A stretch of 54,744 bases of DNA, from assembly GCA_015490155.1 (NCBI GenBank), contig WFYI01000024.1, forward strand, positions 1 through 54,744, written 5' to 3'. The notes below the pieces were generated by a model. It was not told the DNA's origin, ran no database searches, and saw only the letters and a list, made by a program, of their open reading frames with translations. Shown in pieces: positions 1-54,744 of this stretch. A program made the translations under genes and the position numbers. Numbering within the stretch: the stretch's first letter is position 1; every line of letters begins with the position of its first letter. The DNA is from Aquificaceae bacterium. GTDB taxonomy: Bacteria; Aquificota; Aquificia; Aquificales; Aquificaceae.

Positions 1-149
1 ACCTTAGCCTTCCTCTGATACTTCATGTACTGCGGTATGGCTATGGACGCCAGTATGGCTATGATGGCTATGACAACGAGCAGCTCGATTAGGGTAAAAC
101 CCTTGTTAAGCCTACGGCTTTCCTCAAATGACTTGACAGTGTCTCTCAT
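1..149 (-). CDS. Type IV pilin / pseudopilin, 5' part only
   Basis: Only the first 49 codons lie in the window; the gene runs off the left edge. The reading begins [18 protein letters not shown] and continues [18 protein letters not shown], the classic prepilin signature: a short basic leader, a Gly-Phe cleavage site (G17|F18), Glu at mature position 5, and a hydrophobic helix of about 20 residues. Such proteins are cleaved and N-methylated by prepilin peptidase and assembled into type IV pili or type II secretion pseudopili. The start at 149 follows a strong AAAGGAGGTG ribosome site. Major versus minor pilin cannot be told because the C-terminal domain is outside. Confidence 0.93.
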
Positions 150-187
150 GACACCCACCTCCTTTAAAGAGATTTATACACCTTTAA

Positions 188-216
188 ATAATATGCCTTT
201 TTTCTGTCAGGGTCAA
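188..216 (-). promoter_or_regulatory. Promoter of the pilin gene
   Basis: On the minus strand TTGACC (211-216) and TATTAT (188-193) are separated by exactly 17 nt, about 40 nt upstream of the pilin start, leaving room for a leader with the Shine-Dalgarno site. This is one of the best sigma-70 type matches in the window. Confidence 0.7.
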
Positions 217-224
217 GAATAGTT

Positions 225-230
225 TATAAT
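225..230 (+). promoter_or_regulatory. -10 box for the gene at 260
   Basis: TATAAT lies 29 nt before the ATG at 260, with a GGAGG ribosome site in the implied leader. No good -35 hexamer is visible at 16-18 nt spacing. It is back-to-back with the pilin promoter. Confidence 0.5.
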
Positions 231-259
231 TACCAATCTACTTGAACGGAGGTTTTACT

Positions 260-721
260 ATGGAAGACAAGGTTTTGAGTATGGAGGACAGGGTTATTTT
301 AATAGTTAGAGAGTTTTTTGAGGAGATAGATAGAGCTGAGCCTTTTGAGAATAACCTCGTGGACTTCAAGCTCAAGCTCAAAGCAAAGATGTTGGAGGTG
401 ATTACCGCATACCCTACGGACAACAGCTATGCCAACAGAAGCTTTGACACGGTTCTGGAAGGGGTTGACAAGACCATAGATGAGTTTTTGAACAAGCTTG
501 ATACGGAAAACGAAGAAGCTATGCTAAGGTTTATAAAGACACTTGAAGGTATAAACGAGATTCTCAAGGAGTTTCTTTACGAGGACAGGATTCAGGATAA
601 GAAAAGGGTTTCAAGCCTGAGCGGTAAGATATCCAATACTGTACAAAAACTCAGGCTTATGTGGAACAAGAAGTTCGGCGGGATTTTGAGGAAAATAAAA
701 TCCCTGTTCGGTAAGTCCTAA
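260..721 (+). CDS. Unrecognised helical protein
   Basis: A 153-residue protein I do not recognise. The start at 260 (MEDKVLSMEDRV) is chosen because GGAGG at 248-252 is correctly spaced; an in-frame TTG at 242 precedes that site. The sequence is charged and apparently all-helical, with many Glu, Lys and Leu in heptad-like spacing, no signal peptide and no membrane segment; the last 20 residues are very basic (repeated Lys/Arg). It abuts the TauE/SafE gene with no spacer, so the two are probably co-transcribed, but this does not reveal a function. Confidence 0.75.
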   Translation: MEDKVLSMEDRVILIVREFFEEIDRAEPFENNLVDFKLKLKAKMLEVITAYPTDNSYANRSFDTVLEGVDKTIDEFLNKLDTENEEAMLRFIKTLEGINEILKEFLYEDRIQDKKRVSSLSGKISNTVQKLRLMWNKKFGGILRKIKSLFGKS

Positions 722-1468
722 GTGATACACCTAATAGACTTTTTTGTGTTTTTCTTAGCCTGGTTTTTTCAGGCTTTTACGGGTTTTGGAGCAGGTATCT
801 TCATAGTTGGTATCCTTTCCCTTTTCCACTCGCCCCATACCGTTATAGTTAGCTCAGCCCTTATAAACTTTATGGGGACGCTGTTCATGTCCTTTTCCCT
901 CCTGAAACTCGTTAAATTAAGGTGGAGCATACTGCTCCAGCTTATAGGTGGCTCTATACCGGGTATATTTATCGGCTCTTACGTATTGCTCTTGCTGTCG
1001 GAAAGGGAGGTAAAGGTTCTGATAGGTGCTTTTATACTCCTTATGGGTATTTACGACCTTGCGGTTCAAAAGGGGAAACTTGAAAACTTCAAGATGTCAG
1101 AGGGAACCTTTACCACAATCGGTGTCGGCTTTATAGCAGGTGTGTTCGCCGGACTTATAGGTATGGGCGGACCCCCGCCGGTAGTTTACCTAAACCAAAT
1201 TATGAAGGACATAGACCAGCTCAAACTGACTCTATCCGTGTTTTTTACCTCCAATATATGTTTTAGGTTATTGTCTTACCAACTTCAAGGTGGAACGCAG
1301 TATATAGACACATCTCTAATACTATCCTCCGTAGTTGCTATACCATTAGGTATACTTCTCGGTTTGTATCTATCGAGAAAGATTTCTACACAGAGCCTTA
1401 AAAGGTTTATATCCTACAGCGTTGCTCTTCTTGGAGCAGGATTACTTATAGAATCGGGTTTGCTATAA
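722..1468 (+). CDS. TauE/SafE (TSUP) family membrane exporter
   Basis: A 248-residue polytopic membrane protein starting with GTG immediately after the preceding stop codon. It has about eight hydrophobic segments and two internal repeats typical of the TSUP family: an N-terminal [13 protein letters not shown] and a central [14 protein letters not shown] (about residues 144-157). Members export or import small organosulfur or oxyanion compounds such as sulfite, sulfoacetate or taurine-derived products. In a sulfur-oxidising Aquificota lineage a sulfite-type substrate is plausible, but nothing here fixes it. The stop codon lies inside the -10 box of the following tRNA gene. Confidence 0.88.
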
Positions 1469-1469
1469 T
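1464..1469 (+). promoter_or_regulatory. -10 box of tRNA-Pro / tRNA-Arg unit
   Basis: TATAAT overlaps the last codons of the TauE/SafE gene and lies 17 nt before the first base of tRNA-Pro. The two tRNA genes are 8 nt apart and are probably one transcript. No clear -35 is visible. Confidence 0.5.
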
Positions 1470-1486
1470 ATTAACCTCCCGCGTCC

Positions 1487-1559
1487 CGGGGTGTAGCTCA
1501 GGTGGCAGAGCGTCGGCTTTGGGAGCCGAAGGTCGCAGGTTCAAGTCCTGCCACCCCGA
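1487..1559 (+). tRNA. tRNA-Pro (anticodon TGG)
   Basis: Acceptor arms CGGGGTG (1487-1493) and CACCCCG (1552-1558) pair perfectly. The anticodon stem TCGGC/GCCGA encloses TTTGGGA, with anticodon TGG at 1520-1522. The T-arm carries GTTCAAGTC. A discriminator A follows; CCA is not encoded. Confidence 0.97.
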
Positions 1560-1567
1560 TAACGGCA

Positions 1568-1644
1568 GGGCCCGTAGCTCAGATGGATAGAGCAGGGGAT
1601 TTCTAATCCCCAGGTCGGAGGTTCGAGTCCTCCCGGGCCCGCCA
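1568..1644 (+). tRNA. tRNA-Arg (anticodon TCT)
   Basis: Acceptor arms GGGCCCG (1568-1574) and CGGGCCC (1634-1640) pair perfectly. The anticodon stem GGGGA/TCCCC encloses TTTCTAA with anticodon TCT. The discriminator is G and CCA is encoded (1642-1644), unlike tRNA-Pro just upstream. Confidence 0.97.
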
Positions 1645-1666
1645 TTGAAAAACAATCAAATCCTTT

Positions 1667-1840
1667 GATGGCTTTAGAAGACTGCACACATACGGAAAAA
1701 GTTCAGCTTTCCTAAAGGATTTTAAAGCAGCGAGAACTCCTCAAGAATTGGAGAAGGCTTGAACATAACTATATAACGAAGAAAGGGTTAAATTAAGCTG
1801 GTACAAGTCAAGAGTGAATTTACCGAAAAGGCTCAAATGA
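1667..1840 (+). pseudogene. Decayed coding remnant, possibly transposase C-terminus
   Basis: One frame here reads as protein-like text (RLHTYGKSSAFLKDFKAA, TPQELEKA, then YNEERVKLSWYKSRVNLP) broken by two stop codons in the middle. The pattern of an EELEKA helix followed by YNEER recalls the C-terminal end of DDE integrases of IS3/IS481-type elements, but the match is weak and I see no terminal inverted repeats. It could equally be a decayed chromosomal gene. It lies between tRNA-Arg and the broken doc gene. Confidence 0.25.
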
Positions 1841-2206
1841 AGTATTTGACTTTGACTATCAAGAAAGTCTTAGAACTATATTCAAGGATTTTTGCTAACC
1901 TTGGTGGTAAGGTAGGGATTAGAGATGTAGCTCTATTTGAAAGTGCCATAAACCAGCCGAAAGCTTCCTTTGGGGGACATGACTTTATGAGTGCACAATA
2001 ACCAAAGCTGTCCTATGTGAGGCTATAATCAAAAACTACCCTTTTATAGATGGGAATAAAAGAGCAGGGGTCATGGCTATGGTTAGGCTTTTGGAGATAA
2101 ACGACTACGACACATCAAAAATTCCCGATTATGTGTTTACAACATCGCCATAGGATTTGCACAAGGCTCTCTTAAGCGAGAAGAGGTTGTGAGTTCGTTA
2201 TTATCC
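1837..2206 (+). pseudogene. doc: Frameshifted Doc/Fic-family toxin gene
   Basis: Three consecutive frames together rebuild a death-on-curing (Doc) protein. Frame one from ATG 1837 reads MKYLTLTIKKVLELYSRIF, then VGIRDVALFESAINQPKASF and stops at about 2000. A shifted frame continues ITKAVLCEAIIKNYPFIDGN, KRAGVMAMVRLLEINDYD, keeping the Fic core FIDGNKR, and ends at about 2153. A third frame gives YNIAIGFAQGSLKREEV, the expected C-terminal helix. Doc proteins phosphorylate EF-Tu and are neutralised by Phd; no phd-like antitoxin is visible upstream. Two frameshifts make it inactive unless they are sequence errors. Its remains run into the 3' end of the convergent HIT gene. Confidence 0.8.
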
Positions 2207-2571
2207 TACCCCGGAGGCCAAGTAAAAGCTCTACCGCCTATAAGGTGAAGGTGGAGGTGAAAGACCGTCTGACCTGCTCCTTTGCCAACGTTAAACACCA
2301 GCCTATAGCCTCCCTCTGCGTCCTCGTTCGGTGCAACACCTAACTCTTCAGCTATGGTTCTTGCTACGGTGAATAGGTGTCCTACCAAAGCCTCGTCCTG
2401 TTCCTCCGCCCAGTGGATACCCTTTATGTGCTTCTTGGGGATAATGAGAACGTGAACAGGTGCAACTGGGTTGATGTCGTGAAAGGCGTAAACCTGCTCG
2501 TCCTCGTACACCTTCTTTGAAGGTATCTCTCCTCTAACAATCTTACAGAAGATACAATCCTTTTCCTCCAT
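2206..2571 (-). CDS. HIT family (HINT-like) nucleotide-binding protein
   Basis: A 121-residue histidine-triad protein: N-terminal CIFCKIVRGEIPS, central VLIIPKKHI, and the catalytic triad HLHLHLIGG near residues 105-113. HINT-type enzymes hydrolyse nucleoside phosphoramidates and related AMP conjugates; the CxxC at residues 8-11 is usual in bacterial HINT proteins. There is no Shine-Dalgarno site before the ATG, and TAAAAT sits 8 nt upstream, suggesting a leaderless message. It has no operon partner. Confidence 0.93.
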   Translation of the reverse strand: MEEKDCIFCKIVRGEIPSKKVYEDEQVYAFHDINPVAPVHVLIIPKKHIKGIHWAEEQDEALVGHLFTVARTIAEELGVAPNEDAEGGYRLVFNVGKGAGQTVFHLHLHLIGGRAFTWPPG

Positions 2572-2579
2572 AATTATGG

Positions 2580-2585
2580 ATTTTA
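2580..2585 (-). promoter_or_regulatory. -10 box, leaderless HIT gene
   Basis: TAAAAT on the minus strand is followed by 8 nt and then the HIT start codon, the same spacing seen before hisIE, tpiA and the tenI-like gene. Confidence 0.45.
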
Positions 2586-2655
2586 CAAGTTGTATATGAG
2601 AATTGCCATCGGTAGTTACACCGGTGCACCTAACCCGCTGACGGACTTGGGAAAT

Positions 2656-2979
2656 TCACTTGAACCTGACGCTACCTTCACAGCCAAGGTTATTTATCAC
2701 AAACTCCCTTCCGTCCGTGAGAGTACACTTCCAGGCAGTATATCTCGGACAGCTAACCCTTTTCTTTATTATCAACTGTCCTGCCGTTGTAGAAAAAGAG
2801 CATTTACCACATACCGAGGGTCTCATCGCGTTGGGCTTAATCAGGGACTCACACCTCTGTATGTCCTTTACTATAGTTATGTCGTCGTACCTATCGATGG
2901 ATAGCTTCTTACTCTTAACACCGCAGGAGGAAACACCCAAAGCCACCAGGCCCAGCATGGTCAATAGAAGGTATCGCAT
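2656..2979 (-). CDS. Small cysteine-rich lipoprotein, unknown function
   Basis: A 107-residue protein with a lipoprotein signal peptide: MRYLLLTMLG, then LVALGVSSC where C19 fits a lipobox. The mature part has further cysteines (in CESL, CGKC, CPRY, CTLT and LGCEG), suggesting disulfides or metal binding. It starts three nucleotides after the comEC stop on the same strand, so it is probably co-expressed with it. I do not recognise the family. A plus-strand reading frame over the same DNA lacks such signals and was discarded. Confidence 0.7.
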   Translation of the reverse strand: MRYLLLTMLGLVALGVSSCGVKSKKLSIDRYDDITIVKDIQRCESLIKPNAMRPSVCGKCSFSTTAGQLIIKKRVSCPRYTAWKCTLTDGREFVINNLGCEGSVRFK

Positions 2980-2982
2980 AAC

Positions 2983-4200
2983 CTATAGTATAGCCCTTAA
3001 GGTAAGCCACAGGAGAACGAACCCGCAGGGTATTAGCTTGTTCCTCATGAAGATTAACCCCGCCGCCCCTAACAAACTCAGAACCACGGCCTCGTAAAGC
3101 CCCATAGACGGATATAAGGAAAAGCTCACGAGGGATAGCTTGTCCACCGCAAAGACAAATATCCGACCTACCAAGTTAAATGCCTCCATGACAGGTTCAA
3201 AGCTGAATAAGGTAATTAAGGAAAGCATACCCAGTGCAGAGTAAAGAAATGCTATCGGGAGCATGAAGGGCGTGAGGATAATCGACATGGGAGACACAGA
3301 GGCAAAGGTAGAAAGTAAAGGAGAAACTCCTGTAAAAGCGGATAATGAGGCTGTAAAACTTTTACTCCAAAACCCACCGCCCACATCTTTTAGGGAGAGG
3401 ATTATATACAAAGTGGCAAAGAAGGATAACCAGAAGGAGTAAGAAAAGAGGTAGTTAGGGTACAGTGTGAGTATTACACTCCCGGAAAACAACAGGGTAG
3501 CAAAGGAATTTACTTTTCTATAGGAAATAAGGGCAAGTATAAATACGACGGCCATGATGTAAGCTCTCAAAACGGGAGGATTGTCGGGAACTACCCAAAG
3601 CACGTAAAGGCTGACTCCGACTAAAGCCAAAGGGTACCCGTAGGGAACGGGTAAGCTCTTTGAAAGAAGAAGAACTATCATTCCCACATGTAGTCCGCTT
3701 ACCACGAGCAAGTGGGCAAGATTAGTCGAGTTCAGGGCACTGTTTAACCTCTCCGTTAGTACAGACCTACCTTCTCCGAAAAGAAAAGCAAGCCCGGTAC
3801 CCCTTACATCAACGGATTCGGTCTTTGACGAGTATCTGGACATCAAAGTATCTCTCGGTGAGTTGGCTATGTGCAAGGACCTAACCTTCTTGTAAGAAGA
3901 GTTTATGAAAACCCTGCTCCCCTTTACCCTGACACTGCCCTCGAGGGACACAACCCTAAAGGGAAGTTCTACCGCACCGTAAAGTTTAAGAAACGCTCTC
4001 TTACCCGTTAGTTTCTCCTCAGATGAATGCAATACCTTTACGCTTGCGGATATACCCCTTTCATCGACACTGTACCCCTTGTCCAACTCGAGTACCAAAT
4101 TCATATCCTTAAAGCTCTTTTGCGGAAGTTCAGCTCTGTAAAAGGCTACAAAACACACCAGCAGGAAAACTAAAAGATGAAGCACCTCCCCTCGGTTCAT
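2983..4200 (-). CDS. comEC: ComEC/Rec2-type DNA uptake channel, short form
   Basis: A 405-residue membrane protein with the family hallmark HLLVVSGLHVGM near residues 163-175, followed by about seven hydrophobic segments (Competence domain). ComEC forms the inner-membrane channel that takes single-stranded DNA into the cytoplasm during natural transformation. The N-terminal part (residues 1-140) is a signal-anchor and soluble OB-like region. It is much shorter than the usual 700-800 residues: the C-terminal metallo-beta-lactamase-like domain is absent, ending soon after the last membrane helix. A type IV pilin gene about 3 kb away is compatible with a DNA uptake role. Confidence 0.88.
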   Translation of the reverse strand: MNRGEVLHLLVFLLVCFVAFYRAELPQKSFKDMNLVLELDKGYSVDERGISASVKVLHSSEEKLTGKRAFLKLYGAVELPFRVVSLEGSVRVKGSRVFINSSYKKVRSLHIANSPRDTLMSRYSSKTESVDVRGTGLAFLFGEGRSVLTERLNSALNSTNLAHLLVVSGLHVGMIVLLLSKSLPVPYGYPLALVGVSLYVLWVVPDNPPVLRAYIMAVVFILALISYRKVNSFATLLFSGSVILTLYPNYLFSYSFWLSFFATLYIILSLKDVGGGFWSKSFTASLSAFTGVSPLLSTFASVSPMSIILTPFMLPIAFLYSALGMLSLITLFSFEPVMEAFNLVGRIFVFAVDKLSLVSFSLYPSMGLYEAVVLSLLGAAGLIFMRNKLIPCGFVLLWLTLRAIL

Positions 4201-4236
4201 CTTCCGCTACCAAGATAAGAAAATACTGTTACTCCG

Positions 4237-4998
4237 TCAACGGTAAAAAAGCTCTAAGGGTTCACCCTTTTTAAGTTTCAAAACCTCCCTCGCATTACCA
4301 GTGGAAATAAATATCTCCATAAACCCAAAGCTCCCGCATATAAAACCCGGCTTTTCCCTCGAGCCAGCGAGAAAATTGTCAAACACCCCGAGCTTTTCTC
4401 CTCTAAAAATCCCGTGGGAGTAAGCTCCACATGGAATATTGGTTACAGCGTTACCGAACCTGTCAAAGTAAACTATCTGCCCCCTAACACTCTCTCCACC
4501 TTCGTGAGGTTCTGGGAAGTCCAACCTGAACCTGTAATCCCACTCACTACCCAGCTCCTTTAGAGGAACCCCTTTAGATATGTAAGCACCCGCCGGAGAA
4601 AATACATCCCTGCCGTGAAAGGTCTTGTTCCTTTTCGGGAGAAGGTATTTTTTATTTTCTATAACTACCGCCTTCGGCGGTAAGTTTATATCCTTAATAA
4701 CTAAGTCTAAAATCCCGTTATCCGGAGCAACGAAGTAGTAGTCTCCACAGCGAACAGCCAGAGGGTTTCTTGCCGTTCCCACGCCCGGGTCAACCACGCA
4801 GACGAAAACCGTTCCGGACGGAAAGTAAGAATAGTGAGCCTTTAATACCAAGGCCCCCTCAAGGATGTTAAAAGGCTCTATATCGTGGGAAAGGTCTATC
4901 ACCTCCGCCCGAGGATTTATCGATAGGATTACGCCCTTGAGAACACCGGCAAATCCGTCTCTGAGTCCGAAGTCGGTCAGCAGAGCTACAGTATTCAA
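4237..4998 (-). CDS. SAM hydroxide adenosyltransferase (DUF62 family)
   Basis: A 253-residue member of the DUF62/SAM-fluorinase-chlorinase fold family. Diagnostic segments are [13 protein letters not shown] (residues 6-18), VVDPGVG (68-74) and FVAPDNG (about 89-95), plus a C-terminal beta-barrel domain with [12 protein letters not shown]. Most prokaryotic members hydrolyse S-adenosylmethionine to adenosine and methionine with a hydroxide nucleophile; halogenases are a rare side branch. The start codon overlaps the stop of the upstream aldolase-like gene by four bases, so translation is coupled. The physiological reason for the pairing is not evident. Confidence 0.9.
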
Positions 4999-5801
4999 AC
5001 CCTCGTTGCACTCAGTACATCTAAGGCTTCTTCCACACTTGCTCCCTCGTGGACAATCTTGACCATCGCCTTGACCATATTCGAGGGCTCCTTGGCTTGA
5101 AAAACGTTACGCCCTATAGAAAGCCCGCTCGCCCCGGCTTGAACTGCACCATGCACCATCTCGAGAACTTCTCTATCGGACTTCATTCTGGGACCACCAG
5201 CTATTACCACCGGTATGGGAGAGCCGTCCGTGGCAAGTTTAAAGGTTTCGGGGTCACCCGTGTAGGGAACCTTAACTATGTCCGCACCAAGCTCAGCCCC
5301 CACTCTCGCACAGTGAGCAACAACCTTGGGGTCGTACTGATTTTCTATCTTGGGACCCCTACCGTAAACCATAGCAAGCAGGGGAATTTGCCACTCCTCG
5401 CAGGCTTTAGATACAGCTCCGAAGTCTCTTAGCATCTCCCTCTCCGTTTCAGCCCCGAGGTTCACGTGTATGGATACGGCGTCCGCACCGAGCTTTATAG
5501 CCTCCTCAACCGTACATACCAAAACCTTTTCGTTCTTAGTAGGCGATAGGTCTGTGGAAGCCGACATATGAACTATAAGACCTATGTCCCTACCTCCGCC
5601 CCTGTGTCCGGAACGAACCATTCCTTTATGCATAACGACAGCGTTAGCTCCTCCATCTGCAACCTTGTTCACGGCATCCCTTATATCCACGATACCCTCT
5701 ATGGGGCCTGAGCTTACACCGTGGTCCATAGGCACTATTACCGTTCTCTTCGTGTCCCTGTTCATTATCCTTTCGAGCCTTACCATCTTTCCGATTCCCA
5801 T
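4995..5801 (-). CDS. DhnA-type class I aldolase / ADH synthase homologue
   Basis: A 268-residue TIM-barrel enzyme. It begins [20 protein letters not shown] and [11 protein letters not shown], then [13 protein letters not shown], with the Schiff-base lysine region [13 protein letters not shown] and the phosphate site VIAGGP and [10 protein letters not shown]. This strongly resembles archaeal 2-amino-3,7-dideoxy-D-threo-hept-6-ulosonate synthase and the related archaeal-type fructose-bisphosphate aldolase. Either shikimate precursor formation or gluconeogenic aldolase activity is possible; sequence alone does not decide. It precedes and overlaps the SAM hydrolase gene by 4 nt and follows the TonB-like gene closely. 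Confidence 0.85.
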
Positions 5802-5803
5802 GC

Positions 5804-6565
5804 TTAACCTCCTCTGAAGGTAAAACTAATAACCCCCACCTGAGTGTCTCCTCCGTCTATACTCTCAAAGCGAATTCTTCTAACGTAGTTCATCAAAGTA
5901 GTATCTATTTTAACATCACCGCTCCTTTGAACTATAATGCTCTTAACCACCTTGCCGGAAGGGGAAACCCATATTTTAATCTTTACCACGGAAGGAAATT
6001 CTCTGGTGATAAGCTCAGGTGCAGGGGGAATGCTTACTATCCTCCTTGAACCTGTGTGGAACTTAACACCTCCGCTGCCCAAAACCGCTGATATATTTCC
6101 TATCTCCTTCTTTTGAGGTACAGTTCTCACATTTCCTTCGGCTACCTTCTTCCTGACCTTTTCCTCCAAACTCGCAAGTATGGAGACATCTTCTTCTTGC
6201 TTCTTCTTAACTGGGAGCTTTACATCTCCTTTCTCGTGGGTTTCAGAAACAGCTACAGAAGAAGCTTTATCCTTTCCGTGGGAGTGCTTTTTTGGCTTTG
6301 TAGCACTCCGCTTAGAATGTTTGCCGCTATCCTTTTTAACAACTTTCTTTACGGGTTTAACAGCTTTCTTTACGGACTTGCTCTTACTAACTATCTTCCC
6401 CTTGGCACCTAACTCCTCTTTAAAAACAACCTTTATAGGCTCTACCTGGGGTATGTCCTGAACCTTGACTATAAATACCCCTGCCAAAAAAGTAAAGAGA
6501 ATTAAATTTATAACCACGGAAATCAGTAGGTATAAAGCCTCTTCCCCTATATGCTTAACCATCAC
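5804..6565 (-). CDS. TonB family protein
   Basis: A 253-residue energy-transducing protein with TonB architecture: a short cytoplasmic start, one membrane helix (about residues 11-33, [19 protein letters not shown]), a long Lys-rich periplasmic linker (about 55-130), and a C-terminal TonB domain ([20 protein letters not shown]). Such proteins link the proton-motive force to outer-membrane transporters, usually with ExbB and ExbD, which are not in this window. The linker is Lys/Ser-rich rather than Pro-rich, a departure from the textbook TonB. Two in-frame ATGs (6565, 6562) are equally possible starts. Confidence 0.82.
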
Positions 6566-6571
6566 ATAAAA

Positions 6572-7276
6572 TCATACACTTATCTTTCTAACGTCAAGGA
6601 AAGAGCCACTTTCAAAGCTCAGGAGTTTGGGAAATATGTCGAACAACAGCCGAGCAGCCTCCTCGGGAGTTCTTTTGGAAGATTCCCTTATTCTTTTTAT
6701 CGAAGTGTACAAAGTGTCATCCTGAGCCATCACCTCCTCGAGCATTGGGGTGAGAACAAGCCCCGGGGCAAGAGCGGTTATGTGCGTTTTATCCATCTCC
6801 CTCGAGTAAAGCTTGAGTAAGCAGTTGAACGAAGCCTTTGATATAGAGTATGCGTTCCAACCACGGTTGCAGTTCACAGCCGCCCCTGAAGATATGCCTA
6901 CTATCTGGTTAATCTCTACGCCAAGCTCCATTAAGGAATCGAGAATTAATTTGTTAGCCCATAGGTTCACGTTCATAACCCTGTCCATCTCTTGAAGAGA
7001 CACGTCACTCATATCACCAAACTTACCGAGTATACCTGCGTTTAGAATAACTATATCGATACGATTTAGATTCCCTAACAGAGAGTAAACGGCAGTTTTG
7101 ACATTCTCAAGCTCTTCTAAATCACACCTTACGAAGTTTACTTTACCGCGAAGCTCTTCCGGCAATCGCCTGCTGAGGGCGTAAACCTCGTATCCCCTTT
7201 CGATAGCCTCTGATACGAGAGCCTTACCTAATCCTGAGCCTATGCCCGTTATAAACGATTTTTTAGACAAAGACAT
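6572..7276 (-). CDS. Short-chain dehydrogenase/reductase
   Basis: A 234-residue SDR counted from ATG 7276. It has the Rossmann motif TGIGSGLGKAL, the NAGIL strand, active-site Ser in GISSGAA and the YxxxK pair in NAYSISKAS. The TGxxxGxG motif fits an NAD(P)H-dependent SDR of about 240 residues. The ATG at 7276 gives MSLSKKSFITG directly before the Rossmann fold; an upstream TTG at 7294 is less likely. It overlaps the queH 3' end by 14 nt. The substrate is unknown. Confidence 0.85.
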   Translation of the reverse strand: MSLSKKSFITGIGSGLGKALVSEAIERGYEVYALSRRLPEELRGKVNFVRCDLEELENVKTAVYSLLGNLNRIDIVILNAGILGKFGDMSDVSLQEMDRVMNVNLWANKLILDSLMELGVEINQIVGISSGAAVNCNRGWNAYSISKASFNCLLKLYSREMDKTHITALAPGLVLTPMLEEVMAQDDTLYTSIKRIRESSKRTPEEAARLLFDIFPKLLSFESGSFLDVRKISV

Positions 7277-8525
7277 TTTGCCTGTAATCCACAAACTCGT
7301 TTACATCAACGCCTGTAAGCTCCTTAAAGAACCTGCTACCGAGACGCCCGAAGGACTCTGCCCCTAAGATAAGAACCGAAAGCCTTCCCGTAGCTATGTC
7401 CTTCGAATAAGAAGACAAAAGCTCCTCTACAAAGGATTTGCTCACCCCTGCACCGTCCTGAAGTGTATCTGCAGGAATCCCAACTCTTCTCTCAGCTTCC
7501 ACGTTCCCTATCACCATTAACCTCGAAACGGAACTTCTGAACTCTGTCTTTAGAGTTGCAGTCACCCTGCTGTTTAAAAACACATCTCTGTACTCGTATG
7601 GGACTAAAAAGGTAGGGTGAGTAGTTAGCTTAGGCTCTCTGAGTGGTATGTCCTGGAACGGCTCAAGGAGTTTTATCTTTACATACTGCTTGCTAAGGTA
7701 AAGCTCGTCTCCCACATGTTTGTAAACCTCTCCCTTTGCTACCCCCCTTATAGATTGGGAGTAAGGTTCTACAAAGGAAGGAATTATCTTCTTATCTATC
7801 TCGACCTTACCTTCAAGGAGAAACCAGTTCAGAAAAGGAAACTCAAACTCCTTTACCGGCAAGGATAGCTCTTCTGCAAACGCCCTTATGGACTTTATAA
7901 AAAGCGTCTCTTCCTTCGAGCCAGGCTGCCTTCCGCTACAGGAGACCAAATCCCACACCGCAAGCTCTCCCTTTTGATTGAACAAGCCGTGAACACAACC
8001 GCAGTAATCCTGATGGTAAATCTCCCTATCCTTAGAAAGTGTAAACATCTCTTGTGTACCACCGCCCTTGCGGTAGTTGAGTGCCAGAAATGATATAGAG
8101 TACTTCTCAGCTATCTCTTCCCCACTCTCCTTCAACTGCTCAAATTTCTTTTTGGGGCTCATGAGAAGTGTTGTAGTAAAGGTGGTAAAGCCCTCTTCCT
8201 TCGCAAACTTAGCAGAGCGTTCAAGCCTAAAGTCAAAACAGAGCTTACACCTTTCTCCCCTTTCAGGTTCCTTTTCATAGCCCTTGACTTTTTCCATCCA
8301 TGCCTCAACATCGTACTCTCCTTCCTCAAGCTCTATACCGAGTTCGTTGCATACCCTTTGGGTTTCCACGTACCTTAGCTTGTATTCCTCGTAGGGATGT
8401 ATGTTGGGGTCGTAGAAAAAGCCCTTAATGTAGGCATGGGGAAAATCCTGCCTAAGTCTTTTTAGGAAGTATACCGCATCCGGGGCGCAGCATATATGAA
8501 CGAGAATTTTACTCAACGTTTTCAC
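7263..8525 (-). CDS. queH: Epoxyqueuosine reductase QueH, long form
   Basis: The N-terminal 190 residues are QueH (DUF208): a Cys-Cys pair in ILVHICCAPDA (C12, C13), CKLCFDFRLERS near residue 93, and YCGCVHGLF near 175. QueH carries a 4Fe-4S cluster and reduces epoxyqueuosine to queuosine in tRNA modification, replacing cobalamin-dependent QueG. A further 220 residues follow without a recognisable family; long QueH forms occur in some other phyla. It overlaps hspR by 17 nt at its start, placing it in the dnaJ-hspR transcription unit. FolE, the first queuosine/folate pathway enzyme, is elsewhere in the window. Confidence 0.88.
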   Translation of the reverse strand: MKTLSKILVHICCAPDAVYFLKRLRQDFPHAYIKGFFYDPNIHPYEEYKLRYVETQRVCNELGIELEEGEYDVEAWMEKVKGYEKEPERGERCKLCFDFRLERSAKFAKEEGFTTFTTTLLMSPKKKFEQLKESGEEIAEKYSISFLALNYRKGGGTQEMFTLSKDREIYHQDYCGCVHGLFNQKGELAVWDLVSCSGRQPGSKEETLFIKSIRAFAEELSLPVKEFEFPFLNWFLLEGKVEIDKKIIPSFVEPYSQSIRGVAKGEVYKHVGDELYLSKQYVKIKLLEPFQDIPLREPKLTTHPTFLVPYEYRDVFLNSRVTATLKTEFRSSVSRLMVIGNVEAERRVGIPADTLQDGAGVSKSFVEELLSSYSKDIATGRLSVLILGAESFGRLGSRFFKELTGVDVNEFVDYRQNVFV

Positions 8526-8919
8526 CTCTAACTTTGTTCATTATAAGGTCTTCGACCTTCATAACCTTTCTCTTCGAAACATTAACTATAGATTTGGAAA
8601 ATTCCTCGCTCTCGTGTACTTTTGAGAATTCCTGCTTGATAAACTCTAAAAGCTGGTCAACCTGATTTTGTAGCTCCTCTACCTGAGACTTAAGATTTAA
8701 AATTACATCAACGCCTGCCAAATTTACACCAAGCTCCCTTGTCAGGAATAAGATGAACTCCAGCCTCTTTAAATCCTCATCAGAGTACAGCCTTGTATTA
8801 CCCTGTGTCCTTGAAGGTTTAAGCAATCCTTCCCGTTCGTAAAGTCTGAGCGTCTGAGGGTGTATGTCGTACATACGTGCGACCACTCCTATGGTGTAAC
8901 AGGCTTTATCCTTCTTCAT
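8509..8919 (-). CDS. hspR: MerR-family heat-shock repressor HspR
   Basis: A 136-residue MerR-type regulator: YTIGVVARMYDIHPQTLRLY, EREGLLKPSRTQGNTRLYS, DEDLKRLEFI are the winged-helix pattern of HspR, followed by a coiled-coil dimerisation helix (about residues 78-105). HspR represses dnaK/dnaJ-type operons by binding inverted repeats and is usually encoded directly after dnaJ, exactly as here (6 nt gap). I looked for its HAIR operator upstream of dnaJ and found no convincing copy. Confidence 0.9.
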   Translation of the reverse strand: MKKDKACYTIGVVARMYDIHPQTLRLYEREGLLKPSRTQGNTRLYSDEDLKRLEFILFLTRELGVNLAGVDVILNLKSQVEELQNQVDQLLEFIKQEFSKVHESEEFSKSIVNVSKRKVMKVEDLIMNKVRGENVE

Positions 8920-8925
8920 GGCTAG

Positions 8926-10077
8926 CTACCTCTTCTTAATCCTCTCCGGCTTGGGTAAAAGCTTATCCAACTCTTCGAGTAAGTTCTTTACCTTCTTTCC
9001 GTTGCCCATGAGCTTATCCATAAAACCTATCTTAGGTATGTCTATGTTTACCCTTACGAACATATCTCCGAACCCGCTTCCCTTGAGTCTGGGCATTCCC
9101 TTAGCGGGGACCTTTATGCTCTCTCCGTGCTGGACTCCCGCGGGGACTTTAACCTTAGTTGTCTCACCTGTTATCGTCGGAACATCAAGCTCCGTTCCTA
9201 AAACAGCTTCCGGGTAAGTTACATTTACATCTACATAGAGATTATCACCCTTCCTTTGAAAGATATTGTGAGGCTTAACCTTTATAAGTATGTAGAGGTC
9301 TCCGGAGGAACCTCCGAAAAAGCCTGAGTTTCCTTTCCCCTCCACCACGAGCTTTGAGCCGTTATCCACACCGGGAGGAATTCTTACCTTAATTTCTTCC
9401 TTGATGGGGACTGCACCCTTTCCTCCACACTTGTGGCACGGCTCTGCGGAAACTCCTTCCCCCCCACAGGTTGGACAGGTTTGAGCTATGGTCATTATAA
9501 ACTGCCTTTGAACCACCTGCCCGGTACCTCCGCAGGTAGGGCAGGTTTTAACACCTTTCTGCAAGTCCCTACCTTCTCCGCGACATTCGGAACACTCTAC
9601 ATACCTTTCAACAGGTACGCTTACGGTAGTACCCTTGTACGCATCCTCTAAAGATATTTCAACAGTTCTTACTATGTCCTCGCCCCTTACAGGTCGTCTC
9701 CTACCTCTACTGCTTCTTCTGCCTCTCGTAGCTCTCTCAAATATGGAATCGAAATCAAAACCGAAACCTCCCATGAAGTCCCGTAGTATTTCCTCAAGGT
9801 CTGGTATACCCTGAGCGTAAACCCCCTCCTGTCCTGAGCCTGCTCCCTCAAAAGCTGAATGCCCGTAAGTATCGTAAAGCTTCCGTTTTTCCGGGTCCGA
9901 GAGAACCTGATAAGCCTCGTTTACTTCTTTGAACTTCTCTTCCGCGTCCGGACTCTTGTTTAAATCAGGGTGGTACTTTCTCGCAAGCTTTCTGTAAGCC
10001 TTCTTAATTTCTTCCTGAGAAGCATTCCTCGGAACACCTAAAATCTCGTAGTAATCCCTCTTGGTAGAGGATGCCAT
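8926..10077 (-). CDS. dnaJ: Chaperone DnaJ
   Basis: A 383-residue complete type I Hsp40. J domain in residues 7-72 with HPD at 36-38; Gly/Phe-rich linker; zinc region near 150-220 with four CxxCxGxG repeats ([32 protein letters not shown]); C-terminal substrate-binding domains. It stimulates DnaK ATPase and binds unfolded proteins. The ATG follows a TAGGAGG ribosome site. It is the first gene of a dnaJ-hspR-queH-SDR unit. Confidence 0.97.
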
Positions 10078-10114
10078 TTATAATCCTCCTATAAACTTTC
10101 CTTACACACAATTA

Positions 10115-10142
10115 ATAATAAATATTAGCGTGATGATGTCAA
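10115..10142 (-). promoter_or_regulatory. Promoter of dnaJ-hspR operon
   Basis: On the minus strand a perfect TTGACA (10137-10142) and TATTAT (10115-10120) are 16 nt apart, upstream of a 30-nt leader with AGGAGG. This is a strong vegetative-type promoter, consistent with repressor-controlled rather than alternative-sigma heat-shock expression. Confidence 0.7.
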
Positions 10143-10181
10143 GTATATAGGTAAGCCCTCAAAATTTCACCGCATTAAAAT

Positions 10182-10187
10182 TATAAT
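10182..10187 (+). promoter_or_regulatory. -10 box, leaderless hisIE
   Basis: TATAAT is followed by 8 nt and then the hisIE ATG at 10196. No Shine-Dalgarno site is present in those 8 nt. Confidence 0.5.
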
Positions 10188-10195
10188 GAAATAAG

Positions 10196-10813
10196 ATGAT
10201 AAAGCTTAAATTTGATTCCAAGGGAATTATACCCGTAGTAGCTCAAGACTACAGAACCGGTGAGGTTCGCATGCTCGCATGGGCAAACGAGGAGGCGGTA
10301 AAGATAACACTGGAAACGGGATACGCCCACTACTTCTCAAGGAGCAGAAACTCTATATGGAAGAAAGGAGAAACCTCGGGTGAAATTCAAAGGGTGGTTG
10401 AGGTAAGGCTTGATTGCGACGAGGACGCCCTGATATACGTAATTGAGCAGGAGAAGAACCGAGCCTGCCATACGGGTAAGAGGAACTGCTTCTATAGGAA
10501 TATAGACGGCAAGGAGGTGGAAAAGCCGCTACCCTTTGAGGCTCTCCAAAGGCTCCAGGAAATTGTTAGGGACAGACTGAAGGAAAAACCCGAAGACTCC
10601 TATACCGCAAAGCTTGCCTCCAAGGGATTTGAGAAGGTAGCCCAAAAGTTCGGTGAGGAAGCGGTAGAGAGCCTGATAGCTATACTAAAGGGCGATAAGA
10701 AAGAGATACTTTACGAGACCGCGGACATGTTTTACATGCTCACCTTGGCTCTCGAGCTGAGGGGTATAGAAATCACAGAAGTTTTTGAAGAGCTGATAGG
10801 GCGTATGAAGTGA
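10196..10813 (+). CDS. hisIE: Bifunctional HisIE: PR-AMP cyclohydrolase / PR-ATP pyrophosphatase
   Basis: A 205-residue fusion for histidine steps two and three. The HisI half (1-115) has WANEEA, SRSR..WKKGETSG, the metal site RLDCDEDA and CHTGKRNCFYR. The HisE half (about 120-205) has SYTAKLASKG, KFGEEAVES and ETADMFYML. Together they hydrolyse phosphoribosyl-ATP and open the purine ring. The gene stands alone on the plus strand, divergent from dnaJ and ending against the KaiC-like gene, so histidine genes are dispersed here. Confidence 0.95.
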   Translation: MIKLKFDSKGIIPVVAQDYRTGEVRMLAWANEEAVKITLETGYAHYFSRSRNSIWKKGETSGEIQRVVEVRLDCDEDALIYVIEQEKNRACHTGKRNCFYRNIDGKEVEKPLPFEALQRLQEIVRDRLKEKPEDSYTAKLASKGFEKVAQKFGEEAVESLIAILKGDKKEILYETADMFYMLTLALELRGIEITEVFEELIGRMK

Positions 10814-11683
10814 TTACCCCCCGCTAACCGGCTCCCCTACCTTCACTAAGCCCGTATCCGCTATCTCTAAAAACCTCGTTTTGGTGTCGTGTCCGCAGAG
10901 CCTACATCCGTCTATCCTGAAGAGCCTGACCACCTCACCTACGGGCTTTCCGTAAATCTGAGATGCGGTCTTGGTCATTATAAGCTCTTTGGCGAGCACC
11001 ATGGTGCAGTCTACTATGTGGCTCACGGCGTATCCACCTGCAGCTTCCGCGGATAGCTCCTCGTGCCCGCTCCGTTTCTGAGATACCAGCAGGGCGGTCT
11101 GATACCACTTCTTCATAAAGTTAAAGACCTGTCTGACTACGCTTCGCGCCATCATCTCCTTGGCTTCGTATAGTCCCGTGATGGAGTCTATTATCGTGTG
11201 GCTCACCTTATACTCCTTTATAGCAAAGGCTAAGGTATTCAACAGGTTGGGGATGCTGTCCCTGAGAGAGGAGTGGCTGGCAGCGTCTATCAAAACTATG
11301 TTGTTCTCTATTTGCGAAAACTTAACGCCCATGGCGTTTGCCCTCTCCTTCAGACCGAGGCTTACAAAGGGTGCAGGACTCTCAACGGTTATAAAGGCTA
11401 CCCTTTCCCCCCTCTGCGCTTGCTTAACGGCATACTGCTCCACCATGAGGGATTTGCCCGTGTCCGATACGCCCGTTATGTTCACCACCGAGTAAGCGGG
11501 TATCCCACCTAAGGGCTTTTTAATTACCTTTTCTCCTTCTATTTCCGCATGAAAGAAAAGCTCATCCAGACCTTCTACTCCCGTAGGAATGCCTCTGAGC
11601 TGGGGAGCCTTTTTAAGAGCCTCTCCGACTACCCATATACCCTCTTCTACCACACGGGACTTTTGCGGTGTGTCCTTATCCAT
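10814..11683 (-). CDS. KaiC/RadA-like RecA-fold ATPase
   Basis: A 289-residue RecA-superfamily ATPase. Walker A is GVSDTGKS (about residues 71-78) and Walker B lies in HTIIDSITGLYE; SLMVEQYAVKQAQRGERVAF is the KaiC/RadA helix pattern. The C-terminus has a CRLCGH pair that may bind metal. The start at 11683 (MDKDTPQK) is chosen because the longer frame upstream is a translation of the tRNA-Ser gene. The ATG is only 8 nt after the tRNA CCA and lacks a ribosome site, so the mRNA may be made by tRNA 3' processing. Its biological role is unknown. Confidence 0.82.
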   Translation of the reverse strand: MDKDTPQKSRVVEEGIWVVGEALKKAPQLRGIPTGVEGLDELFFHAEIEGEKVIKKPLGGIPAYSVVNITGVSDTGKSLMVEQYAVKQAQRGERVAFITVESPAPFVSLGLKERANAMGVKFSQIENNIVLIDAASHSSLRDSIPNLLNTLAFAIKEYKVSHTIIDSITGLYEAKEMMARSVVRQVFNFMKKWYQTALLVSQKRSGHEELSAEAAGGYAVSHIVDCTMVLAKELIMTKTASQIYGKPVGEVVRLFRIDGCRLCGHDTKTRFLEIADTGLVKVGEPVSGG

Positions 11684-11691
11684 GGTTAAAC

Positions 11692-11783
11692 TGGCGGAAG
11701 GGGAGGGATTCGAACCCTCGGTACGGGGAAACCCGTACACGGCGTTTCCAGCGCCGCGCCTTCGTCCACTCGGCCACCCTTCC
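11692..11783 (-). tRNA. tRNA-Ser (anticodon GGA)
   Basis: Type II tRNA with a long variable arm (GTACGGG/CCCGTAC). Acceptor GGAAGGG pairs with CCCTTCC. The anticodon stem CGGCG/CGCCG encloses CTGGAAA, with anticodon GGA. The discriminator is G and CCA is encoded. A TAAAAT box (11804-11809, minus strand) sits 20 nt upstream. Confidence 0.97.
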
Positions 11784-11859
11784 TGCAACCGAAGGTTAGA
11801 ATAATTTTACAATAGTAAAAGCACGGAAGTAGCCTGCTTCAGCAACAAAGCAAGAAATG

Positions 11860-12045
11860 AGATGCCCACTTTAAACTAAAGGAGCTTTAGCGAATTCTTA
11901 ATCCCTTAAGGGAAACAGACCTCGATATGATATATGATACTACCTGCGTCAATTTACGTAGGACTCTTGGAGCTGCAGTACTTTCTAAATTACTGGTAGT
12001 AATTACTGAACAGCTACACTCCCAAAGTGCAAGACAGAAGTAAAA
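11860..12045 (+). other. Structured non-coding stretch, possible RNA gene
   Basis: This 280-nt gap between tRNA-Ser and tpiA has no convincing gene but several hairpins: CTAAAG-GAG-CTTTAG (11876-11890), palindrome TCCCTTAAGGGA (11902-11913), CCTGCGT/ACGTAGG (11943-11962) and a compound stem 11971-12015 (AGCTGCAGTA with TACTG-AA-CAGCT, enclosing AATTACT-GGT-AGTAATT). Transcription direction is unclear; a minus-strand TATAAG box at about 12049-12054 could start a 6S-size RNA. Identity is unproven, and the strand given is arbitrary. Confidence 0.25.
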
Positions 12046-12050
12046 GAACT

Positions 12051-12056
12051 TATAAT
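12051..12056 (+). promoter_or_regulatory. -10 box, leaderless tpiA
   Basis: TATAAT followed by 8 nt (TTTTCCCC) and the tpiA ATG. The short stretch has no Shine-Dalgarno sequence. Confidence 0.5.
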
Positions 12057-12064
12057 TTTTCCCC

Positions 12065-12817
12065 ATGAAGTTAATAGCCGCCAACTGGAAGATGCACAAG
12101 ACGCCCTCGGAGGCGAGAGAGTATGTAAATAAGTTCTTAGAGCTTTACGAAGCTAAGCAAGGAAGGGAGGTCTTAATCTGCCCGCCTTTTACCTCCCTGT
12201 GCGCCGTGCAGGAAACTTTAGAGGGAAGCGAGATTAAACTGGGCGCGCAGAACTGCTATTACGAAAAAGAGGGAGCATTCACAGGAGAGGTATCTCTGAA
12301 GTTCCTCAAGGAGCTCGGCTGCTCTTACGTAATAGTCGGACACTCGGAGCGTAGGCACATCTTTGGAGAAAGCGACGAAATAATAAATAAGAAAGTGGTA
12401 GCGTGTCTTGAAGAGGGCATAAGACCCATAATTTGCGTTGGGGAAAAGTTAGAGGAGCGAGAAGCTGGCATAACCTTTAAGGTTATAGAAAATCAGCTCA
12501 GGTTGGCACTATCGGGTGTAGAAAACTATACGGATAGGGTAGATATAGCTTATGAGCCTGTATGGGCGATAGGAACTGGCATGCCGGCCACACCCCAAGA
12601 CGCGGTGGCGGTTCACAGGTTTATAAGAGACCTCATAAAGGTCTTAAATCCGGAAAGTGGTATGAACTTCAGGGTACTCTACGGTGGGAGCGTTAAGCCT
12701 GACAATGCAAAGGAGTTTACCAAATACAGGGAGATAGACGGCTTCTTGGTAGGCGGTGCTAGCCTAAAGCCTGAAACCTTTATTGAGATTGTAAATGCCT
12801 TTAAGGATGTAAACTAA
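12065..12817 (+). CDS. tpiA: Triosephosphate isomerase
   Basis: A 250-residue complete enzyme that interconverts glyceraldehyde-3-phosphate and dihydroxyacetone phosphate. Catalytic residues are visible: Lys9 in AANWKMH, His in VGHSERR (about residue 95) and Glu in the PROSITE-type AYEPVWAIGTG (about 160-170), with the phosphate-binding YGGSVKPDNA near 213. The gene appears leaderless. Its last 54 nt overlap the 3' end of the convergent LptF/G-like gene. Confidence 0.97.
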   Translation: MKLIAANWKMHKTPSEAREYVNKFLELYEAKQGREVLICPPFTSLCAVQETLEGSEIKLGAQNCYYEKEGAFTGEVSLKFLKELGCSYVIVGHSERRHIFGESDEIINKKVVACLEEGIRPIICVGEKLEEREAGITFKVIENQLRLALSGVENYTDRVDIAYEPVWAIGTGMPATPQDAVAVHRFIRDLIKVLNPESGMNFRVLYGGSVKPDNAKEFTKYREIDGFLVGGASLKPETFIEIVNAFKDVN

Positions 12818-13837
12818 GTAAATCCCGTAAAGGAATAAAACCGGTAGGGGAGAAACTCCAGCCTTAGAGGGGAGTATGTCGAGCAGGGAGACTATGAACC
12901 AAACGAGCGAAGCGTTCACTAAAAAATACAAAGAGCTAACCTTTAAACTCCTGTATCTGAGCATGGAGTAAGATACGGGAACTACCAAAAACAGGGGAAA
13001 CAGAGACATTCCGATTCTGTAAAGAATTTCCCCCAAATAGGGGCTTACATCGAAACCCACCTTAGAACCTACCGTGTAAAGGTGCACGAGGGCTAAAAAG
13101 GACACGTGCTCCACACGCTCCGCAAAAAGGGATATGTCCTTAAGGTTTATACCTACCTCTATGGTGTCTCCGGAAATGTTTTCTCTAAACTTTCCTTTTA
13201 CAAAGTCGTACTCCGTTCCGTAAAAAGCCTCCACGAGATTTCCCCTCCACACGCCCATATCACAGCTTATAACCTTTTGGATTTCCGTACCAACTCCTGA
13301 TTTAATCAGGAACAAATCTGCAAAGGTTCCGCTCCTTATGTCCAAACTTCCAACATAAACGTATACCTTTGAGTCCTTGTCCCTTTTTACGAACCAGAAA
13401 TCCGTGATAAGGGTTCCTGTTTCCTGCTTTTTCTTATAGTTTTTCTCTATCAGCCACACGTTTTTCATAAGCCACGGAAAGAAGTCGTTACTCAGGACGA
13501 GGTTTGAGAATGAAAGAAGCAAGGAGAGAACTACAGGCATCAAAGCCACTCTAAGAGGCGAAAGCCCTATAGACTGGGCTACGACGTCTAACCCTCTTAA
13601 AACAATCCTTCTTAGAAAGAGTAGAACGCTCAGAGCAAGAGATATGGGGCTAAGCACGTAAAAACTTGTAAGAACTATAAAAAACGTATACTTGATAGCT
13701 AAAGAAGGCTCTTTTACCTTAAAGGCAAGGAAAAATTCGAGAAGGGCATACATACCTGATATAGATAGAACAACGAGGTTTATTAAGGAAAAGAGCCTCA
13801 GTGCACCTACAAGGGAGTAGAGGTTGTATAGTTTCAT
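12764..13837 (-). CDS. LptF/LptG (YjgP/YjgQ) family permease
   Basis: A 357-residue protein with three hydrophobic segments near the start, a periplasmic beta-rich region (about 130-255), and three more near the C-terminus, matching LPS export permeases LptF/LptG. Diagnostic text includes an ISLALSVLLFLRRI-type second helix and LGEILYRIGMSLFPLFLVVP. LptF and LptG form the membrane part of the LptB2FG transporter that extracts LPS; only one homologue is here. Other LPS genes (waaA, rfaE2) lie within 5 kb. Overlaps tpiA tail-to-tail by 54 nt. Confidence 0.82.
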   Translation of the reverse strand: MKLYNLYSLVGALRLFSLINLVVLSISGMYALLEFFLAFKVKEPSLAIKYTFFIVLTSFYVLSPISLALSVLLFLRRIVLRGLDVVAQSIGLSPLRVALMPVVLSLLLSFSNLVLSNDFFPWLMKNVWLIEKNYKKKQETGTLITDFWFVKRDKDSKVYVYVGSLDIRSGTFADLFLIKSGVGTEIQKVISCDMGVWRGNLVEAFYGTEYDFVKGKFRENISGDTIEVGINLKDISLFAERVEHVSFLALVHLYTVGSKVGFDVSPYLGEILYRIGMSLFPLFLVVPVSYSMLRYRSLKVSSLYFLVNASLVWFIVSLLDILPSKAGVSPLPVLFLYGIYLVYILKGIYNLNKGFRL

Positions 13838-13844
13838 TTGGTGA

Positions 13845-13850
13845 TATAAT
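13845..13850 (+). promoter_or_regulatory. -10 box of tRNA-Ser / thiE unit
   Basis: TATAAT lies 19 nt before the tRNA-Ser(GCT) 5' end. The complementary strand of the same AT-rich patch (TAAAAT at 13849-13854, 11 nt from the start) could serve the divergent LptF/G-like gene. Confidence 0.5.
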
Positions 13851-13869
13851 TTTAAACTCCCGTGAGGCA

Positions 13870-13962
13870 GGAGAGGTGGCCGAGCGGCCGAAGGCGGCTC
13901 CCTGCTAAGGAGTTGAGCGGGTCACTCCCGCTCCGTGGGTTCGAATCCCACCCTCTCCGCCA
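13870..13962 (+). tRNA. tRNA-Ser (anticodon GCT)
   Basis: Type II tRNA: acceptor GGAGAGG/CCTCTCC, anticodon loop CTGCTAA with anticodon GCT, long variable arm AGCGGGT..ACTCCCGCT, T-arm GGTTCGAATCC, discriminator G, encoded CCA. The thiE ATG begins 24 nt after the CCA with its own AGGAGG site and no intervening promoter. Confidence 0.97.
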
Positions 13963-13985
13963 CTAAGTTCAAATAGGAGGAAAAG

Positions 13986-14636
13986 ATGAACCTTAATATA
14001 TACCTAATAACGGACGATAAGTACTTCAGGGATAGAGAGCTTATACCTACCGTGGAAAAAGCCCTTCAGGGAGGAGTAACCGCGGTTCAGTACAGATTTA
14101 AAAACAAAACAACTCGGGAGATGTTCGAGGAACTTACACAGCTCAGGGAGCTTACCCGTAGGTACGGTGCAGACTTGGTGGTAAACGATAGGGTTGACTT
14201 AGCCCTTGGGGTTGAAGCGGACGGAGTTCACGTGGGAAAGGAAGACCTCCCTCCGGAAGTGGTGAGGAAGGTCGTAGGAGATAAGCTATTTATAGGCTAC
14301 TCCGTGAACTCGGTGGAGGAGATAGAAAGGACTAACGAGATGCCTGTAGACTACATAGGCTTCGGTTCTGTGTATCCCACATCTACTAAAGAGAAGTTCG
14401 TCTTAGCAGGCCTGGAAGCCCTGTCCGAAGCGGTAAAACGCTCAAGCAAGCCCGTAGTAGCCATAGGTGGGATAATGCAGTACAGGGTTCCCGAGGTTAT
14501 AAAGGCGGGAGCTAAGAACATAGCCACCGTATCGGGAATACTGGGATTTGAGGACGTAAAGTCGGCCGCAGAGTCCTTCGTTAGAGCTTACAAGGATACG
14601 GTAAGACAGCTCTTGCTTATGGGCAAGCTGGTTTAA
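13986..14636 (+). CDS. thiE: Thiamine phosphate synthase
   Basis: A 216-residue TIM barrel that joins HMP-pyrophosphate and thiazole phosphate. Substrate-binding text is conserved: VQYRFKNK, VVNDRVDLALGVEADGVHVG, GKEDLPP, the phosphate loop FGSVYPTSTKEKF and AIGGI. These distinguish it from the TenI-like paralogue at 19.8 kb. A strong TAGGAGG site precedes the ATG. It lies 24 nt behind tRNA-Ser(GCT) and its stop overlaps that of rfaE2 by 4 nt. Confidence 0.93.
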   Translation: MNLNIYLITDDKYFRDRELIPTVEKALQGGVTAVQYRFKNKTTREMFEELTQLRELTRRYGADLVVNDRVDLALGVEADGVHVGKEDLPPEVVRKVVGDKLFIGYSVNSVEEIERTNEMPVDYIGFGSVYPTSTKEKFVLAGLEALSEAVKRSSKPVVAIGGIMQYRVPEVIKAGAKNIATVSGILGFEDVKSAAESFVRAYKDTVRQLLLMGKLV

Positions 14637-15109
14637 GAGGTCTTTCCTCCGTATCTGCCGAGTATAGTTTCTATTATCCGAGAAGTAGAGATATTATAGT
14701 CAAAGGGAATTGTCAATACCTTTCCCCCGTAGGATTCAACGAAGTCTTTGCCCACTATACTTTCCACTCTCCAGTCTCCGCCCTTGACGAGTATGTGCGG
14801 TTTTACTCTCTTTATAAGCTCTAAAGGGGTTTCTTCCGAAAAAGGGAGGACGAAATCTACGGGTTTCAACGAGGATAGGACTTTTACCCTCATCTCCAAA
14901 GGAACAATAGGGCGATTTTCTCCTTTTATCTTCCTCACGGATTCGTCCGTATTTATACCCACCACAAGCACATCTCCGAGCTTTTTAGCCTTATCAAGGT
15001 AGTCCACGTGTCCCGCATGGATTATGTCAAAACAGCCGTTTGTAAAAACAATCTTCTTGCCCTCTTTTCGTAGTTTCTGAATTGAGCCAAGTTGGGAGGT
15101 TATGTCCAT
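14633..15109 (-). CDS. rfaE2: RfaE2-type heptose 1-phosphate adenylyltransferase
   Basis: A 158-residue stand-alone version of the HldE C-terminal domain. The cytidylyltransferase signature TNGCFDIIHAGHVDYL (about residues 22-37) and VVGINTDESV, RPIVPLEMR, VKGGDW, STSRII are all present. It adenylylates D-glycero-beta-D-manno-heptose 1-phosphate for LPS inner-core synthesis. The kinase half is not fused and not nearby. Convergent with thiE, divergent from corA. Confidence 0.92.
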   Translation of the reverse strand: MDITSQLGSIQKLRKEGKKIVFTNGCFDIIHAGHVDYLDKAKKLGDVLVVGINTDESVRKIKGENRPIVPLEMRVKVLSSLKPVDFVLPFSEETPLELIKRVKPHILVKGGDWRVESIVGKDFVESYGGKVLTIPFDYNISTSRIIETILGRYGGKTS

Positions 15110-15119
15110 CGTGTAATTT

Positions 15120-15125
15120 TAAAAT
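15120..15125 (+). promoter_or_regulatory. -10 box, leaderless corA
   Basis: TAAAAT ends 7 nt before the GTG start of corA, with no ribosome site between. Confidence 0.4.
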
Positions 15126-15132
15126 ATTAATT

Positions 15133-16071
15133 GTGATAGAACTTCACGTAAACACGGAGAGGGGTTTTGAAAAAAGGTCTATAGACGAGTTCGGGGAGAT
15201 AAAAAGCAGCGTTATATGGATAGACGTCCTCAATCCATCGGAGGAGGAGATAAAGTGGCTTGAAAGCTCCGTAGGATTTGAAAACCCTCCGAGAGAGGTA
15301 ATGGGGGATATAGAGATAAGCTCAAAGTACATGGAGTTCGGGGATGCCATGGGTATAAACATGTCCTTCGTAATACAGCAGAGGGAGGAAATTATCGTCG
15401 AGCCGGTTTTCTTTTTCATCAAAGAGAGGTTTTTTATAACCTTAAGGTACAGGGACATTCCCACGCTCTTAATATTTCACAGCAGGGTTAACTCTCAGAA
15501 GAAGTCTTATCAGTTCGCAGAGTCCCTTTTCAGTGAGATACTCAACATAGAGGTGGACAGGATAGGAGACAGGCTTGAGATACTGGGCAGGAGGATTAGA
15601 AACCTGAGGAAGGAGATATTCATAGACGAGTCCGAGGAGATAATTAAAGAGATAGCCTACTATGACGAGCTTAACATGACGCTGAGAGAATCCATAAATG
15701 AGAAGGTAAGAATACTTACGCACTTTCTTAAAAGCCCCCTGGTAAACGCCCAGACAAAAAGGGAGATGAAGGTAGTTCTCGACGACCTGACGACCCTGTT
15801 GGATTTTACCTCTTTCTACATGGAGAAGATAGACAGCATACAGAACTCTTTACTCGGACTTATAACCATAAGGCAGAACGAGGCTGTTAAGGTCTTCACG
15901 GTAATAGCCACCATATTTCTGCCGGCAACCCTCATCGCAAGCATATTCGGTATGAACTTCAAACACATGCCCGAACTGGACTGGCAGTTCGGCTACCCTT
16001 ACTCCCTCTTTCTTATGGTGGGGGTCACCTTTGCACTGCTCTACTGGGTCAGGAGGAAGGGGTGGCTGTAA
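15133..16071 (+). CDS. corA: CorA-type magnesium/cobalt channel
   Basis: A 312-residue protein with a large N-terminal cytoplasmic alpha/beta region, a long helical stalk (about 130-250) and two C-terminal membrane helices. The selectivity motif GMN is at residues 273-275 in IFGMNFKHMPELDW, between the helices. CorA pentamers import Mg2+ and Co2+. I take GTG 15133 as the start; an ATG 51 nt earlier would lie in the rfaE2 coding region and add a tail unlike the family. Its end overlaps the next gene by 10 nt. Confidence 0.93.
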   Translation: MIELHVNTERGFEKRSIDEFGEIKSSVIWIDVLNPSEEEIKWLESSVGFENPPREVMGDIEISSKYMEFGDAMGINMSFVIQQREEIIVEPVFFFIKERFFITLRYRDIPTLLIFHSRVNSQKKSYQFAESLFSEILNIEVDRIGDRLEILGRRIRNLRKEIFIDESEEIIKEIAYYDELNMTLRESINEKVRILTHFLKSPLVNAQTKREMKVVLDDLTTLLDFTSFYMEKIDSIQNSLLGLITIRQNEAVKVFTVIATIFLPATLIASIFGMNFKHMPELDWQFGYPYSLFLMVGVTFALLYWVRRKGWL

Positions 16072-16529
16072 AGCTCAAGGGCTACAAGAAGGAAGACCTA
16101 CTGGTAGGATTTTTCGTAGTTATAGCCATACTCTATCCCTTCCTCGTAGCGGGCTTGATATTTTACGAGGACTTCAGGAGGTCTTCAATAGAAGTCTCGG
16201 TCATGAGAAAAACTTACGAATTTTTGGTGGGGTTGGAGAGATGTGACAGGGTAAAGGCAGAAGAGATAGCCTCTTTTATGTCTGACGAGTTACTCTCGAA
16301 GCTTGGCGGTGTAAGAGGCATGGTGCAGGTGTGCGTTAAAGAGAGAAGTTCTGAGAAGGTTATAGGCGTTAGCGAGGAGCTTAACAGGGAAGGTAGGATA
16401 TTCCGCCTCGTTGCAACTTTGAAGAGGAGAGAGAAGGGTATAGCCAAGCCCTTTAAGAGCGTGGTGGTAGTTGCCGTAGAAGACAGAACGGGTTTTAAGG
16501 TAGTTGATGTTAAAATTAGCAAGCTATGA
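16062..16529 (+). CDS. Unrecognised single-pass membrane protein
   Basis: A 155-residue protein with a GTG start preceded by AGGAGG. Residues 13-35 form one hydrophobic helix (LVGFFVVIAILYPFLVAGLI); the remainder is a soluble domain likely outside the cytoplasm, with alternating hydrophobic residues and two cysteines (in ERCDRV and VQVCVK). Its start lies inside corA and its stop overlaps the next gene by 4 nt, so the three are translationally linked. I do not recognise the family; a link with CorA is only positional. Confidence 0.72.
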   Translation: MAVKLKGYKKEDLLVGFFVVIAILYPFLVAGLIFYEDFRRSSIEVSVMRKTYEFLVGLERCDRVKAEEIASFMSDELLSKLGGVRGMVQVCVKERSSEKVIGVSEELNREGRIFRLVATLKRREKGIAKPFKSVVVVAVEDRTGFKVVDVKISKL

Positions 16530-16927
16530 AGATAGGGTTTATTGGGGTAGGAAATGCTGTAAGAAGCCTAATGGCGGAAGCTGTTGCCAGAAAGCTGTTT
16601 AGGGAAGCCCTCCTAAACGCAGACGTGTACTCCGCAGGGGTTGAACCCGACAAAGAGGTAAAGCCGGAAGTCCTTGAGATTTTGCAGAGAAAGGGTTATC
16701 CGACCGAAGGTTTAAAGCCCAAGTCAATAGAGGACATACCTTTTGAGAAGCTCGATTTGGTAGTGGTCGTTTGCAACGAAGCAAAGGAAAAGGTTCCCTT
16801 CGTTCTTTCTCACAAGAGAAGGGAGAACTGGGGTATAGAGCTTCCTTCAACACTTAACGCAGGGACACTCTCCAAGGTTTTAGAGGGTGTGGAGAACAAC
16901 GTCAGGGCTTTACTTAAGCTCGTTTAG
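16526..16927 (+). CDS. Low-MW phosphatase / ArsC-like protein lacking its catalytic Cys
   Basis: A 133-residue protein with the fold pattern of low-molecular-weight tyrosine phosphatases and thioredoxin-type arsenate reductases: GFIGVGNAVRSLMAEAVARK at the P-loop, VYSAGVEP, VLEILQRKGYP, LDLVVVVCNEAKEKV and a C-terminal helix. The normal P-loop C-x5-R-S has Gly7 (codon GGG) in place of the nucleophilic cysteine, while Arg13-Ser14 remain; the acidic residue of the D-P loop also seems replaced (GIELPST). Phosphatase or reductase chemistry is therefore unlikely; a binding or regulatory role is possible. Overlaps waaA tail-to-tail. Confidence 0.82.
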   Translation: MKIGFIGVGNAVRSLMAEAVARKLFREALLNADVYSAGVEPDKEVKPEVLEILQRKGYPTEGLKPKSIEDIPFEKLDLVVVVCNEAKEKVPFVLSHKRRENWGIELPSTLNAGTLSKVLEGVENNVRALLKLV

Positions 16928-17989
16928 TATGTTTTGTATGTAGCACGCCTTTACTTTCTCGGAGATTTCTTTAATATCTACCGCCGAAGGCGGTGAGTTT
17001 ATTAAATTTAAAAGAACCTCCGTAAGTTCACTCTCGTCGTGAATTTTCACTCCCGAACCCGTGGAGAGCAGAAATTCCTCCATGTCCCTTACCTTGTGGG
17101 TGTATTTTCCAAAAATGACCGGTTTTTTCCAGAGTAGGGGTTCGAGAAGGTTATGCCCTCCCACCGGAACGAAGGTTCCGCCTACCACCGCCAGGTCGCA
17201 GTATTTGTACAGCTCTCTAAGCTCTCCGAGAGTGTTCACTATAAGCACTTCCCAGCCTGGGCTTTTGCAGTTGCTCCTCAAGGAGGCTTTGAAGCCCATT
17301 CTTTCAGCTAAGCGGCTGACTTTATCAACCCTTTCCATGTGCCTCGGAGCCAATATGAGCTTTAGGTTAACCCTGCCCTTGAGCCTTTTGAGTGCTTTGA
17401 GCAGGAGTTCCTCTTCACCCTCGTGGGTGCTTCCCCCGAGTATTACCTTTGAGCCTTCCTCGATATTGAGGTCAACTTCCCCTTGCGTTCCTTCGAGTAT
17501 AAACTTCATGTTTCCACAGGTCTTTACCTTTTTTGCTCCATAGCTCCTGAACGCCTCCTCGTCCCTCTGTGTTCTCGTAAGTATCAGCTTAAAGTATCGT
17601 GAGAGCCTTTTTTCAATCAGACTCCTCTTAGCGTAGGCGTTTACGAGTATTTTTTTCGTCTTAGTGGCTCTTAGGAGGTTCAGCCAAAGCTCCCGTTCCA
17701 CTATTATCAGGGCTTTGGGTTTAAGGGCGTTCTCAAACCTTCTCAAGGAAAAGGGAAGGTCAAGGGGTAAAGGGTACAGAAAGTCGTAAAACTGACCTTT
17801 TGAGTTCAGATAGCTCTCTGCCCTGGGTGAGAAGTAGGTTAGAGCCACAGAAAACGCCCTTTTAAGCTCCTTTAGAACCGGTAGGAAGGTGTTAAACTCT
17901 CCCACGCTGGCACAGTGAACCCAAAGAACCGGCTCCTTCAAGGCGGGGACATTCTTCGGGAAGGCTCTTTGAAAGAGCGAGAGCTTCAT
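16910..17989 (-). CDS. waaA: Kdo transferase
   Basis: A 359-residue GT-B glycosyltransferase of the WaaA/KdtA family that attaches Kdo to lipid A. Landmarks: VHCASVGEFNTFLPVLKEL, the catalytic acidic stretch IIVERELWLNLL, NAYAKRS, GGSTHEGEEE, LAPRHMERV and VVGGTFVPVGGHNLLEP. The family N-terminal membrane anchor is short: the protein begins just before the HCASVGE motif (residue 25), compared with about 40-50 residues in E. coli. Downstream of the ResB gene by 23 nt. Confidence 0.93.
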   Translation of the reverse strand: MKLSLFQRAFPKNVPALKEPVLWVHCASVGEFNTFLPVLKELKRAFSVALTYFSPRAESYLNSKGQFYDFLYPLPLDLPFSLRRFENALKPKALIIVERELWLNLLRATKTKKILVNAYAKRSLIEKRLSRYFKLILTRTQRDEEAFRSYGAKKVKTCGNMKFILEGTQGEVDLNIEEGSKVILGGSTHEGEEELLLKALKRLKGRVNLKLILAPRHMERVDKVSRLAERMGFKASLRSNCKSPGWEVLIVNTLGELRELYKYCDLAVVGGTFVPVGGHNLLEPLLWKKPVIFGKYTHKVRDMEEFLLSTGSGVKIHDESELTEVLLNLINSPPSAVDIKEISEKVKACYIQNILNELK

Positions 17990-18012
17990 GAAATTAAGGA
18001 TAACCGAACGCT

Positions 18013-19620
18013 CTACTTAGCGTGTAGGCTTTCAAGTTCCCTGATAAAACTCCTCTTGAACTCCTCTTTGAACTTGTGGGAGTAAAAGGCTACCTTGGCT
18101 GTGTTACCTTCCACCCTTACCCAAACCTTTCTGTGGATTGTGTAAAATGCAAGTATCATACCTAAGACTAAGAGCGTAGAACCTATCCATATAATCAGCG
18201 TCCCGGGGTGGTAGGAAACCTGGAGTCCTGAGTAAAATTGCGGTTCAAACCCGTCCATAAAAAACACGTAAGGAAAGTCCTGTAAATCCTCCATCTCTCC
18301 GTACACGAGGACGTTAAGCTGAGGGTCGTAAACGACGGGTACGTTGTAACTCTTTCTGTCTTTAAGGACTTTAACGACAACCGCGGGGGCAAGCTCGCCG
18401 TTCATACCCGCATCCGGGTTGTGTATGTTTAGGACAACCCTGTCTATCGAAAGGAGCATATCCCTAAACTCTTCCACCTTGCCACTCCCGAGTTCAAGAG
18501 TCCCGACAACCGCGTCCTCCGGATTCTTCTCAGCCAAGGCTTTATCAACTATAACCAAACCCATGCTTTTAACACCGCCGGTCAACCCGTAAGAAGCCTG
18601 AAACAGTCTGTACCTACCGTAATCGAAGGGTTCGTTCACCTTAACGGTTCCGTCTGCCACCTTTTCTCCATCGTTGAGTATCTCTATGTCACTCTCGTAG
18701 GAGCTTATAGCCGCAGCAAGCTCCTTTTTAACATTGGGATTTTCTTCACCGTAAGTCCTTATCCTGAAGTCTATCAGATGAACTGCAAAGGGAAGCCTGT
18801 AGGGTTTGCCCTCTGCACCTACGAACATGACGTCCTCTGCTCCTCCTTCCGGAACGGGTAGAGTTCCCCTAACTCCAAATATCGCATCTATCAACGCTCC
18901 GCCCATTATTATCAGAAGGGCTATGTGAACTATGTACACACCCAGCCTCGAGTATTTACCCTTTTCTGCAAAGACATAAGTTTTACCATCTTCTTCTTCC
19001 ATGAATACCTTAAAGCCCTTTTGAGCCAAGAAGTTTATCAGCTCTTCCTTACTCTTTATGGTCATGCTTATGGGTTTAAGGTGTTTCTCCTTGGCTTCGG
19101 TCAGTTTAAGAACCCTCTCACTACCGAAGGTTTGTTTCCATATCCTCGGAAGCCTTTTTATAGAACATACGGTCAGGTTCACCGCAAGCAGGACTATCAA
19201 CGCTATGTAGTACCAGGAGTGGAATACATTGTTCAGCCAGAACTTCCAGAACCATACAGCCTTATCAACCCCGAACTTATCTACGTACTCCTGAAACGTT
19301 AGGTTTTGCTGAATGTAGGTTGAGCCGAGCATGGAAAACACACCTAAAAGTAGCATTATGAATATAGCGAGCTTGAGGGACGCAAAGAAGTCGTAGAGGA
19401 AACTCCAAAGGTTGCCGTGCCGTTTGTAGTCCTTTACAAGCTCCTTTAAACCGGAGTAAACGAACCCCGATAGCCCTAACAGGAAGGCTATAAGAGAAAC
19501 ACCGAAGATTGTCCAAAAGAAAACACTGTGCTCCTGTGCATGGAACAGCCCATATATGGAAACTCCCGCAAATATCAGCAGGGTTACTATAAAGAACCCG
19601 AAAGATTGAAATCTCAACAT
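18013..19620 (-). CDS. ResB-like cytochrome c biogenesis protein
   Basis: A 535-residue membrane protein of the ResB/CcsB family: three membrane helices near residues 10-60 and 80-105, another around 140-165, a large extracytoplasmic domain (about 230-480) and a last helix (about 485-505). LGSTYIQQNLTFQEYV, the SWYYIALIVLLAVNLTVCSI helix and GRYRLFQASYG are typical. ResB works with ResC/CcsA to deliver haem to apocytochromes (System II); the partner is not in the window. The gene starts 52 nt downstream of tRNA-Leu on the same strand. A c-type peroxidase at 24.6 kb is a likely client. Confidence 0.9.
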   Translation of the reverse strand: MLRFQSFGFFIVTLLIFAGVSIYGLFHAQEHSVFFWTIFGVSLIAFLLGLSGFVYSGLKELVKDYKRHGNLWSFLYDFFASLKLAIFIMLLLGVFSMLGSTYIQQNLTFQEYVDKFGVDKAVWFWKFWLNNVFHSWYYIALIVLLAVNLTVCSIKRLPRIWKQTFGSERVLKLTEAKEKHLKPISMTIKSKEELINFLAQKGFKVFMEEEDGKTYVFAEKGKYSRLGVYIVHIALLIIMGGALIDAIFGVRGTLPVPEGGAEDVMFVGAEGKPYRLPFAVHLIDFRIRTYGEENPNVKKELAAAISSYESDIEILNDGEKVADGTVKVNEPFDYGRYRLFQASYGLTGGVKSMGLVIVDKALAEKNPEDAVVGTLELGSGKVEEFRDMLLSIDRVVLNIHNPDAGMNGELAPAVVVKVLKDRKSYNVPVVYDPQLNVLVYGEMEDLQDFPYVFFMDGFEPQFYSGLQVSYHPGTLIIWIGSTLLVLGMILAFYTIHRKVWVRVEGNTAKVAFYSHKFKEEFKRSFIRELESLHAK

Positions 19621-19672
19621 GGCATATTAATTCTAATAGTATCCTGCACCTTAGAACGTGGAAATTTGAAAA

Positions 19673-19756
19673 TGCCGGAGGCGGGAGTCGAACCCGCACG
19701 CCCCGAAGGGCACTGTCCCCTCAAGACAGCGTGTCTGCCAGTTCCACCACTCCGGC
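19673..19756 (-). tRNA. tRNA-Leu (anticodon GAG)
   Basis: Type II tRNA: acceptor GCCGGAG/CTCCGGC, D-arm with TGGAACTGGCAGAC, anticodon stem CTGTC/GACAG enclosing TTGAGGG with anticodon GAG, variable arm GTGCCCTTCGGGGCGT, discriminator A. CCA is not encoded. Confidence 0.97.
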
Positions 19757-19776
19757 TTTACGCTGAGTAAGGTCTA

Positions 19777-19783
19777 TATTATA
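19777..19783. promoter_or_regulatory. Overlapping divergent -10 boxes: tRNA-Leu and tenI-like gene
   Basis: In the near-palindrome TATATTATATA (19775-19785) the minus strand reads TATAAT (19778-19783), 21 nt before tRNA-Leu, and the plus strand reads TATTAT (19777-19782), 8 nt before the tenI-like ATG. Polymerase binding in the two directions must be mutually exclusive. Confidence 0.5.
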
Positions 19784-19790
19784 TACCACC

Positions 19791-20354
19791 ATGAGAGAAC
19801 TGCCAAGACTATACGCCATAACGGACAGGGAAAAGTACGGTGAGGACTTCCTGGGAACCCTGGAAAGGGTTTTGAAAAAGGGTATCAAGTTCGTCCAGCT
19901 CAGGGAGAAGGAACTTCCCGACGCAGAGCTTTACAGTTTGGCTCTTAGAGTTAGAAAACTGACCGAAGATTACGACGCCCTGCTGACTATAAACGGGAGG
20001 TTCGACATAGCTCTTGCCGTGGGAGCGGACGGAGTACACCTGCCCGAAAACTCTCTACCACCTTCGGTGGTCAAAAAACTTGCCCCTGAGCTTATAGTAG
20101 GGTTTTCAGCCCACAGCATTGAATCCGCGCTTTATGCCCAAAGGGAAGGAGCGGACTATATCACCTTCAGTCCCGTATTTAAAACGGAGTCCCATCCGGA
20201 GGCAAAGCCCGTGGGATTGAAGGAGCTTGAACGGGTGAGCGCTCAGGTAAGTATTCCCGTCTATGCCTTGGGCGGTATAAACTGGAACAGGATAAAATCT
20301 TGTTATAAATCAGGTGCTTACGGAGTTTCCGGAATTACAATATTTATACCATGA
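19791..20354 (+). CDS. TenI-like thiazole tautomerase (ThiE paralogue)
   Basis: A 187-residue ThiE-fold protein. It keeps FVQLREKELPDAELY, GADGVHLPENSLPP, GFSAHS and ALGGIN, but lacks ThiE features: the NDRxD motif is NGRFD, and the TxTK phosphate loop is PVFKTESHPEAKPVG. HLPENSLPP in place of HLGxxD is the TenI pattern; TenI isomerises the thiazole carboxylate phosphate made by ThiG. Since a complete ThiE exists at 14 kb, TenI is the better call, though a second ThiE cannot be excluded. Its stop overlaps the TetR gene by 4 nt. Confidence 0.78.
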   Translation: MRELPRLYAITDREKYGEDFLGTLERVLKKGIKFVQLREKELPDAELYSLALRVRKLTEDYDALLTINGRFDIALAVGADGVHLPENSLPPSVVKKLAPELIVGFSAHSIESALYAQREGADYITFSPVFKTESHPEAKPVGLKELERVSAQVSIPVYALGGINWNRIKSCYKSGAYGVSGITIFIP

Positions 20355-20920
20355 TAATATACAGAACAAAGGACAGAATACTCTACGAAGCCCTTAAACT
20401 GTTTTCCAGCAAAGGTATAAAGGAAACCACGATAAGGGACATAGCAAAAGCCGTCGGTATAACGGAGGGGGCGATTTACAGGCACTTTAAGAGCAAAGAC
20501 GAGATAGTCAATAACCTATTCGTTCATTATTCAGGAGAGTTACACGACGCTTTATTAAATGCAATAAAGGGGAAAGACGACTTTAAAGAGAAGTTTAGGT
20601 CTCTTATATACAGCTTTATGGACTACATCCTAAGCAAGCCCGACGTATTCAGGTATCTCGACATAGTCCACCTCTTGGGTAAGAGCAATATAGAAAACAC
20701 AGACAAGCTCCCCATGAAGGTAGTCTACTCCCTAATAGAGGAGGGTGTAAAGCAGGGATACATAAAGGAGGATACGAGGTACGCATCCGCCGTGCTGGTA
20801 GGAACGATAGATAGGATTTTCGTATACAAAACCATGGACATTCTTGGAGATGACCTGGATTTAATAAAGGAAAAAGTGTTTAATATCCTATGGAACTGCT
20901 TGATAGAGTGTAAGAAATAG
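20351..20920 (+). CDS. TetR/AcrR family regulator
   Basis: A 189-residue repressor-type protein with an N-terminal TetR helix-turn-helix: LKLFSSKGIKETTIRDIAKA, VGITEGAIYRHFKSKDEIV. The C-terminal ligand domain (60-189) is variable and gives no ligand. The ATGA overlap with the tenI-like gene implies coupling; there is no adjacent efflux or metabolic operon to suggest a target. It may act on its own unit or elsewhere. Confidence 0.9.
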   Translation: MIIYRTKDRILYEALKLFSSKGIKETTIRDIAKAVGITEGAIYRHFKSKDEIVNNLFVHYSGELHDALLNAIKGKDDFKEKFRSLIYSFMDYILSKPDVFRYLDIVHLLGKSNIENTDKLPMKVVYSLIEEGVKQGYIKEDTRYASAVLVGTIDRIFVYKTMDILGDDLDLIKEKVFNILWNCLIECKK

Positions 20921-20968
20921 AATTTCAATCATAAAGTCCGTACCGATAGGTTATTATTTTCTTTCCTT

Positions 20969-21520
20969 ATGATAGACAAGGAAAAGATAAAGGAAGCGAT
21001 AAAACTCTTTCTCGAGGGTATAGGGGAAAATCCCGAAAGGGAAGGACTAAAAGAGACCCCCGACAGGATAGCCCGTATGTGGGAAGAGTTTGAAAGTCTA
21101 AGGTCTTTCGATATGAAGCTCTTTGAGGAGTTCGGGCAGTACAACGAGATGGTACTCGTAAAGGACATCAAGTTTTACAGCATGTGTGAACATCACCTCC
21201 TTCCCTTCTTCGGTAAGGTTCACATAGCTTACATACCCGACGGTGTTATATGCGGTTTGTCAAAACTGGTAAGAACAGTCAGGGCGTTTGCCCTCAGACC
21301 CCAAGTTCAGGAAAGGCTCACAGACGAGATAGCGGACTTCCTTGAAAAACAACTAACTCCAAGGGGCGTAGGTGTAGTTATCGAGGCTGAACACCTGTGT
21401 ATGTCCATGCGGGGGGCTATGTCTCCCGGACACATCACTACCACATCTGCCCTTCGTGGAGTCTTTTTAAGGGATATGAAAACCCGGGAAGAATTCCTCA
21501 AGCTGATAAACAAAGCTTGA
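20969..21520 (+). CDS. folE: GTP cyclohydrolase I
   Basis: A 183-residue FolE1 converting GTP to 7,8-dihydroneopterin triphosphate for folate and queuosine synthesis. Zinc and active-site motifs are intact: [20 protein letters not shown] near residue 71, [27 protein letters not shown] and [17 protein letters not shown] lies 11 nt before the ATG, and no ribosome site is visible, so the leader is very short or absent. Confidence 0.95.
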
Positions 21521-21539
21521 TATAAAATATACAGGGTTC

Positions 21540-21881
21540 ATGTATTACGCGATACTGCTATTGTTTCTTGTTGTAGCTATCCTGCTAATAGGACTAACGC
21601 TTCTCCAAAAGGGTAGCGGTGGTTTGGGTGCCGCCTTCGGAAGCGGAATGGGGCAGTCCGTCTTCGGTGCCGGCGGTATGGACACTATACTCACAAAGCT
21701 TACCTACTGGCTCGGAGGGATATTCCTCGTACTTGCCATAATACTTTCCATAATGCCGAAAGGAGAAAAAAAATCTATTCTTGAGAACACCGGTGTCCCT
21801 GCTCAAACGCAGGACATTAATAAGTCCCAAGCCCCTCAGAAAAATCCGGATACGACCGAAAAGAGCAAAGAGGGTAAGTAA
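21540..21881 (+). CDS. secG: Preprotein translocase subunit SecG
   Basis: A 113-residue protein with two membrane helices (about residues 2-22 and 50-72) joined by the SecG loop LQKGSGGLGAAFGSGMGQSV and FGAGGMDTILTKLTYWLG. SecG assists SecYE in polypeptide export. The hydrophilic tail after residue 76 is rich in Gln, Lys and Thr and is poorly conserved in the family. It begins 19 nt after folE and is followed directly by prmC. Confidence 0.93.
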   Translation: MYYAILLLFLVVAILLIGLTLLQKGSGGLGAAFGSGMGQSVFGAGGMDTILTKLTYWLGGIFLVLAIILSIMPKGEKKSILENTGVPAQTQDINKSQAPQKNPDTTEKSKEGK

Positions 21882-21888
21882 AACTCCC

Positions 21889-22695
21889 TTGAGATTATCG
21901 GAGCTTCTTAGGAATTATCAGGATAGGGATTCAAAGATAATACTCGCTCATCTGCTCGGAGTAAAACCCTCCCAACTGTACCTGCTTGAGGATAGAGAAC
22001 TCAGCGACAGCGAGTTTAAAAGGTTCATGGACATGATTGAGGAAAGGGGGAGAGGAACCCCAACCGCCTATCTGATAGGGGAGTGGGAGTGCATGGGAAG
22101 GAGCTTTGAGCTAAGAAGGGGCATACTCGTTCCAAGACCGGAAACGGAAATTCTAATAGAGGTTCTGCTGGGAATACTTCCGCACTCCAAGGCTCTAAGG
22201 GGCTATGAGATAGGATTGGGAAGCGGTTGTATATCTATAAACCTTCTTTTGGAAAGGAAGAAACTCGAGATGTGGGGAAGCGATATAAACCCACTTGCCC
22301 TTGAGCTTAGTGTAAAAAACGCAAAGAGGTACCGCGTAGATGAGAGGCTTCATGTCCTCTCGGGCAGGGACTTTGAGCCGGTAAAGGGGCAGAAGTTTGA
22401 CTTCGTTGTATCCAACCCCCCCTACATACCTGAGATTATGTGGGACAATCTTCCGAAAGAGGTCAAAGCGGAAGGAAAAGAGGCTCTGATAGGGGGTGAG
22501 AAGGGATACGAGTTTTACGAAAGGGTCTCAAGAGAGCTGAGGGAACACTTGAGTGATGAGGGTGTGGTGGCTTTTGAAATAGGACACGACCAAGGGGAGG
22601 TGGTAAAGAGCTTGCTTGAGAAAGAAGGCTTTGAGGTTAATATATATAGGGACTACAACGGACAGGATAGGGTTATCGTGGGATGGAAGTATTAG
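21889..22695 (+). CDS. prmC: Release factor glutamine methyltransferase
   Basis: A 268-residue PrmC/HemK enzyme that methylates the GGQ glutamine of release factors 1 and 2. Visible are the N-terminal helical domain (AHLLGVKPSQLYL), PRPETEILIEVLL, the SAM-binding motif IGLGSGCISINLL (the family E-x-G-x-G is present as EIGLGSG) and the catalytic VVSNPPYIPE (NPPY near residue 180). The start is uncertain: TTG 21889 fits family length; earlier in-frame codons lie inside secG and read as Lys/Arg-rich filler. It overlaps the next gene by 13 nt. Confidence 0.9.
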   Translation: MRLSELLRNYQDRDSKIILAHLLGVKPSQLYLLEDRELSDSEFKRFMDMIEERGRGTPTAYLIGEWECMGRSFELRRGILVPRPETEILIEVLLGILPHSKALRGYEIGLGSGCISINLLLERKKLEMWGSDINPLALELSVKNAKRYRVDERLHVLSGRDFEPVKGQKFDFVVSNPPYIPEIMWDNLPKEVKAEGKEALIGGEKGYEFYERVSRELREHLSDEGVVAFEIGHDQGEVVKSLLEKEGFEVNIYRDYNGQDRVIVGWKY

Positions 22696-23909
22696 GACTC
22701 TTAATAGGTGTTTTCTTCTTCATACTTCTCGAGGGTTTTTTTGCGGGTTCCGAGATAGCGCTTTTAAGTGCGGACAAAGGACTTTTGAAGAGTGTCAGCA
22801 AAAAGAGGAACTTACAGTTTGTAGTCAGGTTCTTGGACAATCAGGAGGAGTACATAACACTCACCATGCTCGGCTATACGGTGAGCATAGTTTTTGCCGC
22901 AACTCTCTACACCTTATCTCTCATGAGCCTTGCGAAAACCTTTCCCCAGATACAGGGCTTCGAGGTTCTCTTAGCGGAAACTCTCGTGGTATTTACGATA
23001 ATATTCGGGGAGATAATCCCCAAGAGCCTATTTCAGCACTACGCTAACAAGATAATAATCCCGAGTCTGTTCGTACTCGATAAGCTTAGAATTCCCGTAA
23101 AGCCGTTACTTTTGCTCTCAAAGGTTATAAGCAGAGCTATCTCAAAGAGATTTGCCAAGGGAACACTTAACCAAATAAGGAGAAGGGACATAATAGAGCT
23201 TTTAAGGGAGGAATCTGCCCTTCAGGACTACGAAAGGCTAGTCGTTTCCAACATACTCTCCTTCAAAGAAAGGAGAGTCGGTGAGATAGTTAAACCTCTT
23301 TACGAGGTGGTTATGATTTCCGAAAGTGCAAATGTAGGGCAGGCTGTTGAGAAGATAAAGGAGAGCGGATACTCGAGGATACCGGTTTACAGAGTAAGGG
23401 TTGACGACATAGTGGGATACATTAGCGCCTACGACTTGATAGACAAAGGTCATAACGAGCCTATCAAGAAGTACGTTAGAGAGATACTTATATTCTCCGA
23501 ATACACTCCCCTACCGGAGGTTATAGAAAGATTTAATAAAAAGAAGGAACACATGGGTATTGTAGTGGACGAGAGGGGAGCGATAGTAGGGATAATAACC
23601 CTCGAGGACATAGTCAAGGAGATAATAGGAGAGCTGCACGGTAAAAAATCCAACGGTGAACTCATAAAGGAGATAAGCAAGGGCAAGTGGATAGTAGACG
23701 GTAAGCTTGAGCTGAGCGAGTTTTTAAGATTAACAGGGCTTAGGATTCCCGCCGGGAATTACAGCACGCTCGGAGGTTATATAGCCTACCTAAAGGGAGG
23801 AGTCCCTGCAAAGGGAGAGGTTTTAAAAGAAAACGGCTACGTTTTCAAAGTAGTTGACGCAGACATCAGGCGCGTAAAAAAGGTTCTGGTAGAGAAAGTT
23901 AAAGAATGA
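22683..23909 (+). CDS. CNNM/CorC (HlyC-type) CBS-domain membrane protein
   Basis: A 408-residue protein with a DUF21/CNNM membrane domain of four hydrophobic segments (about 1-145, including GFFAGSEIALLSADKG and VVFTIIFGEIIPKSL), paired CBS domains (about 185-320; ESGYSRIPVYR and MGIVVDERGAIVGIITLEDI) and a C-terminal CorC_HlyC domain (about 330-405). Such proteins are implicated in Mg2+ efflux or homeostasis; older hemolysin names are not functional evidence. Another magnesium gene, corA, is 7 kb away. It overlaps radC by 4 nt. Confidence 0.92.
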   Translation: MEVLGLLIGVFFFILLEGFFAGSEIALLSADKGLLKSVSKKRNLQFVVRFLDNQEEYITLTMLGYTVSIVFAATLYTLSLMSLAKTFPQIQGFEVLLAETLVVFTIIFGEIIPKSLFQHYANKIIIPSLFVLDKLRIPVKPLLLLSKVISRAISKRFAKGTLNQIRRRDIIELLREESALQDYERLVVSNILSFKERRVGEIVKPLYEVVMISESANVGQAVEKIKESGYSRIPVYRVRVDDIVGYISAYDLIDKGHNEPIKKYVREILIFSEYTPLPEVIERFNKKKEHMGIVVDERGAIVGIITLEDIVKEIIGELHGKKSNGELIKEISKGKWIVDGKLELSEFLRLTGLRIPAGNYSTLGGYIAYLKGGVPAKGEVLKENGYVFKVVDADIRRVKKVLVEKVKE

Positions 23910-24586
23910 AATATAAAAGAAGGTCGTTAAAGGATATACCCGAACACCTCAGACCCCGTGAGAAACTCCTAAAAAACGGCACCTCCTCCCTTTCCGACGA
24001 GGAACTCCTCGCGGTAATTCTCGGCTCCGGTACTAAAGGCAGGGACGTTCTCTCCCTGTCCAAGGAAGTGGTGAATCTCGGTTGGGAGAGGTTAAAGGAA
24101 ATCCCAGTACAAGAGCTTATAAGCTATAAAGGAATAGGAAAAGTTAAGGCTCTTCAGATAAAGGCTCTCGTGGAGCTATCCTTGAGGATATCTAACCCCT
24201 TCTCAGGTGTTTACATAAACTCTCCCTCGGACGCTTACCGGTTCGTGAAAGACAAGTTCTCTGACAGAAAGGAGAGTCTTGTAGCCGTGTACCTTGACAT
24301 AAGCCACAGGGTAATCGGATTCGAGGTAGTTGCGGTCGGTACGGTGAACACGGTTTACGCTCTTCCAAAGGACATACTCTACGAAGCCGTTAAGACCTCA
24401 GCTTACGGTATTCTCGTGGCTCATAATCATCCCGGAGGCAGCTCAGAACCCTCCAAAGAGGACATATTATTTACCGAAAGGCTCTCAGAAGCCTGCAGGA
24501 TACTCGGATTTGAGTTGGTTGACCACATAGTAGTGGACGGGGATTCAAAGACTTTTACGTCTCTAAAGGCTCTGGGTAAGTTGTAA
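23906..24586 (+). CDS. radC: RadC (JAB/MPN domain) family protein
   Basis: A 226-residue member with an N-terminal helix-hairpin-helix region (ELISYKGIGKVKALQIKALV) and a C-terminal MPN/JAB metal site HNHPGGSSEPSKED (about 172-185), plus the upstream VNTVYALPKDI. Metalloprotease-like residues are intact. Despite its name, a direct DNA repair role for RadC is not established. It is the last gene of the folE-radC unit and is followed by a strong hairpin. Confidence 0.93.
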   Translation: MKYKRRSLKDIPEHLRPREKLLKNGTSSLSDEELLAVILGSGTKGRDVLSLSKEVVNLGWERLKEIPVQELISYKGIGKVKALQIKALVELSLRISNPFSGVYINSPSDAYRFVKDKFSDRKESLVAVYLDISHRVIGFEVVAVGTVNTVYALPKDILYEAVKTSAYGILVAHNHPGGSSEPSKEDILFTERLSEACRILGFELVDHIVVDGDSKTFTSLKALGKL

Positions 24587-24592
24587 ATTTTA

Positions 24593-24616
24593 ACGGCTCC
24601 CCAAAGGGGGAGCCGT
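24593..24616. terminator. Bidirectional hairpin between radC and the peroxidase gene
   Basis: ACGGCTCCCC-AAAG-GGGGAGCCGT: a 10-bp GC-rich stem with a 4-nt loop in the 36-nt gap between two convergent genes. On the minus strand it is followed by TAAAATTT, giving a U-rich tail for the peroxidase transcript; on the plus strand the tail is poor. It is one of only two clear terminator-like hairpins noticed. Confidence 0.65.
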
Positions 24617-24622
24617 AGGTGG

Positions 24623-25705
24623 TTAATGTCCCTTCATGTGGTGCTTCATGTTCGTCGTTACCGGCTTGGGAGTTTTATCCGTGCTGGGGGGTAGTATGGG
24701 GTACTCCACTCTGGGGCGTTCTCCTGTGAGTGTTTTTAAGAAGGCTGTTATCTTGTTCACCTCGTCCTGAGAGAGTTTTATACCCAGCTGGGTAGAAGCC
24801 ATTATCTCCACCGCGTCCCTGAGGCTCCATATAACTCCAGAGTGGAAGTAGGGATAGGTAAGCTCTACATTTCTTAAAGAGGGAACTTTAAAGACGTACT
24901 TGTCCGTAGCGGTTTTGGTAATCTGGTACCTTCCCTTATCCCCCGGTGGTAGTATGTCTGCTCCGGGTTTCTCCACGAGTCCGAAGGGCGCGTACATGTT
25001 CCCACCGAGGTTCACGCCGTTGTGACAGCTTGCACACCCCTTCTCCATGAACAACCTTAGTCCTTCCTTCTCGGTTTTATTCAGGGCGTTTAGGTCTCCC
25101 TTCAGGAACTTGTCGAACCTCGAGTTAGGTGTCAAAAGCGTAGCTTCAAAGGCTTCTATTGCCTTTGCAACGTTGTTAAAGGTAACGGGGTCTTTCTCAC
25201 CCTTGAAGGCTTCTCTGAAGAGCTTCACGTACTCGGGAATACTCCTTAGCGTTTTCACCACGCGCTCGGGGGAGTTATTCATCTCAACGGAAGCCTGTAT
25301 GGGTCCTTTAGCTTGTTCCTCGAGGTCTTTAGCTCTTCCGTCCCAAAACTGAGCTGTATTGAACACAGCGTTGAACACCGTTGGAGCATTCCTCGGTCCC
25401 CTCTGCCAGCCGTGTCCTATGGAGGTTTCCACGTTGTCAGTACCTCCGAGTCCGACGTTGTGGCAAGTATTACAGCTAATCAGATGGGAACTCGAGAGCC
25501 TCGGCTCGAAGTAAAGCATCTTCCCCAGTTTCACAAGGGCGGGTGTTAAAGTAGTTTCCTTTCCAGGTACCTTTTCTAACTTATCGGGTATAGGTTTAAA
25601 CAACTCTCTCGCCTTTTTCAGGAGAGCCTTATCGTCCATCTCTCCTGCAAAGCTTACTACTGCACTTACCAAGACACCTGCTACCAGCACCTTTCCCTTT
25701 CTCAT
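24623..25705 (-). CDS. Di-haem cytochrome c peroxidase (MauG/CcpA family)
   Basis: A 360-residue exported protein: signal peptide of about 20 residues (VLVAGVLVSAVVSFAGE), two c-type haem sites CNTCH (residues 78-82) and CASCH (about 222-226), and family text LGKMLYFEPRLSSSHLISC, GRAKDLEEQAKGPI and PSLRNVELTYPYFHSG. Bacterial di-haem peroxidases reduce hydrogen peroxide in the periplasm with electrons from cytochromes or quinols. The C-terminus is Met/His-rich (KHHMKGH), perhaps metal-binding. A ribosome site AAGGAGG lies about 10 nt before the start. Confidence 0.93.
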   Translation of the reverse strand: MRKGKVLVAGVLVSAVVSFAGEMDDKALLKKARELFKPIPDKLEKVPGKETTLTPALVKLGKMLYFEPRLSSSHLISCNTCHNVGLGGTDNVETSIGHGWQRGPRNAPTVFNAVFNTAQFWDGRAKDLEEQAKGPIQASVEMNNSPERVVKTLRSIPEYVKLFREAFKGEKDPVTFNNVAKAIEAFEATLLTPNSRFDKFLKGDLNALNKTEKEGLRLFMEKGCASCHNGVNLGGNMYAPFGLVEKPGADILPPGDKGRYQITKTATDKYVFKVPSLRNVELTYPYFHSGVIWSLRDAVEIMASTQLGIKLSQDEVNKITAFLKTLTGERPRVEYPILPPSTDKTPKPVTTNMKHHMKGH

Positions 25706-25740
25706 CTTCTCTACCTCCTTATCAAGGTATTATTATAATA

Positions 25741-25754
25741 TTAGTATATACTAA
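25741..25754. promoter_or_regulatory. Perfect 14-nt palindrome at the peroxidase promoter
   Basis: TTAGTATATACTAA is a perfect palindrome just upstream of a minus-strand TATAAT (25733-25738), i.e. in the -10/-35 spacer for the peroxidase gene. Its position suits a repressor operator. The surrounding 150 nt is very AT-rich and otherwise empty. Confidence 0.4.
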
Positions 25755-25856
25755 ATTCATTATTAGTTAAGAATAAATATTAATAAGTAATTGTTAGCTC
25801 TAATCCGTTGCCACTTTTCCTTGCCTTATTCGGTGTAAAGCTCCAAAATTATAGTT

Positions 25857-27179
25857 ATGGGAAAAAAGTTCTTCATAAAGACTTTCGGATGCCAAATGAA
25901 CTTCAACGACTCGGAAAGGATAAGGGGTATGCTAAGGGGTATAGGCTACGAACCCACAGATAACTGGGAAGAGGCAGACCTCATACTCCTGAATACCTGT
26001 ACCATAAGGGAGAAGCCAGACCAGAAGGTTTTATCCCACATAGGGGAATACAAGAAGCTAAAGGAGAAGAACCCTAACGCCCTGATAGCGGTTTCCGGAT
26101 GTCTCGCCCAGAGAACCGGCTGGGAGCTGGTTCAGAAGGCTCCGGCGATAGACATAATGTTTTCTTCGTTCAACATGCATCAGCTTCCCGAGCTTATAAA
26201 TCAGGCTCAGGCGGGCTATAAAGCCATAGCTATTCTTGACTCACCCCCGGAGGACGAGGACAAGGTCTGGGAGTTCCCCACGGAAAGGGACAATCCCTAC
26301 TGCGCATACGTAACGATAATCAAGGGGTGCGATAAGAACTGTACCTACTGCGTAGTTCCCAGAACGAGGGGTAAAGAGCGCTCAAGGAGCTTGGAAAGTA
26401 TCCTTGAGGAGGTAAGAAGGCTCGTTGATGACGGGGTTCGCGAGATACACCTGCTCGGGCAGAACGTCACCGCTTGGGGAAAGGATTTTGATAAACCCGT
26501 TTCCTTCTCCCATCTACTTTACGAGGTATCCAAGATAGAAGGTGTGGAGAGGATAAGGTTCACTACGGGACATCCAACGGACTTAACCGACGATACCATA
26601 GAAGCCATGGCCGATATACCTCAGGTTTGCAACGCCCTCCACCTACCCTTTCAGGCGGGTTCCAACAGGGTGCTTGAGCTTATGGACAGAAAGTACACGA
26701 AGGAGTTTTACCTTGAGAGGGTAGCAAAGCTTAAAGAGAACGTTCCGGACATAGCCATGTCAACGGACATAATAGTGGGCTTCCCGACCGAGAGCGACGA
26801 GGACTTTGAACATACCCTTGACGTGGTCAGACAGGTGGAATTTGAGCAGATTTTCTCCTTTAAGTTCTCTCCCAGACCCGGCACACCGGCGGAGAGTATG
26901 GAAGGTCACGTTCCAGACGAGGTAAAGACCCAAAGGATGAGCAGGCTCTTGAGCCTTCAGAAATCCATAATGGGTAAGCTAAGCTCAAGGTACGAGGGAA
27001 GTGTTCAAGAGGTGTTGGTAGAGGACGAAAAGGACGGGAAACTCGTGGGAAGGACTACCACAAACAAGTGGGTTACCCTTGAAGGAGGTAAGGAGCTTTT
27101 AGGTAAGCTCGTTGCAGTAGAAATAACCAAGGCTTCGCCTTTTAACCTGTTAGGAGAAGTCAGGGAGGTTTTAAGATGA
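25857..27179 (+). CDS. miaB: tRNA-2-methylthio-N6-isopentenyladenosine synthase MiaB
   Basis: A 440-residue radical-SAM methylthiotransferase. The N-terminal domain has the three cluster cysteines (FGCQMN, LNTCTIRE, SGCLAQ at about 10, 46 and 81), the radical-SAM triad is KGCDKNCTYCVVPRTRG (about 157-173), and a TRAM domain ends the protein. It adds the methylthio group at A37 of tRNAs reading U-starting codons. FGCQMNFNDSE identifies MiaB rather than RimO or MtaB. Overlaps the next gene by 4 nt. Confidence 0.96.
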   Translation: MGKKFFIKTFGCQMNFNDSERIRGMLRGIGYEPTDNWEEADLILLNTCTIREKPDQKVLSHIGEYKKLKEKNPNALIAVSGCLAQRTGWELVQKAPAIDIMFSSFNMHQLPELINQAQAGYKAIAILDSPPEDEDKVWEFPTERDNPYCAYVTIIKGCDKNCTYCVVPRTRGKERSRSLESILEEVRRLVDDGVREIHLLGQNVTAWGKDFDKPVSFSHLLYEVSKIEGVERIRFTTGHPTDLTDDTIEAMADIPQVCNALHLPFQAGSNRVLELMDRKYTKEFYLERVAKLKENVPDIAMSTDIIVGFPTESDEDFEHTLDVVRQVEFEQIFSFKFSPRPGTPAESMEGHVPDEVKTQRMSRLLSLQKSIMGKLSSRYEGSVQEVLVEDEKDGKLVGRTTTNKWVTLEGGKELLGKLVAVEITKASPFNLLGEVREVLR

Positions 27180-27664
27180 TAGAGATGAGCGTTCACGGGG
27201 TTACCCTTGACCCTGTATCTCAAATGCCCATAGTTGTTCTAAAGGCCAAAGAAGATGAGGATATAGTTCTCCCTATATGGATAGGAGCCTTCGAGGCTAA
27301 CGGTATAGCTATGAGACTCCAAGACGTGGAACCACCGCGTCCTATGACATACGAACTGCTTAGGAGTGTGATAACTGAACTCGGAGGGCATGTAGAGAGT
27401 ATCCACATAAACGACCTCAAGGACAGCACTTACTACGCGCAGGTTTACATAATACAGGGGAACAACAGGATAGTAGTGGACTCTAGACCGAGCGATGCTA
27501 TAAACCTCGCCCTCAGGTTTGATGCACCCATATACGTGGCGGAGGAAGTTCTTGAAAAATCAAGAGTCCCCGAACCGGAGGAAGAATCGGAAAAGAAGGA
27601 GCTAAGGGAGTGGCTTGAGAACATAAGACCCGAAGACTTTGAAGCTGGCGGAGAGCGAAGCTAA
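27176..27664 (+). CDS. Bifunctional nuclease family protein (DUF151)
   Basis: A 162-residue BFN/DUF151 protein: HGVTLDPVSQMPIVVLK, VLPIWIGAFEANGIAM, THELL-like YELLRSVI, and the conserved DSRPSDAINLALR. Members have reported DNase/RNase activity and are linked to stress or, in archaea and thermophiles, nucleotide metabolism. The Glu-rich tail (about 130-160) is acidic. Translation is coupled to miaB by ATGA. Function in this organism is inferred from family only. Confidence 0.88.
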   Translation: MIEMSVHGVTLDPVSQMPIVVLKAKEDEDIVLPIWIGAFEANGIAMRLQDVEPPRPMTYELLRSVITELGGHVESIHINDLKDSTYYAQVYIIQGNNRIVVDSRPSDAINLALRFDAPIYVAEEVLEKSRVPEPEEESEKKELREWLENIRPEDFEAGGERS

Positions 27665-27673
27665 AATCTTTAT

Positions 27674-29122
27674 ATGGCTTTTAAGAGTCTCCGAAACTTC
27701 GTTAAAGCCCTTGAGAGGGAAGGAGAGCTTGTAAGGATACAGGAAAAACTCTCCCCTATCCTCGAGATAACCGAGGTGATAGATAGGGTGTCCAAGATGC
27801 CCGGAGGAGGAAAAGCTATCCTCTTTGAGAACCTTGATGGGTACGAGATACCCATACTTGCCAACACCTACGGCTCTTACAAGAGAATGAAGATGGCTCT
27901 GGGATACGATAACCTTGAGGACATAGGTTGGAAGCTCTACAGGATACTCAGACCGGAGGTTCCCAAGACATTCCTTGAAAAGCTCAAAAGGCTTCCAGAG
28001 CTGAAGAAGATGAACGATGCCATACCCAAGACGGTAGGTAAGGCTCCTGTTCAAGAGGTGGTGAACAGGGATGGTGACATTCTTTCCCTTCCTATACCCC
28101 AGTGCTGGCCCCTTGACGGCGGAAGGTACATAACCTTCGGACAGGTTATAACCCAAGACCCCGAAAGCGGTATAAGGAACGTGGGGCTTTACAGAATTCA
28201 AGTTCTCAGTCCCAAGGAGCTGGCACTTCACTGGCAGATACACAAGCACGGCAACCATCACTACTGGAAGGCGAAGAGCTTGGGTAAAAAGTTGGAGGTG
28301 GCTATCGCCTTAGGGGGTGAGTCTCCCTTACCTTACGTGGGTAGCGCACCCTTGCCGCCGGAGGTGGACGAGTACCTATTTGCCGGTATAGTGATGGAGA
28401 GACCCGTAGAGCTTGTTAAGGGGATAACTATAGACCTTGAGTACCCAGCCAACGCGGAGATAGTGATAGAGGGATACGTTGACCCCTCCGAGGAACTCGT
28501 GGACGAGGGACCCTTCGGAGACCACACGGGCTATTACACACCTGTGGATAAGTACCCTAAGATGCACGTCACCGCGATAGTTCACAGGAAAAACCCCATA
28601 TACCTCCACACCATAGTCGGTATCCCGCCGCAGGAGGACAAGTATCTGGGCTGGGCTACCGAGAGGATATTCCTGCCCCTGATAAAGTTTAACCTACCGG
28701 AGGTGGTGGACTATCACCTGCCCGCCGAAGGGTGCTTCCACAACTTCTGCTTTGTGTCCATAGATAAGAGGTTCCCCGGACACGCCTACAAGGTCGCCTA
28801 CGCCCTGCTGGGAATGGGGCTTATGTCCTTGGAAAAGACCATCGTGGTGTTTGACAGCTGGATAGATGTCCACGACATAGAGCAGGTTCTCTGGGCTTGG
28901 GGAAACAACGTTGACCCTGCGAGGGACGTTCTGATTACCAAGGGTGCAATAGACGTTCTTGACCACGCCACCAACGAGATGGGATTCGGGGGAAAGATGA
29001 TAGTGGACGCAACTACCAAGTGGAAGGAAGAGGGCTACACCCGTGAGTGGCCCCAGGTGATAGAGATGTCAAAGGAAGTGAAGGAGAAAATTGACGCCCT
29101 GTGGAATAAATTAGGTATATGA
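27674..29122 (+). CDS. UbiD-family prenyl-FMN decarboxylase
   Basis: A 482-residue UbiD-like enzyme: SLRNFVKALEREGELVRI start, FGQVITQDPESGIRNVGLYR, HKHGNHHYWKA, the central EGPFGDHTGYYTP region (DEGPFGDHTG) with the catalytic Glu, and HNFCFVSIDKRFPGHAYK. Family enzymes use prenylated FMN made by UbiX to decarboxylate unsaturated or aromatic acids. Ubiquinone or menaquinone-type biosynthesis is the default guess, but many UbiD relatives act on other acids. Overlaps the following HepT-like gene by 4 nt. Confidence 0.92.
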   Translation: MAFKSLRNFVKALEREGELVRIQEKLSPILEITEVIDRVSKMPGGGKAILFENLDGYEIPILANTYGSYKRMKMALGYDNLEDIGWKLYRILRPEVPKTFLEKLKRLPELKKMNDAIPKTVGKAPVQEVVNRDGDILSLPIPQCWPLDGGRYITFGQVITQDPESGIRNVGLYRIQVLSPKELALHWQIHKHGNHHYWKAKSLGKKLEVAIALGGESPLPYVGSAPLPPEVDEYLFAGIVMERPVELVKGITIDLEYPANAEIVIEGYVDPSEELVDEGPFGDHTGYYTPVDKYPKMHVTAIVHRKNPIYLHTIVGIPPQEDKYLGWATERIFLPLIKFNLPEVVDYHLPAEGCFHNFCFVSIDKRFPGHAYKVAYALLGMGLMSLEKTIVVFDSWIDVHDIEQVLWAWGNNVDPARDVLITKGAIDVLDHATNEMGFGGKMIVDATTKWKEEGYTREWPQVIEMSKEVKEKIDALWNKLGI

Positions 29123-29982
29123 AGACTAAGAAGAAGAGCTTTAAGATAAGTTTGATAATAGAGGCTTTTCAGAACCTTGAAAAGTCCTACGTAGACTTGA
29201 AGAAGCATGTTTCCCTCCCAAAAGAGGAGTTTGTAAACAACAAACTGGTGTTAGACAAAGTCAGGATAGACTTCAACTTAGCCTTTGAGAGCTGTATGCG
29301 TGTGTGTAGGCACGTGTCCGCGGTGCTTAACCTAAAGACAGGCTCAAAGGACTGCCTTTACAAACTTGCCCAGCACTTGGGAATGGAGGATGCGGAAAGG
29401 CTCAGGAGGTTTTCGGAGTTTTACTTCAAGTACAGAGACCTAAAGGACGCCGTATCACCGGAGGAGCTTTACGAGTTTCTAAAGAGAGACCTTATCCTGT
29501 TCAAAGAGTTTGCAAGGCTCGTTGTTGAGTACATAAAAAACTCCACCGGCAACCGCCTGCTCATAGACTTTGACCTTTTACGGGAAAAAAACTTCTACAT
29601 CAAGGATTCTATAAAGAAGATAAACTTCACGCTCTCACAGGGGCTTGAGGAGTTCAAGTCCAAACCGATGTACTACGATAGGACTAAGTACTTCTATCAG
29701 GTGGCTTACGATTCCCTATTTGATATATGTAAGCACCTCGCACCCAAGTTCGGGATAAAGAAGTTCGGAGACGATTGTTTGTCAAAGATGGTTGAGGCGG
29801 GGGTAATACCCGACTCATACTACATGGATGTTTTAAAGATGACCCAGCTTAAGAACAAGCTCATAAGCACCTGGGAGGTATCACCGGAGGAGCTATATAG
29901 GGAACTGGAAGAAGTAGCTCCAAAGTTTCAAGTCGTAGTAAAGGAAATATCTGATAGCCTCAAGAAACTCCTACAGGGTTAG
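29119..29982 (+). CDS. Tandem HepT-like (DUF86) protein with degenerate active sites
   Basis: A 287-residue helical protein that appears to be two HepT/DUF86 domains in a row. Repeat one (about 44-145) has RIDFNLAFESCMRVCRHVSA, then FYFKYRDLKDAVSPEELYEF. Repeat two (about 190-287) has TKYFYQVAYDSLFDICKHLA, then MTQLKNKLISTWEVSPEELY. HepT toxins carry RX4-6H-X-Y near this helix; here the positions read RDLKDA and KNKLIS, so His is missing in both. No MntA-type antitoxin is adjacent. Coupled by 4 nt overlap to the UbiD gene. A structural or binding role is more likely than toxicity. Confidence 0.68.
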   Translation: MKTKKKSFKISLIIEAFQNLEKSYVDLKKHVSLPKEEFVNNKLVLDKVRIDFNLAFESCMRVCRHVSAVLNLKTGSKDCLYKLAQHLGMEDAERLRRFSEFYFKYRDLKDAVSPEELYEFLKRDLILFKEFARLVVEYIKNSTGNRLLIDFDLLREKNFYIKDSIKKINFTLSQGLEEFKSKPMYYDRTKYFYQVAYDSLFDICKHLAPKFGIKKFGDDCLSKMVEAGVIPDSYYMDVLKMTQLKNKLISTWEVSPEELYRELEEVAPKFQVVVKEISDSLKKLLQG

Positions 29983-29993
29983 TTAAGAATTAA

Positions 29994-30022
29994 TTGCAAT
30001 TTATATTTATTTGCAATAAAAT
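29994..30022 (+). promoter_or_regulatory. Promoter with repeated TTGCAA before the DUF3501 gene
   Basis: TTGCAA (29994-29999) and TAAAAT (30017-30022) are 17 nt apart. A second TTGCAA (30011-30016) abuts the -10 box, so two self-complementary hexamers lie 17 nt apart, one and a half helical turns; the second could be a regulator site. Confidence 0.5.
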
Positions 30023-30045
30023 ATTTATGTAGGAGGTTCCGAGAG

Positions 30046-30633
30046 ATGAGAAAGGTTAAAAAGGAAGACATACTGAACCTTTACGAGTACGAGAAGGTAA
30101 GGGACGAAAAGATAAGAGAGATTGCGCGGAAGAAAAAAAGGAGAAGGATACAAGTCGGAGACAAGGTGACCCTCGTCTTTGAGAACTACGATACGGTATG
30201 GTTCCAGATACAAGAGATGATAAGGGCGGAGAGAATGGTCAAGGACGAGGAGATACAGTTCGAGATAGACACTTACAACGAGCTTATACCGGAGAAGAAC
30301 CAGCTATCATTCACACTCTTTATAGAAATCCCCGACGAGCGGGAGAGGAAACGCGAACTACCGAAACTCGTAGGTATCCACAACAGCGTTTACATGCACA
30401 TAGGTAATAAGTACACGGTAAGGGCGCAGGCTGAGGAAAGGAGCGACGAGGACTTTGAAACCGGCAAGGCGGCGGTAGTCCACTTCATGAAGTTTGACCT
30501 TACACCCGAACAGGTGGAAGCCTTTAAGAGGGAAACAGTTAGGATAGAGATAAACCACGAAAACTACAAAGCCATGACCGAGATACCCCCGGAGGTAAAG
30601 GAGGAACTCATAAGGGACTTGGAAACCGATTAA
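30046..30633 (+). CDS. DUF3501 family protein
   Basis: A 195-residue protein matching DUF3501: start RKVKKEDILNLYEYEKVRDE, then VGDKVTLVFENYDTVWFQIQ, IDTYNELIPEKNQLSFTLFI and a C-terminal acidic helix. In other bacteria the family often accompanies rubrerythrin or GlpC-like Fe-S proteins, which are not here. It has its own promoter and a GTAGGAGG ribosome site and stands as a single gene convergent with the transglycosylase gene. The molecular function is unknown. Confidence 0.8.
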   Translation: MRKVKKEDILNLYEYEKVRDEKIREIARKKKRRRIQVGDKVTLVFENYDTVWFQIQEMIRAERMVKDEEIQFEIDTYNELIPEKNQLSFTLFIEIPDERERKRELPKLVGIHNSVYMHIGNKYTVRAQAEERSDEDFETGKAAVVHFMKFDLTPEQVEAFKRETVRIEINHENYKAMTEIPPEVKEELIRDLETD

Positions 30634-31082
30634 TCGCTTTTGACGAGCCCCATGCTCTCAAGCTCTTTGAACACCTTCATCACGTACTTTGAGCGCTCCC
30701 TTGCCCTTCCTTTGCCCTTGTTGTAGCAGTCAATAGCCTTCCAAGTAAGCCCGAGTTCGTGTATACACTGACCAAGAACCCACGCACCTATGTATATGTT
30801 GTAGCAAGGCTCCCACAGGGACTTCTCGCTTCCGCCGTACCTCTTGATTTTGGGAATCCAGAAAGAGTTTATCTGCATTATGCCTATGTCGTAAGTTCCG
30901 TTCCTGTTTTTGTTGTAAGCCTTGGGGTTTAGATTGCTCTCAACCTTAGCTATGGCGTAGAGAAGATATGGATTGACGTTGTAATATCTCCCAGCACCTA
31001 CGAAGCACTCCCAGAACTCCGAGGAAAAAGAAACCGAGGAAAGCAAGAGCAAGAAAGGTATAAGCTTACTTCTTAATCTCAT
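30630..31082 (-). CDS. SLT-type lytic transglycosylase, small secreted
   Basis: A 150-residue protein with a signal peptide ([20 protein letters not shown]) and one SLT domain: [16 protein letters not shown] with the catalytic Glu, [13 protein letters not shown], and ACIDCYN-like KAIDCYNKG. Four cysteines suggest disulfides. This compact type resembles IagB/PilT-operon transglycosylases that open peptidoglycan for pili or secretion machines. The start is taken at ATG 31082 (better signal peptide) rather than 31103. It overlaps fabZ by 17 nt. Confidence 0.87.
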
Positions 31083-31518
31083 CGAGCTTTCTCGCCGCCG
31101 CAAAAAGCACCGCCTCGGCTACCACGCTATCTTCAACCTTAGCCACGCCCTTCATTTTAGATAAAGCTTTCTTTATGGATATAGCCTCAAGCTCAAGTAG
31201 GAGCCTGTCGCCGGGAAATACAGGCTTTTTAAACCTCGCACCGTCTATGCCCGCAAAAACTACTCCGTACTTACCTATCTCAAGCCCGAGGGACTTAATC
31301 ATGAGTATCCCGCCTACCTGAGCAAGTGCCTCAAGTATGTACACTCCCGGAAATAGAGGGAAGTCCGGAAAGTGTCCCTGAAACACCGGCTCGTTTACGG
31401 ACACGTTCTTAACACCTACTATCCTCTTGCCTTCCTCAAACTCAATTATCCTGTCAACGAGCAGTATGGGATACCTGTGGGGAAGTATCTTTTGAATCTC
31501 TAAGATATCCATAACCAT
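31066..31518 (-). CDS. fabZ: 3-hydroxyacyl-ACP dehydratase FabZ
   Basis: A 150-residue hot-dog fold enzyme of fatty acid elongation. [11 protein letters not shown], the active-site His in [20 protein letters not shown] (catalytic Glu at its end) and AQVGGIL are diagnostic. FabZ dehydrates beta-hydroxyacyl-ACP, also feeding lipid A acyl groups. ATG 31518 or 31512 could be the start. The gene follows the histidine kinase by 1 nt, an unusual pairing. Confidence 0.95.
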
Positions 31519-31519
31519 A

Positions 31520-32479
31520 TTATACCTTCTTGAGTCTAACCCTAAAGGTCGTCCCTTCGGAGCTTTGACTCTCTACCTCTACACGCGTCCCGTGAAATCT
31601 GGCGATTTTATCCGCTATGGACAGACCGAGTCCTAAACCTTCTCCGTCCTCTCCTTTGAAGAAGGGCTGGAAGATGAAGGGTACAGTCTTCGGCTCTATT
31701 CCTTTTCCCGTATCCTTTACGCTCACCTCAACGAACCCCTCCTTAACCCGGGCGATTACACCTATATACCCACCCTGCCGGTTGTACTTAATTGAGTTAT
31801 CCAAAAGGTTACTAAAAAGTATCTTTAGCTTTTCGTAGTCTCCCTCAACCCGCAAGTCCTTGGGAATGTCCACCTGAACCTTTAGGTCTTTTTCCTTTAT
31901 TTCTCCCCACCTCTGCGATAAAACCTCATCTACAAGCTCCTCAAGATGAACCTCCGAGAACTTCTTAGCCCTTGAAAGCTCTAAAAAGGTCAGGTAATAG
32001 ATGGAGTCTATTATCTCTATCAGCTCCTTTAACCTTCCCAAGGCTCTCTCTATGAACCTTTTTCTCTTTTCATCCTCCTCCTCCCATAGGGTCTCAAGAG
32101 TAGCCTTAACGACCGCTATGGGGGTTTTAAGCTCGTGACTAACGTTGGCTAAAAACTCCTTCTGTGAAATTTCACACCTCTTTAGCTCGGTTATGTCTTG
32201 AACGTGGATTAGGTGCAACTCCCCGAGCTTCTTGCCGTATAGCCTGTACCAAATCCCCCTCTCCTCGTATTCGAGCTGAGCGCTTTCCCCGTCGAGCAAG
32301 TCGTGTATAAAGCTAATGAGTTTCATGCTCTTTATGGCTTCGTAATACCTTCTTCCTTTCCACTCTTCCTTGAGCAATCCCCTTGCAATCAGATACCCGT
32401 TTGCGAACTCTACCTCTCCCTTTTCGCTTACCAGCAGTATACCCGTATCAAGCTCTTCCAAAATTCTCAAAGCTTCCAT
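31520..32479 (-). CDS. Soluble PAS-type sensor histidine kinase, orphan
   Basis: A 319-residue kinase: N-terminal PAS-like domain (1-100: [20 protein letters not shown]), HisKA with [14 protein letters not shown] (His near 114), and HATPase with [19 protein letters not shown] and [11 protein letters not shown]. The catalytic half resembles PhoR, but there is no membrane segment, so it likely senses a cytoplasmic signal. No response regulator is adjacent; downstream genes are fabZ and a transglycosylase, and the copper operon is divergent. It could control that operon, but nothing shows this. Confidence 0.88.
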
Positions 32480-32606
32480 AGGGAATTTAAGTAAATATAT
32501 GCCCCTGAAGCCTTACGGGAGAGTAATTCTGATAAATCCACGTTAAAAGAACGAAAAATCTGTATATTGAATTAACACAGCCCTAAGCTTAGTATTACAT
32601 ACGGTT

Positions 32607-33797
32607 ATGAAAGCATTCGTGTCCTTGTTTCTCGGAGTAATGCTCCTGATACAACTGTCTCCAGGCGGACAATTAGAGGAACTCGTAAATAGGGCGTTGG
32701 AGAGCAATCCCCTCCTAAACTCCTTCAAGCACAAGAGGAATGCCTTAGAACACAGGGCGAAGTTTTCCCTATCCTTACCCAATCCGAGCGTGAGGCTGTC
32801 CCTAAACAACTTCGCTACCAACTACCCCTATCCCACAAAGAAGAATCCCATGAGCAGTGTTGGGGTTTACCTGTCCCAAAGGTACATACTACCCCAAAAG
32901 AGGATACTTCAATCAAAGGTAGAGAGCGAGAAAAAGAGCGTGGTTTCCGCAAGCGAGGAGGTTTACAAAAAGGAGCTTGTAAAGAAGCTCAAGCTCGCCT
33001 ACTACGATTACCAATTCTCCTTTGTGTATGAGGATATACTTGAGAAAATCTACTCCGAGATAGAATCTCTGCTAAAGGTCGCAAAGGACAGGTACACCTA
33101 CGGTAAGGTTCTGCTCTCAGACCTCATACTTCTGAAAACCGAACTTATAAAGGTTGAGGAGGAGAAACAGAAGGCGCTCAGGCTGAGGGAGATAGCCCTT
33201 GCAAAGATAGAATCTCTAGTGGGTGAGAAGGTGGAGCTAAAGCCAGAAAAAGGACAGCTCTTGCAGTTTCCCAAAGACTTTGAGGTTAGCCGAAACGTAA
33301 GCGTGAGAAAGCTCTTGAGAGAGCTTGAGGTCATAAAGAGGAAGATAGATAGAAAGAAGGTTGAACACCTGCCCGACATAAGCCTGTTCGGAGGGTACAT
33401 GCTAAGACCGGATTTGCCGGACATGGTGTCCGTAGGAGTGAGCGCAACCCTTCCCGTGTGGTACGAAAAGCGTGAGAAACTCCTAGTACTTGAGGAGCAG
33501 GAGAACCTGAACTCAAAGAAGGCAGAGCTTGAGAATACTAAGCTTATGGTTAAAGGAAAGTACGAGGCTCTCAAGGACACTTACATGACAGGTAGGGAAA
33601 TCCTTAAGAAGGTGGACGAGGAGATAAGCGAAAAGAGGAAAGAGCTTGAGGCTCAACTGCTCGCCCTTGAGTACGAAAAGGAAGATATAAGGGAGATACT
33701 CAGGACTTACAGAAATCTTTGGTCTTTGGAGCTTATGAGGGAAAAGTTAATCACCGAACTTAACCAGACGGTAGCAAAGGCGGAGGCACTGCAATGA
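32607..33797 (+). CDS. TolC/CusC-family outer-membrane channel
   Basis: A 396-residue outer membrane efflux protein with an N-terminal signal peptide (about 1-20), long coiled-coil helices (about 105-190 and 295-395) and GVYLSQRYILPQKRI and FGGYMLRPDLPDMVSVGVSA strands. Trimers form the exit duct of tripartite efflux. Immediately followed (4 nt overlap) by the adaptor gene, as in Cus copper/silver export. A TATTAC box 8 nt before the ATG may start a leaderless transcript. Confidence 0.88.
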   Translation: MKAFVSLFLGVMLLIQLSPGGQLEELVNRALESNPLLNSFKHKRNALEHRAKFSLSLPNPSVRLSLNNFATNYPYPTKKNPMSSVGVYLSQRYILPQKRILQSKVESEKKSVVSASEEVYKKELVKKLKLAYYDYQFSFVYEDILEKIYSEIESLLKVAKDRYTYGKVLLSDLILLKTELIKVEEEKQKALRLREIALAKIESLVGEKVELKPEKGQLLQFPKDFEVSRNVSVRKLLRELEVIKRKIDRKKVEHLPDISLFGGYMLRPDLPDMVSVGVSATLPVWYEKREKLLVLEEQENLNSKKAELENTKLMVKGKYEALKDTYMTGREILKKVDEEISEKRKELEAQLLALEYEKEDIREILRTYRNLWSLELMREKLITELNQTVAKAEALQ

Positions 33798-35200
33798 AGA
33801 AAGCACTCGGCGTAGTTGGAGCTTTGGTAGTTTTAGCAGTTATCTTAGCGGTAGGCTTCGTATTTCTAAACAGGGAAGGTTCTGACGGCGGCGCTTCTGG
33901 AGGGCAAAAAGACAAGTACGCGGGATACAACAGGATAATCACCCTAAAGAAGGGGGATATTAAGGTAGTCCTCCTCTCAAGGGGTAACGAGATTAAGTCC
34001 GGAAATAACAAGATAAAGGTGGTGATAGAACCTCCGCAGAAGATAAAGGAGTTTTACTTTTACATGCCGCCCATGCCGGGAATGGACGAGATGAGAGATG
34101 CGGCAAATCTCAAGGAGGTCGCACCGGGCGAGTACGAGGGAACTTTAAAGATAAGCATGGACGGTCCTTGGCAGATAAGGGCTGTTCTTATGGACGATAG
34201 CATGATAACAGAGAACGTTTTCGTCCCGTTGCAAAAGGGCGCGGTAGCGGAGGGGGGTGGTGGACACGGAAGCCACATATCGGTAAAGCCGGGAAAGAGG
34301 CAGCTCGTAGGCATAGTTGTAGAACCGGTATCAAAACTGGAGCTTGTTAAGACCTTCACAACCGTGGGTTTTGTGGACTATGACCTCTCAAAGATATACG
34401 ACGTAACCGTAAGGGCTGATGCCTGGATAGAGGAGACCTTCGGACGCTTTGAGGGTGAGTTCGTAAAAAAGGGAGCTCCCCTGATGAGGCTCTTAAGCCC
34501 CGAGATAGAGATAGCGAGGCAGGAGTTGGAGCTTGCTAAAAAGAAGGGGGACGGAGAGCTTATCAGGAAGGCTAAGGAAAAGTTAGACTACCTTCAAAAC
34601 AGGGACGTGGTAAGGTCTCCGGTGAGCGGTGTAATTCTCAAGAAGAAGGTTTACGAGGGAGGTTTCGTAAAGGAAGGAATGACCGCTTACAGGATAGCGG
34701 ACATATCCCGCGTGTGGATAATAGCGGAGGTTCCCCTAAAGGAAGCGGTTTACGCTAGCAAGGGAACGCCGGTGTTTATAACTCCCGAGGACAATCCCGA
34801 CGAGATAATTGAGGGAGAAGTGGATTACATATTCCCCGAGGCGGATAGAATGGCAAGAACAATAAAAGTAAGGGTATCCGTTAAGAACAAGGGAATAACG
34901 CTGAAACCCAACTCCCTCGTTAGCGTAGAGTTTGAAAGGGAGCTGGGCGAAGCGGTAGCTGTTCCCGAGACGGCCGTTGTAGATACGGGCAAGAGGCAGG
35001 TCGTCTTCGTGGAGGTTGAAGAGGGCATGTTCATGCCCAAGCAGGTCAAACTGGGCAGGAAAGCGGAAGGATACTACCAAGTTTTACACGGACTGAAAGA
35101 GGGCGATAGGGTCGTGGTAAGGGGAACCTTCCTCCTTGACTCTGAGGCACAAATACGGGGCTTGTACGGAGCAGGTGGCGGGGCAGGACACCACCATTAG
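33794..35200 (+). CDS. CusB-like membrane fusion protein with N-terminal YtkA/FixH-like domain
   Basis: A 468-residue adaptor. After a membrane anchor (8-26), residues about 55-150 form an immunoglobulin-like domain (VVIEPPQKIKEFYFYMPPMP and EGTLKISMDGPWQIRAV) resembling YtkA/FixH. The rest is HlyD/CusB: a hairpin (about 225-275), lipoyl-type VRSPVSGVILKKKVYEGGFV, beta-barrel and membrane-proximal domains. Met-rich MPPMPGMDEM, GGGGHGSH and the terminal HHH suit Cu(I)/Ag(I). No RND pump (CusA) follows; the partner must lie elsewhere. Confidence 0.87.
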   Translation: MKKALGVVGALVVLAVILAVGFVFLNREGSDGGASGGQKDKYAGYNRIITLKKGDIKVVLLSRGNEIKSGNNKIKVVIEPPQKIKEFYFYMPPMPGMDEMRDAANLKEVAPGEYEGTLKISMDGPWQIRAVLMDDSMITENVFVPLQKGAVAEGGGGHGSHISVKPGKRQLVGIVVEPVSKLELVKTFTTVGFVDYDLSKIYDVTVRADAWIEETFGRFEGEFVKKGAPLMRLLSPEIEIARQELELAKKKGDGELIRKAKEKLDYLQNRDVVRSPVSGVILKKKVYEGGFVKEGMTAYRIADISRVWIIAEVPLKEAVYASKGTPVFITPEDNPDEIIEGEVDYIFPEADRMARTIKVRVSVKNKGITLKPNSLVSVEFERELGEAVAVPETAVVDTGKRQVVFVEVEEGMFMPKQVKLGRKAEGYYQVLHGLKEGDRVVVRGTFLLDSEAQIRGLYGAGGGAGHHH

Positions 35201-35212
35201 AAGGAGGACGAC

Positions 35213-36820
35213 ATGGACAGAAGAGAGTTTTTGAGGAGAGCAATCCTCTCCGGTGTAGTCCTGTCCCCTATGGGCTACCTTTTGAGTTCCTGCGGTGGAG
35301 GAGGCGGTTCCGGCGCGGATTCGGGCGTTATGCCGGGCATGCCAAACAACCCTGACACTCCCCCTCCCGCCACGGGTTCGGGGAAAAATCCTTTGCTCGT
35401 CCCTTCGGAAGACGGTCTTTTGGGATTTTTCTCACCGGACGCACCCTTTACCTTTACCACAAAGACCATAGAACACCAGATACCGGGTGTAGGTGGAAGC
35501 ACCACCTTGATGGTTTATGAGGTAAACCAAAACGGAAAAACATACATAAATCCTATCCTCAGGGTAAGGAAGGGAAGCAGATTTCAAACCACACTCAGGA
35601 ACGAGCTGAACGAGGAGACGGTAATCCACTGGCACGGCTTTAGGGTGGACTTTAACAACGACGGGCATCCCTTCTTTGCAGTTGGCAAAGGAGAGGAGCT
35701 GAACTACGACTTCACCGTAATAGACCGCTCGGGGTCTTACTGGTACCATCCCCACCCCCACGGCAGAACCGGGTATCAGGCTTACTTTGGTCTTGCGAGT
35801 ATGTTCATAATAGAGGACGAAGATGAAGATATCCTCAGAAACGCATTAGACCTGAGCTTAGGGGTTACGGACATACCCCTCATACTTCAGGATAAAACCT
35901 TCAACTCAGATGGCTCACTTTTTTACCAGCAGAGGTTAATGGGATTTTACGGCAACACTCCCGTGGTTAACTTAACACCCAACCCTTACCTTGAGGTATC
36001 GCCGCGCATATACAGGTTCAGACTTCTGAACGGCGCTAACGCAAGGTTGTTCAGGCTCTCCATCAGGAACGGAAGCTCGGTGGTTCCCTTCTACCTTATA
36101 GGTGTGGAGGGCGGACTTCTCAGCTCACCGATTCAAGTTAACGAGATACTACTATCTCCCGGAGAGCGGGCGGACATACTGGTGGACTTCCGCAACTTTA
36201 CCGATGGAAGCATTCTAAGGCTCTACAACTCCTCTCACGGCTTGGGCAACATGGGAATGGGCATGGGAGGTATGGGAGCGGACTCGGACGATTCCGAGTT
36301 TGAGGTTTTGGAGTTCAGGGTAAAGGGTTCTTCGAGTTACGACAGGTCTATTCCCTCCACGCTTTCGGTCGTTAACTCTATACCTACATCGGGCGTGTTT
36401 ACCCGCATATTCCCGCTGGGCATTGCCCAGATGAGGTTCAATATAGACGGGAAGGTGTGGGACAGCTCAAACCCCTTGAGGGATTACGGATACAACTTTA
36501 ACAACAACACCGTAGAGGTCTGGGAGTTTGTGAACAACACGGGTATGTACCACCCGATGCACATTCACGGTTATCAGTTTCAGGTTATAGAAAGAAGCAA
36601 CAGCCCCCAAGGTATAAGGAACCTTGCAATAGATAACAAAGGGCTTATGGCCACGGACTACGGTTGGAAAGATACAGTTTTAGTCGCCCCTTCCGAACGG
36701 GTAAAGGTAGCGGTGGATTTTACCCACAGCTTTAATTACGAGCAGGTTTACCTGCTACACTGCCACATACTCGAACACCACGACCTCGGAATGATGGTTA
36801 ATTTTAGAGTTAAAGCCTGA
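35213..36820 (+). CDS. mcoA: Tat-exported multicopper oxidase, McoA/CopA-like
   Basis: A 535-residue oxidase with a Tat-type signal (RREFLRR followed by a hydrophobic stretch). All four copper-ligand motifs are intact: VIHWHGF, WYHPHPHG, MYHPMHIHG and LLHCHILEHHDLGMM (T1 Cys near 516, axial Met). A Met-rich loop GNMGMGMGGMGADS (about 345-358) lies near the T1 site, as in cuprous oxidases CueO and the described Aquifex McoA. Probable role: oxidising toxic Cu(I) in the periplasm with oxygen. The leader AAGGAGGACGAC provides the ribosome site. Confidence 0.93.
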   Translation: MDRREFLRRAILSGVVLSPMGYLLSSCGGGGGSGADSGVMPGMPNNPDTPPPATGSGKNPLLVPSEDGLLGFFSPDAPFTFTTKTIEHQIPGVGGSTTLMVYEVNQNGKTYINPILRVRKGSRFQTTLRNELNEETVIHWHGFRVDFNNDGHPFFAVGKGEELNYDFTVIDRSGSYWYHPHPHGRTGYQAYFGLASMFIIEDEDEDILRNALDLSLGVTDIPLILQDKTFNSDGSLFYQQRLMGFYGNTPVVNLTPNPYLEVSPRIYRFRLLNGANARLFRLSIRNGSSVVPFYLIGVEGGLLSSPIQVNEILLSPGERADILVDFRNFTDGSILRLYNSSHGLGNMGMGMGGMGADSDDSEFEVLEFRVKGSSSYDRSIPSTLSVVNSIPTSGVFTRIFPLGIAQMRFNIDGKVWDSSNPLRDYGYNFNNNTVEVWEFVNNTGMYHPMHIHGYQFQVIERSNSPQGIRNLAIDNKGLMATDYGWKDTVLVAPSERVKVAVDFTHSFNYEQVYLLHCHILEHHDLGMMVNFRVKA

Positions 36821-36835
36821 AGGAGGTGTGTAACT

Positions 36836-37213
36836 ATGTTCAAGTTAGCTTTACTTAGCTTAGCCTTAGCCGGGGTTGCTACGGCTTCGGAGGTAAAGAT
36901 AACAGCTATATACAACCCCAACTGCGGTTGCTGTCATAAATACTTCCAACTGCTCGAGAGCAAAGGCTACAAGATAGAGAGAAAGACCGTATCCCAAAAC
37001 CAGCTCTACGAAGCTAAAAATAAGCTCGGAGTCCCCGTTGATAAGCGCTCTTGCCACACCATGGTAGTTAACGGCAAGTTCATAGAGGGCCACGTCCCCA
37101 TAGAAGGTATAGAGAAGCTTTTAGAGAGTAAAAACGCCAAAGGCGTCTTCTCTCCCCACGGAACCCTGAGCGGTTGGGGAAGGGAAGAAAGCACTTATGA
37201 ATTAATTAGATAA
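36836..37213 (+). CDS. DUF411 metal-binding protein
   Basis: A 125-residue secreted protein: signal peptide (1-18) and DUF411 core with YNPNCGCCHKYFQLLESKGY (C30, C32, C33), VPVDKRSCHTMVVNGKFIEG and HVPIEGIEKLL. The four cysteines and histidines suit copper binding; family members are repeatedly found in copper and cation resistance operons. Role here is probably periplasmic copper sequestration or delivery. A GGAGGTG site precedes the start. Confidence 0.9.
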   Translation: MFKLALLSLALAGVATASEVKITAIYNPNCGCCHKYFQLLESKGYKIERKTVSQNQLYEAKNKLGVPVDKRSCHTMVVNGKFIEGHVPIEGIEKLLESKNAKGVFSPHGTLSGWGREESTYELIR

Positions 37214-37224
37214 GGAGGTGTACC

Positions 37225-37680
37225 ATGAGAAAACTTTTACTGGCAGGAGCTTTGGCAGGCTTGTTTGCAGGGGGAGTTGGACTTTCCCAAGATAGCTCAC
37301 AACACAAACACCCAGACACACAGAAACAAAGCCACCAACAGCCACAAGGCATGAATATGCACGGTATGGGTGGTATGCACATGATGGGAATGATGGACGG
37401 AGGCATGATGGGCAGAGGCATGATGGGCAGAGGCATGAACATGGGAATGGACATGTCCATGGTGCCTATGATGAGAATGATGATGCAGGACCCGGAACTC
37501 AGGAAAATTATCATGGAACACAAAAAGCAGTGCAGACAGGAACTCATGAAGAAGCTTGCCGCAAACCCCAAGGCAGTTGAGAAGATGCTCATGATGATGG
37601 CTCACAACAAAGAAGCGGTTAAGGAGGTTCTCAAGAAAAACCCGCAGCTTAAGAAACAGTTAGAGGAAATGCTCAAGTAA
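37225..37680 (+). CDS. Secreted Met/His-rich protein, probable copper binder
   Basis: A 151-residue protein with signal peptide (1-21), a His/Gln-rich stretch (about 25-42: HKHPDTQKQSHQQPQ), a striking Met/Gly block (about 43-90: HGMGGMHMMGMMDGGMMG repeats) and a charged helical tail (about 92-151). Methionine-rich motifs bind Cu(I) in CusF, CopC and PcoE-type proteins. There is no clear fold assignment. The tail is related to the small protein encoded just downstream. TAAGGAGG precedes the ATG. Confidence 0.8.
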   Translation: MRKLLLAGALAGLFAGGVGLSQDSSQHKHPDTQKQSHQQPQGMNMHGMGGMHMMGMMDGGMMGRGMMGRGMNMGMDMSMVPMMRMMMQDPELRKIIMEHKKQCRQELMKKLAANPKAVEKMLMMMAHNKEAVKEVLKKNPQLKKQLEEMLK

Positions 37681-37693
37681 GGAGGTGGTCAGC

Positions 37694-37882
37694 ATGATGG
37701 GGCAGAACCCTTCAGAAAATATGATGGATAAGATGTTCACGGTAATGTCCGCAGAGCCAGAAACGAGAAAGTTCATGGCTCAAAGGATACTTAGAATGAT
37801 AACGGAACATCCTCAGGAGTTCAAAACTATTCTTAACGAAAATCCTGAACTAAGGAAAAGGTTAGAGGAGCTAATAAAATGA
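37694..37882 (+). CDS. Small helical protein, paralogue of the preceding gene's C-terminus
   Basis: A 62-residue protein from ATG 37694; the in-frame GTG at 37685 overlaps its own AAGGAGG and is rejected. It has no signal peptide. Its end (HPQEFKTILNENPELRKRLE) aligns with the end of the upstream protein (NKEAVKEVLKKNPQLKKQLE), and PETRKFMAQRIL recalls DPELRKIIMEHK. It looks like a partial tandem duplication without the Met-rich export part, so it may act in the cytoplasm or bind its paralogue. Overlaps the next gene by 4 nt. Confidence 0.72.
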   Translation: MMGQNPSENMMDKMFTVMSAEPETRKFMAQRILRMITEHPQEFKTILNENPELRKRLEELIK

Positions 37883-38454
37883 AGCTTCTCCTCCTTGTCG
37901 TTTCCGCCTCCCTCCTCTTTTTTTCAGTGATGGGCTATGCCCATAAAGGGGAGGTTCACGACGGGGCGGATTCAGACGAAAAAACCTCAGAGGTAGTGGA
38001 AGTCAAAGATATAACCTACCCGTCCATAGTGAAACTCCACCCTCCGGTGGTTCACTTTGCAATAGCGACTCCTCTTTTAGCACTTCTGGTAAGCGGTTAT
38101 TACCATCTAAGAAGAAAAAACCCGGACATGTTGGAGTTTGCATTCATCTTCATAGCCTCCTCCTCGGTCGTGGCGGCTGCGGTAAGCGGCTACATAGCCC
38201 ACGAGAGCATGGAAGACCTACCCATAAAAAGGGAAGCTCTGGAACTGCTACACACCCACGAGAGTGTGGGTATATACCTCGCACTTCTGTTCTCGGTGAT
38301 ATTTCTTTTAAGGGCTTTATACGTTCTAAAGCCCCTTCGGGGCTTGAAAATTTTATATATCACGCTCCTCCTCATAGGTGTTCTGGGAATCTTCTATCAG
38401 GGCAACATGGGAGGAAGCATAGTTTACGACTACGGCATAGGAACTAACAGGTAA
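37879..38454 (+). CDS. DUF2231 membrane protein
   Basis: A 191-residue protein with an N-terminal signal or helix (1-20), a short His-containing segment, then four membrane helices. SIVKLHPPVVHFAIATPLLA near residue 50 and the terminal GGSIVYDYGIG are the DUF2231 hallmarks, with histidines (LHPPVVH, HTHES) suited to metal or haem. The family occurs with cytochromes and metal resistance genes; the biochemical role is unknown. Confidence 0.85.
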   Translation: MKLLLLVVSASLLFFSVMGYAHKGEVHDGADSDEKTSEVVEVKDITYPSIVKLHPPVVHFAIATPLLALLVSGYYHLRRKNPDMLEFAFIFIASSSVVAAAVSGYIAHESMEDLPIKREALELLHTHESVGIYLALLFSVIFLLRALYVLKPLRGLKILYITLLLIGVLGIFYQGNMGGSIVYDYGIGTNR

Positions 38455-38466
38455 AGGAGGTAGAAA

Positions 38467-38934
38467 ATGAGAAAACTTTTAATCGGGTTTGCAATTGCAA
38501 CCTCGGTGGTCTCCTTCGCACAACCCGTTGACCCACCTAAGGGAACCAAGTGCGTTGTATGTACCATGGACGTGAACATGGCTCCCAACCTAACCTCTCA
38601 GGCTAAGCTCAAGGACGGCAAGTACGTTTACGCCGAGTCTCCCAAACACATTATTGAGTACTACCTGAAGAACAAAGACAAGGTAAAGGAGATATGGGTA
38701 AAGGACTACAAAAGCGGCAAGTGGATAAACGGCATGAGGGCTTACTATGTACCCATAGAGGGAGGACCCATGGGGACTGACTTAGCCGCCTTCAAGAGCA
38801 AAACCAGGGCTAAGAAGTTTGCCAAAGGTGGTAAGTTTTACTCCTTCAAAGAGGTGGACGAGGAGCTAATCAAACACCTAAACATGGGGCATAAAGACAA
38901 ACACGGGCATGGAAACATGCACATGAAGCACTGA
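38467..38934 (+). CDS. NosL-like copper protein
   Basis: A 155-residue secreted protein with signal peptide (1-18), the NosL-type CxxCxM motif KCVVCTMDV (C29, C32, M34), a NosL core (YAESPKHIIEYYL, YYVPIEGGPMGTDLAAFKS) and a His/Met-rich tail (NMGHKDKHGHGNMHMKH). NosL proteins bind Cu(I) and aid assembly of nitrous oxide reductase; no nosZ is here, so copper delivery or storage is the safer view. Typical NosL is a lipoprotein; I see no lipobox. Last gene of the copper operon. Confidence 0.85.
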   Translation: MRKLLIGFAIATSVVSFAQPVDPPKGTKCVVCTMDVNMAPNLTSQAKLKDGKYVYAESPKHIIEYYLKNKDKVKEIWVKDYKSGKWINGMRAYYVPIEGGPMGTDLAAFKSKTRAKKFAKGGKFYSFKEVDEELIKHLNMGHKDKHGHGNMHMKH

Positions 38935-38949
38935 AACGACCCCATTACC

Positions 38950-38969
38950 GAGCCTGCACTGGCAGGCTC
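38950..38969 (+). terminator. Hairpin after the copper operon
   Basis: GAGCCTGC-ACTG-GCAGGCTC, an 8-bp perfect stem with a 4-nt loop, 15 nt after nosL. The following bases are only mildly T-rich (CCTATCCTTAT), so it may act as a stabiliser as much as a terminator. The remaining 130 nt up to metG contain only a 12-nt palindrome (39049-39060) and the metG -10 box. Confidence 0.55.
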
Positions 38970-39082
38970 CCTATCCTTATCTCGTGTCTCGTGCGGTTAT
39001 ACCCTTAGCTCCTCCTCCGCTTAGTGAGAAATACGGCAAAACCCTTTAATATAGCTATATAGAAAGCTAAACTCGGGCTTAG

Positions 39083-40585
<1,503 letters not shown>

Positions 40586-40592
40586 AAAAGAT

Positions 40593-40598
40593 TATATT
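40593..40598 (+). promoter_or_regulatory. -10 box, leaderless purF
   Basis: TATATT ends 9 nt before the purF ATG in the 22-nt metG-purF gap; no Shine-Dalgarno sequence is present. Confidence 0.35.
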
Positions 40599-40607
40599 TA
40601 TTGTGTA

Positions 40608-42008
40608 ATGTGTGGAATTGCAGGCGTTTACAACTCTGATATAGCTCCACAGCTCGTTTACCTTCAGATTTACTCACTCCAGCACAGGGGGCAGGAAAGT
40701 GCGGGAATATCCTCCTCCGACGGCTCTGATATACATACCGTTAAAGGTGCCGGAAAGGTTCTCGAGGGAATATCAAAAGATAGTATAGAAAACCTGAAAG
40801 GTAGGAATGCCATAGGTCATGTGAGGTACTCAACTGCCGGAGACGCCGGTGGTGCGAATGCTCAGCCCATAGTTAGAAATACACCCCTCGGTAAGATTGC
40901 TATAGTTCACAACGGGAACTTAACAAACTACAGGCTGGTTAGGGAAAGTTTGGAAAGCAAAGGTTATAAGTTTCTCAACACTTCGGATACTGAGCTGTTT
41001 CTGGTTCTGCTTGAAACCGAAAATAAGTTCGTACCCGAAGGGTTGTATATACATCCGGAAGATAAAGAGTTCCTCCCCCACCTTCTCTACGCTCTGAGGG
41101 AAGTGAAGGGAGCCTACAGCGTACTTATGCTTTACGAGGACAAGCTAATCGCCTTTCGAGACGCCCTCGGATTTAGACCCCTCCTTATGGGTAAAAAGGG
41201 TAAAACTTACTTTTTCGCTTCCGAGAGCTGTGCCTTTGACATAGTTGAGGCTGACATACTCAAGGAGGTCAAGCCCGGTGAGATAGTTGTCGTAGACGCT
41301 AAGGGTATAAGGAACTACTTCCCCTTTAAAAAGGGTAGAGAAGCCCGGTGTATCTTTGAGTTCGTCTATTTCGCCAGACCCGATAGCTTCATATTTGAAA
41401 ACTGGGTTTACGATGTCAGGAAGGAACTGGGCAGACAGCTTGCAAGGGAGGAGGTCGTGGAGGCCGATTTGGTCTCTCCCGTTCCCGATTCGGGTGTGGT
41501 TCCCGCTTTGGGCTACGCTGAGGAGTCCGGTATTCCCTTTGAGATGGGGCTTATAAGGAACCACTACGTAGGTAGGAGCTTTATAGAGCCTACACAGGAG
41601 TTGAGAAATATAAGGGTTCTCATGAAGTTAAGCCCTAACAGGTCTGTTATTAAGGGTAAGAGAGTGGTGATTATAGACGACTCCCTCGTGAGGGGAACTA
41701 CTTCAAAGAGAATAGTCCAGATGCTAAAGCGTGCAGGGGCAAAGGAGGTACACCTGCGTATAGCCTCACCTCCGGTCGTGGGTCCTTGTTATTACGGCAT
41801 AGATACGCCCACAAAGGAGGAGCTTATAGCCAACAGGATGAGCTTGGAGGAGATAAGGAGGTATATAGGAGCTGACTCGCTCAGGTACTTATCCCTTGAG
41901 GGTCTTCGTTCTGTGGTTGGTGGGGGAGACTCGTACTGTGACGCGTGCTTTAGCAACAAATACCCCGTAGAGGTAGAGGATTTAAAACTGATTACTCCTC
42001 GTACCTGA
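40608..42008 (+). CDS. purF: Amidophosphoribosyltransferase
   Basis: A 466-residue enzyme for the first committed purine step. Cys2 in MCGIAGVYN is the glutaminase nucleophile after Met removal; the PRPP loop is VVIIDDSLVRGTTSKRIVQM. Cysteines placed as in the Bacillus-type Fe-S enzyme are retained (CIFEFVYFARPD, GPCYYGID, and CDAC at 444-447), so a structural 4Fe-4S cluster is expected. No propeptide is present. Its last 17 nt overlap fliF tail-to-tail. Confidence 0.95.
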   Translation: MCGIAGVYNSDIAPQLVYLQIYSLQHRGQESAGISSSDGSDIHTVKGAGKVLEGISKDSIENLKGRNAIGHVRYSTAGDAGGANAQPIVRNTPLGKIAIVHNGNLTNYRLVRESLESKGYKFLNTSDTELFLVLLETENKFVPEGLYIHPEDKEFLPHLLYALREVKGAYSVLMLYEDKLIAFRDALGFRPLLMGKKGKTYFFASESCAFDIVEADILKEVKPGEIVVVDAKGIRNYFPFKKGREARCIFEFVYFARPDSFIFENWVYDVRKELGRQLAREEVVEADLVSPVPDSGVVPALGYAEESGIPFEMGLIRNHYVGRSFIEPTQELRNIRVLMKLSPNRSVIKGKRVVIIDDSLVRGTTSKRIVQMLKRAGAKEVHLRIASPPVVGPCYYGIDTPTKEELIANRMSLEEIRRYIGADSLRYLSLEGLRSVVGGGDSYCDACFSNKYPVEVEDLKLITPRT

Positions 42009-43509
42009 GCCATGCCTTCAAAACGCCGGCTACTCTTTTAGGCTCTTCTTTGGCGATTTCGGATATGGTTTTTATAATCTCAAGTTCCTTAGCCTTCTCT
42101 CTTAATACCTCTGCGCCGGTAATCTCAAAGGCTTCCTCTCCCTCAACTCCCGCCGGTACACCTTCCACAACTACCTCCGGAGGAGGTTTCTTGAGCCTTT
42201 TAAGTCCGAAGAATATAAGCAGAAGGAGTACTACACCTGCTACCGCAGGCACAACGAACTTCAGGTAAGGTGGGTAAGGCGGTTTTTCTTCAACGACCTC
42301 GGGCTTTTTGAAGGGAATGGCTACTACGGATATTGTATCCCCCCTCTTGCTGTCAATCCCCGCCGCCGCGGAAACTATGCTTTTAACCTTCTCAACGTCC
42401 ACCTCTTCCGGTTTACCGTTGAGGATAACTCCTACGCTTACCCTCTTTACCTTCATAGATGGGTCTACAACTCTCAGCTCCTTCTTACTCACTTCGTAGT
42501 TTGTTATGGACTCCTTCTTCTCAGTAATAGTTCCTCCGGCTCCTCCCGGTCTAACTCCGGGTGCCGGGGGGATGTTCGAGGGTGTTCCCGGAACTCCGGC
42601 TACCGGCTCGTTGTAAGTTTTCTCCTTTTTCTTCTGCTCACTGACGACCGCGGTCATGTCCGGGTCGTATATCTCCTCCCTCTTTTCTGTTTTGGAAAAA
42701 TCAAGCTCCGTGGAAATTCTCACTTTGACGTTTCCGTACCCGAATACGTCCTCTAAGGCGGACTGTATCTTTCTCTCAAGATTCTTCTCAAACTGCTGTT
42801 TGAGTTTCAGTTGTTTACTCGTTATCTCCCCTTCTTCTTCCTCCAGCAGAGCGGTAAGGTCTCTACCGTTCCCGTCTATGACAACCACATTTTCAGGCTT
42901 GAGGTTTTCAACGCTCGCGGCTACAAGCCCTCTTATGGCTTTGACCTGTTCCTTGGTAATCTTATGCCCAGGCTTTAGCTTTATGAACACGGAGGCTTTT
43001 GCCTCTTCCTCTTCCCTTACGAACACGGACTTTTCTGGAAAGGCTATGTGAACGCGTGCATCTTGAATATTCTTAAATTTCAGGATAGTCCTTGCAAGCT
43101 CTCCCTCCACAGCCCTTTTGAAGTTTACTTGTTGCTGAAAATCCGAAAGACCTATTGAGGTCTTATCGAAAAGCTCGTAACCAACTATTCCCTTGTTGGG
43201 AATACCCTTAGCGGCGAGCTTGAGCCTCAGCTCCCTTTCCTTTCCCTCGGGTACGAGAACAGTCCTACCTCCGTTATCTATCTTGTACTTCACTCCCTCT
43301 TTATCCAGCTCGGTAATTATGGCGTTTAGGTCTTCCTGATTTAGCCCCGTGTACAATACGGCGTAGTCGGTCTTAGTAGATAAAAAAACTCCCACAAAGA
43401 CGAGCGAAAGTATAAAGAGAGGAAGGGCTATTGCAGCGGCTTTGTAGTGAATGGGCAGGTTTTCGAATCTCTCCCTGTAAGCTTTAAGCTCCTCTTTCCA
43501 ATCCGCCAT
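41992..43509 (-). CDS. fliF: Flagellar MS-ring protein FliF
   Basis: A 505-residue protein with membrane helices at about 27-46 and 412-432 flanking a periplasmic region with two ring-building modules: YAVLYTGLNQEDLNAIITEL, the VPEGKERELRLKLAAKGIPN segment, and FQQQVNFKRAVEGELARTI. The cytoplasmic C-terminus that binds FliG is acidic and hydrophobic as usual. FliF forms the MS ring on which the motor and export gate assemble. Last gene of the flagellar unit seen, since purF converges on it. Confidence 0.95.
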   Translation of the reverse strand: MADWKEELKAYRERFENLPIHYKAAAIALPLFILSLVFVGVFLSTKTDYAVLYTGLNQEDLNAIITELDKEGVKYKIDNGGRTVLVPEGKERELRLKLAAKGIPNKGIVGYELFDKTSIGLSDFQQQVNFKRAVEGELARTILKFKNIQDARVHIAFPEKSVFVREEEEAKASVFIKLKPGHKITKEQVKAIRGLVAASVENLKPENVVVIDGNGRDLTALLEEEEGEITSKQLKLKQQFEKNLERKIQSALEDVFGYGNVKVRISTELDFSKTEKREEIYDPDMTAVVSEQKKKEKTYNEPVAGVPGTPSNIPPAPGVRPGGAGGTITEKKESITNYEVSKKELRVVDPSMKVKRVSVGVILNGKPEEVDVEKVKSIVSAAAGIDSKRGDTISVVAIPFKKPEVVEEKPPYPPYLKFVVPAVAGVVLLLLIFFGLKRLKKPPPEVVVEGVPAGVEGEEAFEITGAEVLREKAKELEIIKTISEIAKEEPKRVAGVLKAWLRYEE

Positions 43510-43797
43510 TTATAACTGCATCCTGAACAGCTCCTGATAAGCCTCTAAGAGCTTATTCCTAAGCTGCAAAAGCAAATTGTACGCCACACCTGCCTTTTCA
43601 AGTTCAACGACCATTCTGTGCAGAGGTATGTCTTCCCCTCTGAGAACCGCCTTTTTAAGCTCCTTGGATTTTGTCTGTTCCTCGTTTACCCAGTTTACAA
43701 ACTCCTTCAGGCTGTCTATAAAGTCCTCCGCAGGTTTACTTTTACCCTTTACTTCTTTAAACTCCCAATCCTTGAAAAGTGTCTCCCTTATCTCCAT
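43510..43797 (-). CDS. fliE: Flagellar hook-basal body protein FliE
   Basis: A 95-residue protein with the FliE pattern: SFADFI-like PAEDFIDSLKEFVNWVNEEQ, then GEDIPLHRMVVELEKAGVAY and LQLRNKLLEAYQELFRMQL at the C-terminus. FliE links the MS ring to the rod and is needed for export. It overlaps flgC by 10 nt and abuts fliF, conserving the usual flgBC-fliEF order. Confidence 0.92.
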   Translation of the reverse strand: MEIRETLFKDWEFKEVKGKSKPAEDFIDSLKEFVNWVNEEQTKSKELKKAVLRGEDIPLHRMVVELEKAGVAYNLLLQLRNKLLEAYQELFRMQL

Positions 43798-44201
43798 AGC
43801 TCTATAGTCCTATTAGCCATGTCCCGCGTCATTCCAAAGGCGTTCAAGTTAGCCTCGTAACTCCTTACCGCTGATATCATATCAGCCATCTCCTTAACCA
43901 GCTCCACGTTGGGGTAAGTCACAAAGCCTTCGCTATTGGCTTTCGGGTGCGAGGGGTCAAAAACAATTCTGAAGGGGTTATCCGATTCCCTTATCTCCTC
44001 TACCTTTACGGGTATATTGCCTTTCTTTAGGCTTTCCTCGTTGTATATAGCCTTAAACACTACCTCCAGCTTTTTAAAAGGCTCCCCCGCTTGTTTAAAA
44101 GACTCGTAATTGGCAAGGTTAGAGGCTATGGTGTTCATGCGTATCCTCTGGGCGTACATACCCGAAGCGCTTATCTCAAAGGTCTTAAAAAGGTCGTTCA
44201 T
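43788..44201 (-). CDS. flgC: Flagellar rod protein FlgC
   Basis: A 137-residue proximal rod protein: N-terminal FEISASGMYAQRIRMNTIAS and NLANYES, and the C-terminal SAVRSYEANLNAFGMTRDM helix; both ends form the coiled-coil D0 domain. YPNVELVKEMADMISAVRSY is conserved in the rod/hook family. Start overlaps the flgB stop by one nucleotide. Confidence 0.94.
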   Translation of the reverse strand: MNDLFKTFEISASGMYAQRIRMNTIASNLANYESFKQAGEPFKKLEVVFKAIYNEESLKKGNIPVKVEEIRESDNPFRIVFDPSHPKANSEGFVTYPNVELVKEMADMISAVRSYEANLNAFGMTRDMANRTIELWR

Positions 44202-44575
44202 TATTTACCCTCCCTTATAGTGTTCCTGAGCTTCTCAAGTCCGCCCGTAGCCATCTTCATGTAAACCTCGTAGGCTATCCTATTCTGGGTGAGCTTAGCC
44301 ATTTCCTCTTCAATACTTACGTTGTTCTTGTCATTACCCACGAGCCTTCTGTCCACATCCCTTACCTCAATTCTCGGAGCTTTTGAGGGTGTTATGTGCT
44401 TCTCCCGTGTTGTCTTAAGCGGTATTCTACCCTTCAACTCCTTTATAAATACAGCTTCCTTAGCTTTGTAGTTCGGTGTGTCAGCGTTGGCTATGTTGCT
44501 GAGTATTACCTTGTGTCTTTTCCACCTAAAGTCCAGGTGCGGAAGGACTTCATTAGTACCTTTAAATATGTCCAT
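44201..44575 (-). CDS. flgB: Flagellar rod protein FlgB
   Basis: A 124-residue rod protein with the signature SNIANADTPNYKAKEAVF (about residues 30-47), a variable centre and a C-terminal helix NRIAYEVYMKMATGGLEKLR. It assembles with FlgC, FlgF and FlgG into the rod. The start lies one base after the stop of the TPR gene (TAA-T-ATG), which implies coupled translation. Confidence 0.94.
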   Translation of the reverse strand: MDIFKGTNEVLPHLDFRWKRHKVILSNIANADTPNYKAKEAVFIKELKGRIPLKTTREKHITPSKAPRIEVRDVDRRLVGNDKNNVSIEEEMAKLTQNRIAYEVYMKMATGGLEKLRNTIREGK

Positions 44576-44576
44576 A

Positions 44577-46388
44577 TTACACTCCCCACAGGGTAAGTAT
44601 AACCCTACTCCATATATTATCCGCCTTTGAAGCTCTGTTTACAACCCATTTCATCTTTTCCGTATCATCCGTGTATTCCGCTATCTTACCTATTCTGTAA
44701 AGCGCCCACCAGTAGCTTTCTGTGTTGTCGGGCACCAGCTCCATATACTTCTCGTAGTACATGGAAGACTTCTCAAAGTCGCCCTGCCCAAAGTAGTAAT
44801 CCGCAAGCTTGATGTAAGAGGGTGGCAGATATCCCTTGAACCTCGGTAAGTTACCGTTTAGTTTGGATATAAGTTTCTCAAGCGTTTCGAGGTCTGCACT
44901 GTAGTAGGCTATCAGTAACTCCGCTTCCAACCTATCCTTATCCTCTAAAGATTCCCTGACCGTCCGTAGGGTGCTGAGTGCCTTGGACTCCTTGCCCTCA
45001 ATTATCATCATCTTAGCTATCAAGAACCTCTTCTTAACCCCTTCCCTCATAATCTCCACCTGCTCCCAAAATGTCTTGCTCCCTAAAAAGAGGGAAGCCC
45101 TCGCAAAGCTTTCTATACCCCTCTCAAAGGCTACCTTAACATTATGCTTATTTAATAAATAAAGCATATTCAAAAATTCGCTTTTTTGCAAGTCGTAAAT
45201 GTCGTAAGAGGATACCTGCTCGTTTAGAAAGCCTAAAAACTCCGAAAAGTTAAAAAGGTCCCCCTCGAGGAAGAACTCCGATAGTTTGAGGTTCTTTGTT
45301 TTTATCAGCTCCTTCTCATCGTCGGAAAGGGAAACGCTCTTGAGTGCAAGGGAATAAATTCCCAAAAGCGCTATGTCACCGTAAACGTTCCCAACGTTCA
45401 ACCAGCCGAGCTGGAGTAGGACATCTCTGTAAAACCTGAACTCCTCATCGTAAACCTCAAGGAACTCTGGATACATCCAGAGGGAAGAGTACAAAACCTG
45501 AGAGAGCTTGCTGTAAAAGAGCTGATTATCCCTTGTAAGCTCCTTCAAGTGTTTTAAGGCATCTTTGTAGTTTTTCATAGATAAATTCAGGTAAGTTAGA
45601 TAGAAGCCGGTTTTTTGTGCGTAATCCTTGAACCTATCGTACCTCAAGGTCAGTTCAAGGTAAAGGTAAGCCTTCTGCCACTGCTTTAGCCTGTAAAAGG
45701 ATATGCCGAGCCTGTAAAGGTAATGGGCTTCTTTCCTAACGTATTCGTTAAGGTTTGCCGCTTCCGTTAGGAAGTTCACAGCCTCCGCATACCTGCCGAA
45801 GTTAAACTCGTAATACCCCCTTGTAAGGACAAATATGTCCCTGTAATCTGCCGGTATAGTCTCCACTTGGAGATTTTTCAGGTAAGTATAACCCTCCGCG
45901 CTCCCACCGAGAGAGGCTGCGTATCCCAGTTTTATCAGGTACCTTACATCCTCAGTTTCCCCGTAAAGGTTTGCAAACACGTTCACAGCGTCCTCGTACC
46001 AACCCATGAGCGTGTACCCGTCCCCGATAAACTCCCTCTGAACGTTTATAAACCTCGGAACCTTATACCAGTTGGGATATTGATTTAGGAAAGCTATTGC
46101 GGATAAAATCCCTCTTCTGCTACCGGTTGAGTAGGAATACAGTGCGTAGGTTTTTCCTAAGTACAGGAAAGAAAGTTCACCGTAATAACCCTTCGGGTCT
46201 GCCACATAAGACTTCGTAAAGTAGTTTATGGCTCCTATGTAGTTGTTGAGAGACAGGCTATCTTTACCTTTCTTGAAAAAGAAAGCCGAACGGTCTTTAC
46301 CTATTAGTGTAGAGGTGTCAGAGGAGTAAACTAAAGCCTGAAGAAGTATAAGTATTAGAAGAAGTTTCTTTAGGTGCCTTCTCTTCAT
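44577..46388 (-). CDS. Secreted TPR-repeat protein in the flagellar operon
   Basis: A 603-residue protein with a basic N-terminal signal peptide (MKRRHLKKLLLILILLQALV) and many TPR-like helical pairs, for example AFFFKKGKDSLSLNNYIGAI near the start and IKLADYYFGQGDFEKSSMYY near residue 545. It probably sits in the periplasm, possibly as a scaffold for the basal body or hook. No close family is recognised. The first 71 nt are read also as the end of the fliK-like gene. It is likely specific to this lineage's flagellar operon. Confidence 0.8.
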   Translation of the reverse strand: MKRRHLKKLLLILILLQALVYSSDTSTLIGKDRSAFFFKKGKDSLSLNNYIGAINYFTKSYVADPKGYYGELSFLYLGKTYALYSYSTGSRRGILSAIAFLNQYPNWYKVPRFINVQREFIGDGYTLMGWYEDAVNVFANLYGETEDVRYLIKLGYAASLGGSAEGYTYLKNLQVETIPADYRDIFVLTRGYYEFNFGRYAEAVNFLTEAANLNEYVRKEAHYLYRLGISFYRLKQWQKAYLYLELTLRYDRFKDYAQKTGFYLTYLNLSMKNYKDALKHLKELTRDNQLFYSKLSQVLYSSLWMYPEFLEVYDEEFRFYRDVLLQLGWLNVGNVYGDIALLGIYSLALKSVSLSDDEKELIKTKNLKLSEFFLEGDLFNFSEFLGFLNEQVSSYDIYDLQKSEFLNMLYLLNKHNVKVAFERGIESFARASLFLGSKTFWEQVEIMREGVKKRFLIAKMMIIEGKESKALSTLRTVRESLEDKDRLEAELLIAYYSADLETLEKLISKLNGNLPRFKGYLPPSYIKLADYYFGQGDFEKSSMYYEKYMELVPDNTESYWWALYRIGKIAEYTDDTEKMKWVVNRASKADNIWSRVILTLWGV

Positions 46389-48180
46389 CGTTCAAAAAGT
46401 CCCTGTACCTTTCTTCCCTTTTGGGGAAGCTCCTTGCTCTCGGGGATACGTCAACCCCGTTTACCCTCAGTACATCAAGGTTAAATCCAAGACTTTTCAA
46501 GCTCTCGTAAAGCTTTTTACTCTCCAAAAACGAGACGTAGATATTTGTATCTTCCTTGAACCTCGCGTCAACCAATACCTTGTCGCTCAAAAATCTCATG
46601 CGAACGGAAGCATCCTCAAGCCTTAGAAAAACGTTCTTAGTTTCCTGCGTTTTCTCGGGAACCACGGGTGTGCTAAGCTTTTGAACCTCGGGACTCTCCT
46701 CCCTATTTATCTCAAACAAGTTCACTCTATCCGTTTGGAAGGGTTGAACTTCCGCATTAACCCTCAATCCCTCTTCCCTTAACACATTCTTCAAGTTGGG
46801 GTTTGTGTTTTTAATAGGAGAGTTTTCAAAGGACGTTTTTCCACGCTCACTTTGCGGACTTACATCACTCCCCAAATCTAAACCGTCTCCGCGCACCTCT
46901 GTGCGAGGTAAGCCTTCTCCTTTCTGTATCTCATTCGTTCCTTCAGGAAGTCCCTTTGTTTTTACAGGAGCGGGTACACTGTGGTCTTGCGGTCTTTGAG
47001 ATGTAGGAATTCTACCGAAGCCCCTTTCGACCACTCTAACTTCAGTCTGTAATCTTTTACCATTGCCTAAGTCCGTGTACGCCTCAAAGGGTTTCGGTTC
47101 AACGGACTTTACTTGGTTATTAACACCAGAGGTATTGGTGCCTTTATCCGCCTTTCTCCCATCAACCTGCTCCGCAGGTTCGCGATTTGGCAGGGCAGTA
47201 AACTCGGTGAAACGCCTAAGTTGTACATCAGAGTCAGCGGTAGCTCTATTCGTGGTTATACTCTCATCTTGCTGTACAAACCTTACATCTCCGTACCTAT
47301 CCCTCTGAACCTCAGTTCCCCGGGACTTATATGGTACCGGGCTTTTATCTGTATTTATACCGAGATGGGATTGTCTATCCTGTATATAACTATCACCTTT
47401 CAGGATAGCCCCGCTCTCAAGGTTTTTGACACTCACCTTGTTAATAACTGACTCCTTGCTCTCAAGCTTTAAGCCAAGCTCCCGTAAGTACGCAACTACA
47501 GGTTGCAGTTTATCCTCAAGGTTCTTAATGTTCGATACATCTCCGCTCTCCAATACACGGGTAATCTGACTCTCTAAATAGCTAAGGACCTTAGAAACTT
47601 CTAAATCCGCACCCTTTGGTAGTTCTTCAGGCAGTTTGCTCAGCAGAGGAATTACACTCTCCCTTATAAAGGTGATTAACCTCTCAAGCTCAACTACCCG
47701 TCCACTGCCATTCGCGTTTGCACTTTCGTAAAACCCTTCTAAATTCCCGATTAGAGCTTCTACCGAGGAAATCAAGCCCCGTACGCCGAAATCCTGATAG
47801 GTTTTACCTTTCACGGTGTCTTTATCGACACCCTGAGCATCTTCACCTTCGGTCATAATGCCGTAACTTTGAAATAGGGCGTTACGGGTCAATTCCGCAG
47901 TAGATTCTCCCGGACTTATTACCTCCTCGCGACGGAACAGCTGCCCCTTAAATAGATTAGCCTCAAGGGTTTCAGGTTTCTGAAAGCTAATCAACTGAAA
48001 ACCAGTCTGAGCTTGTGGATATATCTCCTTTAAAGTACCCGCATTCCCTCCGTACGCAGACAGCAACGCCAGGAGAACATCCTCAAAGGGAACATCAGGT
48101 AAACTATCCCCTTGAACCTTAGTATCCTGAAAAAACCCCTCCAGTAAGCCGCCTGCTACTACGTTCTTGTTTTCAAGCAT
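46318..48180 (-). CDS. fliK: FliK-like flagellar hook-length control protein
   Basis: About 620 residues: a long, polar, low-complexity N-terminal and middle part rich in Gln, Ser, Thr and Pro, then a C-terminal Flg_hook-type domain (about 515-580: LRLEDASVRMRFLSDKVLVD and LYESLKSLGFNLDVLRVNGV). FliK is an exported molecular ruler that stops hook growth and switches export specificity. ATG 48180 (MLENKNVVAGG) is preferred over GTG 48192. Position at the head of the flgBC-fliEF unit supports the call; the variable part is not alignable by eye. Confidence 0.75.
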   Translation of the reverse strand: MLENKNVVAGGLLEGFFQDTKVQGDSLPDVPFEDVLLALLSAYGGNAGTLKEIYPQAQTGFQLISFQKPETLEANLFKGQLFRREEVISPGESTAELTRNALFQSYGIMTEGEDAQGVDKDTVKGKTYQDFGVRGLISSVEALIGNLEGFYESANANGSGRVVELERLITFIRESVIPLLSKLPEELPKGADLEVSKVLSYLESQITRVLESGDVSNIKNLEDKLQPVVAYLRELGLKLESKESVINKVSVKNLESGAILKGDSYIQDRQSHLGINTDKSPVPYKSRGTEVQRDRYGDVRFVQQDESITTNRATADSDVQLRRFTEFTALPNREPAEQVDGRKADKGTNTSGVNNQVKSVEPKPFEAYTDLGNGKRLQTEVRVVERGFGRIPTSQRPQDHSVPAPVKTKGLPEGTNEIQKGEGLPRTEVRGDGLDLGSDVSPQSERGKTSFENSPIKNTNPNLKNVLREEGLRVNAEVQPFQTDRVNLFEINREESPEVQKLSTPVVPEKTQETKNVFLRLEDASVRMRFLSDKVLVDARFKEDTNIYVSFLESKKLYESLKSLGFNLDVLRVNGVDVSPRARSFPKREERYRDFLNDEEKAPKETSSNTYTSSGFSLLL

Positions 48181-48235
48181 ATATCCCCACACTTTAAAAT
48201 AACACTTGAGACAGTAATTTGCAAGCTTCTGGTGA

Positions 48236-48241
48236 TATAAT
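48236..48241 (+). promoter_or_regulatory. -10 box of aspartate kinase gene
   Basis: TATAAT ends 13 nt before ATG 48255. Together with family alignment this favours ATG 48255 over two earlier in-frame starts, of which 48240 overlaps the box itself. Confidence 0.45.
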
Positions 48242-48254
48242 GTATGAACCTATC

Positions 48255-49490
48255 ATGAATTTGCTTGTCCAGAAGTTCGGAGGAACCTCTGTAGGAAGTA
48301 TAGAACGCATAGAGAATGCAGCAAGGAGGGTAATACAGGCTGTTGAGAAGGGACATAGGGTTGTAGTGGTGTCTTCTGCTATGGCAGGGGAAACCGATGG
48401 TCTTTTGAGCCTTGCTCATCAGATAGGAAAGAGGCTCCCCGAAAGGGAGATGGACGTTTTACTCTCAACCGGCGAGCAGAAGGCTATAGCCCTATTTTCT
48501 ATGATGCTCAGGAAGTTAGGATACCCTGCGGTCAGCCTTTGTGGTTGGCAAGTCCCCATAGTTACGGACGATGTCCATACAAAGTCAAGAATCGTAAAAA
48601 TAGGAGTCCAAAGGCTTAAAAACCTGATAAACGACGGATACATCCCGGTTGTTGCAGGGTTTCAGGGTGTAACGGAAACGTGGGATATAACGACTCTCGG
48701 TAGAGGTGGCTCGGACACTACAGCTGTAGCTCTCGCCTCCGCTCTAAGTGCAGACTGTGAGATATACACGGACGTTCCCGGGGTTTTCACGGCAGACCCG
48801 AGGATAGTTCCCAACGCAAAGAAGGTACCCTACATATCTTACGAGGAAATGTTAGAGCTTGCATCATTGGGCGCAAAGGTTATGCAGATTAGGAGCGTTG
48901 AGTTTGCCGCCAAATACAGAGTTAGAATACATGTAAGAAGTTCTTTCTCGGAGGAGGAGGGTACGTGGATTGTTCCGGAGGATGAGGTTATGGAAAAGGT
49001 AGCCGTAAGAGGTATAACTGCAGATACAAAAGAGGCAAGGTTTACGGTAGTCAAAGTTCCCGACAAGCCGGGCATAGCCGCGGAGATATTTAAAGCTCTG
49101 GGAGAAGCTCACATAGTAGTGGACATGATAGTTCAAAATGTCTCCCACGATGGTTATACGGACATGTCTTTTACCGTTAATAAGACCGAAGCGGACAAAG
49201 CAGAGGAAATCATAAGAAAGGTCGCCGAAAAGGTGGGAGCTGAGGAAGTAGTAAGAGACGACAAAGTAGCAAAGGTTTCCGTAGTTGGCTTGGGAATGAA
49301 AAGCTCCTACGGAACCGCGGCAAAGATGTTTGAGGTTCTCGCTAAACACGGGATAAACATGATGGCGATATCAACCTCCGAGATTAAAATATCCTGCCTA
49401 ATAGAGGAAAAGTTTGCAGAGCTTGCTGTTAGAGAATTACATGAAGCGTTCATAGAGAACAACGAAGAGATAAAGGTAGAGGGAGGCTAA
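48255..49490 (+). CDS. lysC: Aspartate kinase
   Basis: A 411-residue enzyme from ATG 48255 ([19 protein letters not shown]). Further motifs are [37 protein letters not shown] and [12 protein letters not shown]; two ACT domains occupy about 255-411 ([20 protein letters not shown] and [18 protein letters not shown]). It phosphorylates aspartate for lysine, threonine and methionine synthesis, with ACT-mediated feedback. It is a single gene divergent from the flagellar operon. Confidence 0.95.
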
Positions 49491-49503
49491 GGGGTAAATG
49501 TGG

Positions 49504-49509
49504 TATAAT
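49504..49509 (+). promoter_or_regulatory. -10 box of the atpB unit
   Basis: TATAAT lies 30 nt before the atpB ATG; the leader contains AAAGGAGA, a proper ribosome site, in contrast to the leaderless genes. No good -35 is visible. Confidence 0.5.
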
Positions 49510-49539
49510 CTTTGAGCCGACTAAAAGGAGATTGGTGGA

Positions 49540-50199
49540 ATGGAAGGTGTAAGCTATAACCACGTGATATTCGGGCTCGTTTCCGTAGGCATATCTATAA
49601 TCCTGGTCTTACTTGCCGGAAAACCGAGTATAAAGCCTACGAAGTTTCAGGCTCTACTTGAAGGATACCTCGGATTCGTGAGAGGGATGCTGGTGGACAA
49701 CATGGGAGACAGGGGTTTAAAATACATGCCCCTAATAGCCGCCATGGGTATGTTTATATTTTTCTCCAATCTCTTGGGAATGGTACCGGGGCTTTCTGCA
49801 CCAACGGCAAACATAAACACCAACCTCGCTATGGCACTCATAGTCTTCCTTTACTATAACTACGAAGGCTTAAGGGAAAACGGACTCGGATACTTTAAGC
49901 ACTTTATGGGTCCCGTTCCACTACTTGCACCCTTCTTTTTTGTCGTGGAAATCATATCCCATATAGCCAGACCTATAACTCTGTCCTTGAGGCTGTTTGC
50001 CAATATGAAAGCCGGTGCGATGATTTTAGTCGCCCTCGTAGGGCTTGTTATACAGAATCCTTTCACCCTCGCCGTATCTCCCATAGTGTTGTTATTTATA
50101 ATTGCGATAAAGTTCTTAGCCATATTTATACAAACGTACATATTCATGATTCTTTCGGTAGTTTACCTTGCCGGCGCAATAGCCCACGAGGAGCATTGA
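49540..50199 (+). CDS. atpB: F0F1 ATP synthase subunit a
   Basis: A 219-residue membrane protein with five to six helices. The essential Arg lies in ITLSLRLFANMKAGAMIL (about residues 147-164), and GLVPGL-type LGMVPGLSAPTANINTNLAM is present. It forms the proton half-channels against the c ring. F0 subunits b and delta and the F1 genes are not in the window, so F0/F1 genes are split in this genome. Confidence 0.95.
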   Translation: MEGVSYNHVIFGLVSVGISIILVLLAGKPSIKPTKFQALLEGYLGFVRGMLVDNMGDRGLKYMPLIAAMGMFIFFSNLLGMVPGLSAPTANINTNLAMALIVFLYYNYEGLRENGLGYFKHFMGPVPLLAPFFFVVEIISHIARPITLSLRLFANMKAGAMILVALVGLVIQNPFTLAVSPIVLLFIIAIKFLAIFIQTYIFMILSVVYLAGAIAHEEH

Positions 50200-50200
50200 T

Positions 50201-50605
50201 ATGAAAGCACTACTCATACTGACCGATACCACGGGACAATGTCATAAAGCCCTTGAATATTTAAAGGATTTCTCTGAAAAGTTACACATGGAAGGGGAAG
50301 TGTTTATAATCTTAGAAGACCTGTACAAACTTGAGAAGGCTTCAGTTTCACTGGGATTTCCGCTACCGCCGGAGACCGTTCCACAGACCAAGGACAAGGT
50401 TCTTAAAAAGGTAAAACATATTTGGGAAAGCGTAGGAGGTGAGGACTTGACCATATCCGTAGTTGCAGGGGAGATAAGAGACGAAGTTACAAGGTACGTA
50501 AAAGAAACCGGAGACGTTGGTCTTGTTATGTGGGGATGTAATCCGTCCGTTAACGTCTGCAGTGTAATAGATGATATAGATATACCATCGCTAATAATTA
50601 AGTAA
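50201..50605 (+). CDS. Usp/nucleotide-binding-like small protein between atpB and atpE
   Basis: A 134-residue soluble protein starting 1 nt after the atpB stop. It has an alpha/beta pattern like universal stress proteins: KALLILTDTTGQCHKALEYL at the start, LTISVVAGEIRDEVTRYVKE and DVGLVMWGCNPSVNVCSVID, IDIPSLIIK at the end. The Usp ATP loop (GxxGxx9GS/T) is not evident. Cysteines at GQC, WGC and VCS are notable. Its position inside the F0 gene pair suggests a link to ATP synthase assembly, but this is only contextual. Confidence 0.7.
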   Translation: MKALLILTDTTGQCHKALEYLKDFSEKLHMEGEVFIILEDLYKLEKASVSLGFPLPPETVPQTKDKVLKKVKHIWESVGGEDLTISVVAGEIRDEVTRYVKETGDVGLVMWGCNPSVNVCSVIDDIDIPSLIIK

Positions 50606-50617
50606 GGAGGTCTGCAA

Positions 50618-50956
50618 ATGAGGAAGAAGCTCTTTGCTCTGCTAATGGGTATGCTTCCTACGGCAAGCTTCGCCGCCGAGGCTGCAGGGGGGTCGTCTGA
50701 CAAAGCCCTCTTCCTTGGACTTATAGCTCTCGCATCCGGACTTGCCATAGGACTCGCCGGCGCCGGAGCGGGTATAGGTATGGGTCATGCGGTTAGAGGA
50801 ACTCAGGAGGGTATGGCAAGAAACCCTACCATGAGCGGTAGACTACAGACCATAATGTTTATAGGTCTGGCTTTTATAGAAACAATAGCACTTTACGCAC
50901 TGTTCGTCGTAATAATCTTTGTGTTTACGAACGTATTCACAGGAAAACTGGGGTAA
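50618..50956 (+). CDS. atpE: F0F1 ATP synthase subunit c with signal peptide
   Basis: A 112-residue c subunit. Residues 1-20 are a signal peptide (KKLFALLMGMLPTASFAAE), then helix one with GLAIGLAGAGAGIGMGHAV, the polar loop ARNP, and helix two with the ion-binding Glu (about 88) in FIGLAFIETIALYAL. The Na+-ligand Gln of sodium-type c rings is Met here, so protons are the likely coupling ion. A cleavable N-terminal signal is unusual for subunit c and is described for Aquifex aeolicus. TAAGGAGG precedes the ATG. Confidence 0.95.
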   Translation: MRKKLFALLMGMLPTASFAAEAAGGSSDKALFLGLIALASGLAIGLAGAGAGIGMGHAVRGTQEGMARNPTMSGRLQTIMFIGLAFIETIALYALFVVIIFVFTNVFTGKLG

Positions 50957-51002
50957 TCGCTTGCCCCTTGCCCCGGTTTTTCTTAAGTAAGGAGGCTCCC
51001 CG

Positions 51003-51146
51003 ATGGCTACGGAAGGATTGAAACCTCACATATCTAACAAGAAAAGGAAGCGTAGGAGCGGTTTTCTCGCAAGGATGAGTACTAAATCCGGAAGGAACAT
51101 AATAAAAAAGAGAAGACGCAAGGGAAGGACAAGATTAACTCCTTGA
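51003..51146 (+). CDS. rpmH: Ribosomal protein L34
   Basis: A 47-residue basic protein: [42 protein letters not shown] end, the L34 pattern with a short extra N-terminus (MATEG). The ribosome site is TAAGGAGGC. Its stop codon TGA overlaps the yidD start (TGATG), where most bacteria would have rnpA. Confidence 0.96.
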
Positions 51147-51352
51147 TGAAAGGTGTCGTTTTAGCTTTTTTAAGGTTCTGGAGAACCTTTGTGTCTCCTC
51201 TCTATCCGCCCTCGTGCAGGTATTACCCTACCTGTTCGCATTACGCAGTTATGTCTGTGGAAAAGCACGGGGTATTGCTGGGTCTTACGAAGGCGTTATG
51301 GAGGATACTGCGGTGTAATCCGTGGAGTAAAGGAGGTATAGATTACCCTTGA
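51146..51352 (+). CDS. yidD: Membrane protein insertion efficiency factor YidD
   Basis: A 68-residue protein with the YidD signature FLRFWRTFVSPLYPPSCRYY, PTCSHYAVMSVEKHGVLLG and ILRCNPWSKGGIDYP; the three cysteines are conserved. It is thought to assist YidC. Both of its boundaries are TGATG overlaps, with rpmH before and yidC after, giving a tightly coupled rpmH-yidD-yidC block. Confidence 0.95.
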   Translation: MKGVVLAFLRFWRTFVSPLYPPSCRYYPTCSHYAVMSVEKHGVLLGLTKALWRILRCNPWSKGGIDYP

Positions 51353-52944
51353 TGAACGAAGATAGAGATATAGACGCAAGAAGAGCCTTTATAGTAATGG
51401 TTCTGATTGCCTTTATGATACTTGGCTACGAGTTGTTCAATTACTACTTTATTCCCAAACAGCCCCAAACGTCTTCTCAGGAGGCAAAAACCGAGGTTTC
51501 CAAAGAAGAAAACCAAAAACAGACAAGTAAACTTCCAAATGAAGAGACAAAGCCTGAGAATGCTGATAAACCGAAAGCCTCAAAGCCCGTTTCAGAACCG
51601 GGCTTACTGCTCGGCACCACGAGGCAGAAGCAAAGTTACGGACAGACCTACACCTTAGAAAACGAGAACTTCCTTGTGGAGGTGTCTTCCAAAGGAGGCA
51701 AGATAGTAAGAGTTCTCGATAAGAAGTTCAACAGGGAACTTATAACCGATACGGAAAAAAAGCTAAACATCTACCCACTGGAAATTTTTACGGGAAGTGC
51801 GGAAAGGGATTTCGAGCTTAACTTTGGTGAGTACAAGGTTGAGAAAAATGGCAACTCTCTAAAGCTTGAGAGGGCAGGTGTAGTCAAGCTCATAGAGCTT
51901 AAAGATAGTTACTTGGATGTTGGTGTTAAAGCCGGAAGTGAGGTTTACATACTTGCAGGAACACATCTTCAGGAAGGCGAATTCTACACTCATTCCGGAC
52001 CGGTTGTAAAGTTCAGAGGAGACCTCGTTAGGGTTGATAAAGGGGACATTTTAAACAGAGAATCTGTGAGTGGAGACATAATCTTTGCCGGAGAGGAAAG
52101 TAGGTACTTCTTTAAGGGATTTAAAGGAGATATTTCTGAGGTACTTATATACAAACTTAAGATGGGAGAGGAGGAGAAGACCTTTACCCTTGTCAAAACT
52201 TCAGGGCAGAAGCTCGTATATTACGCAGGTGCTAAGGAATACACAAGGTTAAGGGATATAGGTCTCGTAGACGTTATAGATTTTGGTACCTTGAAGCTGA
52301 TAGTAAAGCCCCTGTTTATTTTTATGTACTGGGTTTACGAGCATACCTCGAGCTGGATACTTTCTATACTAATTTTGACGCTCATTATAAGGATTATTTT
52401 CTTCCCCTTGAGTTATAAAAGCACCGTATCTATGATGAAGATGGGAGAGCTCGCTCCCAAGATGGAGGAGATAAAGAAGAAGTACAAGGACGACCCGGCG
52501 AAGATGCAGGAAGCTATGATGAAACTCTACTCCGAAGCCGGCGTCAATCCCATGAGCGGTTGCTTACCTATACTTATACAAATCCCTATATTCTTTGCAC
52601 TGTATAAGGTTCTGATTGTTACTGTAGACCTGAAGCTTGCATCTATGCTGTGGATTCCAAGCCTTGCGGATAAAGACCCTTTTTACATACTTCCAGTCCT
52701 TATGGGAGGCACCATGGTACTCCAGCAGTTCATAACCCCCAGTCCGGATAAGAGGCAGAACATGATTATGTACATATCTGCGGTTGCTTTTACTTTCCTG
52801 TTTGCTAACTTTCCCTCTGGACTTGTGCTTTACTGGACTTTTAATAACATACTGAACATAGCTCAGAACTACTTGATAAAAGAGGTCTTTATGAAAGACA
52901 GCAAAGCTACTCAGAAGTCTCAGAAGAAGAAAAAGAAGAAGTAA
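51352..52944 (+). CDS. yidC: Membrane protein insertase YidC
   Basis: A 530-residue Gram-negative-type insertase: first membrane helix about 14-32, a large periplasmic domain (about 60-315) after a low-complexity linker, and five conserved C-terminal helices with the cytosolic coiled loop (YKSTVSMMKMGELAPKMEEI) and the substrate-groove Arg region. NPMSGCLPILIQIPIFFALY is typical. The Lys-rich tail (KKKKKK) favours ribosome binding. The last 38 nt overlap rnc tail-to-tail. Confidence 0.96.
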   Translation: MNEDRDIDARRAFIVMVLIAFMILGYELFNYYFIPKQPQTSSQEAKTEVSKEENQKQTSKLPNEETKPENADKPKASKPVSEPGLLLGTTRQKQSYGQTYTLENENFLVEVSSKGGKIVRVLDKKFNRELITDTEKKLNIYPLEIFTGSAERDFELNFGEYKVEKNGNSLKLERAGVVKLIELKDSYLDVGVKAGSEVYILAGTHLQEGEFYTHSGPVVKFRGDLVRVDKGDILNRESVSGDIIFAGEESRYFFKGFKGDISEVLIYKLKMGEEEKTFTLVKTSGQKLVYYAGAKEYTRLRDIGLVDVIDFGTLKLIVKPLFIFMYWVYEHTSSWILSILILTLIIRIIFFPLSYKSTVSMMKMGELAPKMEEIKKKYKDDPAKMQEAMMKLYSEAGVNPMSGCLPILIQIPIFFALYKVLIVTVDLKLASMLWIPSLADKDPFYILPVLMGGTMVLQQFITPSPDKRQNMIMYISAVAFTFLFANFPSGLVLYWTFNNILNIAQNYLIKEVFMKDSKATQKSQKKKKKK

Positions 52945-53614
52945 GGGCATCTACCATCTTTCTTGCTGCTTCCTGTTCAGCTTGCTTCTTACTCTTTCCC
53001 CTGCCCACGGTTCTAAACTCCTTCACGCTACACTCTACGGAGAAAGTCCTGTCGTGGCTGGGACCTTCCACGCTCATAACCCGATAAACGGGTCTTTCCT
53101 TCCATCTTTTCTGGGTAATTTCTTGAAGTTCCGTTTTAAAGTCTTTACGAACCTTGCCCTCCCTTACCATACTAACTATCTTTTCCCCGAACAGGTTGTT
53201 GAACAGTTCCTTTACGAGGTTACAGTCTTTTCCGGAATCCAGATACACGGCAGCCCATAGGGCTTCGAACACATCGCTTATTATGGAAATGTTGTGCACC
53301 TGTCCCCTTTCCGTCTCCCCCCTGCTCATGAGTATGTATCTCGAAAGCTCAAGCTCCTGCGCGAGTTCGTAAAAGAAGTCCTCGCTTATGAGATACGCTT
53401 TCAGCGTTGCAAGTGTTCCTTCCCTTTTTTGGGGAAACTCGGAAACCAGTAGGTCTACTATCATAAAGTTAAGCAGAGAGTCCCCTAAGAACTCAAGGTT
53501 CTCGTAGTGTCCGATGCCCCTTTCGCGAGCGTAGGATATGTGGGTAAAGGCTTGCCTTAGTATAGATAAGTCCTTGAATTTGTAGCCGAGCTTCTCTTCA
53601 AGCTCTTGATACAT
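52907..53614 (-). CDS. rnc: Ribonuclease III
   Basis: A 235-residue enzyme: catalytic domain with YENLEFLGDSLLNFM (metal-binding Glu and Asp) and ISDVFEALWAAVYLDSG, followed by a double-stranded RNA-binding domain (about 155-222: DFKTELQEITQKRWKERPVY and AEQEAARKMV). It processes rRNA and structured RNAs. The Ser/Glu-rich tail is encoded in the overlap with yidC. Two nt separate it from fabF upstream. Confidence 0.96.
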   Translation of the reverse strand: MYQELEEKLGYKFKDLSILRQAFTHISYARERGIGHYENLEFLGDSLLNFMIVDLLVSEFPQKREGTLATLKAYLISEDFFYELAQELELSRYILMSRGETERGQVHNISIISDVFEALWAAVYLDSGKDCNLVKELFNNLFGEKIVSMVREGKVRKDFKTELQEITQKRWKERPVYRVMSVEGPSHDRTFSVECSVKEFRTVGRGKSKKQAEQEAARKMVDALTSSFSSSETSE

Positions 53615-53615
53615 T

Positions 53616-54744
53616 CTAAACCTTTCTAAAAACTAAGCAAGCGTTAGTACCTCCGAACCCAAAGGCGTTGGAGAGGGCAACCTTTACGGTATGCTCAACC
53701 GCTTTGTTTGGAACATAGTCGAGGTCGCAATCGGGGTCTGGGTTATCGAGGTTGATTGTCGGGGGTACAACACCGCTCTCTATCGTTTTAATGGTAGCCA
53801 CCGCTTCAACAGCTGCAGCAGCACCGAGCAAATGTCCTATCATCGACTTATTTGAGCTTACCTTGAGCTTGTAAGCATGTTCCCCGAAGAGACTTTTGAT
53901 AGCCATGGTTTCCGTCTTATCGTTGAGAGGAGTCGAGGTTCCGTGAGCGTTTACGTAATCTACCTCTTGGGGACTTATGCCTCCGTCTTCGAGGGCTATC
54001 CTCATGCACCTTACCGCACCTTCCCCATCAGCACAGGGAGCGGTTATGTGATATGCGTCGTCTGTAGCACCGTACCCGACAAGCTCAGCGTATATATTTG
54101 CACCCCTCGCCTTGGCGTGTTCGTATTCCTCAAGTATGAGTATTCCAGCCCCCTCACCCATTACAAAGCCGTCCCTATCCCTGTCAAAGGGTCTTGAGGC
54201 TCTCTGGGGTTCGTCGTTTCTCGTAGATAGGGCCTTCATCGCAGCAAAGCCCGCAACACCTAAGGGGGTTACCGCAGCCTCCGTGCCTCCTGCAACGGCA
54301 ACGTCTATATCTCCTTTCTGAATGAGCCTGAAGGCATCTCCTATAGCGTGGTTGCCCGTAGCGCATGCGGACACTACGCAGTAGTTGGGACCTTTAAATC
54401 CCCACCTTATAGCGGCAAGCCCCGCCGCCATATTGGATATGCCGTAAGGTATAAAGAAGGGGGAGACCCTTCTGGGTCCCCTCTCCATAAGAACCTTGTT
54501 CTGCTGTTCTATGTCGCTCAAGCCACCTATACCGGTACCTATTATCACACCGACCTTCTCTGGGTTGGGTTTTGAGTCGAGTAAACCGCTATCGTCTATA
54601 GCTTCCTGAGAAGCGTATATGGCAAACTGAACGAAGCGAGAGACCTTTTTTGCCTCCTTTGCATCGAATACTGTTAGAGGGTCAAAGTCTTTAACCTCAC
54701 CCGCTATGTGAACGGAAAGCCCTATCTCAACAGGGTCAAAGCTC
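53616..54744 (-). CDS. fabF: Beta-ketoacyl-ACP synthase II, 5' end missing
   Basis: 376 codons are in the window; the N-terminal part runs off the right edge, with the reading frame open ([20 protein letters not shown]). The catalytic Cys is in [16 protein letters not shown], the two His in [14 protein letters not shown] and [18 protein letters not shown], and the glycine loop is [13 protein letters not shown]. It condenses malonyl-ACP with acyl-ACP. Gene order fabF-rnc is widespread. Confidence 0.96.

What the first reader, a model, noticed from the sequence alone, without database searches (positions are those of the whole stretch)
29119..29982. Two HepT-like domains fused in one protein, both lacking the catalytic His
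The two halves align to each other (FESCMRVCRHVSA with YDSLFDICKHLA; SPEELYEF with SPEELYRE) and to HepT toxins, but the RX4-6HxY motif is missing in each, and no nucleotidyltransferase antitoxin is nearby. Coupled translation with a UbiD decarboxylase is unusual. This looks like a HepT fold domesticated for another purpose.
Basis: partly seen in the sequence, partly recalled or inferred. Interest (0 to 1): 0.7.

Follow-up and report, generated by a model that had tools for sequence, protein, structure and literature searches.

The report
Fused, disarmed twin HepT toxin domains
Nearly every heat-loving bacterium in two families of the Aquificota keeps one copy of a protein made of two fused copies of a bacterial RNA-cutting toxin domain that have both lost their cutting residues, so a former toxin seems to have become a housekeeping protein whose job is still unknown.

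Summary
Window 29119-29982(+) encodes 287 aa with two PF01934 HepT-like domains. The halves resemble each other (BLASTP 9e-10, hhalign 9.5e-12), and AlphaFold2/Foldseek match HepT toxins for the whole model and for the weaker N-half. The catalytic His is absent in 140 of 140 domains from 70 distinct relatives, but present in 35 of 35 single-domain HepTs compared. The HxY tyrosine and the Legionella Mg2+-site glutamate are also never present. The genome has no MNT antitoxin.

The ubiD coupling is incidental: it occurs only in the window's own genus. The real pattern is wider. The double gene is a single-copy, vertically inherited core gene of two families of one order: 62/64 and 35/41 genomes, and 20 of 20 assemblies in at most 10 contigs. 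dN/dS is about 0.05-0.08, like ubiD. No other double was seen in 391 genomes, plasmids, phages or viral contigs.

Each half keeps an invariant His and Cys (C-x-H...C or C-H...C), inherited from an active HepT subfamily. Best reading: a domesticated, non-catalytic pseudo-toxin acting by binding, with RNA the leading but unproven ligand. Domain order may be swapped between the families (suggestive only). New variant of a known kind.

The parts
29119..29982 (+). Double HepT-like (pseudo-toxin) gene, 287 aa
   Evidence: ORF; two PF01934 domains; conserved in two families; AF2 pLDDT 93.3
29179..29514 (+). N-terminal HepT-like domain (residues 21-132), diverged
   Evidence: PF01934 22 bits, E 1.4e-4; N-half AF2 model matches HepT toxins in PDB at TM 0.68-0.84, probability 1.00
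29599..29949 (+). C-terminal HepT-like domain (residues 161-277), better conserved
   Evidence: PF01934 53.8 bits, E 2e-14
29305..29313 (+). N-half C63-R64-H65 on the second long helix
   Evidence: His invariant in all 70 N-halves; C-x-H in 50/50 of family f1, C-H in 20/20 of family f2
29353..29355 (+). N-half C79, second invariant cysteine
   Evidence: Invariant in all doubles
29431..29454 (+). N-half degenerate active-site loop YRDLKDAV (no RX4-6HxY)
   Evidence: Aligned to the single-domain HepT RX4HxY loop
29728..29736 (+). C-half C204-K205-H206
   Evidence: C-x-H invariant in all 70 C-halves
29776..29778 (+). C-half C220
   Evidence: Invariant
29851..29877 (+). C-half degenerate active-site loop KNKLISTWE (R to K, H to S, Y lost)
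29119..29122 (+). ATGA overlap with the upstream ubiD (27674-29122); a local association, not a family feature
   Evidence: Sequence; also in L034 of the same genus; ubiD not adjacent in any other genus

Best explanation
The gene encodes two HepT (HEPN) domains fused head to tail, which would let one chain mimic the HepT homodimer. It descends from a HepT toxin of the subfamily that carries C-x-H...SYxECF. Both known HEPN chemistries and the AMPylation tyrosine are gone, so it is neither a classical RNase toxin nor a substrate of MntA (shown at sequence level). It has been fixed as a single-copy housekeeping gene in two families of one order (shown) and kept under strong purifying selection (shown in f1). 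It most likely works by non-catalytic binding in the inter-domain cleft, with RNA the leading candidate ligand. The invariant Cys/His residues of each half would form a structural disulfide or a metal/thiol site (all of this is inferred).
For: Domains and fold. Catalytic His 0/140, HxY Tyr 0/140 and Legionella E47-equivalent Glu 0/140, against 35/35, 35/35 and 28/35 in single HepTs. The Q44/E47 mapping follows from the alignment to 8xdj. Near-universal single copy: 62/64 and 35/41 genomes, 20/20 assemblies in at most 10 contigs. No MNT in the own genome or in one-contig genomes G009 and G051. dN/dS 0.05-0.08 in most pairs, against 0.06 for ubiD. Not found in plasmids, phages or viral contigs. 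The HEPN survey PMC3710099 predicts that HEPN domains without the motif act as nucleic-acid-binding domains.
Against: No partner or ligand is known and no neighbour is constant. RNA binding rests on fold analogy. Whether the two domains pack like the HepT homodimer was not tested; pTM 0.83 says only that their packing is defined.
Confidence: 0.6

Rival explanations
1. A non-catalytic protein-protein adaptor or scaffold: the fold is kept, but the ligand is a protein and not RNA.
For: Loss of all known catalytic residues; HepT itself makes large protein assemblies (hetero-octamer in PMC7641770); invariant Cys/His could be structural.
Against: No constant neighbour points to a partner.
Confidence: 0.22
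2. Still an RNase, with a relocated active site built from the invariant His (H65/H206) and nearby residues.
For: PMC3710099 notes HEPN proteins that lack the canonical His but have a conserved His elsewhere that could contribute to activity; the Legionella HEPN uses a non-canonical site (PMC11586414); H65 and H206 are invariant in 140/140 domains.
Against: The same His is also found in active HepTs of the parent subfamily (L073, L112, L114, L115), so it is inherited and not new. An unrestrained RNase in every genome with no antitoxin would be costly.
Confidence: 0.13
3. An antidote or decoy: a dead twin that hetero-dimerises with active HepTs or captures MntA.
For: Many family members do carry MNT-HepT modules; in G077 the double gene directly overlaps such a module.
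Against: The own genome and one-contig genomes G009 and G051, plus high-completeness G024, G025, G026, G040 and G043, have the double protein but no MNT. The Y that MntA modifies is lost. The sister genome of G077 has no module beside it.
Confidence: 0.04
4. An accessory of the UbiD (menaquinone) decarboxylase.
For: Translational coupling (ATGA) to a UbiD of TIGR03701 here and in L034.
Against: UbiD is adjacent only in the window's own genus; other genera have MnmG, ClpC, LpxC, RuvA, a phosphodiesterase-like gene or a short-chain dehydrogenase next to it.
Confidence: 0.03

Closest known systems
HepT toxin of type VII HepT/MntA toxin-antitoxin systems (PF01934; SO_3166, PDB 5yep, 6m6w)
   Same: Fold of each half; sequence family; nearest structures
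   Different: Two domains in one chain; catalytic His and AMPylated Tyr lost; no MntA; core gene and not an accessory module
Single-domain active HepT of family f5 (L073 6845-7273) with its MNT (L073 6484-6882)
   Same: Closest relative found in the phylum; shares C-x-H...ECF
   Different: Keeps RNLLIHMY and an adjacent MNT; 142 aa; scattered in occurrence
Swt1-type inactive HEPN dyads of eukaryotes (PMC3710099)
   Same: Two HEPN domains in one protein, inferred inactive, proposed to bind RNA
   Different: Different HEPN family, fused to a PIN nuclease; here there is no other domain

Membership tests
PF01934 HepT-like domain family | Pfam profile match over the full domain | tested here: met
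   Whole protein 71 bits against cutoff 23.5; C-half 53.8 bits; N-half alone 22 bits, slightly under the cutoff
PF01934 HepT-like domain family | HEPN all-helical fold | tested here: met
   AF2 plus Foldseek: the probability-1.00 matches are HEPN/HepT-family structures
HepT RNase toxin (type VII TA, NF047751) | RX4-6HxY active site | tested here: not met
   His 0/140 and Tyr 0/140 domains
HepT RNase toxin (type VII TA, NF047751) | Curated NCBIfam score of 60 bits | tested here: not met
   48.9 bits over both halves
HepT RNase toxin (type VII TA, NF047751) | Adjacent MntA-type nucleotidyltransferase | tested here: not met
   None nearby or in the genome; absent in other complete genomes with the double gene
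Mg-dependent HEPN of the Legionella type (PF08780-like) | Q44/E47 metal ligands on the second helix | tested here: not met
   Equivalent positions are I50/N53 and Y191/Q194; Glu in 0/140 domains
HEPN RNA-binding protein | Binds RNA | not testable with these tools
   Needs experiment

The most novel reading that the evidence does not exclude
A toxin turned essential housekeeping gene: in the last common ancestor of two families of one order, a HepT domain was duplicated, disarmed and fixed as a pseudo-RNase that binds cellular RNA (or senses metal/redox through its invariant Cys/His sites). The order of its two domains was later swapped, or a longer array trimmed, differently in the two families.
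Probability: 0.28. Interest if true: 0.75.

Novelty: new variant of a known kind. Interest (0 to 1): 0.52.

Why it matters
Toxin-antitoxin modules are usually patchy and mobile. A HepT that lost its chemistry, doubled and became a single-copy core gene of two families in one order is a clean case of toxin domestication. It offers a hyperthermophilic, probably stable protein on which the non-catalytic function of HEPN folds can be tested directly. It also warns annotation pipelines not to call these genes toxins.

Tried and rejected
UbiD partnership as a family trait: rejected. MNT decoy: rejected as the main role, since MNT-free genomes carry the gene. Relict Mg-dependent active site: the ligands are not conserved. 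Mobile-element origin: no plasmid, phage or viral hits. PADLOC defence family: none. Double gene in family f3, f4 or f5: not found with the profile in the ones searched (all seven f3, both f4, four f5). Recurrent menaquinone-pathway neighbours (ubiD here, MqnE/CofH-like radical SAM near the gene in L051, L052, L086 and L087, and next to the f5 MNT-HepT): too few independent cases to beat chance by a rough estimate. Same-order orthology of the halves (f1N with f2N) and two separate duplications: neither rejected (AU p 0.066 and 0.073).

Full report
What is there. Window 29119-29982(+) is one ORF of 287 codons whose ATG overlaps the stop of ubiD (ATGA, 29119-29122). Pfam finds PF01934 (HepT-like) twice: the C-half at 53.8 bits, the N-half at 22 bits, and the whole protein at 71 bits. 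The two halves match each other with BLASTP E 9e-10 and hhalign E 9.5e-12. AlphaFold2, using only homologs from loci fetched with the search for related loci, gave pLDDT 93.3 and pTM 0.83 for the whole protein, and 91.8 and 0.86 for the N-half alone. Foldseek against PDB returned HEPN/HepT-family structures as its probability-1.00 matches in both cases. For the N-half the HepT/HEPN toxin structures 6m6u, 7bxo, 6m6w, 5yep and 7ae6-7ae9, with TM-scores of about 0.68-0.84, make up almost all of the best 25 (YutE, 1ylm, is also among them). For the whole model one domain at a time aligns, with TM up to 0.85 by target length. The Foldseek E-values are modest (0.004-0.2), as expected for short all-helical folds. 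So the fold claim is met for both halves, including the weak one.

Catalytic state. I aligned both halves of 70 distinct double proteins (140 domains) with 27 single HepTs from other genomes and 8 single HepTs from the phylum. The His of RX4-6HxY is absent in 140/140 domains of the doubles and present in 35/35 singles; the Tyr that MntA AMPylates in Shewanella (Y104; PMC7641770) is likewise absent in 140/140 and present in 35/35. Two f1 N-halves contain a chance R...H elsewhere in the segment, but not at the aligned position. A Legionella HEPN uses an alternative Mg2+ site, Q44/E47 (PMC11586414). I located Q44-A-F-E47 in its sequence through the alignment of L090 with 8xdj. In the doubles these positions are I50/N53 and Y191/Q194, and Glu occurs in 0/140, against 28/35 singles. 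Both known HEPN chemistries are therefore gone.

What is kept. Across both families only a few residues are invariant: H65 and C79 in the N-half, and F179, D187, R188, Y191, D198, C204, H206 and C220 in the C-half. Over all 140 domains the His and the second Cys are 140/140. The first Cys is C-x-H in three of the four domain classes and shifted by one residue (C-H) in the f2 N-halves. The nearest active single HepTs (L073, L112 and L115 of f5, and L114 from another phylum) already have C-x-H...ECF, so the trio is inherited from that subfamily and not a new invention. It has nevertheless become strictly fixed. Whether it is a disulfide, a metal site or packing was not tested.

Spread. In the phylum the double gene is present in 62 of 64 genomes of the window's family f1 (including truncated copies at contig ends) and 35 of 41 of a second family, f2. 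All 20 f1/f2 assemblies of at most 10 contigs carry exactly one. The f1/f2 genomes without it are fragmented assemblies. All seven genomes of f3, both genomes of f4 and four genomes of f5 searched with the profile gave no double, and no double appeared among the other f5 genomes in the phylum search. None of the roughly 255 genomes from other phyla in the 391-genome sample had a double among the matches listed: the HepTs there are single (open frames about 105-235 aa). There was no match in plasmids, phages or viral contigs. Record titles place f1 in the Aquificaceae (Aquifex, Thermocrinis).

Selection and context. Pairwise dN/dS is 0.05-0.08 for most pairs, with one low-divergence YN00 estimate of 0.22, against 0.06 for the adjacent ubiD. 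Neighbours change from genus to genus: ubiD only in the window's genus (window, L034), MnmG-PyrF in g5, a YmdB-like phosphodiesterase in g7, ClpC or a short-chain dehydrogenase in g3, LpxC and RuvA in f2 (names from reading the sequences unless cited). No MNT antitoxin exists in the own genome, nor in one-contig genomes G009 and G051, nor in several other near-complete ones that carry the double gene. A toxin-antitoxin role and an MNT-decoy role are both therefore unlikely.

Domain order. A tree of the halves makes each of the four classes a clade and joins f1C with f2N (98/94), i.e. the order looks swapped. The alternatives are not rejected (AU p 0.066 for the same order, 0.073 for separate duplications). 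Profile scores agree with a swap for the N-half: f1N-f2C 109-114, against f1N-f2N 49-52; f1C scores about equally with f2C and f2N. I report this as suggestive only.

How it probably works. The HEPN survey predicts that HEPN domains lacking the motif act as nucleic-acid-binding domains (PMC3710099), and HepT works as a dimer with a cleft between subunits (PMC11586414). The simplest account is a one-chain pseudo-dimer that keeps the cleft and has lost the chemistry, so it binds without cutting. The steps shown are: double fold, loss of all known active residues, single-copy near-universality, purifying selection and independence from MNT. The steps inferred are: dimer-like packing, RNA as ligand, and the role of the Cys/His sites. 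I did not find this family described in the open papers searched, but subscription literature and databases were not searched.

Noticed in passing
f1 versus f2 double proteins (window 29119-29982; L057 6094-6957): The domain order appears swapped between the two families: f1C groups with f2N (98/94; AU p 0.066-0.073 for the alternatives). This could mean circular permutation, or different trimming of a longer array.
   Followed up: partly
L071 6041-7577 (genome G077): An MNT-HepT pair (7290-7577 and 6892-7299, HepT with intact RX4HxY) lies directly upstream of, and overlaps, the double HepT gene (start near 6904); the sister genome L072 has no such module there.
   Followed up: no
L073 4248-8891 (family f5): An MNT-HepT pair sits between two CofH/MqnE-like radical SAM genes and dnaX, all overlapping or close; MqnE-like genes also lie near the double HepT gene in L051, L052, L086 and L087.
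   Followed up: partly
window 25857-30633: Run of same-strand genes MiaB-like, BFN-nuclease-like, UbiD (TIGR03701, 611 bits), double HepT, DUF3501 (1e-64), with ATGA overlaps between the first two and between ubiD and the double HepT.
   Followed up: partly
L034 7936-8811: The only other genome of the window's genus (G063) shares the ubiD-double HepT ATGA overlap but has a different downstream gene (BioF-like, not DUF3501) and, unlike the window's genome, carries seven MNT matches.
   Followed up: no

Follow-up and report, generated by a model that had tools for sequence, protein, structure and literature searches.

Some Usps act on membrane transporters, as TeaD does on TeaABC and Rv2623 on Rv1747 (PMC5549992). 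The structure of TeaD from Halomonas elongata (PDB 3HGM), a Usp tied to a membrane transport system as its proposed regulator, contains bound ATP (PMC3673472). Aq_178 of Aquifex aeolicus (PDB 1Q77) has been published only as a Usp structure without an assigned function; Tkaczuk et al. (2013) list Aq178 as fully degenerate, with a crystal free of ligand or ion, and do not mention an operon link of its gene (PMC3673472). Among ATP synthase genes, AtpI serves as a chaperone in the assembly of the c-ring (Suzuki et al. 2007, cited in PMC4154653), and a 2014 survey of atp loci describes split loci in Aquificae with hypothetical intervening ORFs marked 'X' (PMC4154653).

In the window, the 54,744-nucleotide stretch of Aquificaceae DNA analysed here, we found an orthologue of Aq_178 encoded between the genes for F0 subunits a and c. 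The two proteins are 40% identical and have in common their fold, their location between atpB and atpE and a degenerate ATP motif. The 2014 survey may depict this gene, though not by name. Both the protein and its structure were already known, and we found no account in the literature searched of its order-wide lock to the F0 cluster, of its single gain and three losses on the tree or of its coincidence with AtpI. The open-access papers searched held no report of the operon link; most subscription papers, including some on the A. aeolicus ATP synthase, lay outside this scope.

A Usp-like gene between the F0 a and c genes

The locus comprises the following features.

49540..50199, + strand: atpB, F0 subunit a, 219 aa (PF00119, E 8e-53)
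50189..50203, + strand: Shine-Dalgarno-like GAGGAG in the last atpB codons, atpB stop TGA, 1-nt gap and usp ATG (read from the sequence)
50201..50605, + strand: Usp-like gene, aq_178 orthologue, 134 aa, ATP loop degenerate (1Q77, E 2e-29; predicted model, Z 18.0 to 1Q77; 75 orthologues in the same place)
50618..50956, + strand: atpE, F0 subunit c, 112 aa, N-terminal signal-peptide-like stretch (PF00137, E 3e-16; sequence and orthologues)
51003..52944, + strand: rpmH, yidD and yidC (membrane insertase), conserved downstream context (atpE-rpmH-yidD-yidC in 17 of 19 order genomes with long flanks)

The initial annotation had described the F0 a and c genes as parted by a 134-residue ORF that lies 1 and 12 nt from them, and every detail was confirmed: the ORF starts with ATG 1 nt past atpB and ends 12 nt before atpE. 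By itself, the window protein matched no Pfam and no NCBIfam model. It matched PDB 1Q77, 'hypothetical protein AQ_178' of A. aeolicus, over its full length (E 2e-29), and by eye the 1Q77 chain is identical in sequence to the protein encoded between atpB and atpE of genome G001 (locus L021). The Pfam Usp model (PF00582) matched 48 of 57 family members with a best E of 5.8e-12, at a cut-off of E up to 0.1 under which the window protein is among those without a match. An AlphaFold2 model built with 57 orthologues reached a pLDDT of 93.4, and Foldseek with VIA-align ranked 1Q77 first (Z 18.0), followed by many Usps (Z about 11-13), TeaD included. A confident model of a Hydrogenothermaceae-type member had the identical order of strands and helices. 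In these models, the protein has the Usp alpha/beta fold, and its descent from Usp is secure. The earlier wording, a Usp-like, soluble alpha/beta protein, is therefore correct, given the 1Q77 match, the Pfam Usp matches within the family and the Z-scores of the model to Usps.

The statement that this gene is neither AtpI nor AtpZ holds as well. An AtpI identity is ruled out by the lack of a PF03899 match and by a model that is soluble alpha/beta, with no bundle of several TM helices; AtpZ, which the order carries as a gene of its own, is ruled out by the lack of a PF09527 match. The generic Usps of these genomes, L204 and L213 among them, belong to the same superfamily and fold class, but they keep the ATP loop, are located elsewhere in the genome and form a separate group. 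In a tree with few alignment columns, the atp-linked copies formed one clade relative to these generic Usps (support 95).

An ATP-binding Usp, as had been envisaged initially, is not what we found. The ATP motif G-2X-G-9X-G(S/T) is missing in 67 of 67 aligned family members, in agreement with the published assessment of Aq178 (PMC3673472). Members from family f2 carry a clean deletion after beta4, whereas generic Usps of the same genomes retain the loop, for example GHRGVGGFKRMILGTT. Fold and descent thus mark the protein as a Usp, but judged by the known site it is not an ATP binder; it may yet bind a ligand at another site. This bears on a rather unlikely reading, the main rival to an assembly role, drawn by analogy with the proposal for TeaD/TeaABC. 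As an activity modulator, the protein would bind the fully assembled enzyme and, during energy or heat stress, adjust or inhibit its activity in response to a signal other than ATP at the known Usp site. Transporter-acting Usps such as TeaD and Rv2623 lend it precedent, and TeaD is among the structural neighbours of the Usp-like protein, although its partner is a TRAP transporter and its sequence identity to our protein is low (13-16%). With the ligand loop gone, however, no sensing function is evident.

We also considered a conserved beta2-alpha2 stretch, LEDvY...SxGxPxPPD, as an F0-binding surface. This candidate was dropped because generic Usps of the same genomes have a similar IPPEE stretch.

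Distribution, losses and selection across Aquificota

A profile search of 136 Aquificota genomes, with family membership defined by a match of 58 bits or more, found the Usp-like gene in 76. All remaining matches scored below 36 bits, and those examined were ordinary Usps. In 75 of the 76 copies, the start lies no more than 40 nt from the atpB match and on its strand; the remaining copy, truncated by a contig end, adjoins atpE. The profile search of the 76 carrier genomes revealed no family copy away from the F0 cluster. Scattering of the gene elsewhere in relatives, named at the outset as the outcome that would speak against the proposal, is ruled out by this neighbourhood survey. The genomic link to ATP synthase genes is conserved, and a functional link is quite probable. 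A solved structure without a function thereby gains a strong genomic partner. The gene could instead be kept in the operon for a suitable expression level while serving an unrelated function, such as general scaffolding under stress or partnership with another system, and Usps do have many partners. We regard this as quite unlikely, as in none of the 76 genomes was the gene found apart from atpB, even though the other neighbours of atpB changed repeatedly, with the gene upstream of atpB varying from genome to genome.

Within family f1, some genomes carry the Usp-like gene, as do all f2 genomes with a readable atpB-atpE interval and every f3 genome but one; neither of the two f4 genomes and none of the 17 f5 genomes read has it. 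In relatives without it, atpB is joined directly to atpE, with gaps of 6-32 nt. A narrower profile (A2) returned 14 loci, all titled Sulfurihydrogenibium, Persephonella, Hydrogenothermaceae or Aquificota, and Persephonella and Sulfurihydrogenibium loci with the Usp-like gene were among them. None of these 14 came from outside the phylum, beyond which this profile has low sensitivity.

On the atpB tree, the presence pattern requires four changes, most simply a single gain at the root of the heat-loving order Aquificales and three losses, in a 26-genome clade of f1, in G018 and in G106. Between atpB and atpE, G018 holds a 157-nt remnant (L195 4623-4784) that still reads MRIIPILEDSLQKCKESL...GCQKGVCSLIPKVKVPSLNNK and is a decayed copy of the gene. 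In G106, about 530 nt of unrelated sequence stand in its place (L196 618-1151), and the interval has no reading frame matching the Usp-like gene. Repeated loss fits a dispensable regulator such as the modulator outlined above. One locus, L086 of genome G035, sits on a very long branch of the atpB tree (1.1 changes per site).

Pairwise dN/dS has a median of 0.088 in the Usp-like gene, against 0.041 in atpB, so that the protein is under purifying selection and less constrained than the core subunit. Together with the full-length 1Q77 match and the orthologues in the same place in 75 other genomes, this selection rules out a chance ORF. Among 67 copies, 35 have a gap of just 1 nt between the atpB stop and the start codon, and 66 show a Shine-Dalgarno-like match at least 4 nt long. 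From the 1-nt gaps, these matches and the kept neighbourhood, we infer that atpB, usp and atpE are co-transcribed. A scan for promoters and terminators gave counts only slightly above those of shuffled sequences, too close to be informative. No stress promoter came to light, which, with the embedding of the gene between constitutive subunits, counts against a stress-responsive modulator. That the gene mainly sets the ratio of a to c expression, as a translational spacer whose protein hardly matters, is very improbable. Subunit c is required in many copies and about half of the members have the 1-nt gap to atpB, as a spacer might, but the low dN/dS and the conserved fold indicate selection on the protein, and relatives without the gene simply join atpB to atpE.

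AtpI and a candidate role in F0 assembly

Like the Usp-like gene, AtpI/UncI (PF03899) is an accessory gene of the F0 cluster. The two differ in that AtpI is a four-TM membrane protein of unrelated sequence encoded upstream of atpB, whereas the Usp-like protein is soluble and is encoded between a and c. In the sister family f5, from which the Usp-like gene is absent, 20 genomes gave an atpB match, and 19 of these have a 4-TM AtpI-like gene immediately upstream of it. The 112 genomes of the order that gained the Usp-like gene yielded no convincing AtpI match. AtpZ is widespread; in the order genomes read, it is placed away from atpB and occurs without AtpI. The gain of the Usp-like gene and the absence of AtpI map to the same deep split. 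This coincidence is suggestive only, because it is a single event and because a later clade without the Usp-like gene shows neither gene.

As the best single reading, though with odds somewhat short of even, we tentatively propose that a Usp paralogue was recruited into the F0 cluster and became a dedicated accessory protein for F0 assembly or stability. A single recruitment would have taken place in the ancestor of Aquificales, and the recruited Usp would then have lost its ATP-binding loop and become dedicated to the ATP synthase. Encoded between the genes for subunits a and c, it would act on the cytoplasmic side as a small, soluble, probably dimeric scaffold that helps to assemble or stabilize F0 (a with the c-ring), a job for which the sister order would use AtpI. 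The dimer, the binding to F0 and the assembly role are each inferred. Consistent with an assembly role are the 75 of 76 copies abutting atpB despite its varying upstream gene, their single clade, the four tree changes, the low dN/dS, the lost ATP loop, the AtpI distribution, the 1-nt starts and the proximity of yidC. Of the two roles suggested initially from the place of the gene, assembly factor and stress-dependent modulator, the first is favoured because no AtpI was found in the same order, although that absence and the Usp gain are one shared event. Against assembly, the Usp-like gene evolves faster than atpB, and it is dispensable, having been lost three times, once in the 26-genome clade that also has no AtpI match. 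Active recombinant A. aeolicus F1FO has reportedly been obtained in E. coli, perhaps in the absence of the Usp-like gene, which also counts against an assembly role.

A more specific version, in which a Usp without a nucleotide site took over from AtpI as a soluble chaperone for F0/c-ring assembly in Aquificales, is unlikely. Replacement of AtpI in every lineage is not supported, given the later 26-genome clade with neither a Usp-like gene nor an AtpI match.

The proposed accessory role names a candidate protein for a well-studied hyperthermophilic ATP synthase, and the questions it raises are directly testable with existing recombinant systems. Confirmation would make the protein the first Usp, as far as we know, to be devoted to ATP synthase. 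It would also show how the c-ring is built in a lineage where no AtpI was found, and would reveal a Usp turned scaffold after loss of its ligand site.

Other features of the F0 locus

Downstream of the a and c genes, the order atpE-rpmH-yidD-yidC holds in 17 of 19 order genomes with long flanks (among them G063, whose atpB lies beyond the contig end), and it is kept with or without the Usp-like gene. The two f3 genomes read have rpmH alone of this downstream set, and the single f5 genome read has none of it. YidC inserts F0 c, and in the window F0 c is encoded next to this insertase (50618-52944). Family f1 has no rnpA between rpmH and yidD (about 51147 in the window), and loss of rnpA is known in Aquificaceae; Persephonella-type genomes have an RnpA-like ORF at this position (L185 5563-5930).

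Subunit c of f3 (L087-L092) lacks the N-terminal signal peptide present in f1, f2 and f5. A tie between the Usp-like gene and this signal peptide is ruled out, as f3 has the gene without the signal peptide and f5 the signal peptide without the gene. In G082 (C1:1672961-1673592), atpB is apparently split, with an in-frame TAA and two overlapping matches, from a frameshift or a sequencing error. A second, divergent F0 a gene was seen at L142 and as second atpB matches in G016, G020, G064, G079, G090 and G104; these genes possibly derive from an N-ATPase.
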